From positions 186,001-250,000 of the forward strand of contig JAGVMP010000011.1 of assembly GCA_020053735.1 (NCBI GenBank): DNA of 64,000 bases, in the 5' to 3' direction. Under the pieces are notes generated by a model. That model was not told where the DNA came from and searched no databases. It saw only the letters and a list, made by a program, of their open reading frames with translations. Below are positions 1 to 64,000 of this stretch, in pieces (the first letter of the stretch is position 1; each line of letters begins with the position of its first letter). This DNA is from Pseudomonadota bacterium. Lineage in GTDB: Bacteria > Pseudomonadota > Gammaproteobacteria > Burkholderiales > Methylophilaceae. The translations under genes were made by a program, and so were the position numbers.

Positions 1-607
1 CGTTGTAGGGTTTTGCCAATGCAATGATTTGTGTTGCGATTCGAATAAACTCATCTTTTGTAAGATGTTTTTCGCGTACTTGTACTAGTCTGAGACCCTT
101 ATTTAATGCGGCTTGCAGGGCATCTAAATATGGCTTTTCGCCCATTTCTGCAATATTGCTAATGGCATACACGGGCGGCAGCGCCAGTGCTTTCATTATT
201 GGCGCATTTGCAGGCAAGATTGGCGTAACAGTAACATTATCTGCTGATTGCCAGCTTAACTGTTGACCTTCACGCGGCGAAACTTCACCCTGCCATGCGC
301 TTACGAAATAAAAATGCAACAACACCGTTTTGGCGGGGGCATCATGCTCGTTTTGAGATAGCGCAGGATAATCGTATTGGCGCGTCAACCATTGCTGGGT
401 GATGGTGGGTTTAATCCCAAGCTCTTCTGCCAATTCACGCGTTAGTGCATGCTCTGGTGTTTCGCCATCCTCAATTTTTCCACCTGGAAACTCCCACCAG
501 CCCGCCCAACCCTTACCTTGCGGACGACTGGCCAATAAAAATTGGCTATAACCATCCTCATTTTTTCTCTGCAAAATGGCTACTGCGACATGAATGATTT
601 TGGTCAT
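1..607 (-). CDS. Nudix hydrolase / thiamine-phosphate-synthase-like fusion protein (truncated by window edge)
   Basis: Reverse-strand reading from ATG at 607: MTKIIHVAVAILQRKNEDGYSQFLLASRPQGKGWAGWWEFPGGKIEDGETPEHALTRELAEELGI (Nudix box), then a TPS-like ...GLRLVQVREKHLTKDEF segment; open at position 1. Confidence 0.85.
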   Translation of the reverse strand, partial: MTKIIHVAVAILQRKNEDGYSQFLLASRPQGKGWAGWWEFPGGKIEDGETPEHALTRELAEELGIKPTITQQWLTRQYDYPALSQNEHDAPAKTVLLHFYFVSAWQGEVSPREGQQLSWQSADNVTVTPILPANAPIMKALALPPVYAISNIAEMGEKPYLDALQAALNKGLRLVQVREKHLTKDEFIRIATQIIALAKPYN

Positions 608-626
608 GTGATTTTAGTCATGGCAT

Positions 627-1487
627 TTAGGCTTTCAAGTGTAGCTTGCCTGCATGGTCTCTTGCAAATTGGTAAGCCACTCGCCCGCTGCGCATACCAC
701 GTGTGTGACTAAAACTAAGCGCAGCTTGCCTAGCAGGCTCATCCCAAGCCACATTAAAAGTGCCTAGCCAGTTTTCGGCAATGGCCAAATACTCATCTTG
801 ATCGAATGTATAAAACGATAGCCATAAACCAAATCGTTCTGCCAGCGCCACTTTTTCATCTAACGTTTCATTGGGTCTAATTTCGCCATCTGCGTGTTTA
901 AATGCCAAATTATCGGCCATCATTTCGGGCATCAAGTTTTTGCGATTTGATGTGGCATACACCAACAGATTATCTGACAGGCTAGCGAGCGTGCCATCCA
1001 GCACAACCTTAAGCGCCTTGTAACCCACATCATCCGCCTCAAAGCTTAAATCATCACAAAAAATAATAAATTTTTCTGGCCTATTTTGCACTAAAGCCAC
1101 AATTTGATTTAATTGAATTAAATCGTGTTTTTCCACTTCAATCAAACGTAACCCTTGCGCAGAAAACTTTGGTAATAGCGCTTTCACCAAGCTAGATTTT
1201 CCAGTGCCACGCGCGCCTGTAAGCAATACATTGTTAGCAGGAAAGCCTTGTATAAACTGCTGCGTATTGCGTACTATTTCAGCTTTTTGCGCATCAACAA
1301 AGCAAATATTATCCAGTGAAATTGCATGCGGATGCTCAACCGCTTGCAAACTACCGCGGCCGTTATGCATGACCCAGCGCCAAGCCGTTGCAGCCCAATC
1401 TACAGGGGGGCTTTGTGCTGGCAACAAAGCCTCCAGCTTAGTGATTAAGCTTTCAGCACGGTTAATAAGATTTTCAAACTGATTCAT
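627..1487 (-). CDS. DUF815-family ATP-binding protein
   Basis: ORF with Walker A LLTGARGTGKSSLVKALL and FCDDLSFE; AAA-like. Confidence 0.85.
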   Translation of the reverse strand: MNQFENLINRAESLITKLEALLPAQSPPVDWAATAWRWVMHNGRGSLQAVEHPHAISLDNICFVDAQKAEIVRNTQQFIQGFPANNVLLTGARGTGKSSLVKALLPKFSAQGLRLIEVEKHDLIQLNQIVALVQNRPEKFIIFCDDLSFEADDVGYKALKVVLDGTLASLSDNLLVYATSNRKNLMPEMMADNLAFKHADGEIRPNETLDEKVALAERFGLWLSFYTFDQDEYLAIAENWLGTFNVAWDEPARQAALSFSHTRGMRSGRVAYQFARDHAGKLHLKA

Positions 1488-1529
1488 ATTTTAACGCTAG
1501 CCTATACTCACTCAGAAGGTGTGGATAAG

Positions 1530-1664
1530 AGATGAAATGCAAGGCGCGAGACAAAAAATAAAAAACGCAGGTAGTACACCGCAGATAATGTACTAAAGTA
1601 CAGCCAGTTTTATTTTTGTTGAAGCAACACAGCAGTTCGCTCATAGCCATGCCTTATGAGCGAT
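1530..1664 (+). repeat. Extragenic repeat copy downstream of argJ
   Basis: GATGAAATGCAAGGCGCGAG...AGCAACACAGCAGTTCGCTC; ends in CGCTCATA...TATGAGCG hairpin overlapping the argJ stop. Confidence 0.6.
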
Positions 1665-2880
1665 AGTCGGCATTAATTTTGACATAATCGTAACTAAAAT
1701 CGCAAGTCCATACCGTGCAGTCTGTACTACCGCGATTCAACACCACGCGCACTAAAATATCCGACTCTTGCATAATAGCAGCGCCTTGTTCCTCGCGATA
1801 ACTTGCTGCGCGACCACCCTTTTCGGCTACTAAAATATGACCTAAATATAGCTGCATATTATTTACATCTAAATCATCAATCCCCGCATAACCAATCGCT
1901 GCCAAAATACGTCCTAAGTTAGGGTCTGACGCAAAAAATGCCGTTTTAATTAGCGGTGAATGCGCAATCGCGTAAGCCACTTTACGGCACTCAGCTTCAG
2001 TTTTTCCACCTTCCACACGTACTGTCATAAATTTAGTAGCACCTTCGCCATCGCGCACGATGGCTTGCGCCAACTCAATAGCAACTTCTGTTAACGCGTC
2101 ACGAATAACCACGAAATTTGCACTATCATCTGCAATCTCCGCGTTATTGGCTTTTCCAGTCGCCATCAAAATTAAGCTGTCATTGGTACTGGTATCACCA
2201 TCTACAGTAATGCAATTAAATGATTTATTGACCGCATACTGAATAATATTTTCCAGCGCAGTCTGACTGATAGCTGCATCGGTGCCGATATAGCCCAACA
2301 TGGTCGCCATGTTGGGATGTATCATGCCACTACCCTTGCTAATACCAGTGATGGTGATTTTTTTACCATCAATCGTGATTTGTTTACTAACGCCTTTGGC
2401 CACTATATCAGTGGTCATAATGGCTTCGGCAGCATTCAGCCAATTATCGGACTTTAAGTTTGCTATTGCCGCTGGCATACCAGCAATCACTTTATCCACA
2501 GGCAATGGCTCTAATATAACCCCTGTAGAAAACGGCAATACTTGATTTTTATTTACACCAAGCAAGTCAGCAAGCGCTTCACAGCTCTGTTGGGCGCGAC
2601 TTAAGCCGTCTTCACCTGTGCCCGCGTTGGCACAACCCGTATTCACAAGTAGCGCACGAATGCCCGCTTGTTGGGCTAAGTATTCCTTACATAAGACAAC
2701 AGGTGCCGCGCAAAACCGATTTAAAGTAAACACACCAGCTACTGCTGTGCCCTCGGCAAGTTTAACCACCAGCACATCTTTACGGTTAGGTTTGCGTACT
2801 TGCGCTTTGGCAAAACCCAATTCAATGCCGCTAACAGGCAATAAGGATGCGGCTTGCGGGGCATTTAACTTTACTGGCAT
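1654..2880 (-). CDS. argJ: Bifunctional glutamate N-acetyltransferase / ornithine acetyltransferase
   Basis: ORF with ArgJ motifs ([39 protein letters not shown]). Confidence 0.95.
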
Positions 2881-3066
2881 GCGATTACTTTCGATAACTT
2901 GGATACAAATTGAATAGCACCATTTTAACGTAATAGTGCAGTTATCAACACCGCAACCTGAATGAAACTTGCCATTTGTGCCTTTGCCAATTGCCCATTA
3001 GCGGCAGCAAGTGCTAAACTCTTGAAAAATAAAAAAATATACGCCATTTTTTGATGGGTAATATAT

Positions 3067-4272
3067 ATGCAAAATACGCTGCAAGACCATATGCAAGATA
3101 CGCTGTTATCTGAGGCGCAAAATCTACAAGCGCCATTGCAATCCAATCAAATGCGAGATAAGCAGCAGCACATTCGTATTGAAAAAATCAAACTGCTGTA
3201 TCAACACAGCCTGACGCCGATTATTTTAAGCGCTGTGGCTGGTTTGTTTTTAGTAGCCGCATTATGGACCAGCGCCAACCATCAACATCTGCTAATTTGG
3301 CTTGCCACTACTTTTATATTTGCATGCATACGCACATGGCTAATGACGCAATTTAAACGTGCAAATCCGCAAGGGAGTGCCGTACTTAAATGGGAAAAGC
3401 CCTATGCCATCAGCTTAATGGCAGTTTTCTTAATATGGAGTGCAGGCCTTATTTGTATTATGCCTAGAGACAACTTAACTGCGGTATTTATACTGAACAC
3501 CTTCTCTATTGGTCTGGCAGGCGCAGCCATTTCTTGGTATAGCCCACTGCGTTATTTGCAAATGGCGACCATCTCATTGGCGCTAATTCCCATGATTATC
3601 GTGCTGCTCACGCTTGGCCACGAAGAAACATTTTGGGTGGGCATTGCCGCTATATGTATGTATGTATCGTGCATGATTACCAGCGTACTGCTACAAAAAA
3701 CCTTTAATGGAAATTTAGAGCTGGCCTACGATTTAGAGCAAGCCAAAAAACAGGCCGAAAATTTAGCCCGCACCGATGCACTCACTGGCTTAAACAATCG
3801 TCGCGCCTTTTTTGACAAAGCAGAGCCTTTATTTGCTTATTGCAAACGCAGTCAGCAGCCCATCAGCGCGCTGATGCTAGATGTGGACCACTTTAAAAAG
3901 ATTAACGATAGCTATGGCCATGCAGCGGGCGATGTTGCGCTGCGTAATTTGGCAAAACTTATCAAAACCAATCTGCGTGATTCTGATTTGGCTTGCCGTT
4001 TTGGTGGTGAAGAATTTGCAGTGTTGCTGCCCAACACCAGCGCAGAAGAAGCGATGGGCATGGCCAATATGTTAAAACAATTGATGGCCAGCACCATTAT
4101 TGCGCTAGCCGACGAAAATGCATTATCGCTGACCGCCAGCTTTGGCATTGCGGAGAATGGTGAAACGGTTGAAGACTTGCTGAACCATGCCGATAAAGCG
4201 ATGTATGCCGCCAAAAACTATGGTCGCAACCATGTGATGAGCTACTGCCATATCAGCAAGCAATTTGCTTAA
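3067..4272 (+). CDS. GGDEF-domain diguanylate cyclase with N-terminal membrane region
   Basis: Hydrophobic N-terminal segments; C-terminal ARTDALTGLNNRRAFF...FGGEEFAVLLP (GGEEF active site). Confidence 0.92.
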   Translation: MQNTLQDHMQDTLLSEAQNLQAPLQSNQMRDKQQHIRIEKIKLLYQHSLTPIILSAVAGLFLVAALWTSANHQHLLIWLATTFIFACIRTWLMTQFKRANPQGSAVLKWEKPYAISLMAVFLIWSAGLICIMPRDNLTAVFILNTFSIGLAGAAISWYSPLRYLQMATISLALIPMIIVLLTLGHEETFWVGIAAICMYVSCMITSVLLQKTFNGNLELAYDLEQAKKQAENLARTDALTGLNNRRAFFDKAEPLFAYCKRSQQPISALMLDVDHFKKINDSYGHAAGDVALRNLAKLIKTNLRDSDLACRFGGEEFAVLLPNTSAEEAMGMANMLKQLMASTIIALADENALSLTASFGIAENGETVEDLLNHADKAMYAAKNYGRNHVMSYCHISKQFA

Positions 4273-4303
4273 TATCAGTTAAAAAAACCGCATGAGAAAA
4301 AAT

Positions 4304-4345
4304 GAATGCTCTGTAAGCCTTATGGGTATTGGCTTACAGAGCATG
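4304..4345 (+). repeat. Palindromic extragenic element (copy A)
   Basis: ATGCTCTGTAAGCC-TTATGGGTATT-GGCTTACAGAGCAT; related inverted copy at about 62962-62998. Confidence 0.8.
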
Positions 4346-4400
4346 TGTTTGGATGATTGTTTATTTTTTATTAAATACTAACCAACTACGCGCCATTAAA

Positions 4401-5819
4401 TTAAGCTCTTCGCCAAGTTGTGCCTTGCGGTGTGTCTTCTAAAATAATGCCGGTATCTGCAAGTTGTTTTCTAATGGTATCCGCTTCAGCAAAGTTTTTG
4501 GATTTTTTAGCTTCCAGCCTGGCTTGAATTAAATGGTCTATGTCAGAAGGAACAAAAGATACCTGAGCTTGGAAACCAGAGGCAACAGCCACACCAATAT
4601 TGGTATTAATTGTTGTTCCTGCACCGTGCAAAAAATCATTTGCATCTTGTTGCAATAATCCTAACACACCCGCCAAATTAAATAATAAATTAGCAGTCGT
4701 AGTCTGTTTGGTTTTGTTTAATTCATTGGCTAAATCAAACAACACCGCCATCGCTTCCGACGTATTGAAATCATCCTGCATCGCCTCTTTAAAACGCGCG
4801 GCTTGCGGTTGGCTCCAATCAATTTTGTGAGTGCTTACTTCGTGGCCACGTAAGGAAGTATAAAGACGCGTCAGGGATGCTTTGGCATCGTCTAAATGCA
4901 CATCAGAATAGTTAAGTGGGCTGCGGTAGTGTGCGCGCAGAATAAAAAAACGCACCACTTCAGGATCATACTTTTCTAGCACCGTTCTAATGGTAAAAAA
5001 GTTGCCGAGCGATTTCGACATCTTCTCATCGTCCACGCGCACAAAGCCGTTGTGCATCCAAGTATTGGCCATTTGGCAGTTATGCGTCGCTTCACTTTGT
5101 GCGATTTCATTTTCATGATGTGGAAACTGCAAATCTTGGCCGCCGCCGTGAATATCAAAATGCGCGCCTAAATGATGCGCACTCATCACCGAGCATTCAA
5201 TATGCCAGCCGGGCCGGCCTTTACCCCAAGGCGAATCCCAGTTTGGTTCGTTAGGCTTGACGGATTTCCACAGCACGAAATCCATCGGGTCTTTTTTAAA
5301 ACTATCGACTTCCACACGCTCACCCGCGCGTAAATCATCTAAACTTTTGCCAGAAAGTTTGCCGTAATCGGCAAAGCTGCGCACGCTGTAAAACACATCA
5401 CCATTGCTGGATTGGTAGGCATGGCCTTTTTCGATTAACTTGGCAATCATGGTAATCATGCCATCGATGTGCTGGGTAGCACGCGGTTCAATATCTGGGC
5501 GAATAATGCCTAAGCGTGCCGAATCTTCATCCATGGCGTCAATAAAACGTTGCGTTAGCACATCAATCGTTTCACCATTATCAAAGGCGCGTTTGATGAT
5601 TTTGTCATCGATATCGGTAATATTCCTCACATAAGTAACATCGTAGCCACTGGCGCGAAACCAGCGCGAAACCATATCGAACACCACCATTACCCGTGCA
5701 TGGCCAAGATGGCAAAAATCATACACCGTCATGCCGCACACATACATGCGGACTTTATTGGCTTCTATGGGAGTGAATGTTTGCTTGTTGCGACTTAAGG
5801 AGTTGTAAATTTTTAACAT
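4401..5819 (-). CDS. cysS: Cysteinyl-tRNA synthetase
   Basis: [26 protein letters not shown]...; KMSKSLGNF motif. Confidence 0.97.
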
Positions 5820-5958
5820 TTTTGCATTATAACGAGCTTAAATTGAAGAAAATATGGCTTTAATCAGAATTTAGCATGTTATTACGAAAAGGGCTATTGG
5901 ATGTTAGCTATGCAATTGATAGAATAGCGTTTTTACTAACTGGTTCGGGCACACTATA

Positions 5959-6957
5959 ATGAAAATTCGCTATGCTTTCCTACTGAAACTTATCACGCCA
6001 TTAGTGTTAGTTTTCTCATTTGCATCGGCCTCCTATGCAGACGAGCTGAAAGACATTTCGAAAATGGCCGAAAGTGGCCAGCAAGCTGCTGCGTTAGAAC
6101 GCATTAATACATACTTAGCGGCTAACCCAAAAGATGCGCAAGCCATGTTTATGAAAGGTATTATTTTGGCGGAAAGCGGCAAGCGCGAAGAAGCGATTAG
6201 AGCGTTTAACGATTTAACCGAGAAATACCCAAACCTGCCAGAACCATACAACAACTTGGCCGTGTTGCATGCAGATGCTGGTCAATATGATAAAGCCAAA
6301 AAAGCACTAGAAACTGCGATAAAAACTCACCCAAGTTATGCAACTGCGCACGAAAATTTAGGCGACATCTATGCGCGCATGGCGTCTGAAGCTTATGATA
6401 AAGCATTACAGTTAGATGGCGGTAATGCGCGGGCGCAAAGCAAGTTATCACTGATTAAAGATTTATTTGGTACAGGCAATAAAACCACCATTGCAGCTAA
6501 AGCAGATGCTAAATCGGGCAAAAACACTGCTACTGACACCAAGCCTATTCGCCCTGCCGATAAAAAGCCTGAGCCTGTTAAAGCCGCCGAGCCTGTGGCA
6601 AACACCGGCACTGGCGATGAACAAAATATCACGGATGCAGTGAATAATTGGGCAAAAGCGTGGTCTGATAAAAATCTGGACGCTTATTTTGCCAGCTATG
6701 CTGACAGCTTTAAGCCAACTAAAGGCGATAGCCGCAAAACGTGGGAGCAAACACGTCGCGAACGCATTAACAAACCGGCCAGCATTAACGTGGAAATTAC
6801 CAACCCAAAAGTAACACTTGAAGATGCAGATAATGCAAAAATGAGCTTTAAGCAAATTTATACAGCAAACGGTAAACCTATTCGCACTAACAAAACGTTA
6901 TTACTTAAAAAGGTGAATGGCGCTTGGTTGATTGACCAAGAAATTGCTTCAAACTAA
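5959..6957 (+). CDS. TPR-repeat periplasmic protein with C-terminal NTF2/SnoaL-like domain
   Basis: Signal peptide, TPR repeats, C-terminal NWAKAWSDKNLDAYFASYADSFKP... Confidence 0.8.
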   Translation: MKIRYAFLLKLITPLVLVFSFASASYADELKDISKMAESGQQAAALERINTYLAANPKDAQAMFMKGIILAESGKREEAIRAFNDLTEKYPNLPEPYNNLAVLHADAGQYDKAKKALETAIKTHPSYATAHENLGDIYARMASEAYDKALQLDGGNARAQSKLSLIKDLFGTGNKTTIAAKADAKSGKNTATDTKPIRPADKKPEPVKAAEPVANTGTGDEQNITDAVNNWAKAWSDKNLDAYFASYADSFKPTKGDSRKTWEQTRRERINKPASINVEITNPKVTLEDADNAKMSFKQIYTANGKPIRTNKTLLLKKVNGAWLIDQEIASN

Positions 6958-6969
6958 TTTGCCGTATTA

Positions 6970-8286
6970 TTGGAACACATTAAAGTTGAAATGCTATTGA
7001 GTCAAACAAGGTTATTATTTAAAGCTGTAGCAGTAGCCGCATGTGTTGTATTGCCTTGGAACGCCACCGCGATTAACCACGGCAGTATGACAGACCAGCT
7101 TTTAGCTAAAAAACTGGGTAGTAATTTGGTAGAAAGCTTATTGGTAAAAAGCTTGCTAGAGATTACTGAAGGCAAAAACAAGCAAGCCTTCAATACCGTC
7201 AATGAACTCATCCGTGCTGCGCCAAACTTCAAACTTGCTTATTTAATTCGTGGCGATTTACTCACTGCACAAGGCCGCGGCCTAGAGACATTTGGCGCGT
7301 TTGGTGCTTCTGCAGCCAATACGGAAGGCACATCTACTAGTAAGGACGAGTTAAACGGCTTGCGCGACGAAGCGCGCACCCGCATTGAGCACTACTTATC
7401 CGCCAAAAAAGTATCACAGCAACCCAATCTGTTAGTGCAGTTTGGCGCAGGCCAATCCCACTTAATCGTCGTGGATACTGCTAAATCTCGCCTGTTTTTA
7501 TACAAAAAAGTGGATGATGGCTTGCAATATGTGGCCGACTATTACGTGACTATTGGCAAAAATGGCGCCAATAAACAAGTTGAAGGTGATAAGCGCACAC
7601 CACTGGGCTTGTACTTTGCCAGCGGCAAACTCAATAGGCAGCTTGATGATTTTTATGGAGATGGTGCATATCCACTCAACTACCCTAACGAATTAGACCA
7701 GCATCAGAAAAAAAATGGCTCTGGCATCTGGTTGCATGGCACGCCCACAGACACCTATAGCCGCCCTCCGCGCGCTAGCGATGGTTGCGTGGTGCTAAGC
7801 AATCCCGATTTAAGTGCACTTGCGCCGATTTTGAAAGCGGGCAGAGTACCTGTTGTGATTGCCGACAATTTAGAATGGCTAGAGAAAGACCAAGTTAAAG
7901 ATCAATTGGAAGCGCAGACCGCCAATAAACAAGCACTGGAAAACGCACTGGAAAATTGGCGTAAAGATTGGGTATCGCAAAATACCGATGCGTATTTGAG
8001 TCATTACTCTAAAAAGTTTTTTTACAATGATGGTGGACTACAAAAATGGGCCGACTACAAGCGCGGTATTCAGGCAGCCAAACCCAAAGTTGCTATTGAA
8101 ATTAATGATGTCAGTATGTTTGGCTACCCAGGCGAGCACAAAGCACACGGCCTCACCGAACCGATGGTGGTGGTGAATTTTGAACAGGATTTTAGAAGCC
8201 CCAGTTTGCAAAATAAAATGCGTAAACGCCAATACTGGATTAACGAAAATAGTAGCTGGAAAATCATCTACGAAGGTGCTGGCTAA
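6970..8286 (+). CDS. L,D-transpeptidase (YkuD) with C-terminal NTF2-like domain
   Basis: YkuD catalytic motif GIWLHGTPTDTYSRPPRASDGCVVLSNPDL; C-terminal LENWRKDWVSQNTDAYLSHYSKKF. Confidence 0.88.
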   Translation: MEHIKVEMLLSQTRLLFKAVAVAACVVLPWNATAINHGSMTDQLLAKKLGSNLVESLLVKSLLEITEGKNKQAFNTVNELIRAAPNFKLAYLIRGDLLTAQGRGLETFGAFGASAANTEGTSTSKDELNGLRDEARTRIEHYLSAKKVSQQPNLLVQFGAGQSHLIVVDTAKSRLFLYKKVDDGLQYVADYYVTIGKNGANKQVEGDKRTPLGLYFASGKLNRQLDDFYGDGAYPLNYPNELDQHQKKNGSGIWLHGTPTDTYSRPPRASDGCVVLSNPDLSALAPILKAGRVPVVIADNLEWLEKDQVKDQLEAQTANKQALENALENWRKDWVSQNTDAYLSHYSKKFFYNDGGLQKWADYKRGIQAAKPKVAIEINDVSMFGYPGEHKAHGLTEPMVVVNFEQDFRSPSLQNKMRKRQYWINENSSWKIIYEGAG

Positions 8287-8315
8287 ACAGCAATCACATC
8301 TCATATTTTTACCTC

Positions 8316-8942
8316 ATGGAAATTAAATTAATGCAAAGCTTTAGAACGTTTTTATTCATCATAATGGCTGCTCTAGTAACCAATACCCATGCGGCTCCTG
8401 ACGTGACATCTGGCGCACCTGCTAGCACCTATCCAAGCGTGATATTTGAAACCTCGCAAGGCAATTTTACGGTAGAGCTTTACCCAGAAAAAGCGCCCAA
8501 AACTGTGGCGAATTTTTTGCAGTATGTAAAAGATGGCTTTTATGAAAATACTATTTTCCACCGTGTCATAAACCGCTTTATGATTCAAGGCGGTGGCTTT
8601 GAGCGCGGCTTAACCGAAAAAAATACGCGGGCACCCATTGTCAATGAGTCCAACAACGGTTTATTAAATGAGTTAGGCACCATTGCCATGGCGCGCACTG
8701 CTGACCCTGACTCAGCCACTGCCCAATTTTTTGTGAATTTGGCTGATAACCAATTTTTAAATTACACCAGCCCCGACCCAGAATCGATAGGCTACTGCGT
8801 GTTCGGTAAAGTAACTAGCGGGTTAGAAGTCGTGCAAAAAATCGGCTTAGTACAAACCACTTTTGTCGGCAGAAACGCTGATGTGCCGGTAAAAGCCATC
8901 ACCATTAAAAGCGTAAAATTGCTGTCAGATCCTGCAAAATAA
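8316..8942 (+). CDS. ppiA: Cyclophilin-type peptidyl-prolyl isomerase, exported
   Basis: Signal peptide; NTIFHRVINRFMIQGGGF, SATAQFFVNLADN. Confidence 0.88.
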   Translation: MEIKLMQSFRTFLFIIMAALVTNTHAAPDVTSGAPASTYPSVIFETSQGNFTVELYPEKAPKTVANFLQYVKDGFYENTIFHRVINRFMIQGGGFERGLTEKNTRAPIVNESNNGLLNELGTIAMARTADPDSATAQFFVNLADNQFLNYTSPDPESIGYCVFGKVTSGLEVVQKIGLVQTTFVGRNADVPVKAITIKSVKLLSDPAK

Positions 8943-9013
8943 AAACTTGCGCTAAATAGTTTACGCCTATCTTTTTCAACTTTTCATTCATTATTTAATT
9001 TTAAGGATTTATT

Positions 9014-9520
9014 TTGGTTTCACATTCTATGGTTAAACTCACTACCAACTTTGGCGACATTACACTTGAACTTAACGCAGAAAAAGCGCCGATTACTGTG
9101 GCTAATTTTTTACAATACGTCGAAAGTGGTTTTTATGATGGCGTGATTTTCCATCGCGTCATTGATGGTTTTATGGTTCAGGGCGGAGGTTTTGATGCTG
9201 ATATGCAACAGAAAAAAACAAAAGATGAAATTAAAAATGAGGCTGACAACGGCTTAAGCAATGACAATTACACGATTGCCATGGCGCGCACTTCAATTCC
9301 AGACTCTGCCAGTAGCCAATTTTTTATTAACGCTACCAACAACGACTTTTTGAACCATACTGCAAAAACGCCAAGCGGCTGGGGTTACTGCGTATTTGGA
9401 AAAGTAGTTGAAGGCATGGATGTGGTCGATAAAATTAAAAAAGTGAAAACCACTAGCAAGGCTGGCCATCGCGATGTGCCCGTTGAGGCGGTTATCATCG
9501 AAAAAGCGACGCTTATCTAG
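9014..9520 (+). CDS. ppiB: Cyclophilin-type peptidyl-prolyl isomerase, cytoplasmic
   Basis: [35 protein letters not shown]; start may be the internal ATG ([10 protein letters not shown]). Confidence 0.9.
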
Positions 9521-9532
9521 CAATAACTGGGC

Positions 9533-10270
9533 ATGAGTCACTGCATATTTATATCTGATTTGCACCTATGTGACTCGCGCCCACACATCACCGCTGCGTC
9601 CATAGATTTTTTAGAGCGCACTGCAGCAAACGCCCAAGCGCTGTACATTTTAGGCGATTTGTTTGAGTATTGGGCAGGCGATGATGCTATCGAACATGAA
9701 GTGATTAAGACATCTGCTCTGCAAGCCAGTATTGATGCGCTTCGCAGACTCACTAAAAATGTTCCAGTGTTTTTTATGGCTGGAAATCGTGATTTTTTAA
9801 TCGGTGATGGGTTTAGTAAAGCAACAGGTATTACCATTCTTCCCGACCCCAGTTTAATCACACTGTTTGGCAAACCTGTTTTGCTAAGCCATGGCGATGC
9901 GCTGTGTACAGATGACACGGCTTACCAAGCTTTTAGAGCTGAAGTGCGTAGCCAAGCATGGCAAAACCAGTTTCTAAGCCAGCCGTTAGAAAATCGTATC
10001 GCTTTTATTGAGCAATTGCGCGCTAAAAGTGAGCAAGAGAAATCGACCAAATCGATGCAGATTATGGATGTAAATGCAGTAGCAGTAGAAAAGCTATTAA
10101 GCCAATACGATTATCCGCCGCTATTCATTCACGGACACACACACCGCCCCAACACGCATGTCTATCATCTTGCTGGGCACACCTGCGAGCGAAGGGTGCT
10201 AGGCGATTGGTACGAGCAGGGCAGCTGTTTGATGTTAAATGCTGATGGCTGTCATTCGCGCACGCTATAG
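9533..10270 (+). CDS. lpxH: UDP-2,3-diacylglucosamine diphosphatase
   Basis: FISDLHLCDSRP, GDLFEYWAGDD, AGNRDFL, LLSHGDALCTDD, HGHTHRP metallophosphatase motifs. Confidence 0.93.
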   Translation: MSHCIFISDLHLCDSRPHITAASIDFLERTAANAQALYILGDLFEYWAGDDAIEHEVIKTSALQASIDALRRLTKNVPVFFMAGNRDFLIGDGFSKATGITILPDPSLITLFGKPVLLSHGDALCTDDTAYQAFRAEVRSQAWQNQFLSQPLENRIAFIEQLRAKSEQEKSTKSMQIMDVNAVAVEKLLSQYDYPPLFIHGHTHRPNTHVYHLAGHTCERRVLGDWYEQGSCLMLNADGCHSRTL

Positions 10271-10288
10271 CGCCATTGCGATTGGTAT

Positions 10289-10567
10289 ATGGCCATGACA
10301 AAAAAAATACTCGTATGTACCAACTTTCGCGCCAACCTGAACAACCCCTCGTGTGCGGCGCGTGACAGTCAATTGGTGTTAGCTGCATTAAAGAAAGAGC
10401 TGACAAAAAAGAATATTGTGATTGAAATTGAAGAGTCGCCTTGCATGGGATATTGCAACGTGGGGCCAAATCTACGACTGGCACCCAATGGTGAGTTTTT
10501 TCACGGGGTATCTACTATTAATATAGCTAAGTTGATTCAAGCAGCCAAAAAATTTAGTCTCAGTTAA
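10289..10567 (+). CDS. Small (2Fe-2S) ferredoxin domain protein
   Basis: KILVCTNFRANLNNPSCAARDS...ESPCMGYCNVGPNLRLAPNGEFFHGV. Confidence 0.75.
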   Translation: MAMTKKILVCTNFRANLNNPSCAARDSQLVLAALKKELTKKNIVIEIEESPCMGYCNVGPNLRLAPNGEFFHGVSTINIAKLIQAAKKFSLS

Positions 10568-10616
10568 CGCTAATATAGCCAGCTCTAAACCAGAATGACT
10601 TTAAAGTAGCCCTAGT

Positions 10617-12239
10617 TTAATTAGACTTATAACCTAAAATATTCGCTACATCCACCGCATCAATTTGTTCAGGCTCTAAAAATTTTTCGGCGTAGCGTAA
10701 GTAAATTTCTTCACGAATAAATAAATCAAAAATATCGGGGTCGATATGATTCTCTATCTTCATTTTTCCAAGAATAGTGATAGTCTCAGACAGCGTTTTG
10801 GCCTTTTTGTAAGGCCTGTCTCTTGAGGTCAATGCCTCAAAAATATCCGCTATACCCATCATGCGGGCTGGTATCGACATCTCCTCCCGCTTGAGGCCTT
10901 TAGGGTAACCTTTACCATCCATACGCTCGTGATGGCCGCCTGCATACTCTGGCACGCGACGTAAATCTTTTGGGTAAGGCAAGGCTTCTAGCATGTTAAT
11001 CGTCACTACAATATGGTTGTTGATTACTATGCGCTCTTCTGGCGTTAGTGTGCCGCGCTCGATGGTGAGGTTATATACTTCGTTTTCGGTTAAAAATTTT
11101 ACCGATTGCCCAGAATCACTTTTGTACTCGTAATTAGCAATCTCCTTTACGCGCTGCTTATCCTCCGGCTTCATAAACTCAGTGCCAAAATTTACTTTAC
11201 GAATAAAATTTTTATCATCATCCAACTGTTTTTTAATCACCTTAATATCATGCATCATGTGTTTGATATTGACTGGTTTGCCACTGGCAGCAAGTATTAG
11301 TTTATGCAAATAAGCATTTTCGCGCTGTGTTTTAAGTAGCTCGAACCGATGATCTATTAAGTGAATCCGATCAAAAATAGTTTCCAACTTAGTCGCTTTG
11401 TCCATCACCGATTCTGGCGTGGTCACTTTGCCACAATCATGCAGCCACGCAGCAATATTTAGCTCGTAGATCTCACTCTCACTCATGGAGAAATCTTTTA
11501 GCGGACCAGTTTTTGTGTCGATTGCCGCTTTGGCTAACATCATGGTCAACTCTGGTACGCGCTGGCAATGGCCACCAGTGTACGGCGATTTCTCATCAAT
11601 CGCGTCCGCAATCAACTTAATAAAAGACTCGAATAAGCGCTTTAAGCCCGCAATTAAATTTTGGTTGGTGAGTGCTACCGCAGCTTGTGAAGCTAGTGAT
11701 TCGACTAATCTTTGGTGCGAATCGGAAAATGCAATAATTTGATTGGTCTCTGGGTCAATGGCGTTTATTAACTGCAAAATACCAATAATTTCATTTTCGT
11801 GATTTTTCATCGGCACTGTTAAGAATGACTTTGAACGGTAGCCGGTTGTTTCATCAAACTTGCGCGTGCCTGAGAAATCAAAGCCTTCGGTTAAATAAGC
11901 ATCCGCAATATTCACCGTTGCCGCATTCACCACGCTATATGCCGCTACCATATTCGTGTTTGGGGCACCATTTTCTAAATATATTGGCAGTGGAGGAAAG
12001 GTAATTTCTTTGCCAGTAGTCCCTCCCATGGCAATATCAAGACTCAAAGTACGCATAATCTCAAACTTGAGCTTATTATCTTCTGTCACCGAATACAGCG
12101 TGCCCCCATCAGCGTTGGTGAGCTCTTTTGCCCCTAGCAGGATGGTTTCTAACAGTCTCTTATGATCATGCTCAGCAGAAAGTGCGACGCCGATGCTATT
12201 AAGACGGTCGAGCTGATTTAATAAAGTTGAAGCGGGCAT
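10617..12239 (-). CDS. GAF + HD-GYP domain protein
   Basis: GAF-like N-terminus; YTGGHCQRVPEL, AAWLHDCGKVTTPE, HHERMDGKGYPKGL (HD and GYP motifs). Confidence 0.9.
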   Translation of the reverse strand: MPASTLLNQLDRLNSIGVALSAEHDHKRLLETILLGAKELTNADGGTLYSVTEDNKLKFEIMRTLSLDIAMGGTTGKEITFPPLPIYLENGAPNTNMVAAYSVVNAATVNIADAYLTEGFDFSGTRKFDETTGYRSKSFLTVPMKNHENEIIGILQLINAIDPETNQIIAFSDSHQRLVESLASQAAVALTNQNLIAGLKRLFESFIKLIADAIDEKSPYTGGHCQRVPELTMMLAKAAIDTKTGPLKDFSMSESEIYELNIAAWLHDCGKVTTPESVMDKATKLETIFDRIHLIDHRFELLKTQRENAYLHKLILAASGKPVNIKHMMHDIKVIKKQLDDDKNFIRKVNFGTEFMKPEDKQRVKEIANYEYKSDSGQSVKFLTENEVYNLTIERGTLTPEERIVINNHIVVTINMLEALPYPKDLRRVPEYAGGHHERMDGKGYPKGLKREEMSIPARMMGIADIFEALTSRDRPYKKAKTLSETITILGKMKIENHIDPDIFDLFIREEIYLRYAEKFLEPEQIDAVDVANILGYKSN

Positions 12240-12250
12240 GAATTAATGCA

Positions 12251-13024
12251 TTAAGCCAGAAAAAATTCCATCTTAAGTCCTGCTATATCAATGATATCGT
12301 GCTCACTCAGCGCATAGGCTTGTGGACTAATTTTTAGGCCATTGATGGAGGGTAAGTGCTCACCTTCCACATGCGTAATGAAGTAACCATTAGGACGCTT
12401 GGTAATGACTGCCACTTGCGCACCAGGCTTACCTAAAGTCGTTAAGGCCTTATTTAAAACCATCTCACGACCAGAATTTGTTCCGGTTAGTATCTTCAAA
12501 CGACCCATTTTTGGCGCATTCTCTACGGGGGATTTTACTACTTCTGGAGGTGCGGACTCAGCATTAGATTCTGCCGCCTTTTCATCAGCTGGCATTGCTT
12601 CTGCTGGTTTTTCTTCTGCTAGCTTTTCCTCTGATTTTTTAGCGGTCTCAGCTTCTGCCACAGTCAACCTTGTGGGGCGCAACACTACCGTGTTCTCGAA
12701 ACCGCCATGGTTAGGTGGCATATTAGCTTGTGCCTGATTTACATACAGCAACTGATACTTACCAAACTCGATGATGTCGTTATGATGTAGCACATGTTTT
12801 TTAATGGGCTTATTATTCACCAAGGTACCATTGGTGCTATTCATGTCTTCTAAAAACGAATCATTGCCAATAGTCGTAATGACAGCATGCTCACCACTCA
12901 CCGCTAGATTATCAATATGAATATCATTTGCTGGGCGGCGACCTATCGTGGTGCGCTCTTTATTTAACTCAAACTCACCTAGCGAGTTGCCGTCCAATGA
13001 AAATTGTAACTTTGCCATAATCAA
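12251..13024 (-). CDS. FHA-domain protein (two FHA-like regions)
   Basis: TTIGRRPANDIHIDNLAVSGEHAVI...DMNSTNGTLVN. Confidence 0.88.
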   Translation of the reverse strand: MIMAKLQFSLDGNSLGEFELNKERTTIGRRPANDIHIDNLAVSGEHAVITTIGNDSFLEDMNSTNGTLVNNKPIKKHVLHHNDIIEFGKYQLLYVNQAQANMPPNHGGFENTVVLRPTRLTVAEAETAKKSEEKLAEEKPAEAMPADEKAAESNAESAPPEVVKSPVENAPKMGRLKILTGTNSGREMVLNKALTTLGKPGAQVAVITKRPNGYFITHVEGEHLPSINGLKISPQAYALSEHDIIDIAGLKMEFFLA

Positions 13025-13076
13025 CCCGAATTCATTGTCTAAAAATTAAAGTAATTTTACTAATGCTTTTTTGCTT

Positions 13077-13910
13077 CTAATCAGTTTTTACTTTTAACAT
13101 TTTTTTTACCCAGCTTTTCTCAGCTTTAAATGATTTTTCTATTGTTGTTATCACCACTGAAATATTATCTAAGCCGCCAAATCGATTGGCTTTTTCTACC
13201 AACTTCTCAACTGCAGAATCAATATCCTCTTTTTCATCTAGCAGTATTTGTGCTATTTCCGCATCACTTAACAAATCAGACAAACCATCTGAACATAACA
13301 AATATTTATCACCAACTTCCACTGCAAGCTCTTGTAATTCTAGCTCAACCATTGGGTCTATTCCCAGTGCACGTGTGACTAAATTTTTATTTCTGGCTAC
13401 TTTTGCTTGCTCTATTGTAATTAAACCTGCGTTAATCTGCTCTTGCACCAACGAGTGATCTTCAGTCAGTTGCACAAACACCTCGCCACGCAACCTGTAC
13501 ATACGTGAATCACCTATGTGTCCTAGCACTAACTTATCGTCTGTAAAAACGCCTGCCACCAAGGTAGTACCCATACCTGCGCATTCTGGCTGAAGCTGCG
13601 CGATTTCATAAATGGCTTTATTAGTCTTTTCTACTGCATTTATCAGCATGTTCGATTCTGGCAATAAATCAGGCTCGGTTCTAAATAATCCAGATTGAGC
13701 TTGCATCGCCTCAGTCATTTCTGCTGCAATCAACAACACAGCTATTTCACTGGCCACTTCACCCGCTTTATAACCACCCATACCATCGGCTAGCAACACT
13801 AAGCCGATTGACATATCGCTCGCTACCGCGTCTTCGTTATGCTCGCGCATCATGCCTACATGGCTTATACGCGCAACTCTAATGGCTTTACTTACATTCA
13901 TTATAGCCAT
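13077..13910 (-). CDS. PP2C-family serine/threonine phosphatase
   Basis: SHVGMMREHNEDAVA, LLADGMGGYKAGEVAS, GHIGDSRMYRL, LLCSDGLSDLL, GGLDNISVV. Confidence 0.92.
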   Translation of the reverse strand: MAIMNVSKAIRVARISHVGMMREHNEDAVASDMSIGLVLLADGMGGYKAGEVASEIAVLLIAAEMTEAMQAQSGLFRTEPDLLPESNMLINAVEKTNKAIYEIAQLQPECAGMGTTLVAGVFTDDKLVLGHIGDSRMYRLRGEVFVQLTEDHSLVQEQINAGLITIEQAKVARNKNLVTRALGIDPMVELELQELAVEVGDKYLLCSDGLSDLLSDAEIAQILLDEKEDIDSAVEKLVEKANRFGGLDNISVVITTIEKSFKAEKSWVKKMLKVKTD

Positions 13911-13964
13911 CCCACATTGTTAACAATAGGGCATTACCTCGCTTTAGTGCGCCACATTTTCATA

Positions 13965-14480
13965 CTACACTCTTTTACTAAATTCGTGCGGACGGGCACT
14001 TTCTGCTACTTTATCCAACACACCATTAATATATTTATGGCCATCGGCGCCACCATAAAGCTTAGCTAATTCAACGCCTTCATTAATTGCCACCCGATAA
14101 GGAATACTCATATCAAACATCAGCTCAAACGATGAAATGCGCAGAATCGCATGTTCAACTGGGCTTAGTTCTTGAATTTTTCTGTCAATAAAGATTGAAA
14201 TCTGGCTATCTAGCTCACTGATTTTTCCTGATACCCCTTGCAGTAAAGCCATAAAATAAGCCTCGTCTGCTTTAACATATTCAGGGTCATCATTTGCGTC
14301 TGCAATAATCTGCTTCAACTCAGAAGCATTAATCATGCCACGGTAAACAGCTTTTAGTACCAGCTCGCGCGACTTACGGCGATTTTGGCTTACCTTAGGT
14401 TTTTTAACCGCCTTTACTTCGGTTTTCGCTTTTGCTTCGGTTGTTAAGTTCGCCACACTGTTACCCCCTATGCTTATCAT
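13965..14480 (-). CDS. nusB: Transcription antitermination factor NusB
   Basis: [18 protein letters not shown]...[33 protein letters not shown]. Confidence 0.94.
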
Positions 14481-14938
14481 AGCGCGCGTACCAAGTTTGC
14501 CATTTCTATCGCCACTTGTGCTGCCTCACTACCTTTTACCAGCATGCGTGCGAGTGCCTGTTCATCATCTTCTGTGGTCAACACCGCATTAGCCACGGGC
14601 ACACCTGTATTTAATTGCACCTCTGAAATACCACGCGCAGACTCGTTAGCTACCACTTCAAAGTGATAAGTTTCACCGCGAACAATCGCTCCCAAAGCAA
14701 TTAAGGCATCGTACTTTTCACTTAAAGCCATATGCTGCAAAATAAGTGGAGTCTCCAATGCACCTGGCACAGTGGCAATGCGAATATCTTGTGCTTTTAC
14801 GCCTAACTTGAGCAGTTCTGCATGGCAAGCAGCCAATAAACCATCGCAAATATCGCCATTAAAACGCGATTGTACAATGCCAATTTTTTTACCCGTGCCG
14901 TTCAAATTGATGTCTATTTTGTTCACGATTCTATTCAA
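14477..14938 (-). CDS. ribH: 6,7-dimethyl-8-ribityllumazine synthase
   Basis: [55 protein letters not shown]; overlaps nusB start. Confidence 0.95.
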
Positions 14939-15043
14939 TGCCTTCTCGATAAAGTGCTAAAAAACGCTATTTTACCTGATTAGCACTGACATAAATTGTC
15001 AATGCCCATTAACTTTAAAATAGTAATTTTACAAAAGCTAAAC

Positions 15044-16705
15044 TCAACTAAATAAAACCCACGCTTTTTGCACGGTACTCCATACGCCATAACCAATCGG
15101 AATAAGTACAGCCAACCAAGCCAGCTTAAGCAATAGACCATGTTGAGTCGAGCCTTCTGTGGCTATTGCTGTAGCTTGTAGTGACTTCTCATGCCCAATT
15201 TTTTGCACCTCGGCTAACTCTGCATCCGACATGAAATATTTTTCTGCCACTGGTTTTACCAACATATTCGCAATGAAACCCACCACCATTAAACCCGCCA
15301 ACACCAAAAAAATTGGGGCATAAACTTGGTCAAATGGAACGCCTTTCTCTAGCCGCGTGTCGTGCATGTAGTTCACCACCACAGGCCCTAAAATACCCGC
15401 AGTAGACCATGCAGTGAGTAGGCGCCCATGAATAGCCCCCACAAATTGTGTGCCAAACATATCCGCTAAATAAGCTGGAATAGTGGCAAATCCGCCACCA
15501 TACATGGAAGCAATGACAGCGAAGCAGGCCACAAACAAAGCGAGCGATTTAAAGCCCGCAACGTATGTTGCAGCACAATACATCAGCGCGCCTAAGATAA
15601 AGAAAATATAGTAAGTGCGTTTACGGCCGAGTTTATCTGACGAACTTGCCCAAGCAATCCGCCCAAAAATGTTAAATAAGGAAATCAGCCCAACAAACCC
15701 AGCACCTACCGCTGCCGCTGCCGCAGTCAAGGCGCCGTCTTGTTTAATATCGGCAAACCCAAGCGCAGGTTGGCCAATCAGCGCACCACCAAATGTTTCT
15801 TGCAGCATGGGCGCTGCCGCACCAATAATGCCAATGCCCGCAGAAACGTTCATGCATAGCACGATCCACAACAACCAAAATTGCGGTGTTTTATGCGCAT
15901 TCTTTAAATGCACATGACGCGCAGCAATCATGGTATTTTTTGCAGTAACAGGTGGTGTCCAATTGGCGGGCTTCCAGCCAAGTGGCGGCACACGGTAACC
16001 CAGCGCCCCACACAACATAAACACCGCATAAATCGCAGCCAACACGACAAAGGTTTGCCAAACGCCCACACTGGTTGGTGTTGCAAAGTAGGTCATGAGC
16101 TTGGTGGCCGAAGGCGAGCCTATCATGGCACCGCCACCAAAACCCATAATCGCCATGCCCGTGGCCATGCCACGCCTATCTGGAAACCACTTAATGAGCG
16201 TTGAAACAGGCGAAATGTAACCTAGTCCCAGTCCAATGCCACCAAGCACGCCACTGCCCAGCCACATCAGCCACAGTTGATGCGCATACACGCCATAAGC
16301 TGAAATAAGTAGTCCACCGCACCAACACAGCATAGACACCAAACCAGCTTTGCGCGGGCCTTCGCGCTCTAACCAACCGCCCCACAATGCAGCCGAGCAA
16401 CCTAGCAATACAAAAAACAGGGTGTACATCCAACCCAAATCAAACTGCGTCCAATTGCAATCGGTAGCAGTTAAGGCACGCGCTGTGCCTGCTAATTTAT
16501 CACCAAAAGTTGTCGCGCCCGCAGCACAAGCAGCCAGCGGTTTGCCATCTTCGTCCATCAGTGCATTGCCAAGCGGTTTCCAAAACACGCTAAAACCATA
16601 TGCCATGCCAATAGACAAGTGAATGGCTAATGCGGCAGGCGGCACCAACCAACGATTAAAATTGGGCTTTGCGGTGATGTATTCTTTTGATAAAAAACTT
16701 GCCAT
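15044..16705 (-). CDS. OFA-family MFS transporter
   Basis: 12-TM hydrophobic profile; PPAALAIHLSIGMAYGFSVFWKPL; KWFPDRRGMATGMAIMGFGGGAMIGSP. Confidence 0.85.
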   Translation of the reverse strand: MASFLSKEYITAKPNFNRWLVPPAALAIHLSIGMAYGFSVFWKPLGNALMDEDGKPLAACAAGATTFGDKLAGTARALTATDCNWTQFDLGWMYTLFFVLLGCSAALWGGWLEREGPRKAGLVSMLCWCGGLLISAYGVYAHQLWLMWLGSGVLGGIGLGLGYISPVSTLIKWFPDRRGMATGMAIMGFGGGAMIGSPSATKLMTYFATPTSVGVWQTFVVLAAIYAVFMLCGALGYRVPPLGWKPANWTPPVTAKNTMIAARHVHLKNAHKTPQFWLLWIVLCMNVSAGIGIIGAAAPMLQETFGGALIGQPALGFADIKQDGALTAAAAAVGAGFVGLISLFNIFGRIAWASSSDKLGRKRTYYIFFILGALMYCAATYVAGFKSLALFVACFAVIASMYGGGFATIPAYLADMFGTQFVGAIHGRLLTAWSTAGILGPVVVNYMHDTRLEKGVPFDQVYAPIFLVLAGLMVVGFIANMLVKPVAEKYFMSDAELAEVQKIGHEKSLQATAIATEGSTQHGLLLKLAWLAVLIPIGYGVWSTVQKAWVLFS

Positions 16706-16887
16706 GTCTGCTCCAAAAAAGACTAATGTTTATACGATATCACTTACGACATCTCTATAGAATATACGCTATATCGCATAGTGTTATAAAACGCAAAAAA
16801 TGGCAATTGCGTGCGCGAAAAATCCTTAAGATAATTTTAATATAGCGTTAACTATATGCTGCATCTCCGCATCATAAAAATTCGCCA

Positions 16888-16927
16888 TTGTCATAAAAAT
16901 ATAGTCAATCTGTCATCAATGTGTCAT
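16888..16927 (+). promoter_or_regulatory. Candidate Pho boxes upstream of phoB
   Basis: TTGTCAT (16888), CTGTCAT (16910) and GTGTCAT (16921); starts spaced 22 and 11 bp, matching the 11-bp periodicity of CTGTCAT-type PhoB repeats. Confidence 0.6.
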
Positions 16928-16992
16928 ATTAAAGCCACAAAATTCGCACATGTTTAAACTTATCCAATTAAAAGGTATTTCAAGAGTAAATC

Positions 16993-17700
16993 ATGCCAGC
17001 TAATATTTTAGTGATTGAAGACGAGCCCGCCATTCAGGAATTGCTGGCCTTAAACATTACCCAAGCAGGCCACAACGCGCTCCGTGCGTTAAGTGTAGAG
17101 CATGCGCAGGAACTGCTACGCAATACCTTGCCAGACCTTATTTTGCTTGATTGGATGTTACCGGGCATGAGCGGTATTGAATATGCGCGTCGCCTAAAAT
17201 CAGAGGCAGTGACCAAAGCGATTCCCATTATTATGCTGACCGCACGTGGTGATGAATATGACAAAGTACGTGGGCTAGAAGTGGGCGCCGATGACTATGT
17301 CACCAAACCATTTAGCCCGCGCGAATTGAATGCCCGAATCAAAGCCGTGTTGCGCCGCCGCGCGCCGCAAATGACCGACGACCCGATTGAAATTGCAGGC
17401 TTGGCGCTAGACCCCAGCACCCATCGTGTTGTGGGCAATCATATGGGCAGTAGCACCAATATTGACCTAGGGCCGACAGAGTTTAGACTGCTACACTTTT
17501 TCATGAGTAATGCAGAGCGCGTACATACGCGTAGCCAGCTACTCGATAAAGTGTGGGGTGACCGCGTGTTTGTAGAGGATCGCACAGTAGATGTGCATAT
17601 TCGCAGGCTGCGTAATTGTTTATCCGTTTCTGGTCATCAAGATTTAATTCAAACCGTGCGTGGCTCTGGCTATCGTTTGTCCGCAGTTAAAGAAAGCTAG
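16993..17700 (+). CDS. phoB: Phosphate regulon response regulator PhoB
   Basis: Receiver domain (LLDWMLPGMSG, GADDYVTKPFSPREL) and OmpR/PhoB winged helix (VDVHIRRLRNCL). Confidence 0.93.
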   Translation: MPANILVIEDEPAIQELLALNITQAGHNALRALSVEHAQELLRNTLPDLILLDWMLPGMSGIEYARRLKSEAVTKAIPIIMLTARGDEYDKVRGLEVGADDYVTKPFSPRELNARIKAVLRRRAPQMTDDPIEIAGLALDPSTHRVVGNHMGSSTNIDLGPTEFRLLHFFMSNAERVHTRSQLLDKVWGDRVFVEDRTVDVHIRRLRNCLSVSGHQDLIQTVRGSGYRLSAVKES

Positions 17701-17863
17701 TCTTTTATTTAGCTAAAAGCGCGGCCACAATTTTCAAGCCCGCAATAACCGTAAAGGTCATTACCATTTAGCTAAACCAGTAAACTGGTAAGTTAAATGC
17801 GAACGACTTCTCCACAGAATATACGCGCTATAATTAGGCACCTTTTAATTTAAAGCTTAATTT

Positions 17864-19192
17864 GTGCTCGATATTCGCTGGAAAGCTGGCTTGTTACTTT
17901 GCGCGCTAAGCGTGATTTGTGCTTTTTTATGGCTGATTATTAGCGCAAAAGTGGCACTCATTGCTTTTACGCTTGGCCTACTCATTTACCTTATCAGCCA
18001 TATCGCTTGGCTGCATCAGCTACATGTTTGGTTTAAAAATCCGGTGGTGGCAGAAATCCCTGAAGGTGCCGGGGTGTGGGAGGATGTCTTTACCGCACTG
18101 CTGAAATATGCGCGCGATAATATTAACAACCAAACTCAGCTCAGCTCGGCCCTAGAGCGCTTTACCCTCACCGCCAATGCTATCCCAGACGGCTTGGTAA
18201 TATTGGGTGCCAGCAATGAGATTGAGTGGTGCACGCCACATGCAGAAAACCAGCTTGGTTTAAATTTTAGCACCGATAAAAATTTACCCATTGTCAATTT
18301 GGTGCGTGACAGCCATTTTATCGCCTACCTTTACAACGCCGATTATGGTGAGCCGTTTAAGCTTAAATCTTGGCAAAATCCAGAAATCGTTTTCGAAATT
18401 CAACTGATTACGTTTGGTGCCAATCAAAAACTATTGATTTGCCGCGATACTACACAACTAGAAAAAGTAGAAATCATGCGCCGTGATTTTATTGCCAACG
18501 TATCTCACGAGCTGCGTACGCCACTTACTGTGGTGGGCGGATTTTTAGAAACGTTGGGCGACATGCAAGGCGCAGTGCCAGATGCCATCAAAAGTTATTT
18601 TGGCATGATGCAAGAGCAAACCAACCGCATGCGCCGCATTATTGAGGACTTACTGACGCTATCAAAAATTGAAAGCAATATAGAAGAGCCTGAAAACACT
18701 GAAATCGACATGCCAAGCTTGCTCAAGCAAATTCAAAAAGATGCGCTCGGCTTAAGCCACAGCTTGTATAAAACAAAGCATGCGATTGAGTTAGAGGTAG
18801 ACCAAACGCTGACGATTACTGGGGCACAAAGCGAGTTGCAAAGTGCACTGAGTAACCTGGTGAGTAACGCAGTGCGCTACACGCCTAAAGGTGGAAAAAT
18901 TGCTATCAGCTGGCATAGGCAAAATGGGCAAGCCGTATTTGCGGTGCGCGACACTGGTATCGGCATCGAGCCGCAGCATATTGAACGACTCACCGAGCGC
19001 TTTTATCGCGTCGACCGTGGCCGTAGCCGTGAAACTGGCGGCACTGGTTTGGGACTTTCTATCGTCAAACACATTCTCATTCGCCACCAAGCCAAGCTAG
19101 AAATCAGCAGCGAAATTGGCGTGGGCAGTACGTTTAGCGTACTGTTTCCAAAATCTAGAATTGTGCTAGCGCCTCAGTTAAAACAGGCATGA
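17864..19192 (+). CDS. phoR: Phosphate regulon sensor histidine kinase PhoR
   Basis: RRDFIANVSHELRTPLTVVGGFLETL H-box; N, G1, G2 boxes; downstream of phoB; GTG start. Confidence 0.92.
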   Translation: MLDIRWKAGLLLCALSVICAFLWLIISAKVALIAFTLGLLIYLISHIAWLHQLHVWFKNPVVAEIPEGAGVWEDVFTALLKYARDNINNQTQLSSALERFTLTANAIPDGLVILGASNEIEWCTPHAENQLGLNFSTDKNLPIVNLVRDSHFIAYLYNADYGEPFKLKSWQNPEIVFEIQLITFGANQKLLICRDTTQLEKVEIMRRDFIANVSHELRTPLTVVGGFLETLGDMQGAVPDAIKSYFGMMQEQTNRMRRIIEDLLTLSKIESNIEEPENTEIDMPSLLKQIQKDALGLSHSLYKTKHAIELEVDQTLTITGAQSELQSALSNLVSNAVRYTPKGGKIAISWHRQNGQAVFAVRDTGIGIEPQHIERLTERFYRVDRGRSRETGGTGLGLSIVKHILIRHQAKLEISSEIGVGSTFSVLFPKSRIVLAPQLKQA

Positions 19193-19199
19193 CTCAAGC

Positions 19200-19958
19200 A
19201 TGACTTTAGATAAGATCAAATCCATTGCTCTGCGAACCGCATGGATATTGGTCTGCGGCCTTGCTTGTGCATGCTCGACGAATACGCCTATTGAAGGTAA
19301 ACCCATACCAGAGCGTGGCGATAGAAGCTCAGCCAACCAATTGGCAAAAAATGATTTCGACCGCATGGCCGATGTGGAACTGGAAGAAAACTCACAGAGC
19401 CTACAAATATTAATGACCAAGCTTTATAAACGCAACCCGCGTGAATTGGCCAAAAGCACATCTGACCCTGCCGAAAAAATGGTAGCTTGGGTGTTTGACG
19501 GCGAACTGCAGCACCATTGGAAATTTAAAGAAATCGACAACAAACAAGCTACTGACGCCATATTTCTAGCGTTCGATGCCAATTACCAAGGTGATCGCGT
19601 ATTGCCATTTATTGTCGGCATACAAACGATGCTACTAAAAGCGCATGGCAATAAAAAATCTTTTTACCTGACCGATAGCATCGACCCACAACGTATTTAC
19701 AATGTGGCGCGCAATATTGAAATTGCGGCGTGGAAACTCTCTACTGCGCGCGATGCGAATGGAAATTTGTATCTACTCAGTAACGAAATTTACTACAAAG
19801 ATTCAATCCATAAAGATCAAAATTTAAGCTTTGAACGTGAATTCGGCAAAATGATTGGTCGCACCGATTTATATGCGATTGCCTTGGCAGAGAAATCGCA
19901 ACGGCTAATTTCGCGCATTGCACAAAGTATTGCGACGATGGCATTTTTGCCGTTTTAA
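19200..19958 (+). CDS. Putative lipoprotein of unknown function
   Basis: Lipobox-like ILVCGLACACSTN after hydrophobic N-terminus; ends just before a terminator. Confidence 0.7.
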   Translation: MTLDKIKSIALRTAWILVCGLACACSTNTPIEGKPIPERGDRSSANQLAKNDFDRMADVELEENSQSLQILMTKLYKRNPRELAKSTSDPAEKMVAWVFDGELQHHWKFKEIDNKQATDAIFLAFDANYQGDRVLPFIVGIQTMLLKAHGNKKSFYLTDSIDPQRIYNVARNIEIAAWKLSTARDANGNLYLLSNEIYYKDSIHKDQNLSFEREFGKMIGRTDLYAIALAEKSQRLISRIAQSIATMAFLPF

Positions 19959-19986
19959 CGCACTTCAATTAATTAATTTTGGTTAA

Positions 19987-20012
19987 TAAAAAAGGGCCGA
20001 AGCCCTTTTTTA
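19987..20012. terminator. Bidirectional Rho-independent terminator
   Basis: AAAAAAGGGCC-GAA-GCCCTTTTTT hairpin between convergent genes. Confidence 0.85.
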
Positions 20013-20056
20013 TTTTAAACTTTGATTTTGAAATCCAAGCGAATTTATTAAGTAAG

Positions 20057-20728
20057 TTACTGAGCCGACGCCGATGGAGCTGGTGCTGGCTCTGCCACAT
20101 AAATCTCAACACGACGATTTTTTGCTTTGTTTGCACTAGTATCATTAGCCACCAAGGGCTCACGCGAACCACGACCTTCAATCGCTACACGACTTGATGA
20201 TACGCTTCTAGAAGCCAAGTAATCACGCACACTGGCAGCACGATTTAGCGACAATGGATTATTCACCGCATCGCTACCAGTGCTATCGGTATGCCCAATG
20301 ACTGTGACATTGCTAGCAGGGTTGCTCACTAAACCTGTAGCAAATGTATCTAACACCGTTCTAAAGTTTGGTTGAATATCAGCGCGACCCACAGCAAAAG
20401 AAATATCACTTGGAATATCCAATTTCAAACGATTATCTGCAGTTTGCGTGACTTCAACTCCGGTCCCCGCAGTCGCCTCTTCCATTTGGCGTTTTTGCTC
20501 TTGTTGACGCTTCGTCCACACATTACCCGCCACAGCACCAACACCAGCACCTACTACCGCGCCAATGGCTGCGCCTTTGCCTTTACCTGCTACAGCACCC
20601 ACCACCGCGCCAGCACCAGCACCAATAGCAGCGCCTTTAGCTGTACCTTTTTGTGTCTCTGTCATATTGGCGCAACCGCCCAACACAAACGTAAGCAACA
20701 CAGAACTTAATATTATTTTATTACGCAT
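20057..20728 (-). CDS. OmpA-family lipoprotein with glycine-zipper
   Basis: Lipobox FVLGGCAN; glycine-zipper GAAIGAGAGAVVGAVAGKGKGAAIG; OmpA C-terminal VTVIGHTDSTGSDAVNNPLSLNRAASV. Confidence 0.9.
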   Translation of the reverse strand: MRNKIILSSVLLTFVLGGCANMTETQKGTAKGAAIGAGAGAVVGAVAGKGKGAAIGAVVGAGVGAVAGNVWTKRQQEQKRQMEEATAGTGVEVTQTADNRLKLDIPSDISFAVGRADIQPNFRTVLDTFATGLVSNPASNVTVIGHTDSTGSDAVNNPLSLNRAASVRDYLASRSVSSSRVAIEGRGSREPLVANDTSANKAKNRRVEIYVAEPAPAPSASAQ

Positions 20729-20829
20729 ATAATTTACCTTTTTTTAATAGTACTATTTAGCCAAGAAACTTCACTACTTGATCGGTTAACGATCAGTGCT
20801 CTACGCGCGCTGACATGATGCAGATAAAT

Positions 20830-20964
20830 TTATTTCTTACTTTCTGCGGCATCTTCAATTTTTTCGCCACCTTTTTGAATATCTTTACCAGCGCCAGCAA
20901 ACGTGTTGCAGGCACTTAATGTCACTGCAAATGCCAAGATTAAAAATGTGCTGATTAATTTCAT
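20830..20964 (-). CDS. Entericidin A/B-family small lipoprotein (not in ORF track)
   Basis: Reverse strand reads MKLISTFLILAFAVTLSACNTFAGAGKDIQKGGEKIEDAAESKK*. Confidence 0.85.
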   Translation of the reverse strand: MKLISTFLILAFAVTLSACNTFAGAGKDIQKGGEKIEDAAESKK

Positions 20965-21113
20965 TTTGTTTTCCTTTTATTAAATCAAGATTATTAAATT
21001 AGGACGTATAAAAAATTATATGGTCGAATGGATGTAATCAATATCAGCTAACACTGAAACTACTGTCAGACGATTCTTACAAAGCAACCCTTTGTTTCAC
21101 TCATTAGTAAGTT

Positions 21114-21854
21114 TCACTGCTTAGTAAATATCACGACATGCTGCCAAGGCAAACTGGTTACGGTGTTATGCCACCTAAACGGCAATACCGTCAGCTCTTT
21201 AATCACTTGCGCCTGTGTCATCTTGTGGCTATTCTTTATCGGCACTTTGTCATCCTCTGCCCGATATTCCACCAGCACTAATTTTCCATTGGGCTTAAGC
21301 GCCGCCCAAATGCTTTGCGCCACCTCATAAGGAAATTCCAGCTCATGGTACACATCCACCATAATCGCCATATCTAGGCTATTCGCCGCCAACTTGATGT
21401 CACTTGGCTCAGATAACACAGGCTTAATATTGGTGTACTTTTTGGATATGCTGTTTAGCCTGCTTATCATCTCGGGTTGCACATCCACCGCATAGACAGT
21501 GCCTTTCATACCAACACCATCGGCTATGCGACGCGATAAATAGCCAGTGCCCGCACCAATGTCCGCCACCACCATGCCTTTTTTAAGGTTAAGTGCGCGC
21601 AATAAAATATCGGTGCGCTCTTCTTTTTCACGCGCTGCACGCTCTAACCATGCAGCACCTTGATAGCCCATAAGGGGCGCAATCTCGCGCCCCATATACA
21701 CCTTGCCAGTGCCATCGGCAGTGGGTGGATATTGCTGATAGATGGGTGGGGATTCTTGTTTTGTTACTTGCTTTACTTCAGCAAAAACATGGTGGAAAGA
21801 GAACGTGAAAATACAAAAACAGGCGAGTAAATAAAGTTTTTGTTTAATCATCAA
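21114..21854 (-). CDS. Exported class I SAM-dependent methyltransferase
   Basis: Signal peptide; GMVVADIGAGTGYLSRRIADGVG motif I; VDVYHELEFP. Confidence 0.85.
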   Translation of the reverse strand: MMIKQKLYLLACFCIFTFSFHHVFAEVKQVTKQESPPIYQQYPPTADGTGKVYMGREIAPLMGYQGAAWLERAAREKEERTDILLRALNLKKGMVVADIGAGTGYLSRRIADGVGMKGTVYAVDVQPEMISRLNSISKKYTNIKPVLSEPSDIKLAANSLDMAIMVDVYHELEFPYEVAQSIWAALKPNGKLVLVEYRAEDDKVPIKNSHKMTQAQVIKELTVLPFRWHNTVTSLPWQHVVIFTKQ

Positions 21855-21939
21855 CTTGAAAGCCTAAAGAAGTGTTATTTTAAAAGGTAAAAATAAGAGC
21901 TTCAAATCAAACAAAAATTCACTTATACAAAATAAATGC

Positions 21940-22060
21940 CCTACGAGGGAATATCCATGTGGCTTCCAGAGCATCTATTTTGGCGTGTGAATAATGCGCT
22001 TTAGCGCATATATTCCACGGACAAGACCCTTGCGGTCTTATTCGGTATCCAGTGGATTAT
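21940..22060. repeat. Extragenic palindromic element (copy 1 of a two-hairpin family; copy 2 near 52750-52900)
   Basis: GAATAATGCGCTTTAGCGCATATATTC (21989-22015) and AAGACCCTTGCGGTCTT (22023-22039). Confidence 0.75.
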
Positions 22061-22090
22061 GAAACAAGTCGGGGGGTGACCCGACAGCTA

Positions 22091-22124
22091 GTTACTTTTT
22101 TTAACTGCCTGAAAAGAAAGTAAC
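22091..22124. repeat. Degenerate copy of the GTTACTTTC(TTTTG)...AAGAAAGTAAC palindromic repeat
   Basis: GTTACTTT...AAAGAAAGTAAC inverted arms. Confidence 0.55.
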
Positions 22125-22187
22125 CCAAGACAACGAAGTTGCAGTGCAGACTAGTCTTTAGGTTGTGTCATAACTAAAACGGCACCC

Positions 22188-22362
22188 GCCGTCATTCTGA
22201 GTGAAACGAAGAATCCAGTTTTTTAAACTAATTCTAACTACTGGATTCTTCGGCTAGATAAACCCTAGCCTCAGAATGACTGGGTTTGTGAAATTGATGA
22301 TTTTAAATATCCAGCTAAGCATCCAACTTGCCTGGATTCCCGCCTTCGCGGGAATGACGGCG
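22188..22362. repeat. Nested inverted-repeat (MITE/REP-like) region
   Basis: Outer arms CGCCGTCATTC/GAATGACGGCG (22188/22352); inner arms GTCATTCTGAG/CTCAGAATGAC and GAAGAATCCAG/CTGGATTCTTC; TTCCCGCcttcGCGGGAA hairpin. Confidence 0.75.
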
Positions 22363-22619
22363 TAGGGATATAAAAGGCTTATAAAAAAATCTGCAACAGC
22401 GGCATTCGTATGGTGTTGACTTTACTCCCCTTTGCCGCGCCTTCGGCTTGAGCAGCAGATGCAAGGTGACGAGGACTGTTTGAGTGCTGAAAGCACCAGT
22501 TCCGCAGCCGCTCAGATGCGGCGCTAAGACCGAAGGGAGCCAGTATTTGGCTTCCCCGATTTGCTAAGCCACTAAAGTGGCAAGCAAATTGTGACGGCAG
22601 CGGGGTAGCCTTTTCTTTG

Positions 22620-22653
22620 GTTTCTTTCTTTTGGCTAAGCAAAAGAAAGAAAC
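22620..22653. repeat. Perfect 14-bp palindromic repeat
   Basis: GTTTCTTTCTTTTG-GCTAAG-CAAAAGAAAGAAAC. Confidence 0.8.
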
Positions 22654-22693
22654 TCGCTAGTCGCGCGAGAGCGACTTCTTGGACACCCTATTG

Positions 22694-22975
22694 TTATGTA
22701 GTCAACTTAACAATAGATAACTCCCACTTTTCATCAAAAAAGACCTGTGGTATTTCAGTTGGGTACTTAAGTTTAAAATCTTTCATACCTTCTTTCACGG
22801 CCTCCAACCTTGAGGAGTTTCGGTTTAATTTAGAATCGCCTCTCTGACTAATGGCAAATTCATGAACAGAATCAGATTCATCACAATTAACCAAAAACAA
22901 AAAGCCCCCAGACCGTTTAACCGTGGAAACTATTAGCTTTTTTTGGCAAAAAATACAGTTTTTCATATATTTCAT
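22694..22975 (-). CDS. Small hypothetical protein with N-terminal CxxC
   Basis: ORF MKYMKNCIFCQKKLIV...; outside the mobile element boundary. Confidence 0.55.
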   Translation of the reverse strand: MKYMKNCIFCQKKLIVSTVKRSGGFLFLVNCDESDSVHEFAISQRGDSKLNRNSSRLEAVKEGMKDFKLKYPTEIPQVFFDEKWELSIVKLTT

Positions 22976-23100
22976 AGCAACTCCTTAAAATGTACTATCA
23001 ACAAATTGATAGTTATTTCACCTTACTTGAAAAACTTGCATTACCAATTTTTTAAACAATAAAAAAGCCAGCTTATTTAGCAAGCCGTTCAGTAAAGGTG

Positions 23101-23142
23101 TTGATAAATTAAAGGATAGGAGTATAATAACTTCTGTCCTTT
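23101..23142 (+). promoter_or_regulatory. Candidate transposase promoter with -10 inside a hairpin loop
   Basis: TTGATA (23101-23106) - 16 bp - TATAAT (23123-23128); arms AAAGGATAGGAG (23111-23122) / CTTCTGTCCTTT (23131-23142) pair with two G-U wobbles in RNA. Confidence 0.5.
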
Positions 23143-23161
23143 TCTTATATGAATCAATACT

Positions 23162-24928
23162 TTGACTAATAACAGCCCTGATTTAAGCACCGATTTATTA
23201 TTACATAAAACTTATAGAATTCCACCTGAATTTAATGGTGTTCAAGTCAATTTCTGTAAAAATCCTGAATGTGAGAATTTTGGCATTCCATCTACTCAAG
23301 AGAAGAATAAGAAAAAAGGTGTTAAAGATACATATAAGCTAAAAGGTTCTTATAAAGATAAACCTATTCTTCATTGTTTATCATGTGATGAATATATACC
23401 AGTAAAAAGCAATCAAGGTGTATTTGAAGAAACACAAAGAATGGTTGATGGTAATACTTCAACTATTGAATGTTGTCCTGATAATGAATGTTCTAATCAT
23501 CATGTATCAATCACTACTCCAAAAGCTTATCAGTCATTTGGTAAAACAAAATCAGGTTCAAATAGGTATCGTTGTAAAGCCTGTATGAAAACATTTGCAG
23601 TAGGTTCTGTATCTACTCGCTATCAAAAACAACCTGAAATAACAAAACAAGTCTTTAAACTATTAATGAATAAATCCCCATTCCGTAGGATTTGTGAAGT
23701 GGTAGATATTCACCCTGAAACTCTTTATCACCGTATTGATTTCTTAGCAGAGCAATGTAATTCATTTATGGCTCACCATGAAGCCAAGTTAAAAACATTA
23801 AATATTGATAGGTTATATCTAGCAGTTGATAGGCAAGATTATTCAATTAACTGGACACAAAGAAAAGACAAAAGAAATAATAAATTTCAAGGTGTAGCTA
23901 CTGCTGATAATGAAACTCGTTATGTATTTGGTCATCATTTGAATTTTGATGAAGCATTAAATAGTGATGAAGTTGAAAATGAAACTGCTAGTCTTAATGA
24001 CTTATCTAAACCATTACCATATAGACGACATGCAAGAGCTTGGCTTAAAAATGATTATGAAAGAGCTATGGTTAAAGCTTCTCATAGAAATGGTAGTGCT
24101 ACCCTTAAAGATGATATTAACCACACTTATACAGTGCAAGAAAGCCGTGATGATATAGAGAAGCAAGAAGTATTAACCAGTGATTTAAAATTGCCTAAAG
24201 ATGGTATGCAGATTCATAGTGAATACACTTTATATGCTCATTTCAATTACATTAAAAATCTATTAGGTAATGTTGGAAAAATCCGTTTCTTCTTAGACCA
24301 GGATAGTGGTATGAGAGCAGCATGTTTATCTGCATTTAAAGACGAGATCAAAAATAGAACTTGTGATGCTTTTTATGTGAGTATCAGTAAAGATTTAACC
24401 GTTGATGAAAAAAGAAAATGTAAAAATAAAAGCAAAAAAGTGTTTGATAAGTTTAGGGCTTCAAATCCTGATTTAGAACCAAATGACATTAAACTTCTTA
24501 TGATTAAAGAAGAGTTAAAAAGAATGCAGGAAATTGGTAAATGGAAAGATAAATGGTTATTCCATCCATTACCTGATATGGCTGAACCTGAAAAAATGGT
24601 GTGTTATTTAACTGATTTCAAAGATTATGATGATACACATTTGGCATGGCTCTATAACAAAGCAAGTTTGCATGGGGTAGATACCTATTTTATGCAGGCT
24701 AGAAGAAGAATATCTATATTAGAAAGACCTTTGCATTCAGCTTCATCAAGTGGTCGCGTATGGAACGGTTATGGTGCTTACAACCCATCTACAGTGATTA
24801 AGTTATTAGCTATATTTAGAGCATTTACTAATTTCGTATTAGTTGGTAAAGATAAGAAAACACCAGCCATGAGATTAGGGTTAGCTGATAGACCTTATAG
24901 CTATGATGAAGTGATTGAATTTGTGTAA
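23162..24928 (+). CDS. Putative zinc-ribbon, DDE-type transposase
   Basis: Zinc-ribbon Cys pairs (CLSC; CPDNEC; YRCKACMKTF), HTH-like region (FRRICEVVDIHPETLYHRIDFL), candidate DDE at YLAVDRQDYS / FFLDQDSGMR / RRISILERPLHSASSSGRVWNGYGAYNP; C-terminal TPAMRLGLADRPYSYDEVI; TTG start. Confidence 0.8.
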   Translation: MTNNSPDLSTDLLLHKTYRIPPEFNGVQVNFCKNPECENFGIPSTQEKNKKKGVKDTYKLKGSYKDKPILHCLSCDEYIPVKSNQGVFEETQRMVDGNTSTIECCPDNECSNHHVSITTPKAYQSFGKTKSGSNRYRCKACMKTFAVGSVSTRYQKQPEITKQVFKLLMNKSPFRRICEVVDIHPETLYHRIDFLAEQCNSFMAHHEAKLKTLNIDRLYLAVDRQDYSINWTQRKDKRNNKFQGVATADNETRYVFGHHLNFDEALNSDEVENETASLNDLSKPLPYRRHARAWLKNDYERAMVKASHRNGSATLKDDINHTYTVQESRDDIEKQEVLTSDLKLPKDGMQIHSEYTLYAHFNYIKNLLGNVGKIRFFLDQDSGMRAACLSAFKDEIKNRTCDAFYVSISKDLTVDEKRKCKNKSKKVFDKFRASNPDLEPNDIKLLMIKEELKRMQEIGKWKDKWLFHPLPDMAEPEKMVCYLTDFKDYDDTHLAWLYNKASLHGVDTYFMQARRRISILERPLHSASSSGRVWNGYGAYNPSTVIKLLAIFRAFTNFVLVGKDKKTPAMRLGLADRPYSYDEVIEFV

Positions 24929-24930
24929 TA

Positions 24931-24966
24931 AAAAAGAGCTTATCAAAATGAATTGGTAAGCTCTTG
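24931..24966. terminator. Bidirectional terminator hairpin between transposase and res
   Basis: AAGAGCTTA...TAAGCTCTT arms preceded by an A-tract, between convergent genes. Confidence 0.6.
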
Positions 24967-24983
24967 TGTTGTGTGTCTTGTAG

Positions 24984-27257
24984 TTAATTTGATATTAACG
25001 ATGCAGACAGGTTTTGATTGGAAATAAGCTCTGAAAGTTTTATAAAGTCACTAAAATCATTTCTTTTAACTCTATCTATATTTACATTACTATCTTTATT
25101 CACTAAATACTCATTGTTATTAAATATTACAATTCTTCCAGAATAATTTTTTTGACTACAACCAAAATCATACAAAGCTCTGAGTTTATTGTTTTCAATA
25201 GCTTCTGTAAGTGTGTTGCCCGACTTTGTATCCATTACTAAATACTTACCACATTTTAATTTAATAATATAATCTGGAAAGAAGTTATGTAAGACTTGAG
25301 ATGCATCATTATAAATAATACTGTAATTCGATTTTGGGGTTGTGCCATTTTTATACCAAAATAACACATCAGGATTATTATCAATATAATTTTCAAATTT
25401 TTGTTCTATATTTGATTTTGTATTTTGTAAATAATAATTATGAAAAACATTCTTTTTGAAACTTGAGGATAGTTTATGAGTTTTTTTATTAAAAAACTCT
25501 TTTAATGGTAAATTAAATATATATCTATTAACTTCTTTTTTGCTTGAAAGTTGTAATTCAAGTTTCTGTTTAATATTACTTAAAACATCAATAAATGATT
25601 TATCCTCAGTTATAAATGAGTTGTAAATATATATTTCATCTTGTTCATTTATCTGATTTAAACTAAAAATTGATTTATATAAAAAATAGACTGATTCAAG
25701 AATAGACTCTTTTAAGTGTGGTTTATATGAAGAATTAAAGAAATATTTTAAAATACTGATAAATTTATTATATAAATCATTACGAGTAGAACTTACTTTG
25801 GTGGATTCCTTTTCAACAACACCAAAACTATACTCAGAGTTAATGTCTTCTGAATTTATTTGTCCGATTGGAATTTTTGTTTCAAGAATAGGATTGAACC
25901 TTGAATTTTTAAGCAAAGAATTAATTGTTTCATCATTTTTTAATATTTCACAAATTGCTTTAATTTGTTCTGCCGATAGACCAGTTTTTTTATTATTGTC
26001 TAAATATTGACCAACTAAAGTAAAGCTATCAATATTAGTTTTTAGTTCAGATATAAAATTACCATAATTTAAATGTTCAAAGTCAATTACAGTATTAACT
26101 TCTTCTGAATCAGTATATAAATAAGCAACATCAATAATTTGATTGTTATAATGTTTCCCGTTAATCGTTCTTAATACTCTACCCAAAAGTTGTATATCAA
26201 AAGATTCAGAATTACTTGAAAACTCTCTGAGTTTTACTAATATATGTGCTCTCGGACAATCCCAACCTGTTGCAATTGCTTGTTTGAATATTAAGAATCT
26301 TTGCTTACCATTTATAATATCAGTATTATTAGACTTATCCTCTGATAACCAAACTGCAATATCATAATCACTAATTGAAGGATCACACTCCTTTATTATC
26401 CTTATAATATCTTTAGAGCTATTATTAATATCTAAATCACTTTTATTCGCTATTTGGATAAGAATTAAAGGCACTAAGTTATTTAGCTCAGGATTTTTAT
26501 TATATTCGGCTTGAATAATTTTTTGTTGATTAATTGCAGAATTAATTATTGCCGATGCATTTTTACTAGTTAAGGGGGTTTTTTCATTTTGACTATAAAC
26601 TTGATTAATAATAATTTCTTTTTTAATTAAACCTTCATCAATTACTTCTGTACTATTAATTATCAAAGAGTTATCAGAAACAATTTTTTTAGAAGTATTA
26701 GTTGCAGATACTTCAATTTTAATCTTGGGGTTAATGTAATCAAATATATTTAAACCAATTTCGGTATCTAAACCCTTATGTGATTCATCAATAATAAGCA
26801 AAATTGGAATATTATTACCGTTTGTATTATTAATAATGTTCTCAAAAGACAATGATGTTGAAGAATCATTATTAATGTGTGATTTCTTATTCCTAAGAGC
26901 ATTCAGTGATATAAATACAATATCGCCTTTAACTAAATTAAATTTACTTGAAATATCTTTATACTCATAGCACTTATAACCATTATAATTTTCAATTTTC
27001 TTTTTAGATTGCAAATGCAGATCACCATCAGCAATTGATAACCATATCGTTGCATATTCTCTTTTGTCTTTTAATAGCTCTGCTAATATTCTTGTTTTAC
27101 CAGAGCCAGTCGGAGATTGAATATAAATCTCTTTTTTAGAGTTTCCATTCATAATTTCATTAACATAAGAAATCAATCCATGATGCTTTAAATAGTTTGT
27201 TCTATCGGATTGTAAATTCCCATATAATATTTTTTCTTGAAAGTTTTTTAATAGCAT
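24984..27257 (-). CDS. res: Type III-like restriction enzyme subunit (SF2 helicase + PD-(D/E)XK)
   Basis: Walker A SPTGSGKTRILAELL; IIDESHKG; QLLGRVLRT; C-terminal FPDYIIKLKCGKYLVMDTKSG (PD...DxK). Confidence 0.85.
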   Translation of the reverse strand: MLLKNFQEKILYGNLQSDRTNYLKHHGLISYVNEIMNGNSKKEIYIQSPTGSGKTRILAELLKDKREYATIWLSIADGDLHLQSKKKIENYNGYKCYEYKDISSKFNLVKGDIVFISLNALRNKKSHINNDSSTSLSFENIINNTNGNNIPILLIIDESHKGLDTEIGLNIFDYINPKIKIEVSATNTSKKIVSDNSLIINSTEVIDEGLIKKEIIINQVYSQNEKTPLTSKNASAIINSAINQQKIIQAEYNKNPELNNLVPLILIQIANKSDLDINNSSKDIIRIIKECDPSISDYDIAVWLSEDKSNNTDIINGKQRFLIFKQAIATGWDCPRAHILVKLREFSSNSESFDIQLLGRVLRTINGKHYNNQIIDVAYLYTDSEEVNTVIDFEHLNYGNFISELKTNIDSFTLVGQYLDNNKKTGLSAEQIKAICEILKNDETINSLLKNSRFNPILETKIPIGQINSEDINSEYSFGVVEKESTKVSSTRNDLYNKFISILKYFFNSSYKPHLKESILESVYFLYKSIFSLNQINEQDEIYIYNSFITEDKSFIDVLSNIKQKLELQLSSKKEVNRYIFNLPLKEFFNKKTHKLSSSFKKNVFHNYYLQNTKSNIEQKFENYIDNNPDVLFWYKNGTTPKSNYSIIYNDASQVLHNFFPDYIIKLKCGKYLVMDTKSGNTLTEAIENNKLRALYDFGCSQKNYSGRIVIFNNNEYLVNKDSNVNIDRVKRNDFSDFIKLSELISNQNLSASLISN

Positions 27258-27264
27258 AGAGTTC

Positions 27265-29004
27265 CTATTTGTTTTTATTATTATTCATTTCTTTTAATGC
27301 AATTTCATAGTTTTCAATAAGTTTTTTTGGCAAATATTTAATTTCTATTTCACTGGAACTAAGAGTATTTATGACATCTTCAGTTAAAGATTCACTAATA
27401 CTATAAAAATAAAATATTTTCTTATTTCCAGAATTGTTAATAATATTTTTCAATGTTGTTATATCATTATTATTGTGAATTAAATAAATATCGCAATCTA
27501 ACTTTCGCAAATGTAAATATTCGTTATTGTTATTTACATTATTAAAACTATTTTCTAATAACATTACCAATTCACTTGCATAGTTCCTAATGTTAATTTG
27601 AAATCTTTCAGAAATATTATTTGGTTTTAAGTAATAAATATTATCTTGATTTTTATTACTTTTTAAGAGGCGATTGTATGTAATATTTTCACAAATACTA
27701 TTTTCATTATTTGTACATAAAATGAATTGTCTATTTCCATTATCTTCAGCATTTAAATTCATTACAGCTTGCCCTGTAGTTCCTGAACCAGCAAAAAAAT
27801 CAAGTATGAGAGCATCATTTTTTGGATATAACGATATTAGTAGTTTTATATAATCAACAGGTTTTGGATAATCAAAATCTATCCCTAGATCATTTTTTAA
27901 TTTTTTCCCTGCTGTTTCTGTTAACAAATCAACACCAGTATTATCAGCATAAATTAATGTATTAAGCTTTTGATTAAAATCTCTTTCTTTTTCATATATT
28001 GAATTTTCACAAAAAAGTAAGTTACCATCCATGAACATTTTTTCAACTGTTTCTTTTGTATATGTGACTTCATTAGGATTTCCTGTTTTTTTATGTATAG
28101 GTCTAAATAATGTATACCCATTATTGATTAGCCCCATATCTCTTTCATAAAATATATTATCTATTTCGTTGTACTCATTTTTGATAATTAAGTCATTGGT
28201 ATCTTGCTTATAATAAATACTAAAACATCTATGTTTCTTTTTAGGCGAAGAAATTTCTTTATTTTCATTTGTACCAATAATTTGTCTTTTAGCTTTTTTA
28301 TAGCTTCCAAAATTATCTGTGTATATAGTTCTTTTATCTGACATACTATTTATTGGAGAATTAAATTCAAAAATATTCTTTTTAAAAGAAGATTTATCTT
28401 TAGCATACACAAGACAATACTCATGATTTTGAGCCAAAAATGCACTGTTCTTTCTTCCTTTTGGATTATTCTCAACACATATCATATTAATAAAATTATC
28501 ATCAGTGAATATTTCATCACAAAGTAATTTTAATTGTGCGAATTCATTATTATCAATACTTATAAATATAACCCCATTTTTAGCCATTAATTCTTTTGCA
28601 AGTGATAATCTCTTTCCAATAAAAGATAACCATTTACTGTGTCTAAATAAGTCATTTTTATCTACTTTTTTATCGTTATATATCCAGCCATCTTCACCTG
28701 TGTTATAAGGTGGATCTATATAGATGACATTGACCATTTCTTTATGTGTTAAATTTAAAGATAATAAAGCTTCTAAATTATCAGCCTCTATCAATAAATG
28801 ATTAATCTTATTTATGTCATATTTAAAATTATCTTTTTTTGTTTCATCAATAGTTAAAATAGGTAATTTATTTTTATATTTTTCTTCGATATTTTCAGAA
28901 TGATTTTCCCACACAAGACCATATTTTTTTCTTTGCTGTAATTCATAAATTATTTTATGTAATTCATCAGTATTTTTATCTTTTAAGCTATCAAATGTAA
29001 ACAT
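27265..29004 (-). CDS. mod: Type III-like site-specific DNA-methyltransferase (adenine N6) subunit
   Basis: DPPYNTGEDGWIYNDK (motif IV) and LDFFAGSGTTGQAVMNLN (motif I), beta-class order; immediately upstream of res. Confidence 0.92.
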   Translation of the reverse strand: MFTFDSLKDKNTDELHKIIYELQQRKKYGLVWENHSENIEEKYKNKLPILTIDETKKDNFKYDINKINHLLIEADNLEALLSLNLTHKEMVNVIYIDPPYNTGEDGWIYNDKKVDKNDLFRHSKWLSFIGKRLSLAKELMAKNGVIFISIDNNEFAQLKLLCDEIFTDDNFINMICVENNPKGRKNSAFLAQNHEYCLVYAKDKSSFKKNIFEFNSPINSMSDKRTIYTDNFGSYKKAKRQIIGTNENKEISSPKKKHRCFSIYYKQDTNDLIIKNEYNEIDNIFYERDMGLINNGYTLFRPIHKKTGNPNEVTYTKETVEKMFMDGNLLFCENSIYEKERDFNQKLNTLIYADNTGVDLLTETAGKKLKNDLGIDFDYPKPVDYIKLLISLYPKNDALILDFFAGSGTTGQAVMNLNAEDNGNRQFILCTNNENSICENITYNRLLKSNKNQDNIYYLKPNNISERFQINIRNYASELVMLLENSFNNVNNNNEYLHLRKLDCDIYLIHNNNDITTLKNIINNSGNKKIFYFYSISESLTEDVINTLSSSEIEIKYLPKKLIENYEIALKEMNNNKNK

Positions 29005-29288
29005 TGTAATTATCCTTATTATTTTTATTTAAGGAATCAATTAAACAATGTCAAATTTATTTATATAGTTCAGTAATCTTAATTATTAATATTTATTTAA
29101 ACTAATATTATTCAGCTTTAATTACTGATATTGTTTTTATATTCCTATATTAAATATACGAAATTAAAACAATAAATCAATATTTTATGTATATTTATTT
29201 AATATTTATTTGACAATAAATGTATATATTTTATTGACTTTTCAAATAAATCTATTAGGAGTTAAATAAATGATTTAATGGATAATTT

Positions 29289-29468
29289 ATGACAACAAAT
29301 AGAAAGAAAAAGAAAAGTTTAAAATTAATTAATGATGCAAGAATAATTTTAGAAATTGAAAGTGAAGTGAAAGGTCAATTAGAGGATGTGGCAAATAAGC
29401 AGGTCACAACTTTGTCAAATCTATTACGATTAATTATTAAAAACTATTTAAAGAAAAATTCTAAATAA
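29289..29468 (+). CDS. Ribbon-helix-helix (Arc/MetJ-like) small regulator (not in ORF track)
   Basis: MTTNRKKKKSLKLINDARIILEIESEVKGQLEDVANKQVTTLSNLLRLIIKNYLKKNSK*; divergent from mod. Confidence 0.7.
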   Translation: MTTNRKKKKSLKLINDARIILEIESEVKGQLEDVANKQVTTLSNLLRLIIKNYLKKNSK

Positions 29469-29535
29469 TATGAATATCTAAATTGATTATTTTTATATTA
29501 CAATCAGGAAACTTTATTTATTAAGGAAAAAATAA

Positions 29536-29862
29536 ATGACAACTGATATTCAACAAATTGAAATTCAAATAGCTGAATTACAGCAAAAGAAAGAAACACT
29601 ATTGAAAGAGCAGAGAACTACTAAACTGAAAGAAGCAAAAGAAATTATTAAACAGTTTGGATTTACTGCTAATGAGTTGGGAATAACACCTAAACCGAAC
29701 AAGAAAGCTTCAGGAACGGTTAAAACTACACTTGAAGCAAAGTATATTCATCCTACGGATAAAACTCTTACATGGCATGGTGGGCAAGGTCGCAAACCTC
29801 AATGGGTTAAAGACTTTCTCGCAGGTGGTGGTGGATTAGTTGATTTGGAAATAAAGAAATAA
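29536..29862 (+). CDS. H-NS-family nucleoid-associated protein
   Basis: N-terminal coiled coil; C-terminal HPTDKTLTWHGGQGRKPQWVKDFLAGGGGL resembles the H-NS DNA-binding motif. Confidence 0.85.
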   Translation: MTTDIQQIEIQIAELQQKKETLLKEQRTTKLKEAKEIIKQFGFTANELGITPKPNKKASGTVKTTLEAKYIHPTDKTLTWHGGQGRKPQWVKDFLAGGGGLVDLEIKK

Positions 29863-29903
29863 AGAATGTCTTTATAATTAAACTTTACGATTGAAATAAC
29901 TTT

Positions 29904-30317
29904 ATGATAATAAGAAAATGGTTTAAATACTTTATAGAGAAAGTCTTTTTCAATAGATTAGCAGCACTGTTGTTTTGTGCGACTATTTCAATAATTTCTT
30001 ATGCTCTTGAATATGTATTCAGTATTGAAAACCTATTTTCTTCATCTGGGGCAATCTTTACTCTTGCAGGTATTTTTCTAAATATTAAACTCACAGCTCA
30101 TTATCATCTTAAACTTCCAAATGGTGAGCCTCTTGGTGTGGATAGTAAATATGCAATGATTTCTGGTGAGGGTGTTTTTGGTGGAAGCGAAAACAAGGAT
30201 GAAAAAGAAAAGAAAGTTAAAGAAGTTGAGAGTGATGAAGTTTGGGGTGCTTCTCTAATGGTTTTTGGAACATTGATTTGGGGTTATGGCTCATATTTAA
30301 TTAAATTAATAAATTAA
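29904..30317 (+). CDS. Small membrane protein of unknown function
   Basis: Hydrophobic segments LAALLFCATISIISYALEYVF and ASLMVFGTLIWGYGSYLIKL. Confidence 0.6.
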   Translation: MIIRKWFKYFIEKVFFNRLAALLFCATISIISYALEYVFSIENLFSSSGAIFTLAGIFLNIKLTAHYHLKLPNGEPLGVDSKYAMISGEGVFGGSENKDEKEKKVKEVESDEVWGASLMVFGTLIWGYGSYLIKLIN

Positions 30318-30331
30318 ACAAATTTTTTATA

Positions 30332-31159
30332 CTAACGATTAAGCCAACCTTTAGGAACACTACTGTATTGAACAACACGACCATCTTCAATTAGATACCA
30401 TATTGTTTCACCATCTTTTTCCCATACAGCAGTGCATTTATTTGTTTGATTACATTCTGCAAGTTCAGGTTTAGATTTATCGCAAACTGAATTTTCAGTT
30501 AAACAATTTCCATACATTTCAGTAGTATTTAATTTAAAGCCATTAGTGTGCAATTTCCCTGTTTTGATTAAAATTGGTTTTAATGTTTTTGGAGCAGGAT
30601 TCCAACCAAGACTTATCACTTTTTTGCGAATATCTTCATAAATACCAGTTTGAGGTGGTGGGCTTTCTGTTTCACATTTACCTTTACTACAGACGGTTAA
30701 ACTTCCATCATTGTTTTGAGATAAATATTGACCATCAGTATTTATGCTATTAGCCTTTTTCCAATCAATAATATAGAAATTATTAATTGAATTCTTAGCA
30801 TCAAACACACAATTTTTATAATAACTGCTGTTTATATCTGAGATGAAATTTGGGGAAAAGTCTTGAGGTTGTAAAACTTCATAAACATATTTAACTGATC
30901 TAGCAATAAAAACCTGACTTTCCTTTTTCTTTAAATTTTGATTTGCCATTTTTCTATTAACATAATCTACAGCACCTTTTTGTGATTTATATTTCACATC
31001 TGAATACTGACCAGAATAAGCTTCAATTGAATACTCAATTATCATAGCTCTTACACCACATTCACCTCTATTTCTATTTTCTTCATCAGTAAATGCATTT
31101 GCTTGAGAGCTAAATACAATTGCCATAAAAAGTAATAACGACTTAATAAGTGATGTCAT
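30332..31159 (-). CDS. Exported protein of unknown function
   Basis: Signal peptide MTSLIKSLLLFMAIVFSSQANAF; Cys-containing secreted-like sequence. Confidence 0.65.
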   Translation of the reverse strand: MTSLIKSLLLFMAIVFSSQANAFTDEENRNRGECGVRAMIIEYSIEAYSGQYSDVKYKSQKGAVDYVNRKMANQNLKKKESQVFIARSVKYVYEVLQPQDFSPNFISDINSSYYKNCVFDAKNSINNFYIIDWKKANSINTDGQYLSQNNDGSLTVCSKGKCETESPPPQTGIYEDIRKKVISLGWNPAPKTLKPILIKTGKLHTNGFKLNTTEMYGNCLTENSVCDKSKPELAECNQTNKCTAVWEKDGETIWYLIEDGRVVQYSSVPKGWLNR

Positions 31160-31255
31160 ATGTTTTTCACTGAGTTGATTTAATATTTTGTAGAGCTATT
31201 GTTTGTAATAATATCTTGTTATGTGCGATATTTTCATAATCTCAACAATCCATAA

Positions 31256-31288
31256 GAAAAAAGCCCTATCAATTTAATGATAGAGCTT
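31256..31288 (-). terminator. Inward-facing terminator at right end of the element
   Basis: Arms AAGCcCTATCA (31261-31271)/TGATAGaGCTT (31278-31288); minus strand continues into a T-tract. Confidence 0.65.
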
Positions 31289-31374
31289 CTTAATTTAAAA
31301 TCACCCACTTAATTTCAACACCTTTACTGAACGGCTTGCTTATTTAGCTGGCTTTTAAAAACTAACTAACTATA

Positions 31375-33531
31375 TTACCCCAGTACCACTTCCACCAAAT
31401 TATCACTAAACGTCGTCGAATGCCCCATATCCCCAAACTCAGCCGCACTAATACAATTAACAGTACCCTTATTCAACTGCCGCCAATAACCTAACGTCGC
31501 GACCACAATGCCGGGGTTTACATCTTTGGTGATGCGAGCATCGCCTTCAAACGCGCCACGGTCGTTAAACACTTTAACCTTTACGCCTTCTAAAATACCC
31601 CGAGTTGCGGCATCTAGCGGGTTAATCAGCACAAATTGCTCGCCTTGGTCTTTGATTTTCTCCGCCACGTTGGCATAGCAGCTATTTAAAAAACCGTGGC
31701 TTTTGGGCGAGATAATACTTAATGGATATTTTTTCGCTAATTCTGGATTGCTTTCCATACTTTCACGATTCGCGACGTAATCGGGTAACGCATCTAAATC
31801 CTCACCTGGCTGAAAGCCTTCATACATTTGGCGGAACGGCCCTGCAACAAAGTTTTTAGCGCCTTCTACCAAGAACATGCATTTACCTGTTGGCGTGGGG
31901 AAGTTGCCGTTTTTATGTGGCGCGCGGTCATCCTTGGTGCCTACTTTCAACTTGGCAAAGCCATGCTCGCGCATATAGGCTAAATCATAACCATCGCAGG
32001 CTGGCGCATCCCAAGCCACGTAGTTTTCCAGGCATTCGCTGTCAGACCATTTGAAGTTATCTTCTTGAAAGCCCAAGCGTTTTGCCAGCTCCCTAAAAAT
32101 ATCATTATTGGGTTTTGCTTCGCCCGGTGGGTCGATGCATTTGGCGTTGTAGGTAAGATACAAATGTCCCCAGCTTAAAATCATGTCTTCCATCTCCGCG
32201 CCCATTGCGGCTGGCAGCACAATATCTGCATAGGCGGCGGTGTCAGTAATAAAGTGATCAGCCACTACGGTAAATAAATCTTCGCGCATTAGGCCCTTTA
32301 CAATTTTATCGGTTTCGGGTGATTGCGTAACTGGGTTGGTGTTCCACACCATCAGCGATTTAATCGGCGTTTTCAGCTTGATTTCACCCAGCAAAACGCG
32401 ACCAAGTTGCAGAATATTGGCTACTTGTGTGCCCTCGGGGATTAAATCGGGACGCGAAATCACATCAAAACGGTAAGGGTGCTCCCACACCGGGAACTGT
32501 AAAATGCCACCCCCTACATGGCGCCAAGCGCCGATAAGCGCAGGCAAACAGGTCACTGCGCGAATAGCCTGACTGCCACCATAATTGCGCTCTAGCGCCA
32601 CGCCAATACGAATGGCCGCTGGCGCTGTGGTAGCGTATTCGCGCGCAAATTTGCGGATGTCATCCGCAGGAATACCGGTGATTTTCTCTGCCCATTCTGG
32701 TGTGCGGGTTTTAGCACGTGCCGCCAGTTCCTTAAAGCCTACCGTGTAGTTATCAATGTAATCTTGGTCTTGCAAACCTTCTTCAATAATCACGTGCATC
32801 ATCGCCATGGCCAGTGCGCCATCGGTTCCTGGTTTTGGCGCAATATGCCAATCGGCCTCTTTCGCGGTTTTAGAAGCGTAAGAGTCCACCACCACCACTT
32901 TGACGCCTTTTTTCTGTGCCTCATGAATAATGTGCCAGTGATGTAAATTGGTAGAAACCGAATTGGATGCCCACACCACGATATATTTCGAATGAATAAA
33001 GCTTTCAGGGTCTACACCAGCAGTCGGCCCCACAGTCAATAACCATGCGGTACACGAGCCTTCGCCGCAAAATGTGCGTTCGGTTACCGTCGCGCCAAGA
33101 CGGTTAAAAAAGGCATCGCCGCCGTTAAGTCCATGCACCAAACCTTGGTTGCCCAAGTAACTGGCGGGCATAATCGCTTGCGCGCCATCGGTTTTAATAA
33201 TCGCCTGCCATTTGTCCACAATCGTGCTTAAAGCTTCATCCCAACTAATGCGCTGAAACTGCTTGCTGCCTTTGGGGCCAACGCGTTTCATCGGGTAAAG
33301 CAAGCGATCTGGGTGATAATGCCGTTTTTCATAATCTTTGAGCTTGACGCACAAACCACCGCGCGTCATTGGGTGTTCAGTATTGCCTGTGACTTTTAAC
33401 AAAGTGCCATCTTTTACATGAAATACCATGCTGCAGGTATCGGGGCAATCATGCGGACAGCCACCGTGGTGGGTAGTCGTAATATTTTTTTGGTCAAGGT
33501 CAACAGGCTTATTCATTTTAAAAATCTCCAC
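31375..33531 (-). CDS. Molybdopterin-dependent oxidoreductase (DMSO reductase superfamily, 4Fe-4S)
   Basis: GGCPHDCPDTCSMVFHVKDGTLLKVTGNTEHPMTRGGLCVK; start may be internal MNKPVD. Confidence 0.88.
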   Translation of the reverse strand: MEIFKMNKPVDLDQKNITTTHHGGCPHDCPDTCSMVFHVKDGTLLKVTGNTEHPMTRGGLCVKLKDYEKRHYHPDRLLYPMKRVGPKGSKQFQRISWDEALSTIVDKWQAIIKTDGAQAIMPASYLGNQGLVHGLNGGDAFFNRLGATVTERTFCGEGSCTAWLLTVGPTAGVDPESFIHSKYIVVWASNSVSTNLHHWHIIHEAQKKGVKVVVVDSYASKTAKEADWHIAPKPGTDGALAMAMMHVIIEEGLQDQDYIDNYTVGFKELAARAKTRTPEWAEKITGIPADDIRKFAREYATTAPAAIRIGVALERNYGGSQAIRAVTCLPALIGAWRHVGGGILQFPVWEHPYRFDVISRPDLIPEGTQVANILQLGRVLLGEIKLKTPIKSLMVWNTNPVTQSPETDKIVKGLMREDLFTVVADHFITDTAAYADIVLPAAMGAEMEDMILSWGHLYLTYNAKCIDPPGEAKPNNDIFRELAKRLGFQEDNFKWSDSECLENYVAWDAPACDGYDLAYMREHGFAKLKVGTKDDRAPHKNGNFPTPTGKCMFLVEGAKNFVAGPFRQMYEGFQPGEDLDALPDYVANRESMESNPELAKKYPLSIISPKSHGFLNSCYANVAEKIKDQGEQFVLINPLDAATRGILEGVKVKVFNDRGAFEGDARITKDVNPGIVVATLGYWRQLNKGTVNCISAAEFGDMGHSTTFSDNLVEVVLG

Positions 33532-33727
33532 AATTTAATTGTTATTTTAAAATTAGACTTAATTCTTGAACTATATACCTACTTGTATAGCCTCGCAATT
33601 GTCTTGATGCCACTGCAAAAAAATAACTAAAACTGCAACATGATTAAGGTATATTGGAAATTAAAAAAACGTTAAGATGCAAGCGTTGGTTATGATTTTT
33701 TATACTTACTTTAAGTTGAGATAATAC

Positions 33728-34540
33728 ATGCTGATATATCGCCATAAATTACCTATACGCATCATGCATTGGATTAATGTGCTGTGCTTTATTGTGCTAT
33801 TAATGAGTGGCCTGAATATTTTTAACGCTCATCCGGCGCTCTATATAGGCAAATCTTCATACACTGGTCGCCCGCCAATATTAGAGATGAAGGCCGCACA
33901 AAAAACGAACGGGGAATTAGTCGGCATTACTAAAGTATTTGGCTACCAACTTAATACCACTGGCTTATTTGGCGCTTCAGTAGGCCCAAAAGGTAATTTA
34001 ATCAAGCGTGGGTTTCCAAGCTGGCTGACTGTTCCAGGGCCAAATTGGCTGGCAAAGGCAAGGCACTGGCACTTTTTCTTTGCTTGGTTATTTGTTGTTA
34101 ACGGTATTTGTTACGTTGCTTATTCATTCTTAACCAAACATATGCAGCGCGACCTTTTAACCACTAAAAGTGACCGCGCTTCTATCTGGCAATCGATAAA
34201 AGATCATGTGCGTTTCAAACATGCCAGTGGTGAAGATGCCAAGCGGTACAATGTGCTGCAAAAAATAGCTTATTTAAGTGTCATTTTTATATTGCTACCA
34301 CTGGTGATTTTAATGGGAATGGCAATGTCGCCTTTTTTAAATTCGTTATTGCCTGGCTGGGTAGATTTATTTGGTGGCCGTCAATCTGCTCGCACCATTC
34401 ATTTTATTGTGGCTTGGCTGCTAATCGGTTTTGTATTTATTCATGTGTTTGAAGTAATCATTACAGGTGTTTGGAATAATTTACGCTCGATGATTACTGG
34501 GCAATATCACATTGATGCATCGCATAAAAAGGACAATTAA
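33728..34540 (+). CDS. Cytochrome b561-type membrane subunit
   Basis: HKLPIRIMHWINVLCFIVLLMSGLNIF; multi-TM with conserved His. Confidence 0.82.
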   Translation: MLIYRHKLPIRIMHWINVLCFIVLLMSGLNIFNAHPALYIGKSSYTGRPPILEMKAAQKTNGELVGITKVFGYQLNTTGLFGASVGPKGNLIKRGFPSWLTVPGPNWLAKARHWHFFFAWLFVVNGICYVAYSFLTKHMQRDLLTTKSDRASIWQSIKDHVRFKHASGEDAKRYNVLQKIAYLSVIFILLPLVILMGMAMSPFLNSLLPGWVDLFGGRQSARTIHFIVAWLLIGFVFIHVFEVIITGVWNNLRSMITGQYHIDASHKKDN

Positions 34541-34542
34541 TC

Positions 34543-35331
34543 ATGCCACAACGATACAATTCACACCAGCATGAAAGAAGACGCTTTTTATCGCGTCTAT
34601 TGTTAGGCGCTGGAACAGTTGTGTTGGCAGGTTGCGATAAGCTTTCACACTCAGAGTGGTTTGGTAAGGTGTTAAGTACTGGCGAAAGCTTAACCAAAAG
34701 TACGCATCATTTATTGCGCACCCGCAGGGCAATGGCGCAAGAGTTTGACGAAGCAGATTTATCACCTAGCTTTCGTAGCAATGGCACCTCTTCCCCCAAT
34801 AGTATGGAATATCAAACTTTAGCTAAAAATAATTTTTTAGATTGGGCATTAACGATTGATGGCTTGGTAGAAAACCCGCTCAAGCTGACATTGGCACAAA
34901 TACAAGTGCTGCCGAGCCGAACACAAATTACGCGGCACGACTGCGTAGAAGGTTGGAGCGCAATTGGTAAATGGAAAGGCACGCCGTTGCATGAGTTGCT
35001 GGCACTGGCTAAACCAACAACGCAAGCAAAATACGCGGTGTTTCATTGTGCCGACCCGATGAAAGATGATGGCACTCACCTCTACTACGAAAGTATTGAT
35101 ATGGACGACGCGTTTCACGCGCAAACCATTCTGGCTTATCAACTAAATGATGAAACCCTGCCAATTAAAAATGGCGCACCCATTAGGCTGCGAGTAGAAC
35201 GGCAACTAGGCTATAAGCATGCCAAATACATTATGCGCATTGAGTTAGTAGAAAGTTTTAAGCATATTGAGGGTGGCAAAGGCGGCTATTGGGAAGATGC
35301 AGCAGACTACGAGTGGTATGCTGGGATTTAA
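34543..35331 (+). CDS. Sulfite-oxidase-fold molybdopterin-dependent oxidoreductase, exported
   Basis: N-terminal RRRFLSRLLLGAGTVVLAGC; TRHDCVEGWSAIGKWKGTPL Mo-Cys motif. Confidence 0.82.
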   Translation: MPQRYNSHQHERRRFLSRLLLGAGTVVLAGCDKLSHSEWFGKVLSTGESLTKSTHHLLRTRRAMAQEFDEADLSPSFRSNGTSSPNSMEYQTLAKNNFLDWALTIDGLVENPLKLTLAQIQVLPSRTQITRHDCVEGWSAIGKWKGTPLHELLALAKPTTQAKYAVFHCADPMKDDGTHLYYESIDMDDAFHAQTILAYQLNDETLPIKNGAPIRLRVERQLGYKHAKYIMRIELVESFKHIEGGKGGYWEDAADYEWYAGI

Positions 35332-35354
35332 ATCACTTTCATTAATTTAACAAG

Positions 35355-36497
35355 ATGAATCAAACTAACAAGGCCTTAACATTATTAGGCGGCATTACGC
35401 CCAGCCAATTTTTGACTGAATATTGGCAGAAAAAACCGTTACTAATTCGACAGGCGATTCCTAATTTCACTGGCTTGTTAAACCCCAATGAGTTAGCTGG
35501 CTTGGCTTGCGAGGACGATGTGCAAGCAAGAATTATCTCGTTTAAAAAAGACAAATGGACAGTTAAAAATAGCCCCTTTGATGAAGATGATTTTACTAAA
35601 TTGCCAAAAGCGGATTGGACGCTGTTGGTGCAAAACGTGAACCACTATTTGCCAGAAGCGGCAGACCTATTGGCTTTGTTCAGTTTTATTCCACATGCGC
35701 GTTTAGATGATTTAATGATGAGCTACGCACCCAAGGGTAGCGGCATAGGCGCACACGTAGATTCGTACGATGTATTTTTGCTGCAAGGCGCAGGCAAGCG
35801 CAATTGGAAAATATCCGCACAACTAGATTTGAGTTTGGTAGGAAACGCGCCACTTAAAATTCTGCAAAATTTTAAAGCTGAACAAGAATGGACGCTGGAA
35901 GCGGGTGATATGCTTTATCTGCCACCGCAGGTTGCGCATTGGGGCGTATCGGAATCTGACGACTGCATGACCTATTCGATTGGCTTTCGCGCACCAAAAA
36001 CGCAAGAACTCATGCATGAGTTCTTGAACTATCTACAAGATAATATTAGCGCAGACGGTTTGTATACTGACGCAGATTTAGCACTGCAAAAACATCCTGC
36101 TGAAATCAGTAGCACGATGGTGAAAAGGGTCAGCAGCGCGTTGCAAGAACTGACATGGGATAAGCAACATGTTGCGGATTTTTTAGGCCGATATTTAACG
36201 GAGCCGAAACTAGGCGTGCTTTTTACACCAGCACGCAAAATATCTAAAGCTGAATTTACTAAACAGCTGACCGCAAAAACTTTATTGCTGAGTTTAAAGT
36301 CTCAATTATTATTTACACACGACAATTTTTATTTGAATGGCGAGAAATTAGCGGTGCCAGCCGAATTAAACGAGGTGATTAAGCATTTGGCAGATAAAAA
36401 GTACTTAAATATCACTGCCCTGCAAGCCAATATCCATGCGGCCTGCAGCGATGCACTTTATGAAGCTTATTCCGCAGGCTACCTCTGTTTTAAATAG
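35355..36497 (+). CDS. JmjC-type ribosomal oxygenase (RoxA/YcfD-like cupin)
   Basis: FLTEYWQKKPLLIRQAIP; GSGIGAHVDSYDVFLLQGAGKRNWKIS; LPPQVAHWGVSE. Confidence 0.88.
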   Translation: MNQTNKALTLLGGITPSQFLTEYWQKKPLLIRQAIPNFTGLLNPNELAGLACEDDVQARIISFKKDKWTVKNSPFDEDDFTKLPKADWTLLVQNVNHYLPEAADLLALFSFIPHARLDDLMMSYAPKGSGIGAHVDSYDVFLLQGAGKRNWKISAQLDLSLVGNAPLKILQNFKAEQEWTLEAGDMLYLPPQVAHWGVSESDDCMTYSIGFRAPKTQELMHEFLNYLQDNISADGLYTDADLALQKHPAEISSTMVKRVSSALQELTWDKQHVADFLGRYLTEPKLGVLFTPARKISKAEFTKQLTAKTLLLSLKSQLLFTHDNFYLNGEKLAVPAELNEVIKHLADKKYLNITALQANIHAACSDALYEAYSAGYLCFK

Positions 36498-36534
36498 GCG
36501 TTTTAGACGTAGGTAATTAATTTAGGTAATCAAT

Positions 36535-37029
36535 ATGAGCGAAACCGAATTAGCACCTAACACGATTATTTTGGGCGAGCGCAATTATGAAGCGGCGCTG
36601 GATATTGTGATTGCGCATGCCGAAAGTGAATTGCTGATTTTTGACCAGAACTTTGAACATGGCGATTACGCCAGCGCGAAGCGATTTGAACAGTTATTTG
36701 AGTTTTTAAGCAAAGACAATTTAAGCAAACTGACGATTATTTTGCAAAATACTGAACACTTTATTCAGCACTGTCCGCGTTTATTTGAATTGCTAAAAAA
36801 TTATGGTCACAAAATGGTGGTATACGAAACGAACGACACGGCCAAAGTAGCCAAGGATTGTTTTGTGATTGCCGATAAACAGCACTATGTGCGGCGCTTT
36901 CATATTGACCAAGCACGCTTTAAGTATGCGCTGAATGATGTGGAAGAATGCGCAAACTTAAGTATGCGTTTTGATGAATTGCTGGATGAAATCACCGAAG
37001 CAGTTTCGGCGACCAAATTGGGCTTATAA
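36535..37029 (+). CDS. Conserved hypothetical protein
   Basis: ORF between roxA-like and secretin-related genes, same strand, tight spacing. Confidence 0.65.
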   Translation: MSETELAPNTIILGERNYEAALDIVIAHAESELLIFDQNFEHGDYASAKRFEQLFEFLSKDNLSKLTIILQNTEHFIQHCPRLFELLKNYGHKMVVYETNDTAKVAKDCFVIADKQHYVRRFHIDQARFKYALNDVEECANLSMRFDELLDEITEAVSATKLGL

Positions 37030-37032
37030 ACA

Positions 37033-37860
37033 ATGAAAAAGTTTTTACTTACTTTGTTGCTATTCAGTTTTACTTTATTCGCAAAAATAACGTTTGCCGA
37101 AACAGAATTTAAGATTTTCACGCTACAGCATCGTTTTGCCAGCGATTTACTACCACTAGTTGACCCCATGGTAGGCGCTGACGGCACGGCTAACGGCATC
37201 GATAATCAGTTGATTATTCGTGCGCAGCCAGAACGCATGCGCGAAATTGAAGCACTAGTGATGCAAATGGATGCTGCCCGCGTTAACCGAAAAATTAGCG
37301 TGAGCACTAGCAACCATCTACAAAGCCAACGCGAGCGCACCGAAGCTAGCGGCAAGGTAAAAATGGGCAAGGTGATAGTCGGTAATGACAGGCGTGCCCA
37401 AAATTCAAACAGACCAAACACTGGCAATATAGATATTGAACGCAATACAAGCAACACCCAGCAAAGCAGTAACCAATTTATTAACGTGCTTGATGGTGAG
37501 CGCGCATTTATCCGCGTCGGTCAACTTGTGCCGTTTACTCAGGAATGGGTGACTATGACGCAACGCTATATTCAAGTGGATAGATTTACCGATTGGCGCG
37601 AAGTGGCGACAGGTTTTGCAGTGCGGCCACGAACGATAGGCAATGAGGTCGAGCTTGAAATCACCCCACGTATTGCTAGAATGAACAATCAAGGTTTTAT
37701 TGATTTTGAAGAACTCACTACCGTTATCCGAACCCGTCTCGGTGACTGGGTGGATATTGGTGGCACTATGCAACAAAATGATGAAGTTAGCCGCAAAATT
37801 TTAGGCATTCAAAACAGCTCTAGCCAGCAAAAAAGCAGCCTAAGCGTTAAAGTTGATTAA
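37033..37860 (+). CDS. Secretin-related periplasmic protein
   Basis: Signal peptide; N-domain-like FKIFTLQHRFASDLLPLVDPMVG...; secretin-like VATGFAVRPRTIGNEVELEITPRI. Confidence 0.75.
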   Translation: MKKFLLTLLLFSFTLFAKITFAETEFKIFTLQHRFASDLLPLVDPMVGADGTANGIDNQLIIRAQPERMREIEALVMQMDAARVNRKISVSTSNHLQSQRERTEASGKVKMGKVIVGNDRRAQNSNRPNTGNIDIERNTSNTQQSSNQFINVLDGERAFIRVGQLVPFTQEWVTMTQRYIQVDRFTDWREVATGFAVRPRTIGNEVELEITPRIARMNNQGFIDFEELTTVIRTRLGDWVDIGGTMQQNDEVSRKILGIQNSSSQQKSSLSVKVD

Positions 37861-38059
37861 AAAAGCTGATAATGAATTGAAGTTTTGGCGCTAAATTGTT
37901 GCGAATCAACGACTTTCTCCTCTGAAATTCAGCAAAAATCCAAAAATTAGTGGAATTTTTTACAATTACTGTTAAAATTCATGCACTCGGTTGGACTAAA
38001 GGTGGTCCTCCGTAACTGGTTTAACTTTAGTTCAATTCAATACGTTTAAGGATACAAAA

Positions 38060-38269
38060 ATGACACGTTCTGCTCTATTAGCTGCATTATTAGCTCTTGC
38101 TTTAACTGCTTGTGGCGAAAAACCTGCTGAAGAAGCTCCTGCTGCTGAAGCTGCTCCAATGGAAGCTCCTGCTGCTGAAGCTGCTCCAATGGAAGCTCCT
38201 GCTGCTGAAGCTGCTCCAATGGAAGCTCCTGCTGAAGCTGCTCCTGCTGAAGCTCCAGCTGCACCATAA
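38060..38269 (+). CDS. Small repetitive lipoprotein
   Basis: MTRSALLAALLALALTACGEKPAEEAPAAEAAPMEAPAAEAAPMEA...; lipobox LTAC. Confidence 0.75.
   Translation: MTRSALLAALLALALTACGEKPAEEAPAAEAAPMEAPAAEAAPMEAPAAEAAPMEAPAEAAPAEAPAAP
38135..38224 (+). repeat. Three identical 30-bp in-frame tandem repeats
   Basis: GCTCCTGCTGCTGAAGCTGCTCCAATGGAA at 38135, 38165 and 38195. Confidence 0.9.
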
Positions 38270-38312
38270 GCTAATATTTAAAAAACTAGATTTAGTTTTT
38301 TAAAAGCTTTAT

Positions 38313-38342
38313 AAAAAAGCCGACTGTTAGTCGGCTTTTTTT
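38313..38342. terminator. Rho-independent terminator
   Basis: AAAAAAGCCGACTGTTAGTCGGCTTTTTTT. Confidence 0.88.
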
Positions 38343-38383
38343 ATTACTTATTTATTTAAACTGAAAAATTTAGATGGGTCTAT

Positions 38384-39157
38384 TTAGTTAAAGCTACGCC
38401 AAGCAAAGCCATCATCCTGTTGTGCGATGCCCACCCAATCTTGTGCGCAATTAAGCACTTGACTCAGGGCATTTTTGGCCAAATCAGACCTGTTGTTTTT
38501 AGCGCTTAAATGGGCAGCAATAATGTGCTTAAGCTTGCTGTTATCTAGCTTAGCCAATAAAGCGGCTGCACTTTGATTATCTAAATGTCCCAATCGACTA
38601 CCAACACGTTTTTTTAACGGCCAAGCGTAAGGACCGTTTTCTAGCATGTTTAAATCGTGATTGCACTCCAGCACCAAGCCATCGCAGCCAGTTAATATTT
38701 GCTCAATATGTGCGGTAGAAGAGCCCGCATCGGTGAGCACGCCTAACTTGTGGTTACCATCACTAAAGGTGAATTGTGTAGGTTCTCGTGCGTCGTGAGG
38801 CACCGGATATGGGTTAATTTGAATATTCTCGATAGAAAATTGTGTATGGCTATCAATAATATTGATTTGAATTAGTGCCGACTCTGGAATATAGCGCTGA
38901 CACATTTTTAGACTGCCATGAGACAACCATACAGGTAGATTGTATTTTGCAGCAAATTTAAACGCGCCCTTGGCATGATCGTCGTGCTCATGCGTTACTA
39001 AAATTCCAGTCATCTGCTCAGGGGTTAAATCTAACTTTTGCAGGCGCTTTACTACTTCATTTGGCGAAAACCCACAGTCTAATAACAGACGCGTGTTTGC
39101 TTTTTCAACCACTAGGCAGTTGCCCGCACTGCCACTGCCTAGCGAAGCAAAACGCAT
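38384..39157 (-). CDS. MBL-fold metallo-hydrolase
   Basis: MRFASLGSGSAGNCLVVE; VTHEHDDHAKG. Confidence 0.88.
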   Translation of the reverse strand: MRFASLGSGSAGNCLVVEKANTRLLLDCGFSPNEVVKRLQKLDLTPEQMTGILVTHEHDDHAKGAFKFAAKYNLPVWLSHGSLKMCQRYIPESALIQINIIDSHTQFSIENIQINPYPVPHDAREPTQFTFSDGNHKLGVLTDAGSSTAHIEQILTGCDGLVLECNHDLNMLENGPYAWPLKKRVGSRLGHLDNQSAAALLAKLDNSKLKHIIAAHLSAKNNRSDLAKNALSQVLNCAQDWVGIAQQDDGFAWRSFN

Positions 39158-39171
39158 TAACTAATTTCCGT

Positions 39172-40512
39172 TTATTTTAATTGATCGTAAAGCAATGAAA
39201 TAATACGGTTTGCAGTACTGCTACGGTTACGTTTGTTTTCAGCGTCCACTACATTGACGCGGGTTGCGCCAGTTTCGGTCTCTGTTAGCTTAATACGATA
39301 TTGCTTGGCAGGGTCAGTTTTACCTTCGTCACCCTTCCAAAATTGCAGCTTATCTATAATGGTTTTTTCGTCTTTGGGTTTAGACTTATTTTCAACTTCC
39401 TCGTCATCTTTCCAAAACGCCAGCGTATCAATTAAACCCTTTTTCTTTTTCGGGCCATCATCAATATCTACATCGGCATAGCGCACAAAAAATAAACCAC
39501 TTGAGCGATCTTTATCTTCAATCACAAAACCAATTCTATCTAAGGCCAAACCTACTCTGCGCCAGCCGCGGTCATAGCTATCATTCAAGTTTAAGGTTAC
39601 GCTGCTGTCAGACTCTTTCACCACATCTGCGCGCTTTTCAATAACTGGATTAGACACAATTTGCTGTGCTCGTTTTTCTTCCACACCCAGTTTCACCATC
39701 AGGCGACGTAATAGTTCCGCATCCAAATCACCATCATTTTCTTCTGCTCTGTTTTCAGGTTTTGTACCCTCTAGGCGATAACCCGTTTCAACTTCACCGT
39801 AATTTGTGCGCACTCTATTTTTTCCATCATCTGGCGCACTAGTTACTGTGCGATGCGTCATATAAATTTCAGTCGAGCCTTCTGTTTCTCCACGCTCTAA
39901 ACGCGTGCGAAATTTGCGCCTATCAGCAAAACCAGAAAGTTTATCTAGCCATTTATCAAACTTCTCACCTATATTTTTTTTGTCATCTTGCGCTTTAATC
40001 GCGTCAGCTTCTATCCATTCGGTTTCCATGACACCTGTGTCTGGATTTTCCACACGCACCGCAAAGCCTTGCTCTATCCAAAATTCGCGCACCACAGGCC
40101 AAATTTTTTCTGCGGGTGCATTGACCACCAACCAGCGCTGCGCGCCAGCTTTTTCCATACGCACACCTTCAGAAGTAGGTAATACTTTCTCAACACCAGG
40201 CTCTTGACCTTCCTGAGCTTGGTTATAGGTATTGTAAGTAGTGCTGCCACCAGGCACGCTGTAAGCATCACTCGAATTCACCGATGTCAAATCTGGTGGG
40301 ACTTCTAATGGTTTAGAACGTCCAGCACCTTTGTAATCGGAGGTATTATCGATAAATGGAATAGAGTCACAGGCACTTAGCAATATTGCTACTAGGCCAA
40401 TTCCAATTAATTTGTATGTTATGTTTTTACTCAAGTTTTGATTCCTGTTTTGATTCATCGTCTGATTCATATTTCTACCATCATATTTAATTAAACTGTA
40501 ATTTATAACCAA
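39172..40512 (-). CDS. bamC: Outer membrane protein assembly factor BamC
   Basis: Lipobox LLSACDSIPF; NlpB/BamC-like domains; directly downstream of dapA. Confidence 0.85.
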   Translation of the reverse strand: MVINYSLIKYDGRNMNQTMNQNRNQNLSKNITYKLIGIGLVAILLSACDSIPFIDNTSDYKGAGRSKPLEVPPDLTSVNSSDAYSVPGGSTTYNTYNQAQEGQEPGVEKVLPTSEGVRMEKAGAQRWLVVNAPAEKIWPVVREFWIEQGFAVRVENPDTGVMETEWIEADAIKAQDDKKNIGEKFDKWLDKLSGFADRRKFRTRLERGETEGSTEIYMTHRTVTSAPDDGKNRVRTNYGEVETGYRLEGTKPENRAEENDGDLDAELLRRLMVKLGVEEKRAQQIVSNPVIEKRADVVKESDSSVTLNLNDSYDRGWRRVGLALDRIGFVIEDKDRSSGLFFVRYADVDIDDGPKKKKGLIDTLAFWKDDEEVENKSKPKDEKTIIDKLQFWKGDEGKTDPAKQYRIKLTETETGATRVNVVDAENKRNRSSTANRIISLLYDQLK

Positions 40513-40517
40513 CTAAT

Positions 40518-41393
40518 TCAATGAATGCCCGCTTGGCGCATGGCCGCACGCATCACATCATGGTACTGGGCTGATAAGTTTACCATCGGCAACCGTATAC
40601 CCGCTTTAATCATGCCCATTTGCTGCAGCGCCCATTTCACAGGAATGGGGTTAGCTTCCACAAATAATTTTTGATGCAACGCAAATAATTTAGCGTTAAC
40701 TTCGCAAGCACTTTTAACATCACCTGCCATCGCAGCTACACACATTTCATGCATCAATTTTGGTGCCACATTAGCAGTAACGGAAATCACGCCATGCCCA
40801 CCAAGCAACATCAGCGCCATACCAGTCGCATCATCACCACTATAAATAGCAAAATCTTTAGGCGCTCGCAGCAATAAATCTGTGCCGCGCTCTATGCCGC
40901 CAGTCGCATCTTTAATGCCGACAATATTATTAATTGCAGCCAACCTAATCACCGTGTCGTTACTGATATCGCAACCAGTACGGCCGGGTACATTGTATAA
41001 AATTTGCGGTACATCTACCGCGGCCGCGATTGCCTTGAAATGCTGATATAAGCCCTCTTGTGTGGGTTTGTTGTAATACGGCGCCACCAGCAAGCAAGCA
41101 TCTACACCTAATGCCTTTGCCTTAGCGGTCAGCTCAATCGCCTCAGCCGTTGAGTTTGCTCCTGTGCCGGCAATGACCGCGACACGGCCTTTTACATGTT
41201 CCACCGTGGTTTCAATCAGCAGGCAATGTTCAGCCACATTAACAGTGGGCGATTCACCCGTAGTGCCCACAATAACTATGCCATCAGTGCCAGCTTCAAT
41301 ATGCCAATCAATCAGCGCGCGCAATGCGTCTAAATCTAAACTGCCGTCATCAAACATGGGGGTGACAATAGCCACCATGCTACCTTGCAACAT
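40518..41393 (-). CDS. dapA: 4-hydroxy-tetrahydrodipicolinate synthase
   Basis: [44 protein letters not shown]. Confidence 0.96.
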
Positions 41394-41641
41394 ATCAAAA
41401 CCTGCTGAATAAAAACGCTATTTTAACCGAAACTGACCGCTTAATGCACAAACGATGGTAAAGCAAACTCCAAATAAGTCATATATCATTTTTAATGCTA
41501 AAAATATAATAGTTGACGCTATTTTCTATGAACGCTTGAGCCTGAGTTTTGGTTGATTTGCGGCTACAAATTGCGCTTTAGGCGGCACAAAACAACGTAT
41601 AATTGCATCTAAGTAAAACCGCAGTAATCAGAGATAGGTTA

Positions 41642-42226
41642 ATGTCAGAAAGTTACATTTTTATTTTAATCAGCACCGTGTTGGTCAATAACATCGTGTT
41701 GGTAAAAATTTTAGGGTTATGCCCATTTATGGGGGTTTCCAAAAAGTTGGAAGCCTCAATCGGCATGGCAGCAGCTACTGCGTTTGTGCTGACCATTGGT
41801 AGTATGACCAGTTGGGCAATTAACTACTATTTGCTAGAACCAAATAGCTTGCAATATTTACGCACCCTGTCATTTATTGTGGTAATTGCGGGTGTCGTGC
41901 AATTTACCGAGATGGTGATGGAAAAAAGCTTTCCGCTGCTTTACCAAATGCTCGGCATCTTCTTGCCACTTATTACCACCAACTGCGCAGTGCTCGGCAT
42001 TCCGCTACTGAACGCACAAGCTAGCAAAAGCTTTATAGAATCAGGCTTATATGGCTTTGGCGGGGCGCTTGGTTTCTCATTGGTGTTGATTTTGTTCGCC
42101 AGCTTGCGCGAACGCCTAGAAGCTGCAGACGTTCCAAAAGCCTTTCAAGGATCCGCCATTGCCATGGTCACCGCTGCCTTAATGAGCTTAGCTTTTATGG
42201 GCTTTGCTGGCCTAGATAAATATTAA
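41642..42226 (+). CDS. rsxA: Electron transport complex subunit RsxA/RnfA
   Basis: [37 protein letters not shown]; first gene of rnf operon. Confidence 0.93.
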
Positions 42227-42242
42227 AGCCGATAAATACTAA

Positions 42243-42800
42243 ATGTTAACCGCTTTATACATCATGATTGGCCTTGCGCTTGTTTTGGGTGGGGTACTGG
42301 GTTATGCCGCGCTTAAATTCAAAGTAGAGGGCGACCCGCTCATTGCCCGCATTGATGCCATTTTGCCACAAACACAATGTGGTCAATGTGGCTTCCCTGG
42401 TTGCAAACCTTATGCCACCGCAATCGCCGAAGGCCGCGCCGATATTAACCAATGCCCACCGGGTGGTGATGCTGGGGTACGGGCACTTGCCGATCTAATG
42501 GGCATGGAATACAAGCCACTGAATGCCGAAAATGGGGTAGAAAAACCTAAAGCAGTCGCGTTTATTGATGAGCCTGTGTGTATCGGCTGCACACTGTGTA
42601 TTCAAGCTTGCCCGGTCGATGCCATTCTAGGCGCAGCCAAGCATATGCACACCATTATCACTTCGGAGTGCACTGGCTGCGAGCTATGCGTAGCGCCCTG
42701 TCCAGTGGATTGTATCAGCATGGTACCGATTGCCGAAACGCCAGAAAACTGGAAGTGGAAATATCCCACCATCCCCATTAAACCCGTGATGACGTTGTAA
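42243..42800 (+). CDS. rsxB: Electron transport complex subunit RsxB/RnfB
   Basis: [14 protein letters not shown]; two CxxCxxCxxxCP ferredoxin motifs. Confidence 0.94.
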
Positions 42801-44704
42801 TGAATGCACTCGTTAATTTAACCAGTTTGCTCAAATCTGCAAAGGAAATTTTTCCTTTTCATGGCGGTGTACATCCGCCTGAAAATAAGGCGCAGTCCAC
42901 CCAATTGCCGATTGGCCAGTTAAGCCTGCCCGAAAAATTGGTGCTGCCTTTGCGCCAACACGTCGGCAATATTCCAAAAGTAAAAGTAAGCATAGGCGAG
43001 CACGTATTAAAAGGCCAACTCATTGCGGAAGCAGAAGGCGCCGTATCCGCAGCCATTCACGCGCCTACCTCTGGCACTATTTTTTCGATTGCAGATGCCA
43101 CCATTCCACACCCTTCTGGCTTGCCAGATAGATGCATTACGTTAATCCCTGACGGTAAAGATACGTGGATAGACAAAAAACCACAAAATTGGCGTACTGG
43201 CGATAGAAAAAATTTAGTCGCCAGCCTACGTTTATCTGGCATTGTTGGCTTGGGTGGTGCAACTTTTCCTACCCATATTAAATTGCGCGCCGACGGAAAA
43301 AGTGGGGTACATACGCTGATTATCAACGCCGCCGAGTGCGAGCCTTATATTACTTGCGACGACAGATTAATGCGTGAGCGTGCCGATGAAATCGTCCAAG
43401 GTATTGCCATTGCACAATTTATGCTGGGTGCAGAGCGCGTGATTATTGGCATTGAGGACAACAAGCCAGAAGCAGCGAAGGCCATGGAGGCCGCAGTAAA
43501 TAAGGTAGCCATTGCCAACACTAAAATGGAAGTTGTTGTAGTACCCACGTTGTACCCTAGCGGCGATGCCAGAAGACTGGTGCATCTAGTACTGGGTACA
43601 GAAATTCCGCACGATAAACGCTCCACCGAAGTGGGCTTGCAAGTGTTTAACGTGGCGACAGTGCTGGCGTTATACCGCTATTTTGAATTTGGCGAACCCA
43701 GCATCAGCCGCATCGTTTCAATGACAGGCAATGTGCAACAACCGCAAAACTTTGAAGTGTTGTTCGGCACGCCTCTGCCGCACCTAGTGACCGCAGCAGG
43801 CGGTGCCAAAGCAGATACCAGCCACTACATCATGGGCGGCCCGATGATGGGGTTTGCGCTGCCAGATGAAAACGTACCGATTACCAAGGCTGCCAACTGC
43901 ATTATTGCCGCAAGCCCAAATTTATTCGCGCCACCACCGCCAGCCATGCCGTGCATCCGCTGTGCCCGCTGTGCCGATGCTTGTCCGGTAAATTTGCAAC
44001 CACAAGAACTATATTGGTTTGCCAAAGCTGATAACTTTGAAAAAGCTAACGATTACAAACTGTTCGACTGCATTGAATGCGGTGCTTGCTCTTATGTTTG
44101 TCCCAGTAATATTCCACTGGTGCAATATTATCGCTACGCCAAAAGTGAGATTATTGCCGCAGATAAGGCCAAAGAAGCAGCGGATTTAGCGCGTGAACGC
44201 AACGATTTTAGGCTGGCGCGGATTGAGCGCGAAAAACTTGAGCGCGCGCAAAAACATGCTGAGCGTGCCGAAGCCGGCAAAGCCGCGGCTGCCAAATTAG
44301 CAGCAGAAAAAGCTGCTAATGGTGCAATTAAGGATGCTCTGGAGACCAATATCCATGCGGCTCCTGGCGATGCTAAAGATAACGAAGCTGACGTTCAAAA
44401 AGCAGCGAAACAAGCAGCCATTGCAGCTGCCATTGAACGTGCCAAAGCCGCCAAGGCAGCGGCCGTAGCCAGTGGCGACGCACCTAAAAATGTGGTGAAC
44501 GCCGATGCATCTGTGAAAAAAGAAATTGCGGAGATTGATGCTAGACGTGACGCAGTAGGTTTAAGTGAAAAATTAGCAGTAGATCCAGTAGCAGTCGAAG
44601 ATAAACAAGCTAAAATTGCAGCGGCGATTGCAAAAGCCAAAGCGGCAAAGGCCGCAGCAGATGCAGTCAAACTAATTGAAAACGCGAGCGAAAATAAAGA
44701 ATGA
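42800..44704 (+). CDS. rsxC: Electron transport complex subunit RsxC/RnfC
   Basis: HGGVHPPENKAQS; CIRCARCADACPVNLQP; CIECGACSYVCPSNIPL; Ala/Lys-rich C-terminus. Confidence 0.94.
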   Translation: MNALVNLTSLLKSAKEIFPFHGGVHPPENKAQSTQLPIGQLSLPEKLVLPLRQHVGNIPKVKVSIGEHVLKGQLIAEAEGAVSAAIHAPTSGTIFSIADATIPHPSGLPDRCITLIPDGKDTWIDKKPQNWRTGDRKNLVASLRLSGIVGLGGATFPTHIKLRADGKSGVHTLIINAAECEPYITCDDRLMRERADEIVQGIAIAQFMLGAERVIIGIEDNKPEAAKAMEAAVNKVAIANTKMEVVVVPTLYPSGDARRLVHLVLGTEIPHDKRSTEVGLQVFNVATVLALYRYFEFGEPSISRIVSMTGNVQQPQNFEVLFGTPLPHLVTAAGGAKADTSHYIMGGPMMGFALPDENVPITKAANCIIAASPNLFAPPPPAMPCIRCARCADACPVNLQPQELYWFAKADNFEKANDYKLFDCIECGACSYVCPSNIPLVQYYRYAKSEIIAADKAKEAADLARERNDFRLARIEREKLERAQKHAERAEAGKAAAAKLAAEKAANGAIKDALETNIHAAPGDAKDNEADVQKAAKQAAIAAAIERAKAAKAAAVASGDAPKNVVNADASVKKEIAEIDARRDAVGLSEKLAVDPVAVEDKQAKIAAAIAKAKAAKAAADAVKLIENASENKE

Positions 44705-45723
44705 TGAATAGAAGTCCTTACATCTCTGATGCACCAAGCGTTGGCGCCATCATGCTAAAAGTGCTGCTCGCACTCGTGCCTGGCATCATCGCCTATGTAT
44801 GGATGTTTGGTGGCGGCATTTTGGTGACTTTATTGCTTGCTACTGTGACTGCGCTATTGGCAGAAGCGGTCATGCTCAAAATAAGAAACCGTCCTATTCA
44901 ACCATTTTTAACTGACTACAGTGCGGTTACTACCGCTTGGTTGTTAGCGTTAGCAATACCGCCACTTAGCCCATGGTGGCTGATTGTGGTGGGCACTTTG
45001 TTTGCCATTGTCATTGCCAAACATTTATACGGCGGCCTAGGTTATAACCCGTTCAATCCCGCCATGATTGGCTATGCAGTGTTACTGATTTCGTTTCCAG
45101 CGCTCATGACTAAATGGCCAGCTGCTTTGCAATTGGCGCAAACCAAACTTGGTTTTATCGACCAGTTACAGTTTATTTTTAGCGGGGCTTTGCCACCACA
45201 AATTATGCTGGATGCGGTCACCAGCGCGACCCCTTTGGATTATTTAAAAACACAGCTTACTTTAAATCATGACGTGGCTGGTATATCGCAAGCACCAATA
45301 TTTGGCACATTGGGTGGCAAGGGTGGAGAATATGTAGCAGGTGCTTATCTGTTGGGTGGCTTGTATTTATGGCAGCAAAAAATTATCACTTGGCATTTAC
45401 CCACTGCTTTTTTGGCGGCACTTGCGGTTATTTCTGGCGTATTTTGGCTAGCTGATTCTGCGCATTACGCTTCACCTGCTTTTCACTTGTTTAGCGGTGC
45501 GAGTATTTTGTGCGCGTTTTTTATTATTACCGACCCAGTGAGCGGGCCTACCACACCAAAAGGCAAGCTGTGGTTTGCGGCAGGCGTCGCCGTTATTACC
45601 TATTTAATTCGCGTGTATGGCGGCTACCCTGATGGGGTTGCGTTTGCGGTCATTTTCATGAATATTTGCGTTCCGCTGATAGACGCGCATACCCAGCCGC
45701 GCGTTTTCGGCCATTCAAAATGA
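44701..45723 (+). CDS. rsxD: Electron transport complex subunit RsxD/RnfD
   Basis: SPYISDAPSVGAIMLKVLLALVPG; flavinylation-like SATP segment. Confidence 0.92.
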   Translation: MMNRSPYISDAPSVGAIMLKVLLALVPGIIAYVWMFGGGILVTLLLATVTALLAEAVMLKIRNRPIQPFLTDYSAVTTAWLLALAIPPLSPWWLIVVGTLFAIVIAKHLYGGLGYNPFNPAMIGYAVLLISFPALMTKWPAALQLAQTKLGFIDQLQFIFSGALPPQIMLDAVTSATPLDYLKTQLTLNHDVAGISQAPIFGTLGGKGGEYVAGAYLLGGLYLWQQKIITWHLPTAFLAALAVISGVFWLADSAHYASPAFHLFSGASILCAFFIITDPVSGPTTPKGKLWFAAGVAVITYLIRVYGGYPDGVAFAVIFMNICVPLIDAHTQPRVFGHSK

Positions 45724-45734
45724 AACTAGCTTCT

Positions 45735-45825
45735 CACTTCGGCGTTGCGCATCAAAAAATTTTCCTCACATATAACCCATATGCATCGTCATATTTTTTA
45801 TCGCGCGCCTTGAATTGCTTTGCCA
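45735..45825 (-). repeat. Extragenic repeat copy between rsxD and rsxG
   Basis: Reverse complement reads CAATTCAAGGCGCGCGATAA...TATGGGTTATATGTGAGG...TGATGCGCAACGCCGAAGTGAGAAG, related to copies near 1530-1640 and 47950-48056. Confidence 0.6.
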
Positions 45826-45858
45826 GTTACATTTTCTCAGATTGTTTTGGATTCTTTG

Positions 45859-46479
45859 ATGACTGAAACCATCATTAAACACGCCAGTAAAACCGCACTG
45901 ACGTTGATTGCATTTGCCTTGGTGTTTACCGCACTATTGGCTTATGTCTTTCAAATCACCAAAGTGCCGATTGAAAAAAGTGAGGCTGCGGCACGCTTGG
46001 CACTATTTAGGCAAATTGTGCCTGCCAGCATGCACGATAATGACATTTTAAAAGATACGCTGACCATTGCGCCAAATGACTTGCTGGGCAACATACAGGC
46101 AAGCGTTGCCAACCGTGTGCGCATTAACAATGCACCTGCGGCTATTATTTTAGAGGCGATTGCGCACGACGGTTATAGCGGTGATATTAAACTGCTCATT
46201 GCCATTAAGTATGATGGCGAGATTAGTGGCGTACGTGTGCTCACGCACAAAGAAACGCCAGGTTTGGGCGATTATATTGATATTGCCAAGGACGATTGGA
46301 TTAAACTTTTTGATGCAGAATCACTCACAAAAACAGACGATAAAAATTGGCAGGTAAGAAAAGATGGCGGTCAATTTGATTACATGGCGGGTGCTACTAT
46401 TACACCTCGCGCAGTGGTAAAAGCAGTGCATAAAGCGCTAAAATATTTTGAAGCGAATAAAGATGCCTTATTTGTTTAA
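45859..46479 (+). CDS. rsxG: Electron transport complex subunit RsxG/RnfG
   Basis: MTETIIKHASKTALTLIAFALVFTALLAYVF; GATITPRAVVKAV; upstream ATG at 45820 lies in repeat sequence. Confidence 0.9.
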   Translation: MTETIIKHASKTALTLIAFALVFTALLAYVFQITKVPIEKSEAAARLALFRQIVPASMHDNDILKDTLTIAPNDLLGNIQASVANRVRINNAPAAIILEAIAHDGYSGDIKLLIAIKYDGEISGVRVLTHKETPGLGDYIDIAKDDWIKLFDAESLTKTDDKNWQVRKDGGQFDYMAGATITPRAVVKAVHKALKYFEANKDALFV

Positions 46480-46524
46480 AGTCATGGTTTGCTTAAAGTC
46501 AGCTTTACTTAAAGGTTAGCTTAA

Positions 46525-47199
46525 ATGAGTCAATATACTGAAATTATCGAAAATGGCCTTTGGAAGCAAAACCCTGGCGTTGTGCAGCTACTCGGCCTTT
46601 GCCCAACATTGGCAGTCACGACATCGGTGGTGAATGGTGTGAGCTTAGGTTTGGCCACTGCGTTAGTGATGGCCGCCGCCAATGGCTCAGTATCACCTGT
46701 GCGTAAATTTGTGCCCAGCGAGATTCGCGTACCCGTCTTTATTTTGGTCATTGCGGCGTTGGTCACTGTGATTGATTTAACCATTCATGGTTTTGCCGAA
46801 CCGTTGCATAAAGTATTAGGCATATTCATTCCGTTAATTGTGGTGAATTGCATTGTATTAGCACGCGTAGAAAGCTTTGCCGCCAAAAACCCGCCAGCTC
46901 CCGCCATCTTAGATGGATTCATGATGGGCTTGGGATTGACTTTTGTATTAGGGATTTTAGGTGGCATGCGCGAACTCATCGGTAAAGGCACCTTATTTTC
47001 TGGCCTAGATTTAGCCTTTGGGCCAAACTTTAAGCCTTATGTGCTGACCGTTATTAGCGATTATCACGGCTTTTTGCTAGCGATTCTGCCGCCCGGTGCA
47101 TTTTTAGGTTTGGCGTGTTTAATTGCGTTTCGCAATTGGGCGGGTAATCGCGCACCTAAAGTTACCCAAGCTGGCGGTGCGCTTAAACCCGCGCATTAG
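46525..47199 (+). CDS. rsxE: Electron transport complex subunit RsxE/RnfE
   Basis: ENGLWKQNPGVVQLLGLCPTLAVTTSVVNGVSLGLAT. Confidence 0.94.
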   Translation: MSQYTEIIENGLWKQNPGVVQLLGLCPTLAVTTSVVNGVSLGLATALVMAAANGSVSPVRKFVPSEIRVPVFILVIAALVTVIDLTIHGFAEPLHKVLGIFIPLIVVNCIVLARVESFAAKNPPAPAILDGFMMGLGLTFVLGILGGMRELIGKGTLFSGLDLAFGPNFKPYVLTVISDYHGFLLAILPPGAFLGLACLIAFRNWAGNRAPKVTQAGGALKPAH

Positions 47200-47236
47200 C
47201 TTTTTACATAGCCGCCTTTATATACAAATCCCTGCA

Positions 47237-47938
47237 ATGAATGCCGAAAAAAGATTCGAAATTTTTAAGCGCCTGTCCATTGCCATTCCGCAGCCGACTA
47301 CCGAGTTGGAACACAGCAGCACGTTTGAGTTGTTAATCGCAGTGATTTTATCGGCGCAAGCCACCGATAAAGGGGTCAATATTGCCACTAGAAAATTATT
47401 CAAAGTGGCTAACACACCGCTAGCGATTTTTAATTTGGGCGTTGCAGGGCTAGAAAGTTATATTAAGACTATCGGCTTGTACCACGCCAAAGCCAAAAAT
47501 GTCATCGCCTGTTGTGCGCAGCTCATCGAAAGGCACGATAGTCTCGTACCCAATACCCGCGCTGCTTTAGAGGCATTACCTGGCGTCGGTCGCAAAACTG
47601 CCAACGTTATTTTAAATACGGCATTTGGACAACCGACCATTGCGGTAGACACGCATTTATTTCGGCTGGGCAACCGTACTAAATTGGCTACAGGTAAAAA
47701 CGTGCTGCAAGTTGAACAGAAATACTTAAAAACGATTCCTAAGCAATTTTTGCAAGATGCACACCATTTGCTGATATTGCATGGCCGTTACACTTGCACC
47801 GCGCGCAATCCTAAATGTGGCGAGTGCTGCATTGTAGACTTATGTGAGTATCGTGATAAAGTGATTCCGAAAATTCATTTAATGGCCGGTGAGGGCATGA
47901 TAGTAAATAGCATGGCTGGCGACAGCGTGAGGCCTTAG
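47237..47938 (+). CDS. nth: Endonuclease III
   Basis: MNAEKRFEIFKRLSIAIPQPTTEL; LPGVGRKTANVILN (HhH); C-terminal 4Fe-4S Cys. Confidence 0.94.
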   Translation: MNAEKRFEIFKRLSIAIPQPTTELEHSSTFELLIAVILSAQATDKGVNIATRKLFKVANTPLAIFNLGVAGLESYIKTIGLYHAKAKNVIACCAQLIERHDSLVPNTRAALEALPGVGRKTANVILNTAFGQPTIAVDTHLFRLGNRTKLATGKNVLQVEQKYLKTIPKQFLQDAHHLLILHGRYTCTARNPKCGECCIVDLCEYRDKVIPKIHLMAGEGMIVNSMAGDSVRP

Positions 47939-48071
47939 TAAAAGTGTTTATTGTGGATGAAGTGCAAGGCGTACGGCGCGCAAAAGCCGAGATAGTATGG
48001 GTTATACAGCGAGGCTGTGAGCACCGCGCAACGCAGCAATTCGTCGCAAAAAATATTTTTACTAAGGCCTC
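47929..48071. repeat. Extragenic repeat bounded by perfect 15-bp inverted repeats
   Basis: GAGGCCTTAGTAAAA (47929-47943) / TTTTACTAAGGCCTC (48057-48071); interior GATGAAGTGCAAGGCG...CGCAACGCAGCAATTCGTC. Confidence 0.8.
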
Positions 48072-48074
48072 ATC

Positions 48075-49184
48075 ATGAAAGTCGCCACGGGACTAGCGAT
48101 TGGAATAACTGCGCAAGCAGAATTAGCTGCCAAAGCCGTTGAATCTGCCATGCTAAAGGCCAATATCCATGCGCCTTCCAGCGTATTACTTTTTTTAACT
48201 TCCGAGTTCGCAGCCGATCCGCAATCGGCTATTAAAGCTGCCGCTAAAGCTGCCAGCTGTACACAAATTATTGGCTGCTCGGCCACTGGTATTTTTACTG
48301 AGGAAGATTGGGTGATAGACAGTCCCGCTGCAGCTGCCATGGTATTTTCAGATTTAAATTTTAGTCATTCCAATGCTGATGATGCCATGTTGCTCACCTT
48401 AACGGCGCCCAATGCCATCAATACCACCTGGCTAAACAATTCTGAATTAAATAAGGCTGGCATCAGGTTTGGCGGCGTTTCTGGTGATGCCATTGGCCAA
48501 GGACCATTTTCAGTATGGCAAAACGGCAAAGGCACCACGCAGGGCTATTGCGATGGCGTCCTTGCCAACACGCGTGCTGCAGTTGGCGCATCGCATGGGC
48601 TGCAACTTATCTCATCGCCGCGGCGCATTACCAAAACCAATGGCAACGATTTGTTCTCGTTGGCTAGTTTACCCGCGCTTAGCACTTTATTTTCTGCCTG
48701 CAAAAAACAGGATATTTCCATCACAAAAGATGACATTCCTTACCATCAGTTGGTGGCGGTGTATGCCAACAAGGCCAGCCAACTGGAGCGTGGCGACTAC
48801 AACTTAGCTTCGCTCATTATTGCTAACCAAGATAATGCCTCTGTGACGCTGACCAAGCCGCTTAGAGAGGGCGATTGGTTAAGCTGGGCAATCCGCGATG
48901 TGGATGCGGCGCAAATTGACATTGTAAAAACCGCCAGCTTGCTGCGGCGTCAACTAGATACTGAGCCTGATTTTGGCCTGTTATTTTCGTGCCTTGGGCG
49001 TGGACCTTATTTTTACAATGGCACCGACCTAGATCTAGCGCTGATTAAAACGCTGTTTCCAAGTTTACCGCTGATTGGTTTTTATGGTAACGGTGTCATT
49101 GCCCCTATTGGCAGCGTGAATGAACTCTTACAATATTCGGCCGTGTTAGGTTTGTTTTCAAAAAGCAATGTGATTAGCTTATGA
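48075..49184 (+). CDS. FIST-domain signal transduction protein
   Basis: Full-length FIST N/C-like ORF (IIGCSATGIFTEEDWV; FSCLGRGPYFYNG; IGFYGNGVIAPIG). Confidence 0.85.
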   Translation: MKVATGLAIGITAQAELAAKAVESAMLKANIHAPSSVLLFLTSEFAADPQSAIKAAAKAASCTQIIGCSATGIFTEEDWVIDSPAAAAMVFSDLNFSHSNADDAMLLTLTAPNAINTTWLNNSELNKAGIRFGGVSGDAIGQGPFSVWQNGKGTTQGYCDGVLANTRAAVGASHGLQLISSPRRITKTNGNDLFSLASLPALSTLFSACKKQDISITKDDIPYHQLVAVYANKASQLERGDYNLASLIIANQDNASVTLTKPLREGDWLSWAIRDVDAAQIDIVKTASLLRRQLDTEPDFGLLFSCLGRGPYFYNGTDLDLALIKTLFPSLPLIGFYGNGVIAPIGSVNELLQYSAVLGLFSKSNVISL

Positions 49185-49237
49185 GTCTTTTTAAACCTTA
49201 TATCCTTGTTTAACCACTATGTCTTTATTTAACCTTT

Positions 49238-49675
49238 ATGTCCTTGTTTAACCCTAGCCGCGACGAAGTACGCACCTTCTTTTTTGAGGCGTGGTCAAAA
49301 TTCAAAGCGCATCAATCGCTTACTGACTTAGAAAAAATTGCGCTTGGGGTGATGCATATGCACCCAGAATACCACTCCATATTAAACCAACCCGAGCAAT
49401 TTAAACATCAAGACTACTTTCCTGAGTTTGGTGAAACCAACCCATTTTTACACATGAGTTTGCATTTATCCCTACTTGAGCAAATCAGCATCAACCAGCC
49501 CATCGGTATTACAGGTATTTATACCGAACTCAAAACAAAGCACCAAAATGAGCATGACGCGCAGCATGCTGTTTTAGAATGTTTAGCTGAAACTATTTGG
49601 CAAGCACAACGTAGCAATACCAGCATGGATAGCGCGCATTATTTGCAGCTACTAAAGCAAAAAACACGCAACTAG
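49238..49675 (+). CDS. DUF1841-family protein
   Basis: MHPEYHSILNQPEQFKHQDYFPEFGETNPFLHMSLHLSLLEQISINQPIGI. Confidence 0.85.
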   Translation: MSLFNPSRDEVRTFFFEAWSKFKAHQSLTDLEKIALGVMHMHPEYHSILNQPEQFKHQDYFPEFGETNPFLHMSLHLSLLEQISINQPIGITGIYTELKTKHQNEHDAQHAVLECLAETIWQAQRSNTSMDSAHYLQLLKQKTRN

Positions 49676-49711
49676 TTTGCTTTGCCTCCACATACATGAT
49701 TGAATACCGAT

Positions 49712-50269
49712 ATGACAATAATCAATATGCATAGCTGGCTTAACGAACATGGCGATTATTTGTATCGCTTTGCGCTGGCGCGCCTGCGCGACCCACACCA
49801 AGCCGAAGACGTGGTGCAAGAGACATTTTTAGCGGCCATCAAATCCCCCAGCTTTGCTGAGCAATCTGCACCGCGCACTTGGCTGACAGGTATTTTGAAG
49901 CATAAAATAATCGATGTGATGCGCAAAAATGTACGTGAAGTCGCGGTGTCTGATTTAACAGACGAAAATGAAGACAGCGCTACAGATGATTTTTTTGATG
50001 CTGCAGGCCACTGGGCAGACAAACCACTCAAGTGGGATATGCCTGAAAACGCGCTAGAACAAAAACAATTTTTAGGCGTGTTGCAAACTTGCATGGATAA
50101 ACTTCCGGCGAAAGCTGCTCAACTATTTATCATGCGCGATGTGCATGAAACGGATAACGAAGAAATTTGTAAGGAACTCAATATCAGCACGACCAATGCT
50201 TGGGTGATACTCTACAGGGCCCGTATGACATTAAGGAAGTGCTTAGAAATCAATTGGCTAGGTAGCTGA
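49712..50269 (+). CDS. ECF-type RNA polymerase sigma factor
   Basis: YRFALARLRDPHQAEDVVQETFLAAI (region 2); LPAKAAQLFIMRDVHETDNEEICKELNISTTNAWVILYRARMTLRKCLE (region 4). Confidence 0.92.
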   Translation: MTIINMHSWLNEHGDYLYRFALARLRDPHQAEDVVQETFLAAIKSPSFAEQSAPRTWLTGILKHKIIDVMRKNVREVAVSDLTDENEDSATDDFFDAAGHWADKPLKWDMPENALEQKQFLGVLQTCMDKLPAKAAQLFIMRDVHETDNEEICKELNISTTNAWVILYRARMTLRKCLEINWLGS

Positions 50270-50321
50270 TAATGGATGCTAATTTGGACCCATTAAATTT
50301 TAGGGGCTTAAAAGTTTAATT

Positions 50322-50567
50322 ATGTTGAGTTGTAAAGATGCGAGTCAAATCATTTCACAATCGTTAGATCGTCAATTAACGATGCGGGAACGTTTTGCCT
50401 TAAAATTACATCTACTTATCTGCAAATACTGCAAACAGTTTAGTCAACAGTTACACGCTATACGAGCTGCTTTAAAATTAGCTAACAGTGCTGTTGAAAA
50501 TGATGACACGGTTAAAATGCCATCAGAAACTAAAAAACGGTTGATGCAGTCAATTGAATCCAGTTAA
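50322..50567 (+). CDS. Zinc-finger (zf-HC2-like) anti-sigma factor
   Basis: MLSCKDASQIISQSLDRQLTMRERFALKLHLLICKYCKQFSQQL. Confidence 0.82.
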   Translation: MLSCKDASQIISQSLDRQLTMRERFALKLHLLICKYCKQFSQQLHAIRAALKLANSAVENDDTVKMPSETKKRLMQSIESS

Positions 50568-50677
50568 GATTAATTGACGTATAAACCAACAAGTGCAAGA
50601 ATTTCTAACCCTAGCAATTTAAGCTTGGCACTTAACTATTAACTTAGAAACTATTATTTTTAAAAGGATACCAAAAC

Positions 50678-50995
50678 ATGACTACGACTAACAAATCTAC
50701 ATCAGCAAAAGCAGTTGCATTAGCAGTAACCAGCTCATTCGTATTATCAGTTGCTGCAACAACTGTAAGCGCGGCTGAGAATCCATTTGCGATTAAATCA
50801 TTATCTAGCGGTTATCAAGTAGCAGAGCATCACGAAAAAGCTAAAGATGGCAAATGCGGCGCTGAAATGAAAAAAGAGGGCGCTAAAGAAATGAAAGATG
50901 GCAAATGTGGCGCTGAAATGACAAAAGATGGCGCTAAAGAAATGAAAGATGGCAAATGTGGTGAAGGTAAATGCGGCGCTGAAAAAGCGAAGTAA
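50678..50995 (+). CDS. Cys-repeat RiPP precursor (bufferin/HvfA-like)
   Basis: Signal peptide; C-terminal DGKCGAEMKKEGAKEMKDGKCGAEMTKDGAKEMKDGKCGEGKCGAEKAK; followed by DUF692 and DUF2063 genes. Confidence 0.82.
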   Translation: MTTTNKSTSAKAVALAVTSSFVLSVAATTVSAAENPFAIKSLSSGYQVAEHHEKAKDGKCGAEMKKEGAKEMKDGKCGAEMTKDGAKEMKDGKCGEGKCGAEKAK

Positions 50996-51031
50996 TCGTT
51001 AACTCATCACTAAAGTCGCACATTAATCATT

Positions 51032-51961
51032 GTGTCATCTTTAGTTGACATTCAAGGCGTGGGTTTGGGGCTAAAGCGTGAGCTGATTCCCCAAATCCAA
51101 AGTCTTTATAATAACTCCTCAATCTCCAACATTAGTTTTGTCGAAATCGCCCCAGAAAACTGGATAGGCGCAGGCGGAAAATACGTGCAAGATTTAGCTT
51201 GGTTTGTTGAACGCTACCCGATTGTCTGCCATGGATTGTGTTTGTCATTAGGCGGGCCAGACCCGTTGAATATTGCGTTTTTAAAGCAGGTAAAGCAATT
51301 TTTAGCTGCCAATAAAATTCCGCTATATACCGAACATTTAAGTTATTGCACAGACAATTACCATGGTAAAACCGGTTATCTATACGATTTATTGCCAATC
51401 CCGTTTACCGAGGAAGCAGTGAAATATGTGGCTGCGCGCATCCGCCAAACGCAAGATATTTTGGGACAAAAGATCGCGGTAGAAAACGCCTCATTTTATG
51501 CTGCTGCACCCATTTCAAATTTATCTGAAATTGATTTTTTAAACGCAGTGCTGGTAGAAGCGGATTGCTGGTTACATTTAGATATCAACAATATTTATGT
51601 GAATAGTGTGAATTTTAATTTTGATGCAAGTGCATTTTTGCGGAAAATTCCGAAAGAAAAAATTGTCTACAGCCATGTGGCAGGGCACTACCGACAAGCG
51701 CCTGACTTACTCATTGATACGCACGGCATGGATGTGATTGACCCGGTATGGGCGCTGCTAGAAGAAGCCTACCAATTATTTGGCACTTTCCCTACGTTGC
51801 TAGAGCGCGACAGCAATATTCCGCCGCTACCTGTATTAATGCGCGAAGTGGATAAAATTGCAACCATTCAGGCAAAGAGTATGACGCAAAACCATCTGCC
51901 TGTAGGCCGCATGGCCATTGGTTTAAATATTGGTGGTCTGCAGGCCGATGCTTTATGTTAG
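51032..51961 (+). CDS. DUF692 / MNIO-family multinuclear iron oxidase
   Basis: GVGLGLKRELIPQI; FVEIAPENWIG; HGLCLSLGG; YTEHLSYC; ENASFY; LHLDINNIYVN; HVAGHYR; DTHG; LLERDSNIP; TTG/GTG-type start upstream possible. Confidence 0.92.
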   Translation: MSSLVDIQGVGLGLKRELIPQIQSLYNNSSISNISFVEIAPENWIGAGGKYVQDLAWFVERYPIVCHGLCLSLGGPDPLNIAFLKQVKQFLAANKIPLYTEHLSYCTDNYHGKTGYLYDLLPIPFTEEAVKYVAARIRQTQDILGQKIAVENASFYAAAPISNLSEIDFLNAVLVEADCWLHLDINNIYVNSVNFNFDASAFLRKIPKEKIVYSHVAGHYRQAPDLLIDTHGMDVIDPVWALLEEAYQLFGTFPTLLERDSNIPPLPVLMREVDKIATIQAKSMTQNHLPVGRMAIGLNIGGLQADALC

Positions 51962-52683
51962 ATTTTCAGCGTTATCAACAAGCATTTACTGCGCATATTC
52001 GTAATCCCAATGTGCACAAGAAACCGGTAGGCGTTGTGCCCGCACGCATGGCGGTGTATCGCAAGGCGGTATTAAATAATATCTTTGAATCCGTCTCGGT
52101 GTGTTTCCCAGTATGCCAAGCAGCTATTGGCAAACGCGCTTGGCGTGCGTTGCTTAAAGACTTTGTTAAAAATTACCCTGCGCAAAGCCCTATATTTAGA
52201 GAAATTCCACAGCAGTTTTTAGCGTTTTTAAACACACGAACATCACAGCCTGCTTTTTTTCCAGCGTTAGCGCATTACGAGTGGGTAGAGTTGGTAGTCA
52301 GTGCGCAGCCAACTGAGCCTGTTAAACTGAGTAAAAAGATGAACTTGCTCACAGAAAAGCCTGTGCTAGCGCCCGCACATAGGTTGCTGGAATATGACTT
52401 TGCCGTGCAAAAAATAGCTAAGGGTAAATTACCAAAAACAAATGAGAAAACTTATTTATTGGTGTTTAGAAATGCGAAATTTGAGGTGAAGTTTATTGAG
52501 ATAAACCCAACTACTTTTCAACTATTACAGCTGCTTGAAAAAAATGAGATGACTGGAGAACAGGCGTTGATAAGTCTTGCAGCGTCAATACAACACCCAA
52601 ATGTTGATGCTGTGATTGCTTTCGGCGCAGAAATTTTGAATGACTTGGCTAATCAACAAGCGATTATTGGCAGCACTTTATAA
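51955..52683 (+). CDS. DUF2063 (HvfC/BufC-type) partner protein
   Basis: LDFQRYQQAFTAHIRNPN...RMAVYRKAVLNNIFESVSVCFPVCQAAIG; overlaps the DUF692 stop. Confidence 0.9.
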   Translation: MLDFQRYQQAFTAHIRNPNVHKKPVGVVPARMAVYRKAVLNNIFESVSVCFPVCQAAIGKRAWRALLKDFVKNYPAQSPIFREIPQQFLAFLNTRTSQPAFFPALAHYEWVELVVSAQPTEPVKLSKKMNLLTEKPVLAPAHRLLEYDFAVQKIAKGKLPKTNEKTYLLVFRNAKFEVKFIEINPTTFQLLQLLEKNEMTGEQALISLAASIQHPNVDAVIAFGAEILNDLANQQAIIGSTL

Positions 52684-52749
52684 CAGGACTATATAAGCAG
52701 TACTTTATAAGAGGTACTATATAAAACGCTACGCTATGAGCAAAAATAT

Positions 52750-52900
52750 ATGGTCTACGAGGCAATGCCCCAGGGCACCCTCTCTCAAACTCACTTCATG
52801 AGTTTGATTCACCTTGTATCCGTGCGGACTTCACGCATGAATAACCAGCTTTAGCTGGTATATTCTGCGGGGACGACCCTTGCGGTTGCAGGCAGACCAT
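52750..52900. repeat. Extragenic multi-hairpin element (copy 2)
   Basis: AAACTCACTTCATGAGTTT (52787-52805), GAATAACCAGCTTTAGCTGGTATATTC (52839-52865), ACGACCCTTGCGGTTGC (52873-52889); outer ATGGTCT/AGACCAT. Confidence 0.75.
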
Positions 52901-52910
52901 AAAGAAGCAC

Positions 52911-53093
52911 TTAATTAAACTGCTGCGATTCGCGTTCGCTAGCTAAATCAACCACGGCCTGTTTTTGTGCGTTGCCTAAATCCCACCACTGTTGGATTTC
53001 ATCCATGGTGCGATAACAGCCCAAGCATAAGCCCGTGCTGTCATCCATACTACACACGCCAATACACGGCGATTGAACTTCTGCTTCTACCAT
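52911..53093 (-). CDS. DUF1289-family protein
   Basis: VQSPCIGVCSMDDSTGLCLGCYRTMDEIQQW. Confidence 0.9.
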   Translation of the reverse strand: MVEAEVQSPCIGVCSMDDSTGLCLGCYRTMDEIQQWWDLGNAQKQAVVDLASERESQQFN

Positions 53094-53110
53094 GGCTTTT
53101 ACTTGTTAGC

Positions 53111-55849
53111 TTAACTTAAACTACCGTGGCATTGTTTGTATTTTTTGCCACTGCCACAAGGACAAGGGTCATTACGGCCTACTTTCACCCCATCACGAAC
53201 CACTGGTTGACCATTGGCCAATTGCGCAGCTTCCTCTGCACTGAATTCGCCTTGCGGGTTAGCCAATGCTTCTTCAAAATCAGCATGTTGATATTGCACA
53301 TTGGCGACATTCGCTGCTGGCTCCACTGGCTCAACGTCTTCGTGTGTGCGCACTTGCACCAACATGGTGATTTTCGTGACTTCGGCTTTCACTGTATTTA
53401 ACAAACTTTCAAACAATTGAAACGCCTCGCGCTTGTATTCTTGCTTAGGATTTTTTTGCGCATAAGAACGCAAATGAATGCCTTGGCGCAAATGATCCAA
53501 CGCAGCTAAGTGCTCGCGCCAGTGCATATCAATACTTTGCAACATGACTGAGCGCTCGAATTGGCGCATGGTGCTGGCACTAGCCAACGCTTCTTTTGCC
53601 GCGTAGGATTGATCTGCAGCTTCAAAAATACGCTCACGCAAGGTTTCTTCATGCAAATCTGGATTTTCCTCCAGCATTTTTTGCAGCGGTAAATCTAGAC
53701 CCGCTTCTTCTATCAGCTCTTTTTCTAACGCAGCAATGTCCCACTGTTCTTCCACACTGCCTGGTGGAACATGCGTGGCAATTAAACTGCTGAGCGTATC
53801 AGTTCGCATAGCACTAATGGTGTCAGCAATATCAGTGGCTTCTAATAATTCGTTGCGTTGCTCGTAAATCACTTTCCGCTGGTCGTTAGAAACATCGTCA
53901 AACTCTAACAATTGCTTACGAATATCAAAATTGCGGCCTTCTACTTTGCGTTGCGCGTTTTCAATTGCACGACTCACCATGGCGTGCTCAATCGCTTCGC
54001 CTTCTGGCATTTTCAAGCGTTCCATAATGGCAGAGACCCGATCGCCCGAGAAAATACGCAATAATTGGTCATCTAAACCCAAGTAAAAACGGCTAGAGCC
54101 AGGGTCGCCTTGGCGGCCAGAACGGCCACGCAATTGGTTATCGACCCGACGTGACTCATGCCGCTCGGTGCCGATAATGTGCAAGCCACCTGCGGTCAGC
54201 ACGGCATCGTGGCGTTTTTGCCAATCCGCTTTTATTTGTACTGTTTTGGCCTCTTTTTCTGCATCACTTAAACCAGCATCGCCACGAACCGCATGGAGAC
54301 TGGCCTCTACATTGCCACCTAATACAATATCAGTACCACGGCCTGCCATGTTAGTAGCAATGGTAATCGCACCCGGTTGGCCTGCCTCTGCAATAATATG
54401 CGCTTCGCGCTCATGTTGTTTGGCATTTAAAACTTCATGTTTTAAGTTGGCCTTGTTGAGAAAACTTGAAATGATTTCAGAGTTTTCAATCGAAGTCGTG
54501 CCCACCAATACTGGCTGACCAATAGCTTGGCATTGTTTAATATCTTCAATCACCGCGTTATATTTTTCGGCTGAGGTGCGATACACCTTATCCATGGCGT
54601 CTTTACGAATTTTTGGACGATGCGTCGGAATCACCACTGTCTCTAAACCGTAAATTTGGTTAAATTCATAAGCTTCGGTATCAGCCGTACCGGTCATACC
54701 GCTGAGTGTTTGATACATGCGGAAGTAATTTTGGAAAGTAATCGAGGCCAGCGTTTGATTCTCTTTTTGAATCGCCACACCCTCTTTAGCTTCTACGGCT
54801 TGGTGCAAGCCATCAGACCAGCGGCGGCCCGGCATTTTGCGACCAGAGAATTCATCCACAATCACAATATCGCCGTTATCAATCACATAGTGCTGGTCTT
54901 TCTTAAATAGATTTTGTGCGCGCAGTGACGCATATAAATGATGCACCAAGGTAATGTTGGCTGGGTCATACAAGCTAGAACCTTCAGGTAACAAGCCAGA
55001 GCTAGCTAGAATTTCTTCAGCGCGCTCGTGGCCGGTTTCACTCATGGTCACCGTTTGCGCCTTTTCATCCACCCAAAAATCGCCTTCGCCTGTTTCTTCT
55101 TTTTGGGCGCTTAATTGCAAGGCGACTGCGTTAATTTGGTTGTATAAATCAATGCTATGTTCGGCTTGGCCAGAAATAATCAGCGGCGTACGTGCCTCAT
55201 CAATTAAAATCGAGTCAACTTCATCTACCAGTGCGAAAGTAAGTTTGCGCTGTACACGCTCCTCGGCGGTAAACACCATATTGTCGCGCAAATAATCAAA
55301 ACCAAACTCATTATTGGTACCGTAAGTAATATCTGCCGCATAGGCCAACTGTTTGGCATCATGCTGCATCTGCGACAAATTAATACCCACACTTAAACCT
55401 AAGAAGTTGTATAACTTGCCCATCCATTCAGCATCACGTTTGGCTAAGTAGTCATTTACCGTCACCAGATGCGCACCTTGGCCAGTCAGCGCATTTAAAT
55501 ATAACGGCAAAGTAGCCACTAGAGTTTTACCTTCGCCAGTGCCCATCTCGGCAATTTTTCCGCCATTAATCACCATGCCACCAATCAGCTGCACATCAAA
55601 GTGGCGCATACCCAGTGCACGCACGCTACCTTCACGCACCACTGCAAACGCCTCTGGCAATAGCTTTTCTAAACTTTCTCCAGCAGTAAAACGCTGTTTA
55701 AACTCTTCTGTTTTAGCACGCAATGCCTCATCAGATAAGGCTTGCATGGCAGGCTCTAGCGCATTAATTTCTTTTACTTTTTGACCATACTGCTTGACTA
55801 GCCTGTCATTACGACTACCTAAAAATTTTCTGAACAACGTGGATAACAT
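53111..55849 (-). CDS. secA: Preprotein translocase ATPase SecA
   Basis: Full-length SecA with [12 protein letters not shown]-terminal [17 protein letters not shown]. Confidence 0.97.
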
Positions 55850-56048
55850 GACAAGACACCGATTTTCCGAAACCTCGGAAACCTCTAATTAGATTGAATA
55901 AAAACTACTTTATATGGATTTAAGCACTGTATTTTAACTAAGCTCTGTGTTTTTTAACTTATGTTTTTAACTCAAGTATAGCTGGGGATTGAAATACCAA
56001 ATTCAAGACCGCTTTGCTACGGTTAGATGGGTTGCTATTAAAAAGTCA

Positions 56049-56948
56049 CTATCTTTTCAAATATTTACGTGGATCTAAAGCAGCGCCATTTAAACGGATT
56101 TCGTAGTGCAAATGCGGCCCTGTAGAGCGGCCCGTACTACCCACCTCTGCTACGATTTGACCTTTAGTTACACGCTCGCCCACCTTCACTAATATTTTTG
56201 AAGTATGCGCATAACGTGTCTCTAACCCTGCGCCATGCTCAATTTTCACTAGTTTACCATAAGCACCACTTTGTTCAGCAGCTGACACTATGCCATCTGC
56301 CGCGGCGCGTATAGGTGTGCCTGTATTGGCAGTAAAATCTAAGCCTTCGTGAAATGCTTTGTTGCCATTAAAAGGATCGATACGCCAGCCATAACTAGAT
56401 GAATTGTAGGCGGCACTAATGGGGTTGCTATTGGGCAGCATATCTTTAAGCACACTTTGCTGCAAAATTTTTGCCTCAATGCTGCTAAGCGATTCATCAC
56501 GTGCATCCACTGCTTTTGTCAGCTCTAGAATGGCCGCTTGCAAATCTGGCTCGGTCATCGGATGCGCATTCACCAAAGGCCCGCCTCGATTAACCGGCAG
56601 CAAACTATCAGTTTTTTGATTCGACTTTTTGCCAGATGCCTTATCTTTCTCACCGGCAATTTTAGCCAAGCGCTCGCTTTGCGCGTCAAGACGCATCATA
56701 CGCGCTTGTAACTCGCCTAACGCTTTAGCATAAGCATCTAAATGCACTTGCGATGAAATAATGGAGCTTTTTAAATGCGGCGGCAGTAAGGCTTTTACGC
56801 CCTGCTCTTTAATAATGTTTTGTGGTGTAATAAATAGTAGCGTTAACAACACCGGCACCAGAACCAAAGCGGCCAGTAGCATACCTGCCTGCATCACAGA
56901 CAGGCTTTTGGCTTTTGCCATTTTGTTAGACACCAAAATTATATTCAT
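56049..56948 (-). CDS. M23-family metallopeptidase
   Basis: AFHEGLDFTANTGTPIRAAADGIV...HGAGLETRYAHTSKI...GSTGRSTGPHLHYEI. Confidence 0.92.
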   Translation of the reverse strand: MNIILVSNKMAKAKSLSVMQAGMLLAALVLVPVLLTLLFITPQNIIKEQGVKALLPPHLKSSIISSQVHLDAYAKALGELQARMMRLDAQSERLAKIAGEKDKASGKKSNQKTDSLLPVNRGGPLVNAHPMTEPDLQAAILELTKAVDARDESLSSIEAKILQQSVLKDMLPNSNPISAAYNSSSYGWRIDPFNGNKAFHEGLDFTANTGTPIRAAADGIVSAAEQSGAYGKLVKIEHGAGLETRYAHTSKILVKVGERVTKGQIVAEVGSTGRSTGPHLHYEIRLNGAALDPRKYLKR

Positions 56949-57010
56949 AGAATAATATTCATAATTTTTAATTTACTATTTATATACAACAGCCTTATAT
57001 ACAATAAGTC

Positions 57011-57469
57011 ATGCGTAAAATTAATACTTTATTTGCAGCCAATCACCAATTAGAGGCGCTGGCAAAAAACGTGCAAGCACATCAATACTTGCAACAACTT
57101 TGGCAAGCAGCTGCACCTAAGATATTAGCGGAAGCCAGCAATGTTAGCAGCCTCAATAATAAGGTACTCACAGTTTACGCAGATAGTGCAATTGTAGCCA
57201 ATAAAATCAAGCTAACCCACGCTAGCTTATTGACGCAATTGGAAAATTTGCAAAAAAACAACCCGAAATTTAAGGAATGTAAAGTTACTGCAATTGTGGT
57301 GAAAGTGCAAGTGAAATCTCACCCAAAAACCATTATTAAAACGCCACGCACACTATCAAGCAATGCAGCCAACAGCCTTACAATATTCGCACAAAACTTG
57401 TTGGTTAAAAACAAGGGCCAATCGCCACTGGCGACGAAATTAAAACTGCTTGCCAGCAAAACAAAATAG
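57011..57469 (+). CDS. DUF721 (DciA-like) protein
   Basis: LWQAAAPKILAEASNVSSLNNKVLTVYADSAIVANKIKLTHASLLTQL. Confidence 0.65.
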   Translation: MRKINTLFAANHQLEALAKNVQAHQYLQQLWQAAAPKILAEASNVSSLNNKVLTVYADSAIVANKIKLTHASLLTQLENLQKNNPKFKECKVTAIVVKVQVKSHPKTIIKTPRTLSSNAANSLTIFAQNLLVKNKGQSPLATKLKLLASKTK

Positions 57470-57768
57470 CGTCAGATTTTTAGCTAGATTCAACTGGCTT
57501 GTAGTTAACTAGCTTACTGTGCAGTTTTGCTACGCCATCTCCCTTTAAAAAAATTGGAATATTTAATCATTGCTGGCTAATATTAGCAGCATATTTTTGC
57601 TTGTTTCCATGGCAAAAATGTAACAAGCTAAGTGGTTGTGACAACACATTATTAGTGCCATAATGCGCTTGCTTGTTACAAAAACTTACAATTTTTTAAC
57701 ATCATTTTATGTCGTTTTTCACTTCGCTTTGGTTTCAGATTTATAAATAATATAGATAGGGAGAAGTC

Positions 57769-59799
57769 ATGTCAGTAGCACTAATGATTGCCATTGCTGC
57801 CGCAGTACTAGCAGTGCTTTATGGCGTAGTAATGAGTAAATGGATTACCAATTTGCCAGCTGGAAATGCGCGCATGCAAGAAATTGCCGGCGCAATTCAA
57901 CAAGGTGCGGCAGCTTATTTAGCACGTCAATATAAAACCATTGCCATTGTGGGCGTGGTGTTAGCAATCTTAGTCGCTTACTTTTTAGGCACAACCACTG
58001 CGATCGGTTTTGTAGTCGGCGCTGTATTATCTGGTGCTTGCGGTTTTATTGGCATGAATGTCTCAGTGAAAGCCAACGTGCGTACTGCGCAGGCCGCCAC
58101 TAACGGCATTGCGCCTGCATTTGATGTGGCTTTTAAAGGCGGCGCGGTAACAGGCATGTTGGTAGTGGGCTTAGGCTTACTTGGCGTGGCTGGCTTTTAC
58201 TGGTTTTTAGGCGCAGAAAACGCCACCAACCTTGACCCACTCATTGGTTTAGCATTTGGCTCATCTCTTATTTCTATCTTTGCGCGTTTAGGCGGCGGCA
58301 TTTTTACCAAAGGTGCCGACGTTGGCGCAGACTTGGTAGGTAAAGTAGAAGCTGGGATTCCAGAAGATGACCCGCGTAACCCTGCAGTGATTGCCGACAA
58401 CGTAGGTGATAACGTAGGTGACTGCGCAGGTATGGCGGCTGACTTATTTGAAACCTATGCGGTTACTTTAATTGCCACCATGGTGCTTGGTGGCTTGTTG
58501 ATTACAAACGCTGGCGCAAATGGTGTTATTTACCCACTCATGCTGGGAGCGGTTTCTATCGTTGCTTCTATCATTGGCTGTTTCTTTGTTAAAGCCTCTC
58601 CAGGCATGAAAAACGTGATGCCCGCTTTGTACAAAGGCTTGGCAGTTGCAGGTGTGCTATCACTGATCGCATTCTACTTTGTCACCATGAAAATGTTCCC
58701 AGAAGGCTTAATGGCTGGCGATTTGGCGATTTCTGCCAACCAATTATTTGGTGCCTGTGCTGTAGGCTTGGTGTTAACTGCTGCCCTCGTGTGGATTACT
58801 GAGTATTACACTGGCACACAATACGCACCTGTTCAACATGTGGCACAAGCCTCTACTACGGGCCACGCAACCAACATCATTGCAGGGATTGGCATTTCAA
58901 TGAAATCAACCGCCTGGCCAGTACTTTCAGTATGCTTGGCTATTTGGACTTCATACCATTTGGGTGGTTTATATGGGATTGCTATTGCAGCGACTTCGAT
59001 GCTCAGTATGGCAGGCATTGTGGTGGCTTTAGATGCTTATGGCCCGATTACCGATAACGCTGGCGGCATTGCAGAAATGGCTGAATTGCCAAGCAGCGTG
59101 CGCGATGTCACTGACCCATTGGACGCAGTTGGCAACACCACGAAAGCGGTGACCAAAGGCTATGCCATTGGCTCTGCTGGCTTGGCTGCGTTAGTTTTAT
59201 TTGCTGATTACACGCACAAATTAGAAGGTGCTGGTATTGTAGCTAAGTTCGATTTAAGCGATCCGATGGTGATTATTGGTTTGTTTATTGGTGGTTTGAT
59301 TCCATTCTTGTTTGCTGCGATGGCAATGGAAGCAGTGGGTCGTGCAGCGGGTGCAGTGGTTGAAGAAGTGCGTCGTCAGTTCCGAGACATTAAAGGCATT
59401 ATGGAAGGTACTGCCAAACCAGAATACGGCAAAGCAGTTGATATGCTGACCACAGCAGCCATTAAAGAAATGATGATTCCATCACTATTACCAGTAGCCG
59501 TACCTATTGCAGTAGGCTTGTTATTGGGCCCTGTTGCACTTGGTGGCTTACTGATGGGGACGATTGTCACAGGTTTATTTGTAGCCATTTCAATGTGTAC
59601 AGGTGGTGGTGCTTGGGATAATGCCAAGAAATACATTGAAGATGGCAACCACGGCGGTAAAGGTTCAGACGCACATAAAGCGGCTGTGACTGGTGACACC
59701 GTGGGTGACCCATACAAAGATACCGCTGGTCCAGCGGTGAACCCACTGATTAAAATCATCAATATCGTGGCTTTGCTGATTGTTCCGCTATTGCACTAG
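57769..59799 (+). CDS. hppA: Membrane-bound K+-stimulated/H+-translocating pyrophosphatase
   Basis: [54 protein letters not shown]. Confidence 0.96.
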
Positions 59800-59813
59800 T
59801 TTAATACTTTAAT

Positions 59814-59855
59814 AAAAAGGCGACCCAGAATTAAAACGCTGGGTCGCCTTTTTTA
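59814..59855. terminator. Rho-independent terminator between hppA and ppc
   Basis: AAAAAGGCGACCCAG-AATTAAAACG-CTGGGTCGCCTTTTTT. Confidence 0.9.
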
Positions 59856-59888
59856 ACCACTACATTCTGTTAAAAATAAATTCGCGCG

Positions 59889-62681
59889 TTAACCTGTATT
59901 CCTTAAACCAGCAGCTATCCCATTAATAGTTAGCTGTATCGCCAGCTTCAGTTTTTCATCTGTTTCGCCACCACGATAGCGTTTAATCAGCTCAACTTGC
60001 AAATGATTCAGGGGATCTAAATACGGTAGGCGATTACGAATAGAATATGCAAGCGTTGGGTTGCTAGTTAAGCGCTCACTACAGCCCTGCAGCAAATTTA
60101 AGGTCTGAGTCGTCAGCGCATACTCTGTCTCAATACGACTAAAAATGGTTTCTCTTAGCTGCTTATCTGTCACTAAATGCGCGTAATTCCGCGCCACCAC
60201 TAAATCTGTTTTTGCTAACACCATATCGACGTTAGCGATTAAGGTTTTAAACAATGGCCAAAAAGCTAGCATCTCTTGCAGAGTTTTGAGTCGGCTTTCG
60301 TAGAGGCTTTCATCCGCATACAAATAATGATGAATTGCGCTTCCCAAACCATACCAGCCTGGTAGCAACAATCGACACTGTCCCCATGAAAAGCCCCATG
60401 GAATCGCACGTAAATCTTCAATAAGACGCGTAGATTTTCTAGCGGCAGGCCTGCTACCGATATTGAGTTCAGCAATTTCAGAAATGGGTGTTGCACTAAA
60501 GAAATAGTCCGCAAACCCTGGTGTTTCGTAAACTAAACTGCGATAACTGGTCATTGCTGTGGTGGATAAATCTTCCATCACCGCCTCAAAGGCACGCCTT
60601 TTTGATATGCTCAATGTCGTTTCTGGCAATAGTGTGGCATCAATGGTGGCGGCAATCAGCGTTTCTAAATGTTGCCGCCCTACCTTAGGGTCGGCATATT
60701 TATTCGCGATAATTTCGCCTTGCTCTGTTAAGCGGATTTGTCCGTCTACCGTGCCATTAGGTTGCGCCATGATAGCTTGATAGGTTGGTCCACCACCACG
60801 GCCAACCGTGCCGCCACGCCCATGAAATAATCGTAACTTAATTTTAGCTTGATTAAATAGCTCAACCAACGATACCTCAGCTTTATACAGCTCCCAATTA
60901 GAAGTTAGAAAGCCGCCATCTTTGTTGCTATCTGAATAACCCAGCATGATTTCTTGCTCGTTACCTTGATTACGTAACACGTAGCGAATACCTAGCAGAC
61001 TTAACCATTGACCCATAATCATAGGGGCGTTGCGCAAATCGGCAATTGTTTCGAATAAGGGCACGATATTTAGCGCAAGCTGAATTTTTTGTGAGCCCCA
61101 AACGCCTTTCAGTAAACCTGTTTCTTTTTGTAACAACGCCACTTCTAATAAGTCAGAGAGTGTTTCAGTGTGCGAAATAATATATTGCTTCACTGTGCGG
61201 CTACCAAATTTTTTCTTAATTTCGCGCGCTTTATTCAGCACATCAATCTCACTGTGTACAAATTCAGAGTATTGTTGATATGGCGAGAATAAAAGACGTG
61301 GCTGCTTTAATTCATCTAGTAGAGTCTGAATTTTTTCTTCTTCAGTAAGCTCATCGTACTCAAAATCATAACCTGCTTTATTAAAAAGCTCTTTAATCAC
61401 GGCCTCATGCATATCGGATGATTGACGAATATCGACTGTGGCCAAGTGGAAGCCAAACGTTTCAATGGCTTTGGTCAGCTTGCCCAAGCGCGTATAAATC
61501 AGCGCCTCGCCACCAAATTCCTTCAGAGAATCCACCAACACATTTAACTGCGCCAGTAGCTCATCTGCACTAGTGTAAGGCATTGGTAAATTGCCAGAAT
61601 CGCGCAGCTCTAGCTGCGGCAATAGTTGCTTAGCAGTAGCAATTAATCTATCGTAAATACCATTTAGTGCTAACCGGTAAGGCTCATCCAACCGATGTGG
61701 TGACTGATCTAGCGACAAATTAGCTAATGCTAATACGGCTGGACTTACATTTACCAAACGGGTAGAGATTGAAAGTTCACGGCGCAGTACATCCAACTGC
61801 TTGATGTAAAACTTAAACGCGGTGGCACTTTGCATATCAACCGCTTGGGTTAATGTTGCACCGTTTACAAACGGGTTGCCATCGCGATCACCCCCTATCC
61901 AACTGCCCATATGCAAAAAACTGGGCAATTGAAATGGTTTTTCTAGCTCAGCTGCGTACTGTTTATTTAAATCACGCTCTAACTCTTGCAGAATCTCTGG
62001 AATCACATTTAAAAATGTGGCCTCGTAATAACTAAGTGCATTCTCAATTTCATTCACCACGGTGAGTTTTGAATAACGCACAATTCGCGTTTGCCACAGT
62101 GAACAAATTGCGCCTTGTATCAGCAAATCATTTTGCTCTAACTCTCGTTTTGAGATTAGATTGGCACGCTCTGCCAATAAAAAAGAGAGTTTATGCTCAA
62201 TATCTAAAATGCTTTTGCGCTGCACCTCCGTCGGGTGCGCAGTTAATACGGGAGAGACTAACGCATCTTTAAAAAATGCTTCTACCGTGGACAATGGTAA
62301 TGCTTGGCGCACAATTTCATTGACTGAATACGCAAGCATACCAGGTGCTAATTGGTCTTCATTTAAACGAGTTTGCTGACGGGCAAATAAGTCTTCTGCA
62401 ATATTCACCAAATGTTTAAAATAACTAAATGCACGCACTACCGAAATAGTTTGTTGCGGCGATAAATTCTTAAGTAGTTTTTCTAGCGCTAATGTGGCTT
62501 TTTGATCATTTTCGCGATGAAACTTAACGGCTACCTGACGAATATTTTCAATTAATTCATAAGTGGCTTGGCCATCTTTAGCCAAAATGGTTTCACCCAG
62601 CACTCTGCCTAAATAACGAATATTATTTTTTAAGCCATTGTTTTGTGTATTTAATGCCAATGAAGGTTGTGTATCACTCAT
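59889..62681 (-). CDS. ppc: Phosphoenolpyruvate carboxylase
   Basis: LTAHPTEVQRKS; HGRGGTVGRGGGPTYQAI; GYSDSNKDGG. Confidence 0.97.
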   Translation of the reverse strand: MSDTQPSLALNTQNNGLKNNIRYLGRVLGETILAKDGQATYELIENIRQVAVKFHRENDQKATLALEKLLKNLSPQQTISVVRAFSYFKHLVNIAEDLFARQQTRLNEDQLAPGMLAYSVNEIVRQALPLSTVEAFFKDALVSPVLTAHPTEVQRKSILDIEHKLSFLLAERANLISKRELEQNDLLIQGAICSLWQTRIVRYSKLTVVNEIENALSYYEATFLNVIPEILQELERDLNKQYAAELEKPFQLPSFLHMGSWIGGDRDGNPFVNGATLTQAVDMQSATAFKFYIKQLDVLRRELSISTRLVNVSPAVLALANLSLDQSPHRLDEPYRLALNGIYDRLIATAKQLLPQLELRDSGNLPMPYTSADELLAQLNVLVDSLKEFGGEALIYTRLGKLTKAIETFGFHLATVDIRQSSDMHEAVIKELFNKAGYDFEYDELTEEEKIQTLLDELKQPRLLFSPYQQYSEFVHSEIDVLNKAREIKKKFGSRTVKQYIISHTETLSDLLEVALLQKETGLLKGVWGSQKIQLALNIVPLFETIADLRNAPMIMGQWLSLLGIRYVLRNQGNEQEIMLGYSDSNKDGGFLTSNWELYKAEVSLVELFNQAKIKLRLFHGRGGTVGRGGGPTYQAIMAQPNGTVDGQIRLTEQGEIIANKYADPKVGRQHLETLIAATIDATLLPETTLSISKRRAFEAVMEDLSTTAMTSYRSLVYETPGFADYFFSATPISEIAELNIGSRPAARKSTRLIEDLRAIPWGFSWGQCRLLLPGWYGLGSAIHHYLYADESLYESRLKTLQEMLAFWPLFKTLIANVDMVLAKTDLVVARNYAHLVTDKQLRETIFSRIETEYALTTQTLNLLQGCSERLTSNPTLAYSIRNRLPYLDPLNHLQVELIKRYRGGETDEKLKLAIQLTINGIAAGLRNTG

Positions 62682-62890
62682 GGTTGTTTTATAGGGCTGT
62701 CATATCTAGTTACTATCAATATAAGCAACAATTGCACCATGCATTAACCCTAGCATGCGGCCATTTTTTATTAATTAATATCAATTTAAACAATTAGTTA
62801 TAAGAAATTAAAAAATATGCTTTTATAAACGCACGAATAATGTGCAATCTTATTTATTGTTGAGATGTTTGAGTGCAAATCCTAAGGCGT

Positions 62891-62920
62891 AAAAAAAGCA
62901 GCCTAAAGCTGCTTTTTATT
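62891..62920. terminator. Rho-independent-type hairpin
   Basis: AAAAAAAGCAGCCTAAAGCTGCTTTTTATT. Confidence 0.75.
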
Positions 62921-62961
62921 GTGATTAATGATGCACGATTTGTATATAATCAATCTAATAC

Positions 62962-62998
62962 CTCTGAAAGCCAATATCTATAAGGCTTGCAGAGCATC
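62962..62998 (-). repeat. Palindromic extragenic element (copy B)
   Basis: Reverse complement ATGCTCTGCAAGCCTTATAGATATTGGCTTTCAGAG closely matches copy A. Confidence 0.8.
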
Positions 62999-63036
62999 AT
63001 TTTTCTCTCGGTAGTGATTTAAGGCTGAAACAGGCT

Positions 63037-63585
63037 TTAAAACGCGGGTTTCACTTCTGCATCGTTATATCGCGCTACGCCATCCATAATTTCCTTGTGG
63101 GCTACATCAATGTCCACCCAGCCTTCAATTTTAACCCACTTGCCTTTATCTAAATCTTTATAGTGTTCAAAAAAGTGTGAAATCATTTCTAGGCGCCAAG
63201 GTGATACATCTTTATAAGTTTTTTGGTAGGCATACAAACCACACACTTTTTCTACTGGCACCGCCAGCAATTTTGCATCACCACCTGCTTCATCTGTCAT
63301 CTGCAACATACCCAGTGCACGACAACGCACGACAACACCTGGCAACAAAGGCACCGGCGTGATTACCAACACATCTACAGGGTCACCATCATCGGCCAAC
63401 GTATGCGGAATATAGCCATAATTACATGGGTATTGCATGGATGTACCCATGAAGCGATCAACAAAAATGGCACCGCTTTCTTTATCCACTTCGTATTTTA
63501 CGGGGTCGCCCTGCATGGGAATTTCGATAATCACGTTAAAGTCGTGTGGAAGATTTTTGCCTGATGGCACTAAATTGAGTGACAT
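63037..63585 (-). CDS. ppa: Soluble inorganic pyrophosphatase
   Basis: [60 protein letters not shown]. Confidence 0.96.
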
Positions 63586-63708
63586 AATAAATATTGCCCA
63601 GTGTTTGAAAAGTCGAGATTATAAGCCAAGACTGTTATATGTTTGTTGCTAGATTGTTGCAAATGTAATGATTTACTTAAAAGATTACGTTTACTTAAAG
63701 TACATAAA

Positions 63709-64000
63709 TCAGTGCGATTTTCGCAGTTTGCTAAACAGTGTTTTTAATGTGACCACAATAATCACTAACCCCAACCCCATTAAAGTTACCAAGCCTAAGT
63801 GATTTTTAATGATGGCTATATTGCCAAAAAAATAACCTGCCAGCACACACACCAGCACCCAAATGATGGCACCTAATGAGGCGGAACGGACAAACTTGAT
63901 GAAATGCATATTAGTCATGCCTGCCAAAAATGGCGCTACCGTGCGAATGACTGGTAAGAACAAGCAAAACAAAAAACCTTGTTGGCCGTGTTTATCGTAA
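63709..64000 (-). CDS. DedA-family membrane protein (truncated by window edge)
   Basis: C-terminal FCLFLPVIRTVAPFLAGMTNMHFIKFVRSASLGAIIWVLVCVLAGYFFGN; reading frame open to window end. Confidence 0.88.
   Translation of the reverse strand, partial: YDKHGQQGFLFCLFLPVIRTVAPFLAGMTNMHFIKFVRSASLGAIIWVLVCVLAGYFFGNIAIIKNHLGLVTLMGLGLVIIVVTLKTLFSKLRKSH

Follow-up and report, generated by a model that had tools for sequence, protein, structure and literature searches.

A widespread family of DDE transposons very likely integrates into the hairpin loops of intrinsic transcription terminators

An 8,258-bp transposon carrying a type III restriction-modification (R-M) system was identified in the window (the whole 64,000-nucleotide stretch of DNA analysed here), where it splits the intrinsic terminator of a molybdopterin oxidoreductase gene. 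Together with its relatives, it represents a widespread family of DDE transposons that very likely integrate into the hairpin loops of intrinsic terminators; the evidence for this is bioinformatic only, and no transposition was observed. The family is large and apparently undescribed in the open-access literature that we searched, with no comparison to ISfinder. In the open-access PMC subset, which leaves subscription papers and preprints outside the search, no terminator-targeting transposon was found except IS1272.

The ends of the element were determined first from its repeats. The sequence AAGCCGTTCAGTAAAGGTGTTGA at 23082-23104 has a perfect inverse at 31315-31337, and a direct repeat, GCTTATTTAGC, lies outside both ends (23071-23081 and 31338-31348); removal of the element with one flank copy restores AAAAAAGCCAGCTTATTTAGCTGGCTTTT. 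These inverted and direct repeats had been reported in an earlier sequence-only reading, and their exact positions were confirmed. That reading had left the target duplication ambiguous between 7 and 11 bp. Such an ambiguity arises because the insertion is into a palindrome, in which bases at the two edges of the duplication are complementary, allowing the register to slide in steps of two. The register of the family PWM settled it: the terminal inverted repeat (TIR) starts one base further out, at a C, and therefore the element spans 23081-31338, one base outward of the earlier boundaries at each end, with 24-bp TIRs (CAAGCCGTTCAGTAAAGGTGTTGA) and a 9-bp target-site duplication (TSD; CTTATTTAG). 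The left TIR occupies 23081..23104 (plus strand) and the right TIR, its perfect inverse, 31315..31338 (minus strand), while the two TSD copies, placed by the same register and the repeats, lie at 23072..23080 and 31339..31347.

Read on the minus strand, which encodes the molybdopterin oxidoreductase gene (31375-33531), the restored site gives the RNA AAAAGCCAGC-UAAAUAA-GCUGGCUUUUUU, which folds at -16 kcal/mol (z -3.8) and forms a perfect intrinsic terminator fold for this gene. By folding, the left half of the split terminator (AAAAGCCAG, 23063..23071, minus strand) is the U-tract side for the minus-strand gene, and the right half (CTGGCTTTT, 31348..31356, minus strand) adjoins the stop codon of the gene. 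The earlier claim that the target was the loop of this gene's terminator thus held on both reconstruction and folding. The empty site downstream of the gene, which had been suggested as a check, was not found, since the 14 same-genus genomes were unrelated beside the gene or ended there; a scan for relatives also found the transposase absent from 60 nearby genomes.

The transposase (588 aa; 23162..24928, plus strand) contains N-terminal Zn ribbons and a helix-turn-helix (HTH) as well as the triad D223/D379/E521, all three residues of which are invariant in an alignment of 40 homologues. An AlphaFold (AF2) model (pLDDT 88.7) predicts an RNase H-like DDE core, and the nearest solved fold is that of ISCth4 (IS256 family, PDB 6xg8; E 4e-4, TM 0.27-0.36, 12% identity). 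Membership of the DDE (RNase H-like) transposases is met by the invariant triad, shown in the sequences, together with the predicted fold and its best match to ISCth4. We did not file the protein in IS1, IS256 or IS1182, because the IS1 models match the Zn-ribbon/HTH part only and ISCth4 is merely the best fold match. The IS1 model NF033558 (NCBIfam) matched residues 126-218 only, within the Zn-ribbon/HTH part, at 42.8 bits against a cut-off of 100; positions 12-103 of its 199 were covered, and the IS1 catalytic half remained unmatched. When the transposase was searched as a profile against the PDB, the only matches were to zinc fingers, and these fell in the Zn-ribbon region. The Pfam/NCBIfam matches of the transposase included neither DDE_Tnp nor IS1182 models, and the only IS256 sequence model was that of a 20-residue Zn-binding domain, below the cut-off.

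Downstream of the transposase lie a type III restriction (Res) subunit (24984..27257, minus strand; Pfam ResIII 4e-13, PADLOC REase_III) and a type III DNA methyltransferase (Mod; 27265..29004, minus strand; Pfam N6_N4_Mtase 7e-38, PADLOC MTase_III 6e-81), which as adjacent Mod and Res genes meet the criterion for a type III R-M cargo. The remaining cargo encodes a small ribbon-helix-helix protein (59 aa; 29289..29468, plus strand; weak match), an H-NS-like protein (29536..29862, plus strand; Pfam Histone_HNS 1e-8) and two proteins of unknown function, one without any family match (29904..30317, plus strand) and one without a significant family match (30332..31159, minus strand). The transposon, the DDE transposase and the R-M cargo proposed by the sequence-only reading were all upheld.

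Protein searches found relatives of the transposase on plasmids and at 70 genome loci from Pseudomonadota, Thermodesulfobacteriota, Acidobacteriota and others, and no relative on viral contigs; a first profile, with Firmicutes rows included, proved too divergent for scanning. Ends were found by inverted-repeat similarity and then aligned with a TIR profile, yielding 52 elements that share one TIR layout (consensus CAAGCCGTTCACTTAAGGTGTTGA) and range in length over 1.9-12 kb; 49 of them have both flanks. The conserved DDE transposase adjoins the left end in every relative. The TSD length was resolvable in 44 cases, being 9 bp in 32, 10 bp in 10 and 7 bp in two, and five further duplications had decayed. 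Nine elements are cargo-free, that is, bare insertion sequences (IS), and DNA methyltransferase or R-M genes were present in 14 of the 23 elements with a cargo ORF of at least 300 aa. The R-M kinds across the family include types I-like, IIG, III and NotI-like; MkoC, ApeA-like, NERD and HipA genes make up other large cargoes, and two smaller cargoes are Fic and AbiEii-like. The family cargo is mostly an R-M or other defence module.

Several observations were made alongside this survey. Two contigs (L033:1-4025 and L036:1-5450) have termini that coincide precisely with the transposon ends (C...G), as might result from multicopy elements breaking the assembly or from circular transposon forms. 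An IS21 (istA/istB) element is inserted within one of the terminator-targeting transposons (L041:12346-14638). Homologues of about 500 aa from one Vibrio-like genus (L154-L161) were rejected as elements, as they occupy a fixed locus without TIRs. They occupy roughly positions 1450-3000 of the oriented stretches, on the downstream side of a deoD-like gene, at a site that looks fixed among the genomes examined from that genus, and D223, D379 and E521 are all replaced. Judged by its sequence, this homologue appears to be a transposase that has been domesticated and has lost catalysis, but that may still bind hairpins or terminators.

The target sites of the family were then compared with null positions, with hairpins and terminators scored by our own scripts rather than a published predictor. 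A hairpin with a score of at least 18 and its dyad no more than 1 bp from the TSD centre was present at 34 of the 49 sites, versus 0.45% of 19,200 random flank positions from the same loci and 0.83% of 12,829 intergenic positions (P 2e-59). With a 5-bp window the count was 38 of 49 against a null of 3.2%; the strict 1-bp window misses evident terminators whose duplication is shifted by 1.5-4.5 bp (e.g. L071 and L013). An A-tract on the left with a T-tract on the right was found at 30 of 49 sites, versus 0.8%, and many sites share AAAAA-GGC/GCC...GGC/GCC-TTTTT. Five target hairpins have folding energies of -16 to -20.5 kcal/mol, and a gene 3' end lies within 150 bp on at least one side at 36 of the 47 sites with enough flank. 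The standard deviation of the dyad-to-TSD offset was 0.44 bp and that of the A-tract-to-dyad distance 2.8 bp (range 7.5-22.5 bp). The former value was computed on sites pre-chosen at 1 bp or less; when the scan was widened to 12 bp on each side, 34 of the 38 strong hairpins remained within 1 bp of the TSD centre.

The site counts show that the preference for terminator loops is strong, not absolute. No strong hairpin occurs within 5 bp of the TSD at about 11 of the 49 sites (e.g. L015, L016, L021 and L066), and hairpins without a clear T-tract also serve as targets (L056 and L059). Three hold-outs outside the 49 (L150, L152 and L153) comprise one clear terminator with its dyad 2.5 bp off, one weak hairpin and one site with none. 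In a well-supported clade of near relatives (L052, L058 and L071), the duplication is apparently 1-2 bp off the dyad, a clade-specific shift suggesting that the register could be a property of the transposase.

A distant member of the family provides natural replicates of these insertions. The Firmicutes relatives of the transposase share 25% identity with it, and among them is the dfrG trimethoprim-resistance element (L018:14332-17607; L098), which has a length of 3,276 bp, the TIR TAAGTAGTTCAGTTTTGGAGTAC and a 9-bp TSD, and occurs on Enterococcus, Staphylococcus and Listeria plasmids and in a staphylococcal prophage. Its 9-bp duplication coincides with a terminator loop at six of nine distinct sites, the other three being weak; one copy without a duplication, beside IS1216 (L096), was left uncounted. 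One of these terminator-loop sites is intact and empty in another plasmid (NZ_CP096052.1; 591/591 nt, 100%), providing the empty site that was lacking for the window locus. With these dfrG insertions, the rule extends over the deepest split in the transposase tree. The suggested check of whether the targets of homologues are also terminator hairpins was therefore positive, at the above 34 of 49 sites and at five further distinct dfrG sites, and its recurrence in most of the 49 related insertions puts the pattern well beyond chance.

The host genome of the window element (2.44 Mb, 19 contigs) contains one other transposase of this kind, which is 39% identical. It belongs to a 12,046-bp element (L003/L010) with related TIRs and with type IIG R-M and PDC-S15 genes as cargo. 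Rejoining its flanks gives AAAAAAGCCCACAATTGTGGGCTTTTT, a terminator with the duplication in its loop, so that two independent elements in one genome both reside in terminators. Within this cargo, the PDC-S15-type candidate defence gene lies beside the type IIG R-M enzyme and a WYL regulator (L003:11073-12371). Short palindromic MITE-like repeats, whose ends resemble the family TIR with three mismatches, were also observed in this genome (L008:2309-2462 and L009:9969-10150); one starts directly after a terminator T-tract rather than in the loop. They are possibly non-autonomous relatives, and were excluded from the target statistics owing to their degeneracy and to this position after a terminator.

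A new finding, shown by a sequence scan with our own scripts, is that the elements carry inbound-facing intrinsic terminators just inside their ends. Such a terminator was present 20-170 bp inside 30 of 52 left ends and 30 of 52 right ends, with 44 of 52 elements having one at one end or more, compared with 1.0% of flank fragments and none of 260 interior fragments; outbound-facing terminators were found at only 1 of 52 left and 9 of 52 right ends. In the window element, they lie at approximately 23111..23144 (plus strand) and 31256..31290 (minus strand), both directed against incoming transcription, and the right one would be expected to halt transcripts running on from the molybdopterin gene. 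Some IS are known to have inward terminators, which shield them from impinging transcription. The combination of a broken host terminator with carried ones would amount to restoration of the lost termination, and it is possible that the element evolved to restore what its insertion breaks, a functional reading that is inferred. The sequence-only reading had suggested that terminator loops are safe sites; this idea is strengthened because terminators are carried just inside the element ends, while the selective advantage of a neutral insertion remains an inference.

We propose that the two transposase molecules of a symmetric pair would each join one transposon end to the target, one to the left and one to the right of the hairpin dyad, at positions staggered by 9 bp or sometimes 10 bp; the loop and the first stem pairs would therefore become the target duplication, and the stem would be split between the two flanks. 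The inbound terminators, present at one or both ends of most elements, would then re-terminate host genes whose terminator has been split, and would also shield the transposase and cargo from read-through. Recognition of the palindrome by the transposase is itself inferred. Because the dyad register is fixed and the A-tract distance variable, the data favour reading of a palindrome, whether extruded as a hairpin or present as a dyad-symmetric duplex, rather than of a fixed linear motif; there is no proof of either structure reading or transcription coupling.

Four other explanations were considered. The one that survives best is that the transposase reads a linear dyad-symmetric duplex (A-tract, GC-rich half-sites and T-tract) and no hairpin. 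The motif common to many sites speaks for it, as does the natural fit of a dyad to a dimeric transpososome, but the dyad lies at such variable distances from the A-tract while its register is nearly fixed, and hairpins without a clear T-tract are used too; we consider it less likely than not. Transcription-coupled targeting, in which the transposase would recognise a terminating RNA polymerase, an RNA hairpin or a U-tract hybrid, fits the functional-looking terminators beside gene 3' ends; however, transcription has a direction whereas the cuts are symmetric about the DNA dyad, and an orientation bias was not shown, which makes it unlikely. Near-random insertion followed by selection for the least harmful sites at gene 3' ends would also predict the observed proximity to 3' ends, but selection cannot set the duplication on the dyad within half a base, does not explain 69% hairpin-centred sites versus 0.8% of intergenic positions, and is at odds with the same dfrG element repeating the pattern at separate sites; we consider it very unlikely. 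An ordinary genomic island with chance edge repeats, for which only the missing empty site among the same-genus genomes could speak, is all but excluded because of the family data, namely the perfect TIRs with a direct duplication and the conserved transposase and shared TIR layout of the 52 elements.

Returning to integration into terminator loops, its potential significance lies in terminators being numerous and present in nearly every bacterial genome, at places where insertion breaks no gene. If true, a transposase that homes to terminators and needs no fixed sequence would amount to a general safe-harbour integrator, the low-cost settling of R-M systems, other defence modules and dfrG trimethoprim resistance in unrelated hosts would be explained, and the question of how a DDE transposase reads DNA structure would become directly testable. 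A bolder reading joins four claims: a DDE family distinct from the described IS families, recognition of terminators by structure and not sequence, a terminator swap, and an almost universal neutral landing site that spreads defence and resistance modules across phyla. Taken together, and without the ISfinder comparison, this could as well fail as hold.

Among known systems, REP-targeting IS1397/ISKpn1 and IS110/IS1111 insert site-specifically into intergenic palindromes of one repeat sequence family, whereas the present family uses sequence-unrelated terminators across phyla. With IS256 (ISCth4), it shares only the fold of the closest solved RNase H-like DDE core; the match is weak, and the N-terminus and ends differ. 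IS1 has a transposase of about 230 aa and ends GG...TG. The present family resembles it in the N-terminal Zn ribbon/HTH and in the TSD length, which meets the 8-9 bp of IS1, but differs in the size of the window transposase, in the below-cut-off IS1 model and in its TIR start, CAAGCCG. A 3.3-kb dfrG insertion element of Staphylococcus and Enterococcus is mentioned in PMC5932375, which we take, by size and gene, to be the 3,276-bp member; it differs in carrying antibiotic resistance as cargo and in having an additional upstream ORF of 98 aa, and no description of its terminator targeting was found in the papers searched. The closest known behaviour is that of IS1272/TnSha1 (IS1182 family). It targets hairpins and shows little specificity for their primary sequence; several of these hairpins are terminators confirmed by RNA-seq (Furi et al. 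2016, PMC4923244). Like the present family, it carries a passenger gene. No IS1182-type domain was found in the window transposase by Pfam/NCBIfam. Moreover, IS1272 inserts bluntly into the stem, partly deleting the hairpin without target duplication (PMC4923244), whereas the present family duplicates the loop (9-10 bp) and leaves the reconstructed stems intact with nothing lost, as the exact dfrG empty site illustrates.
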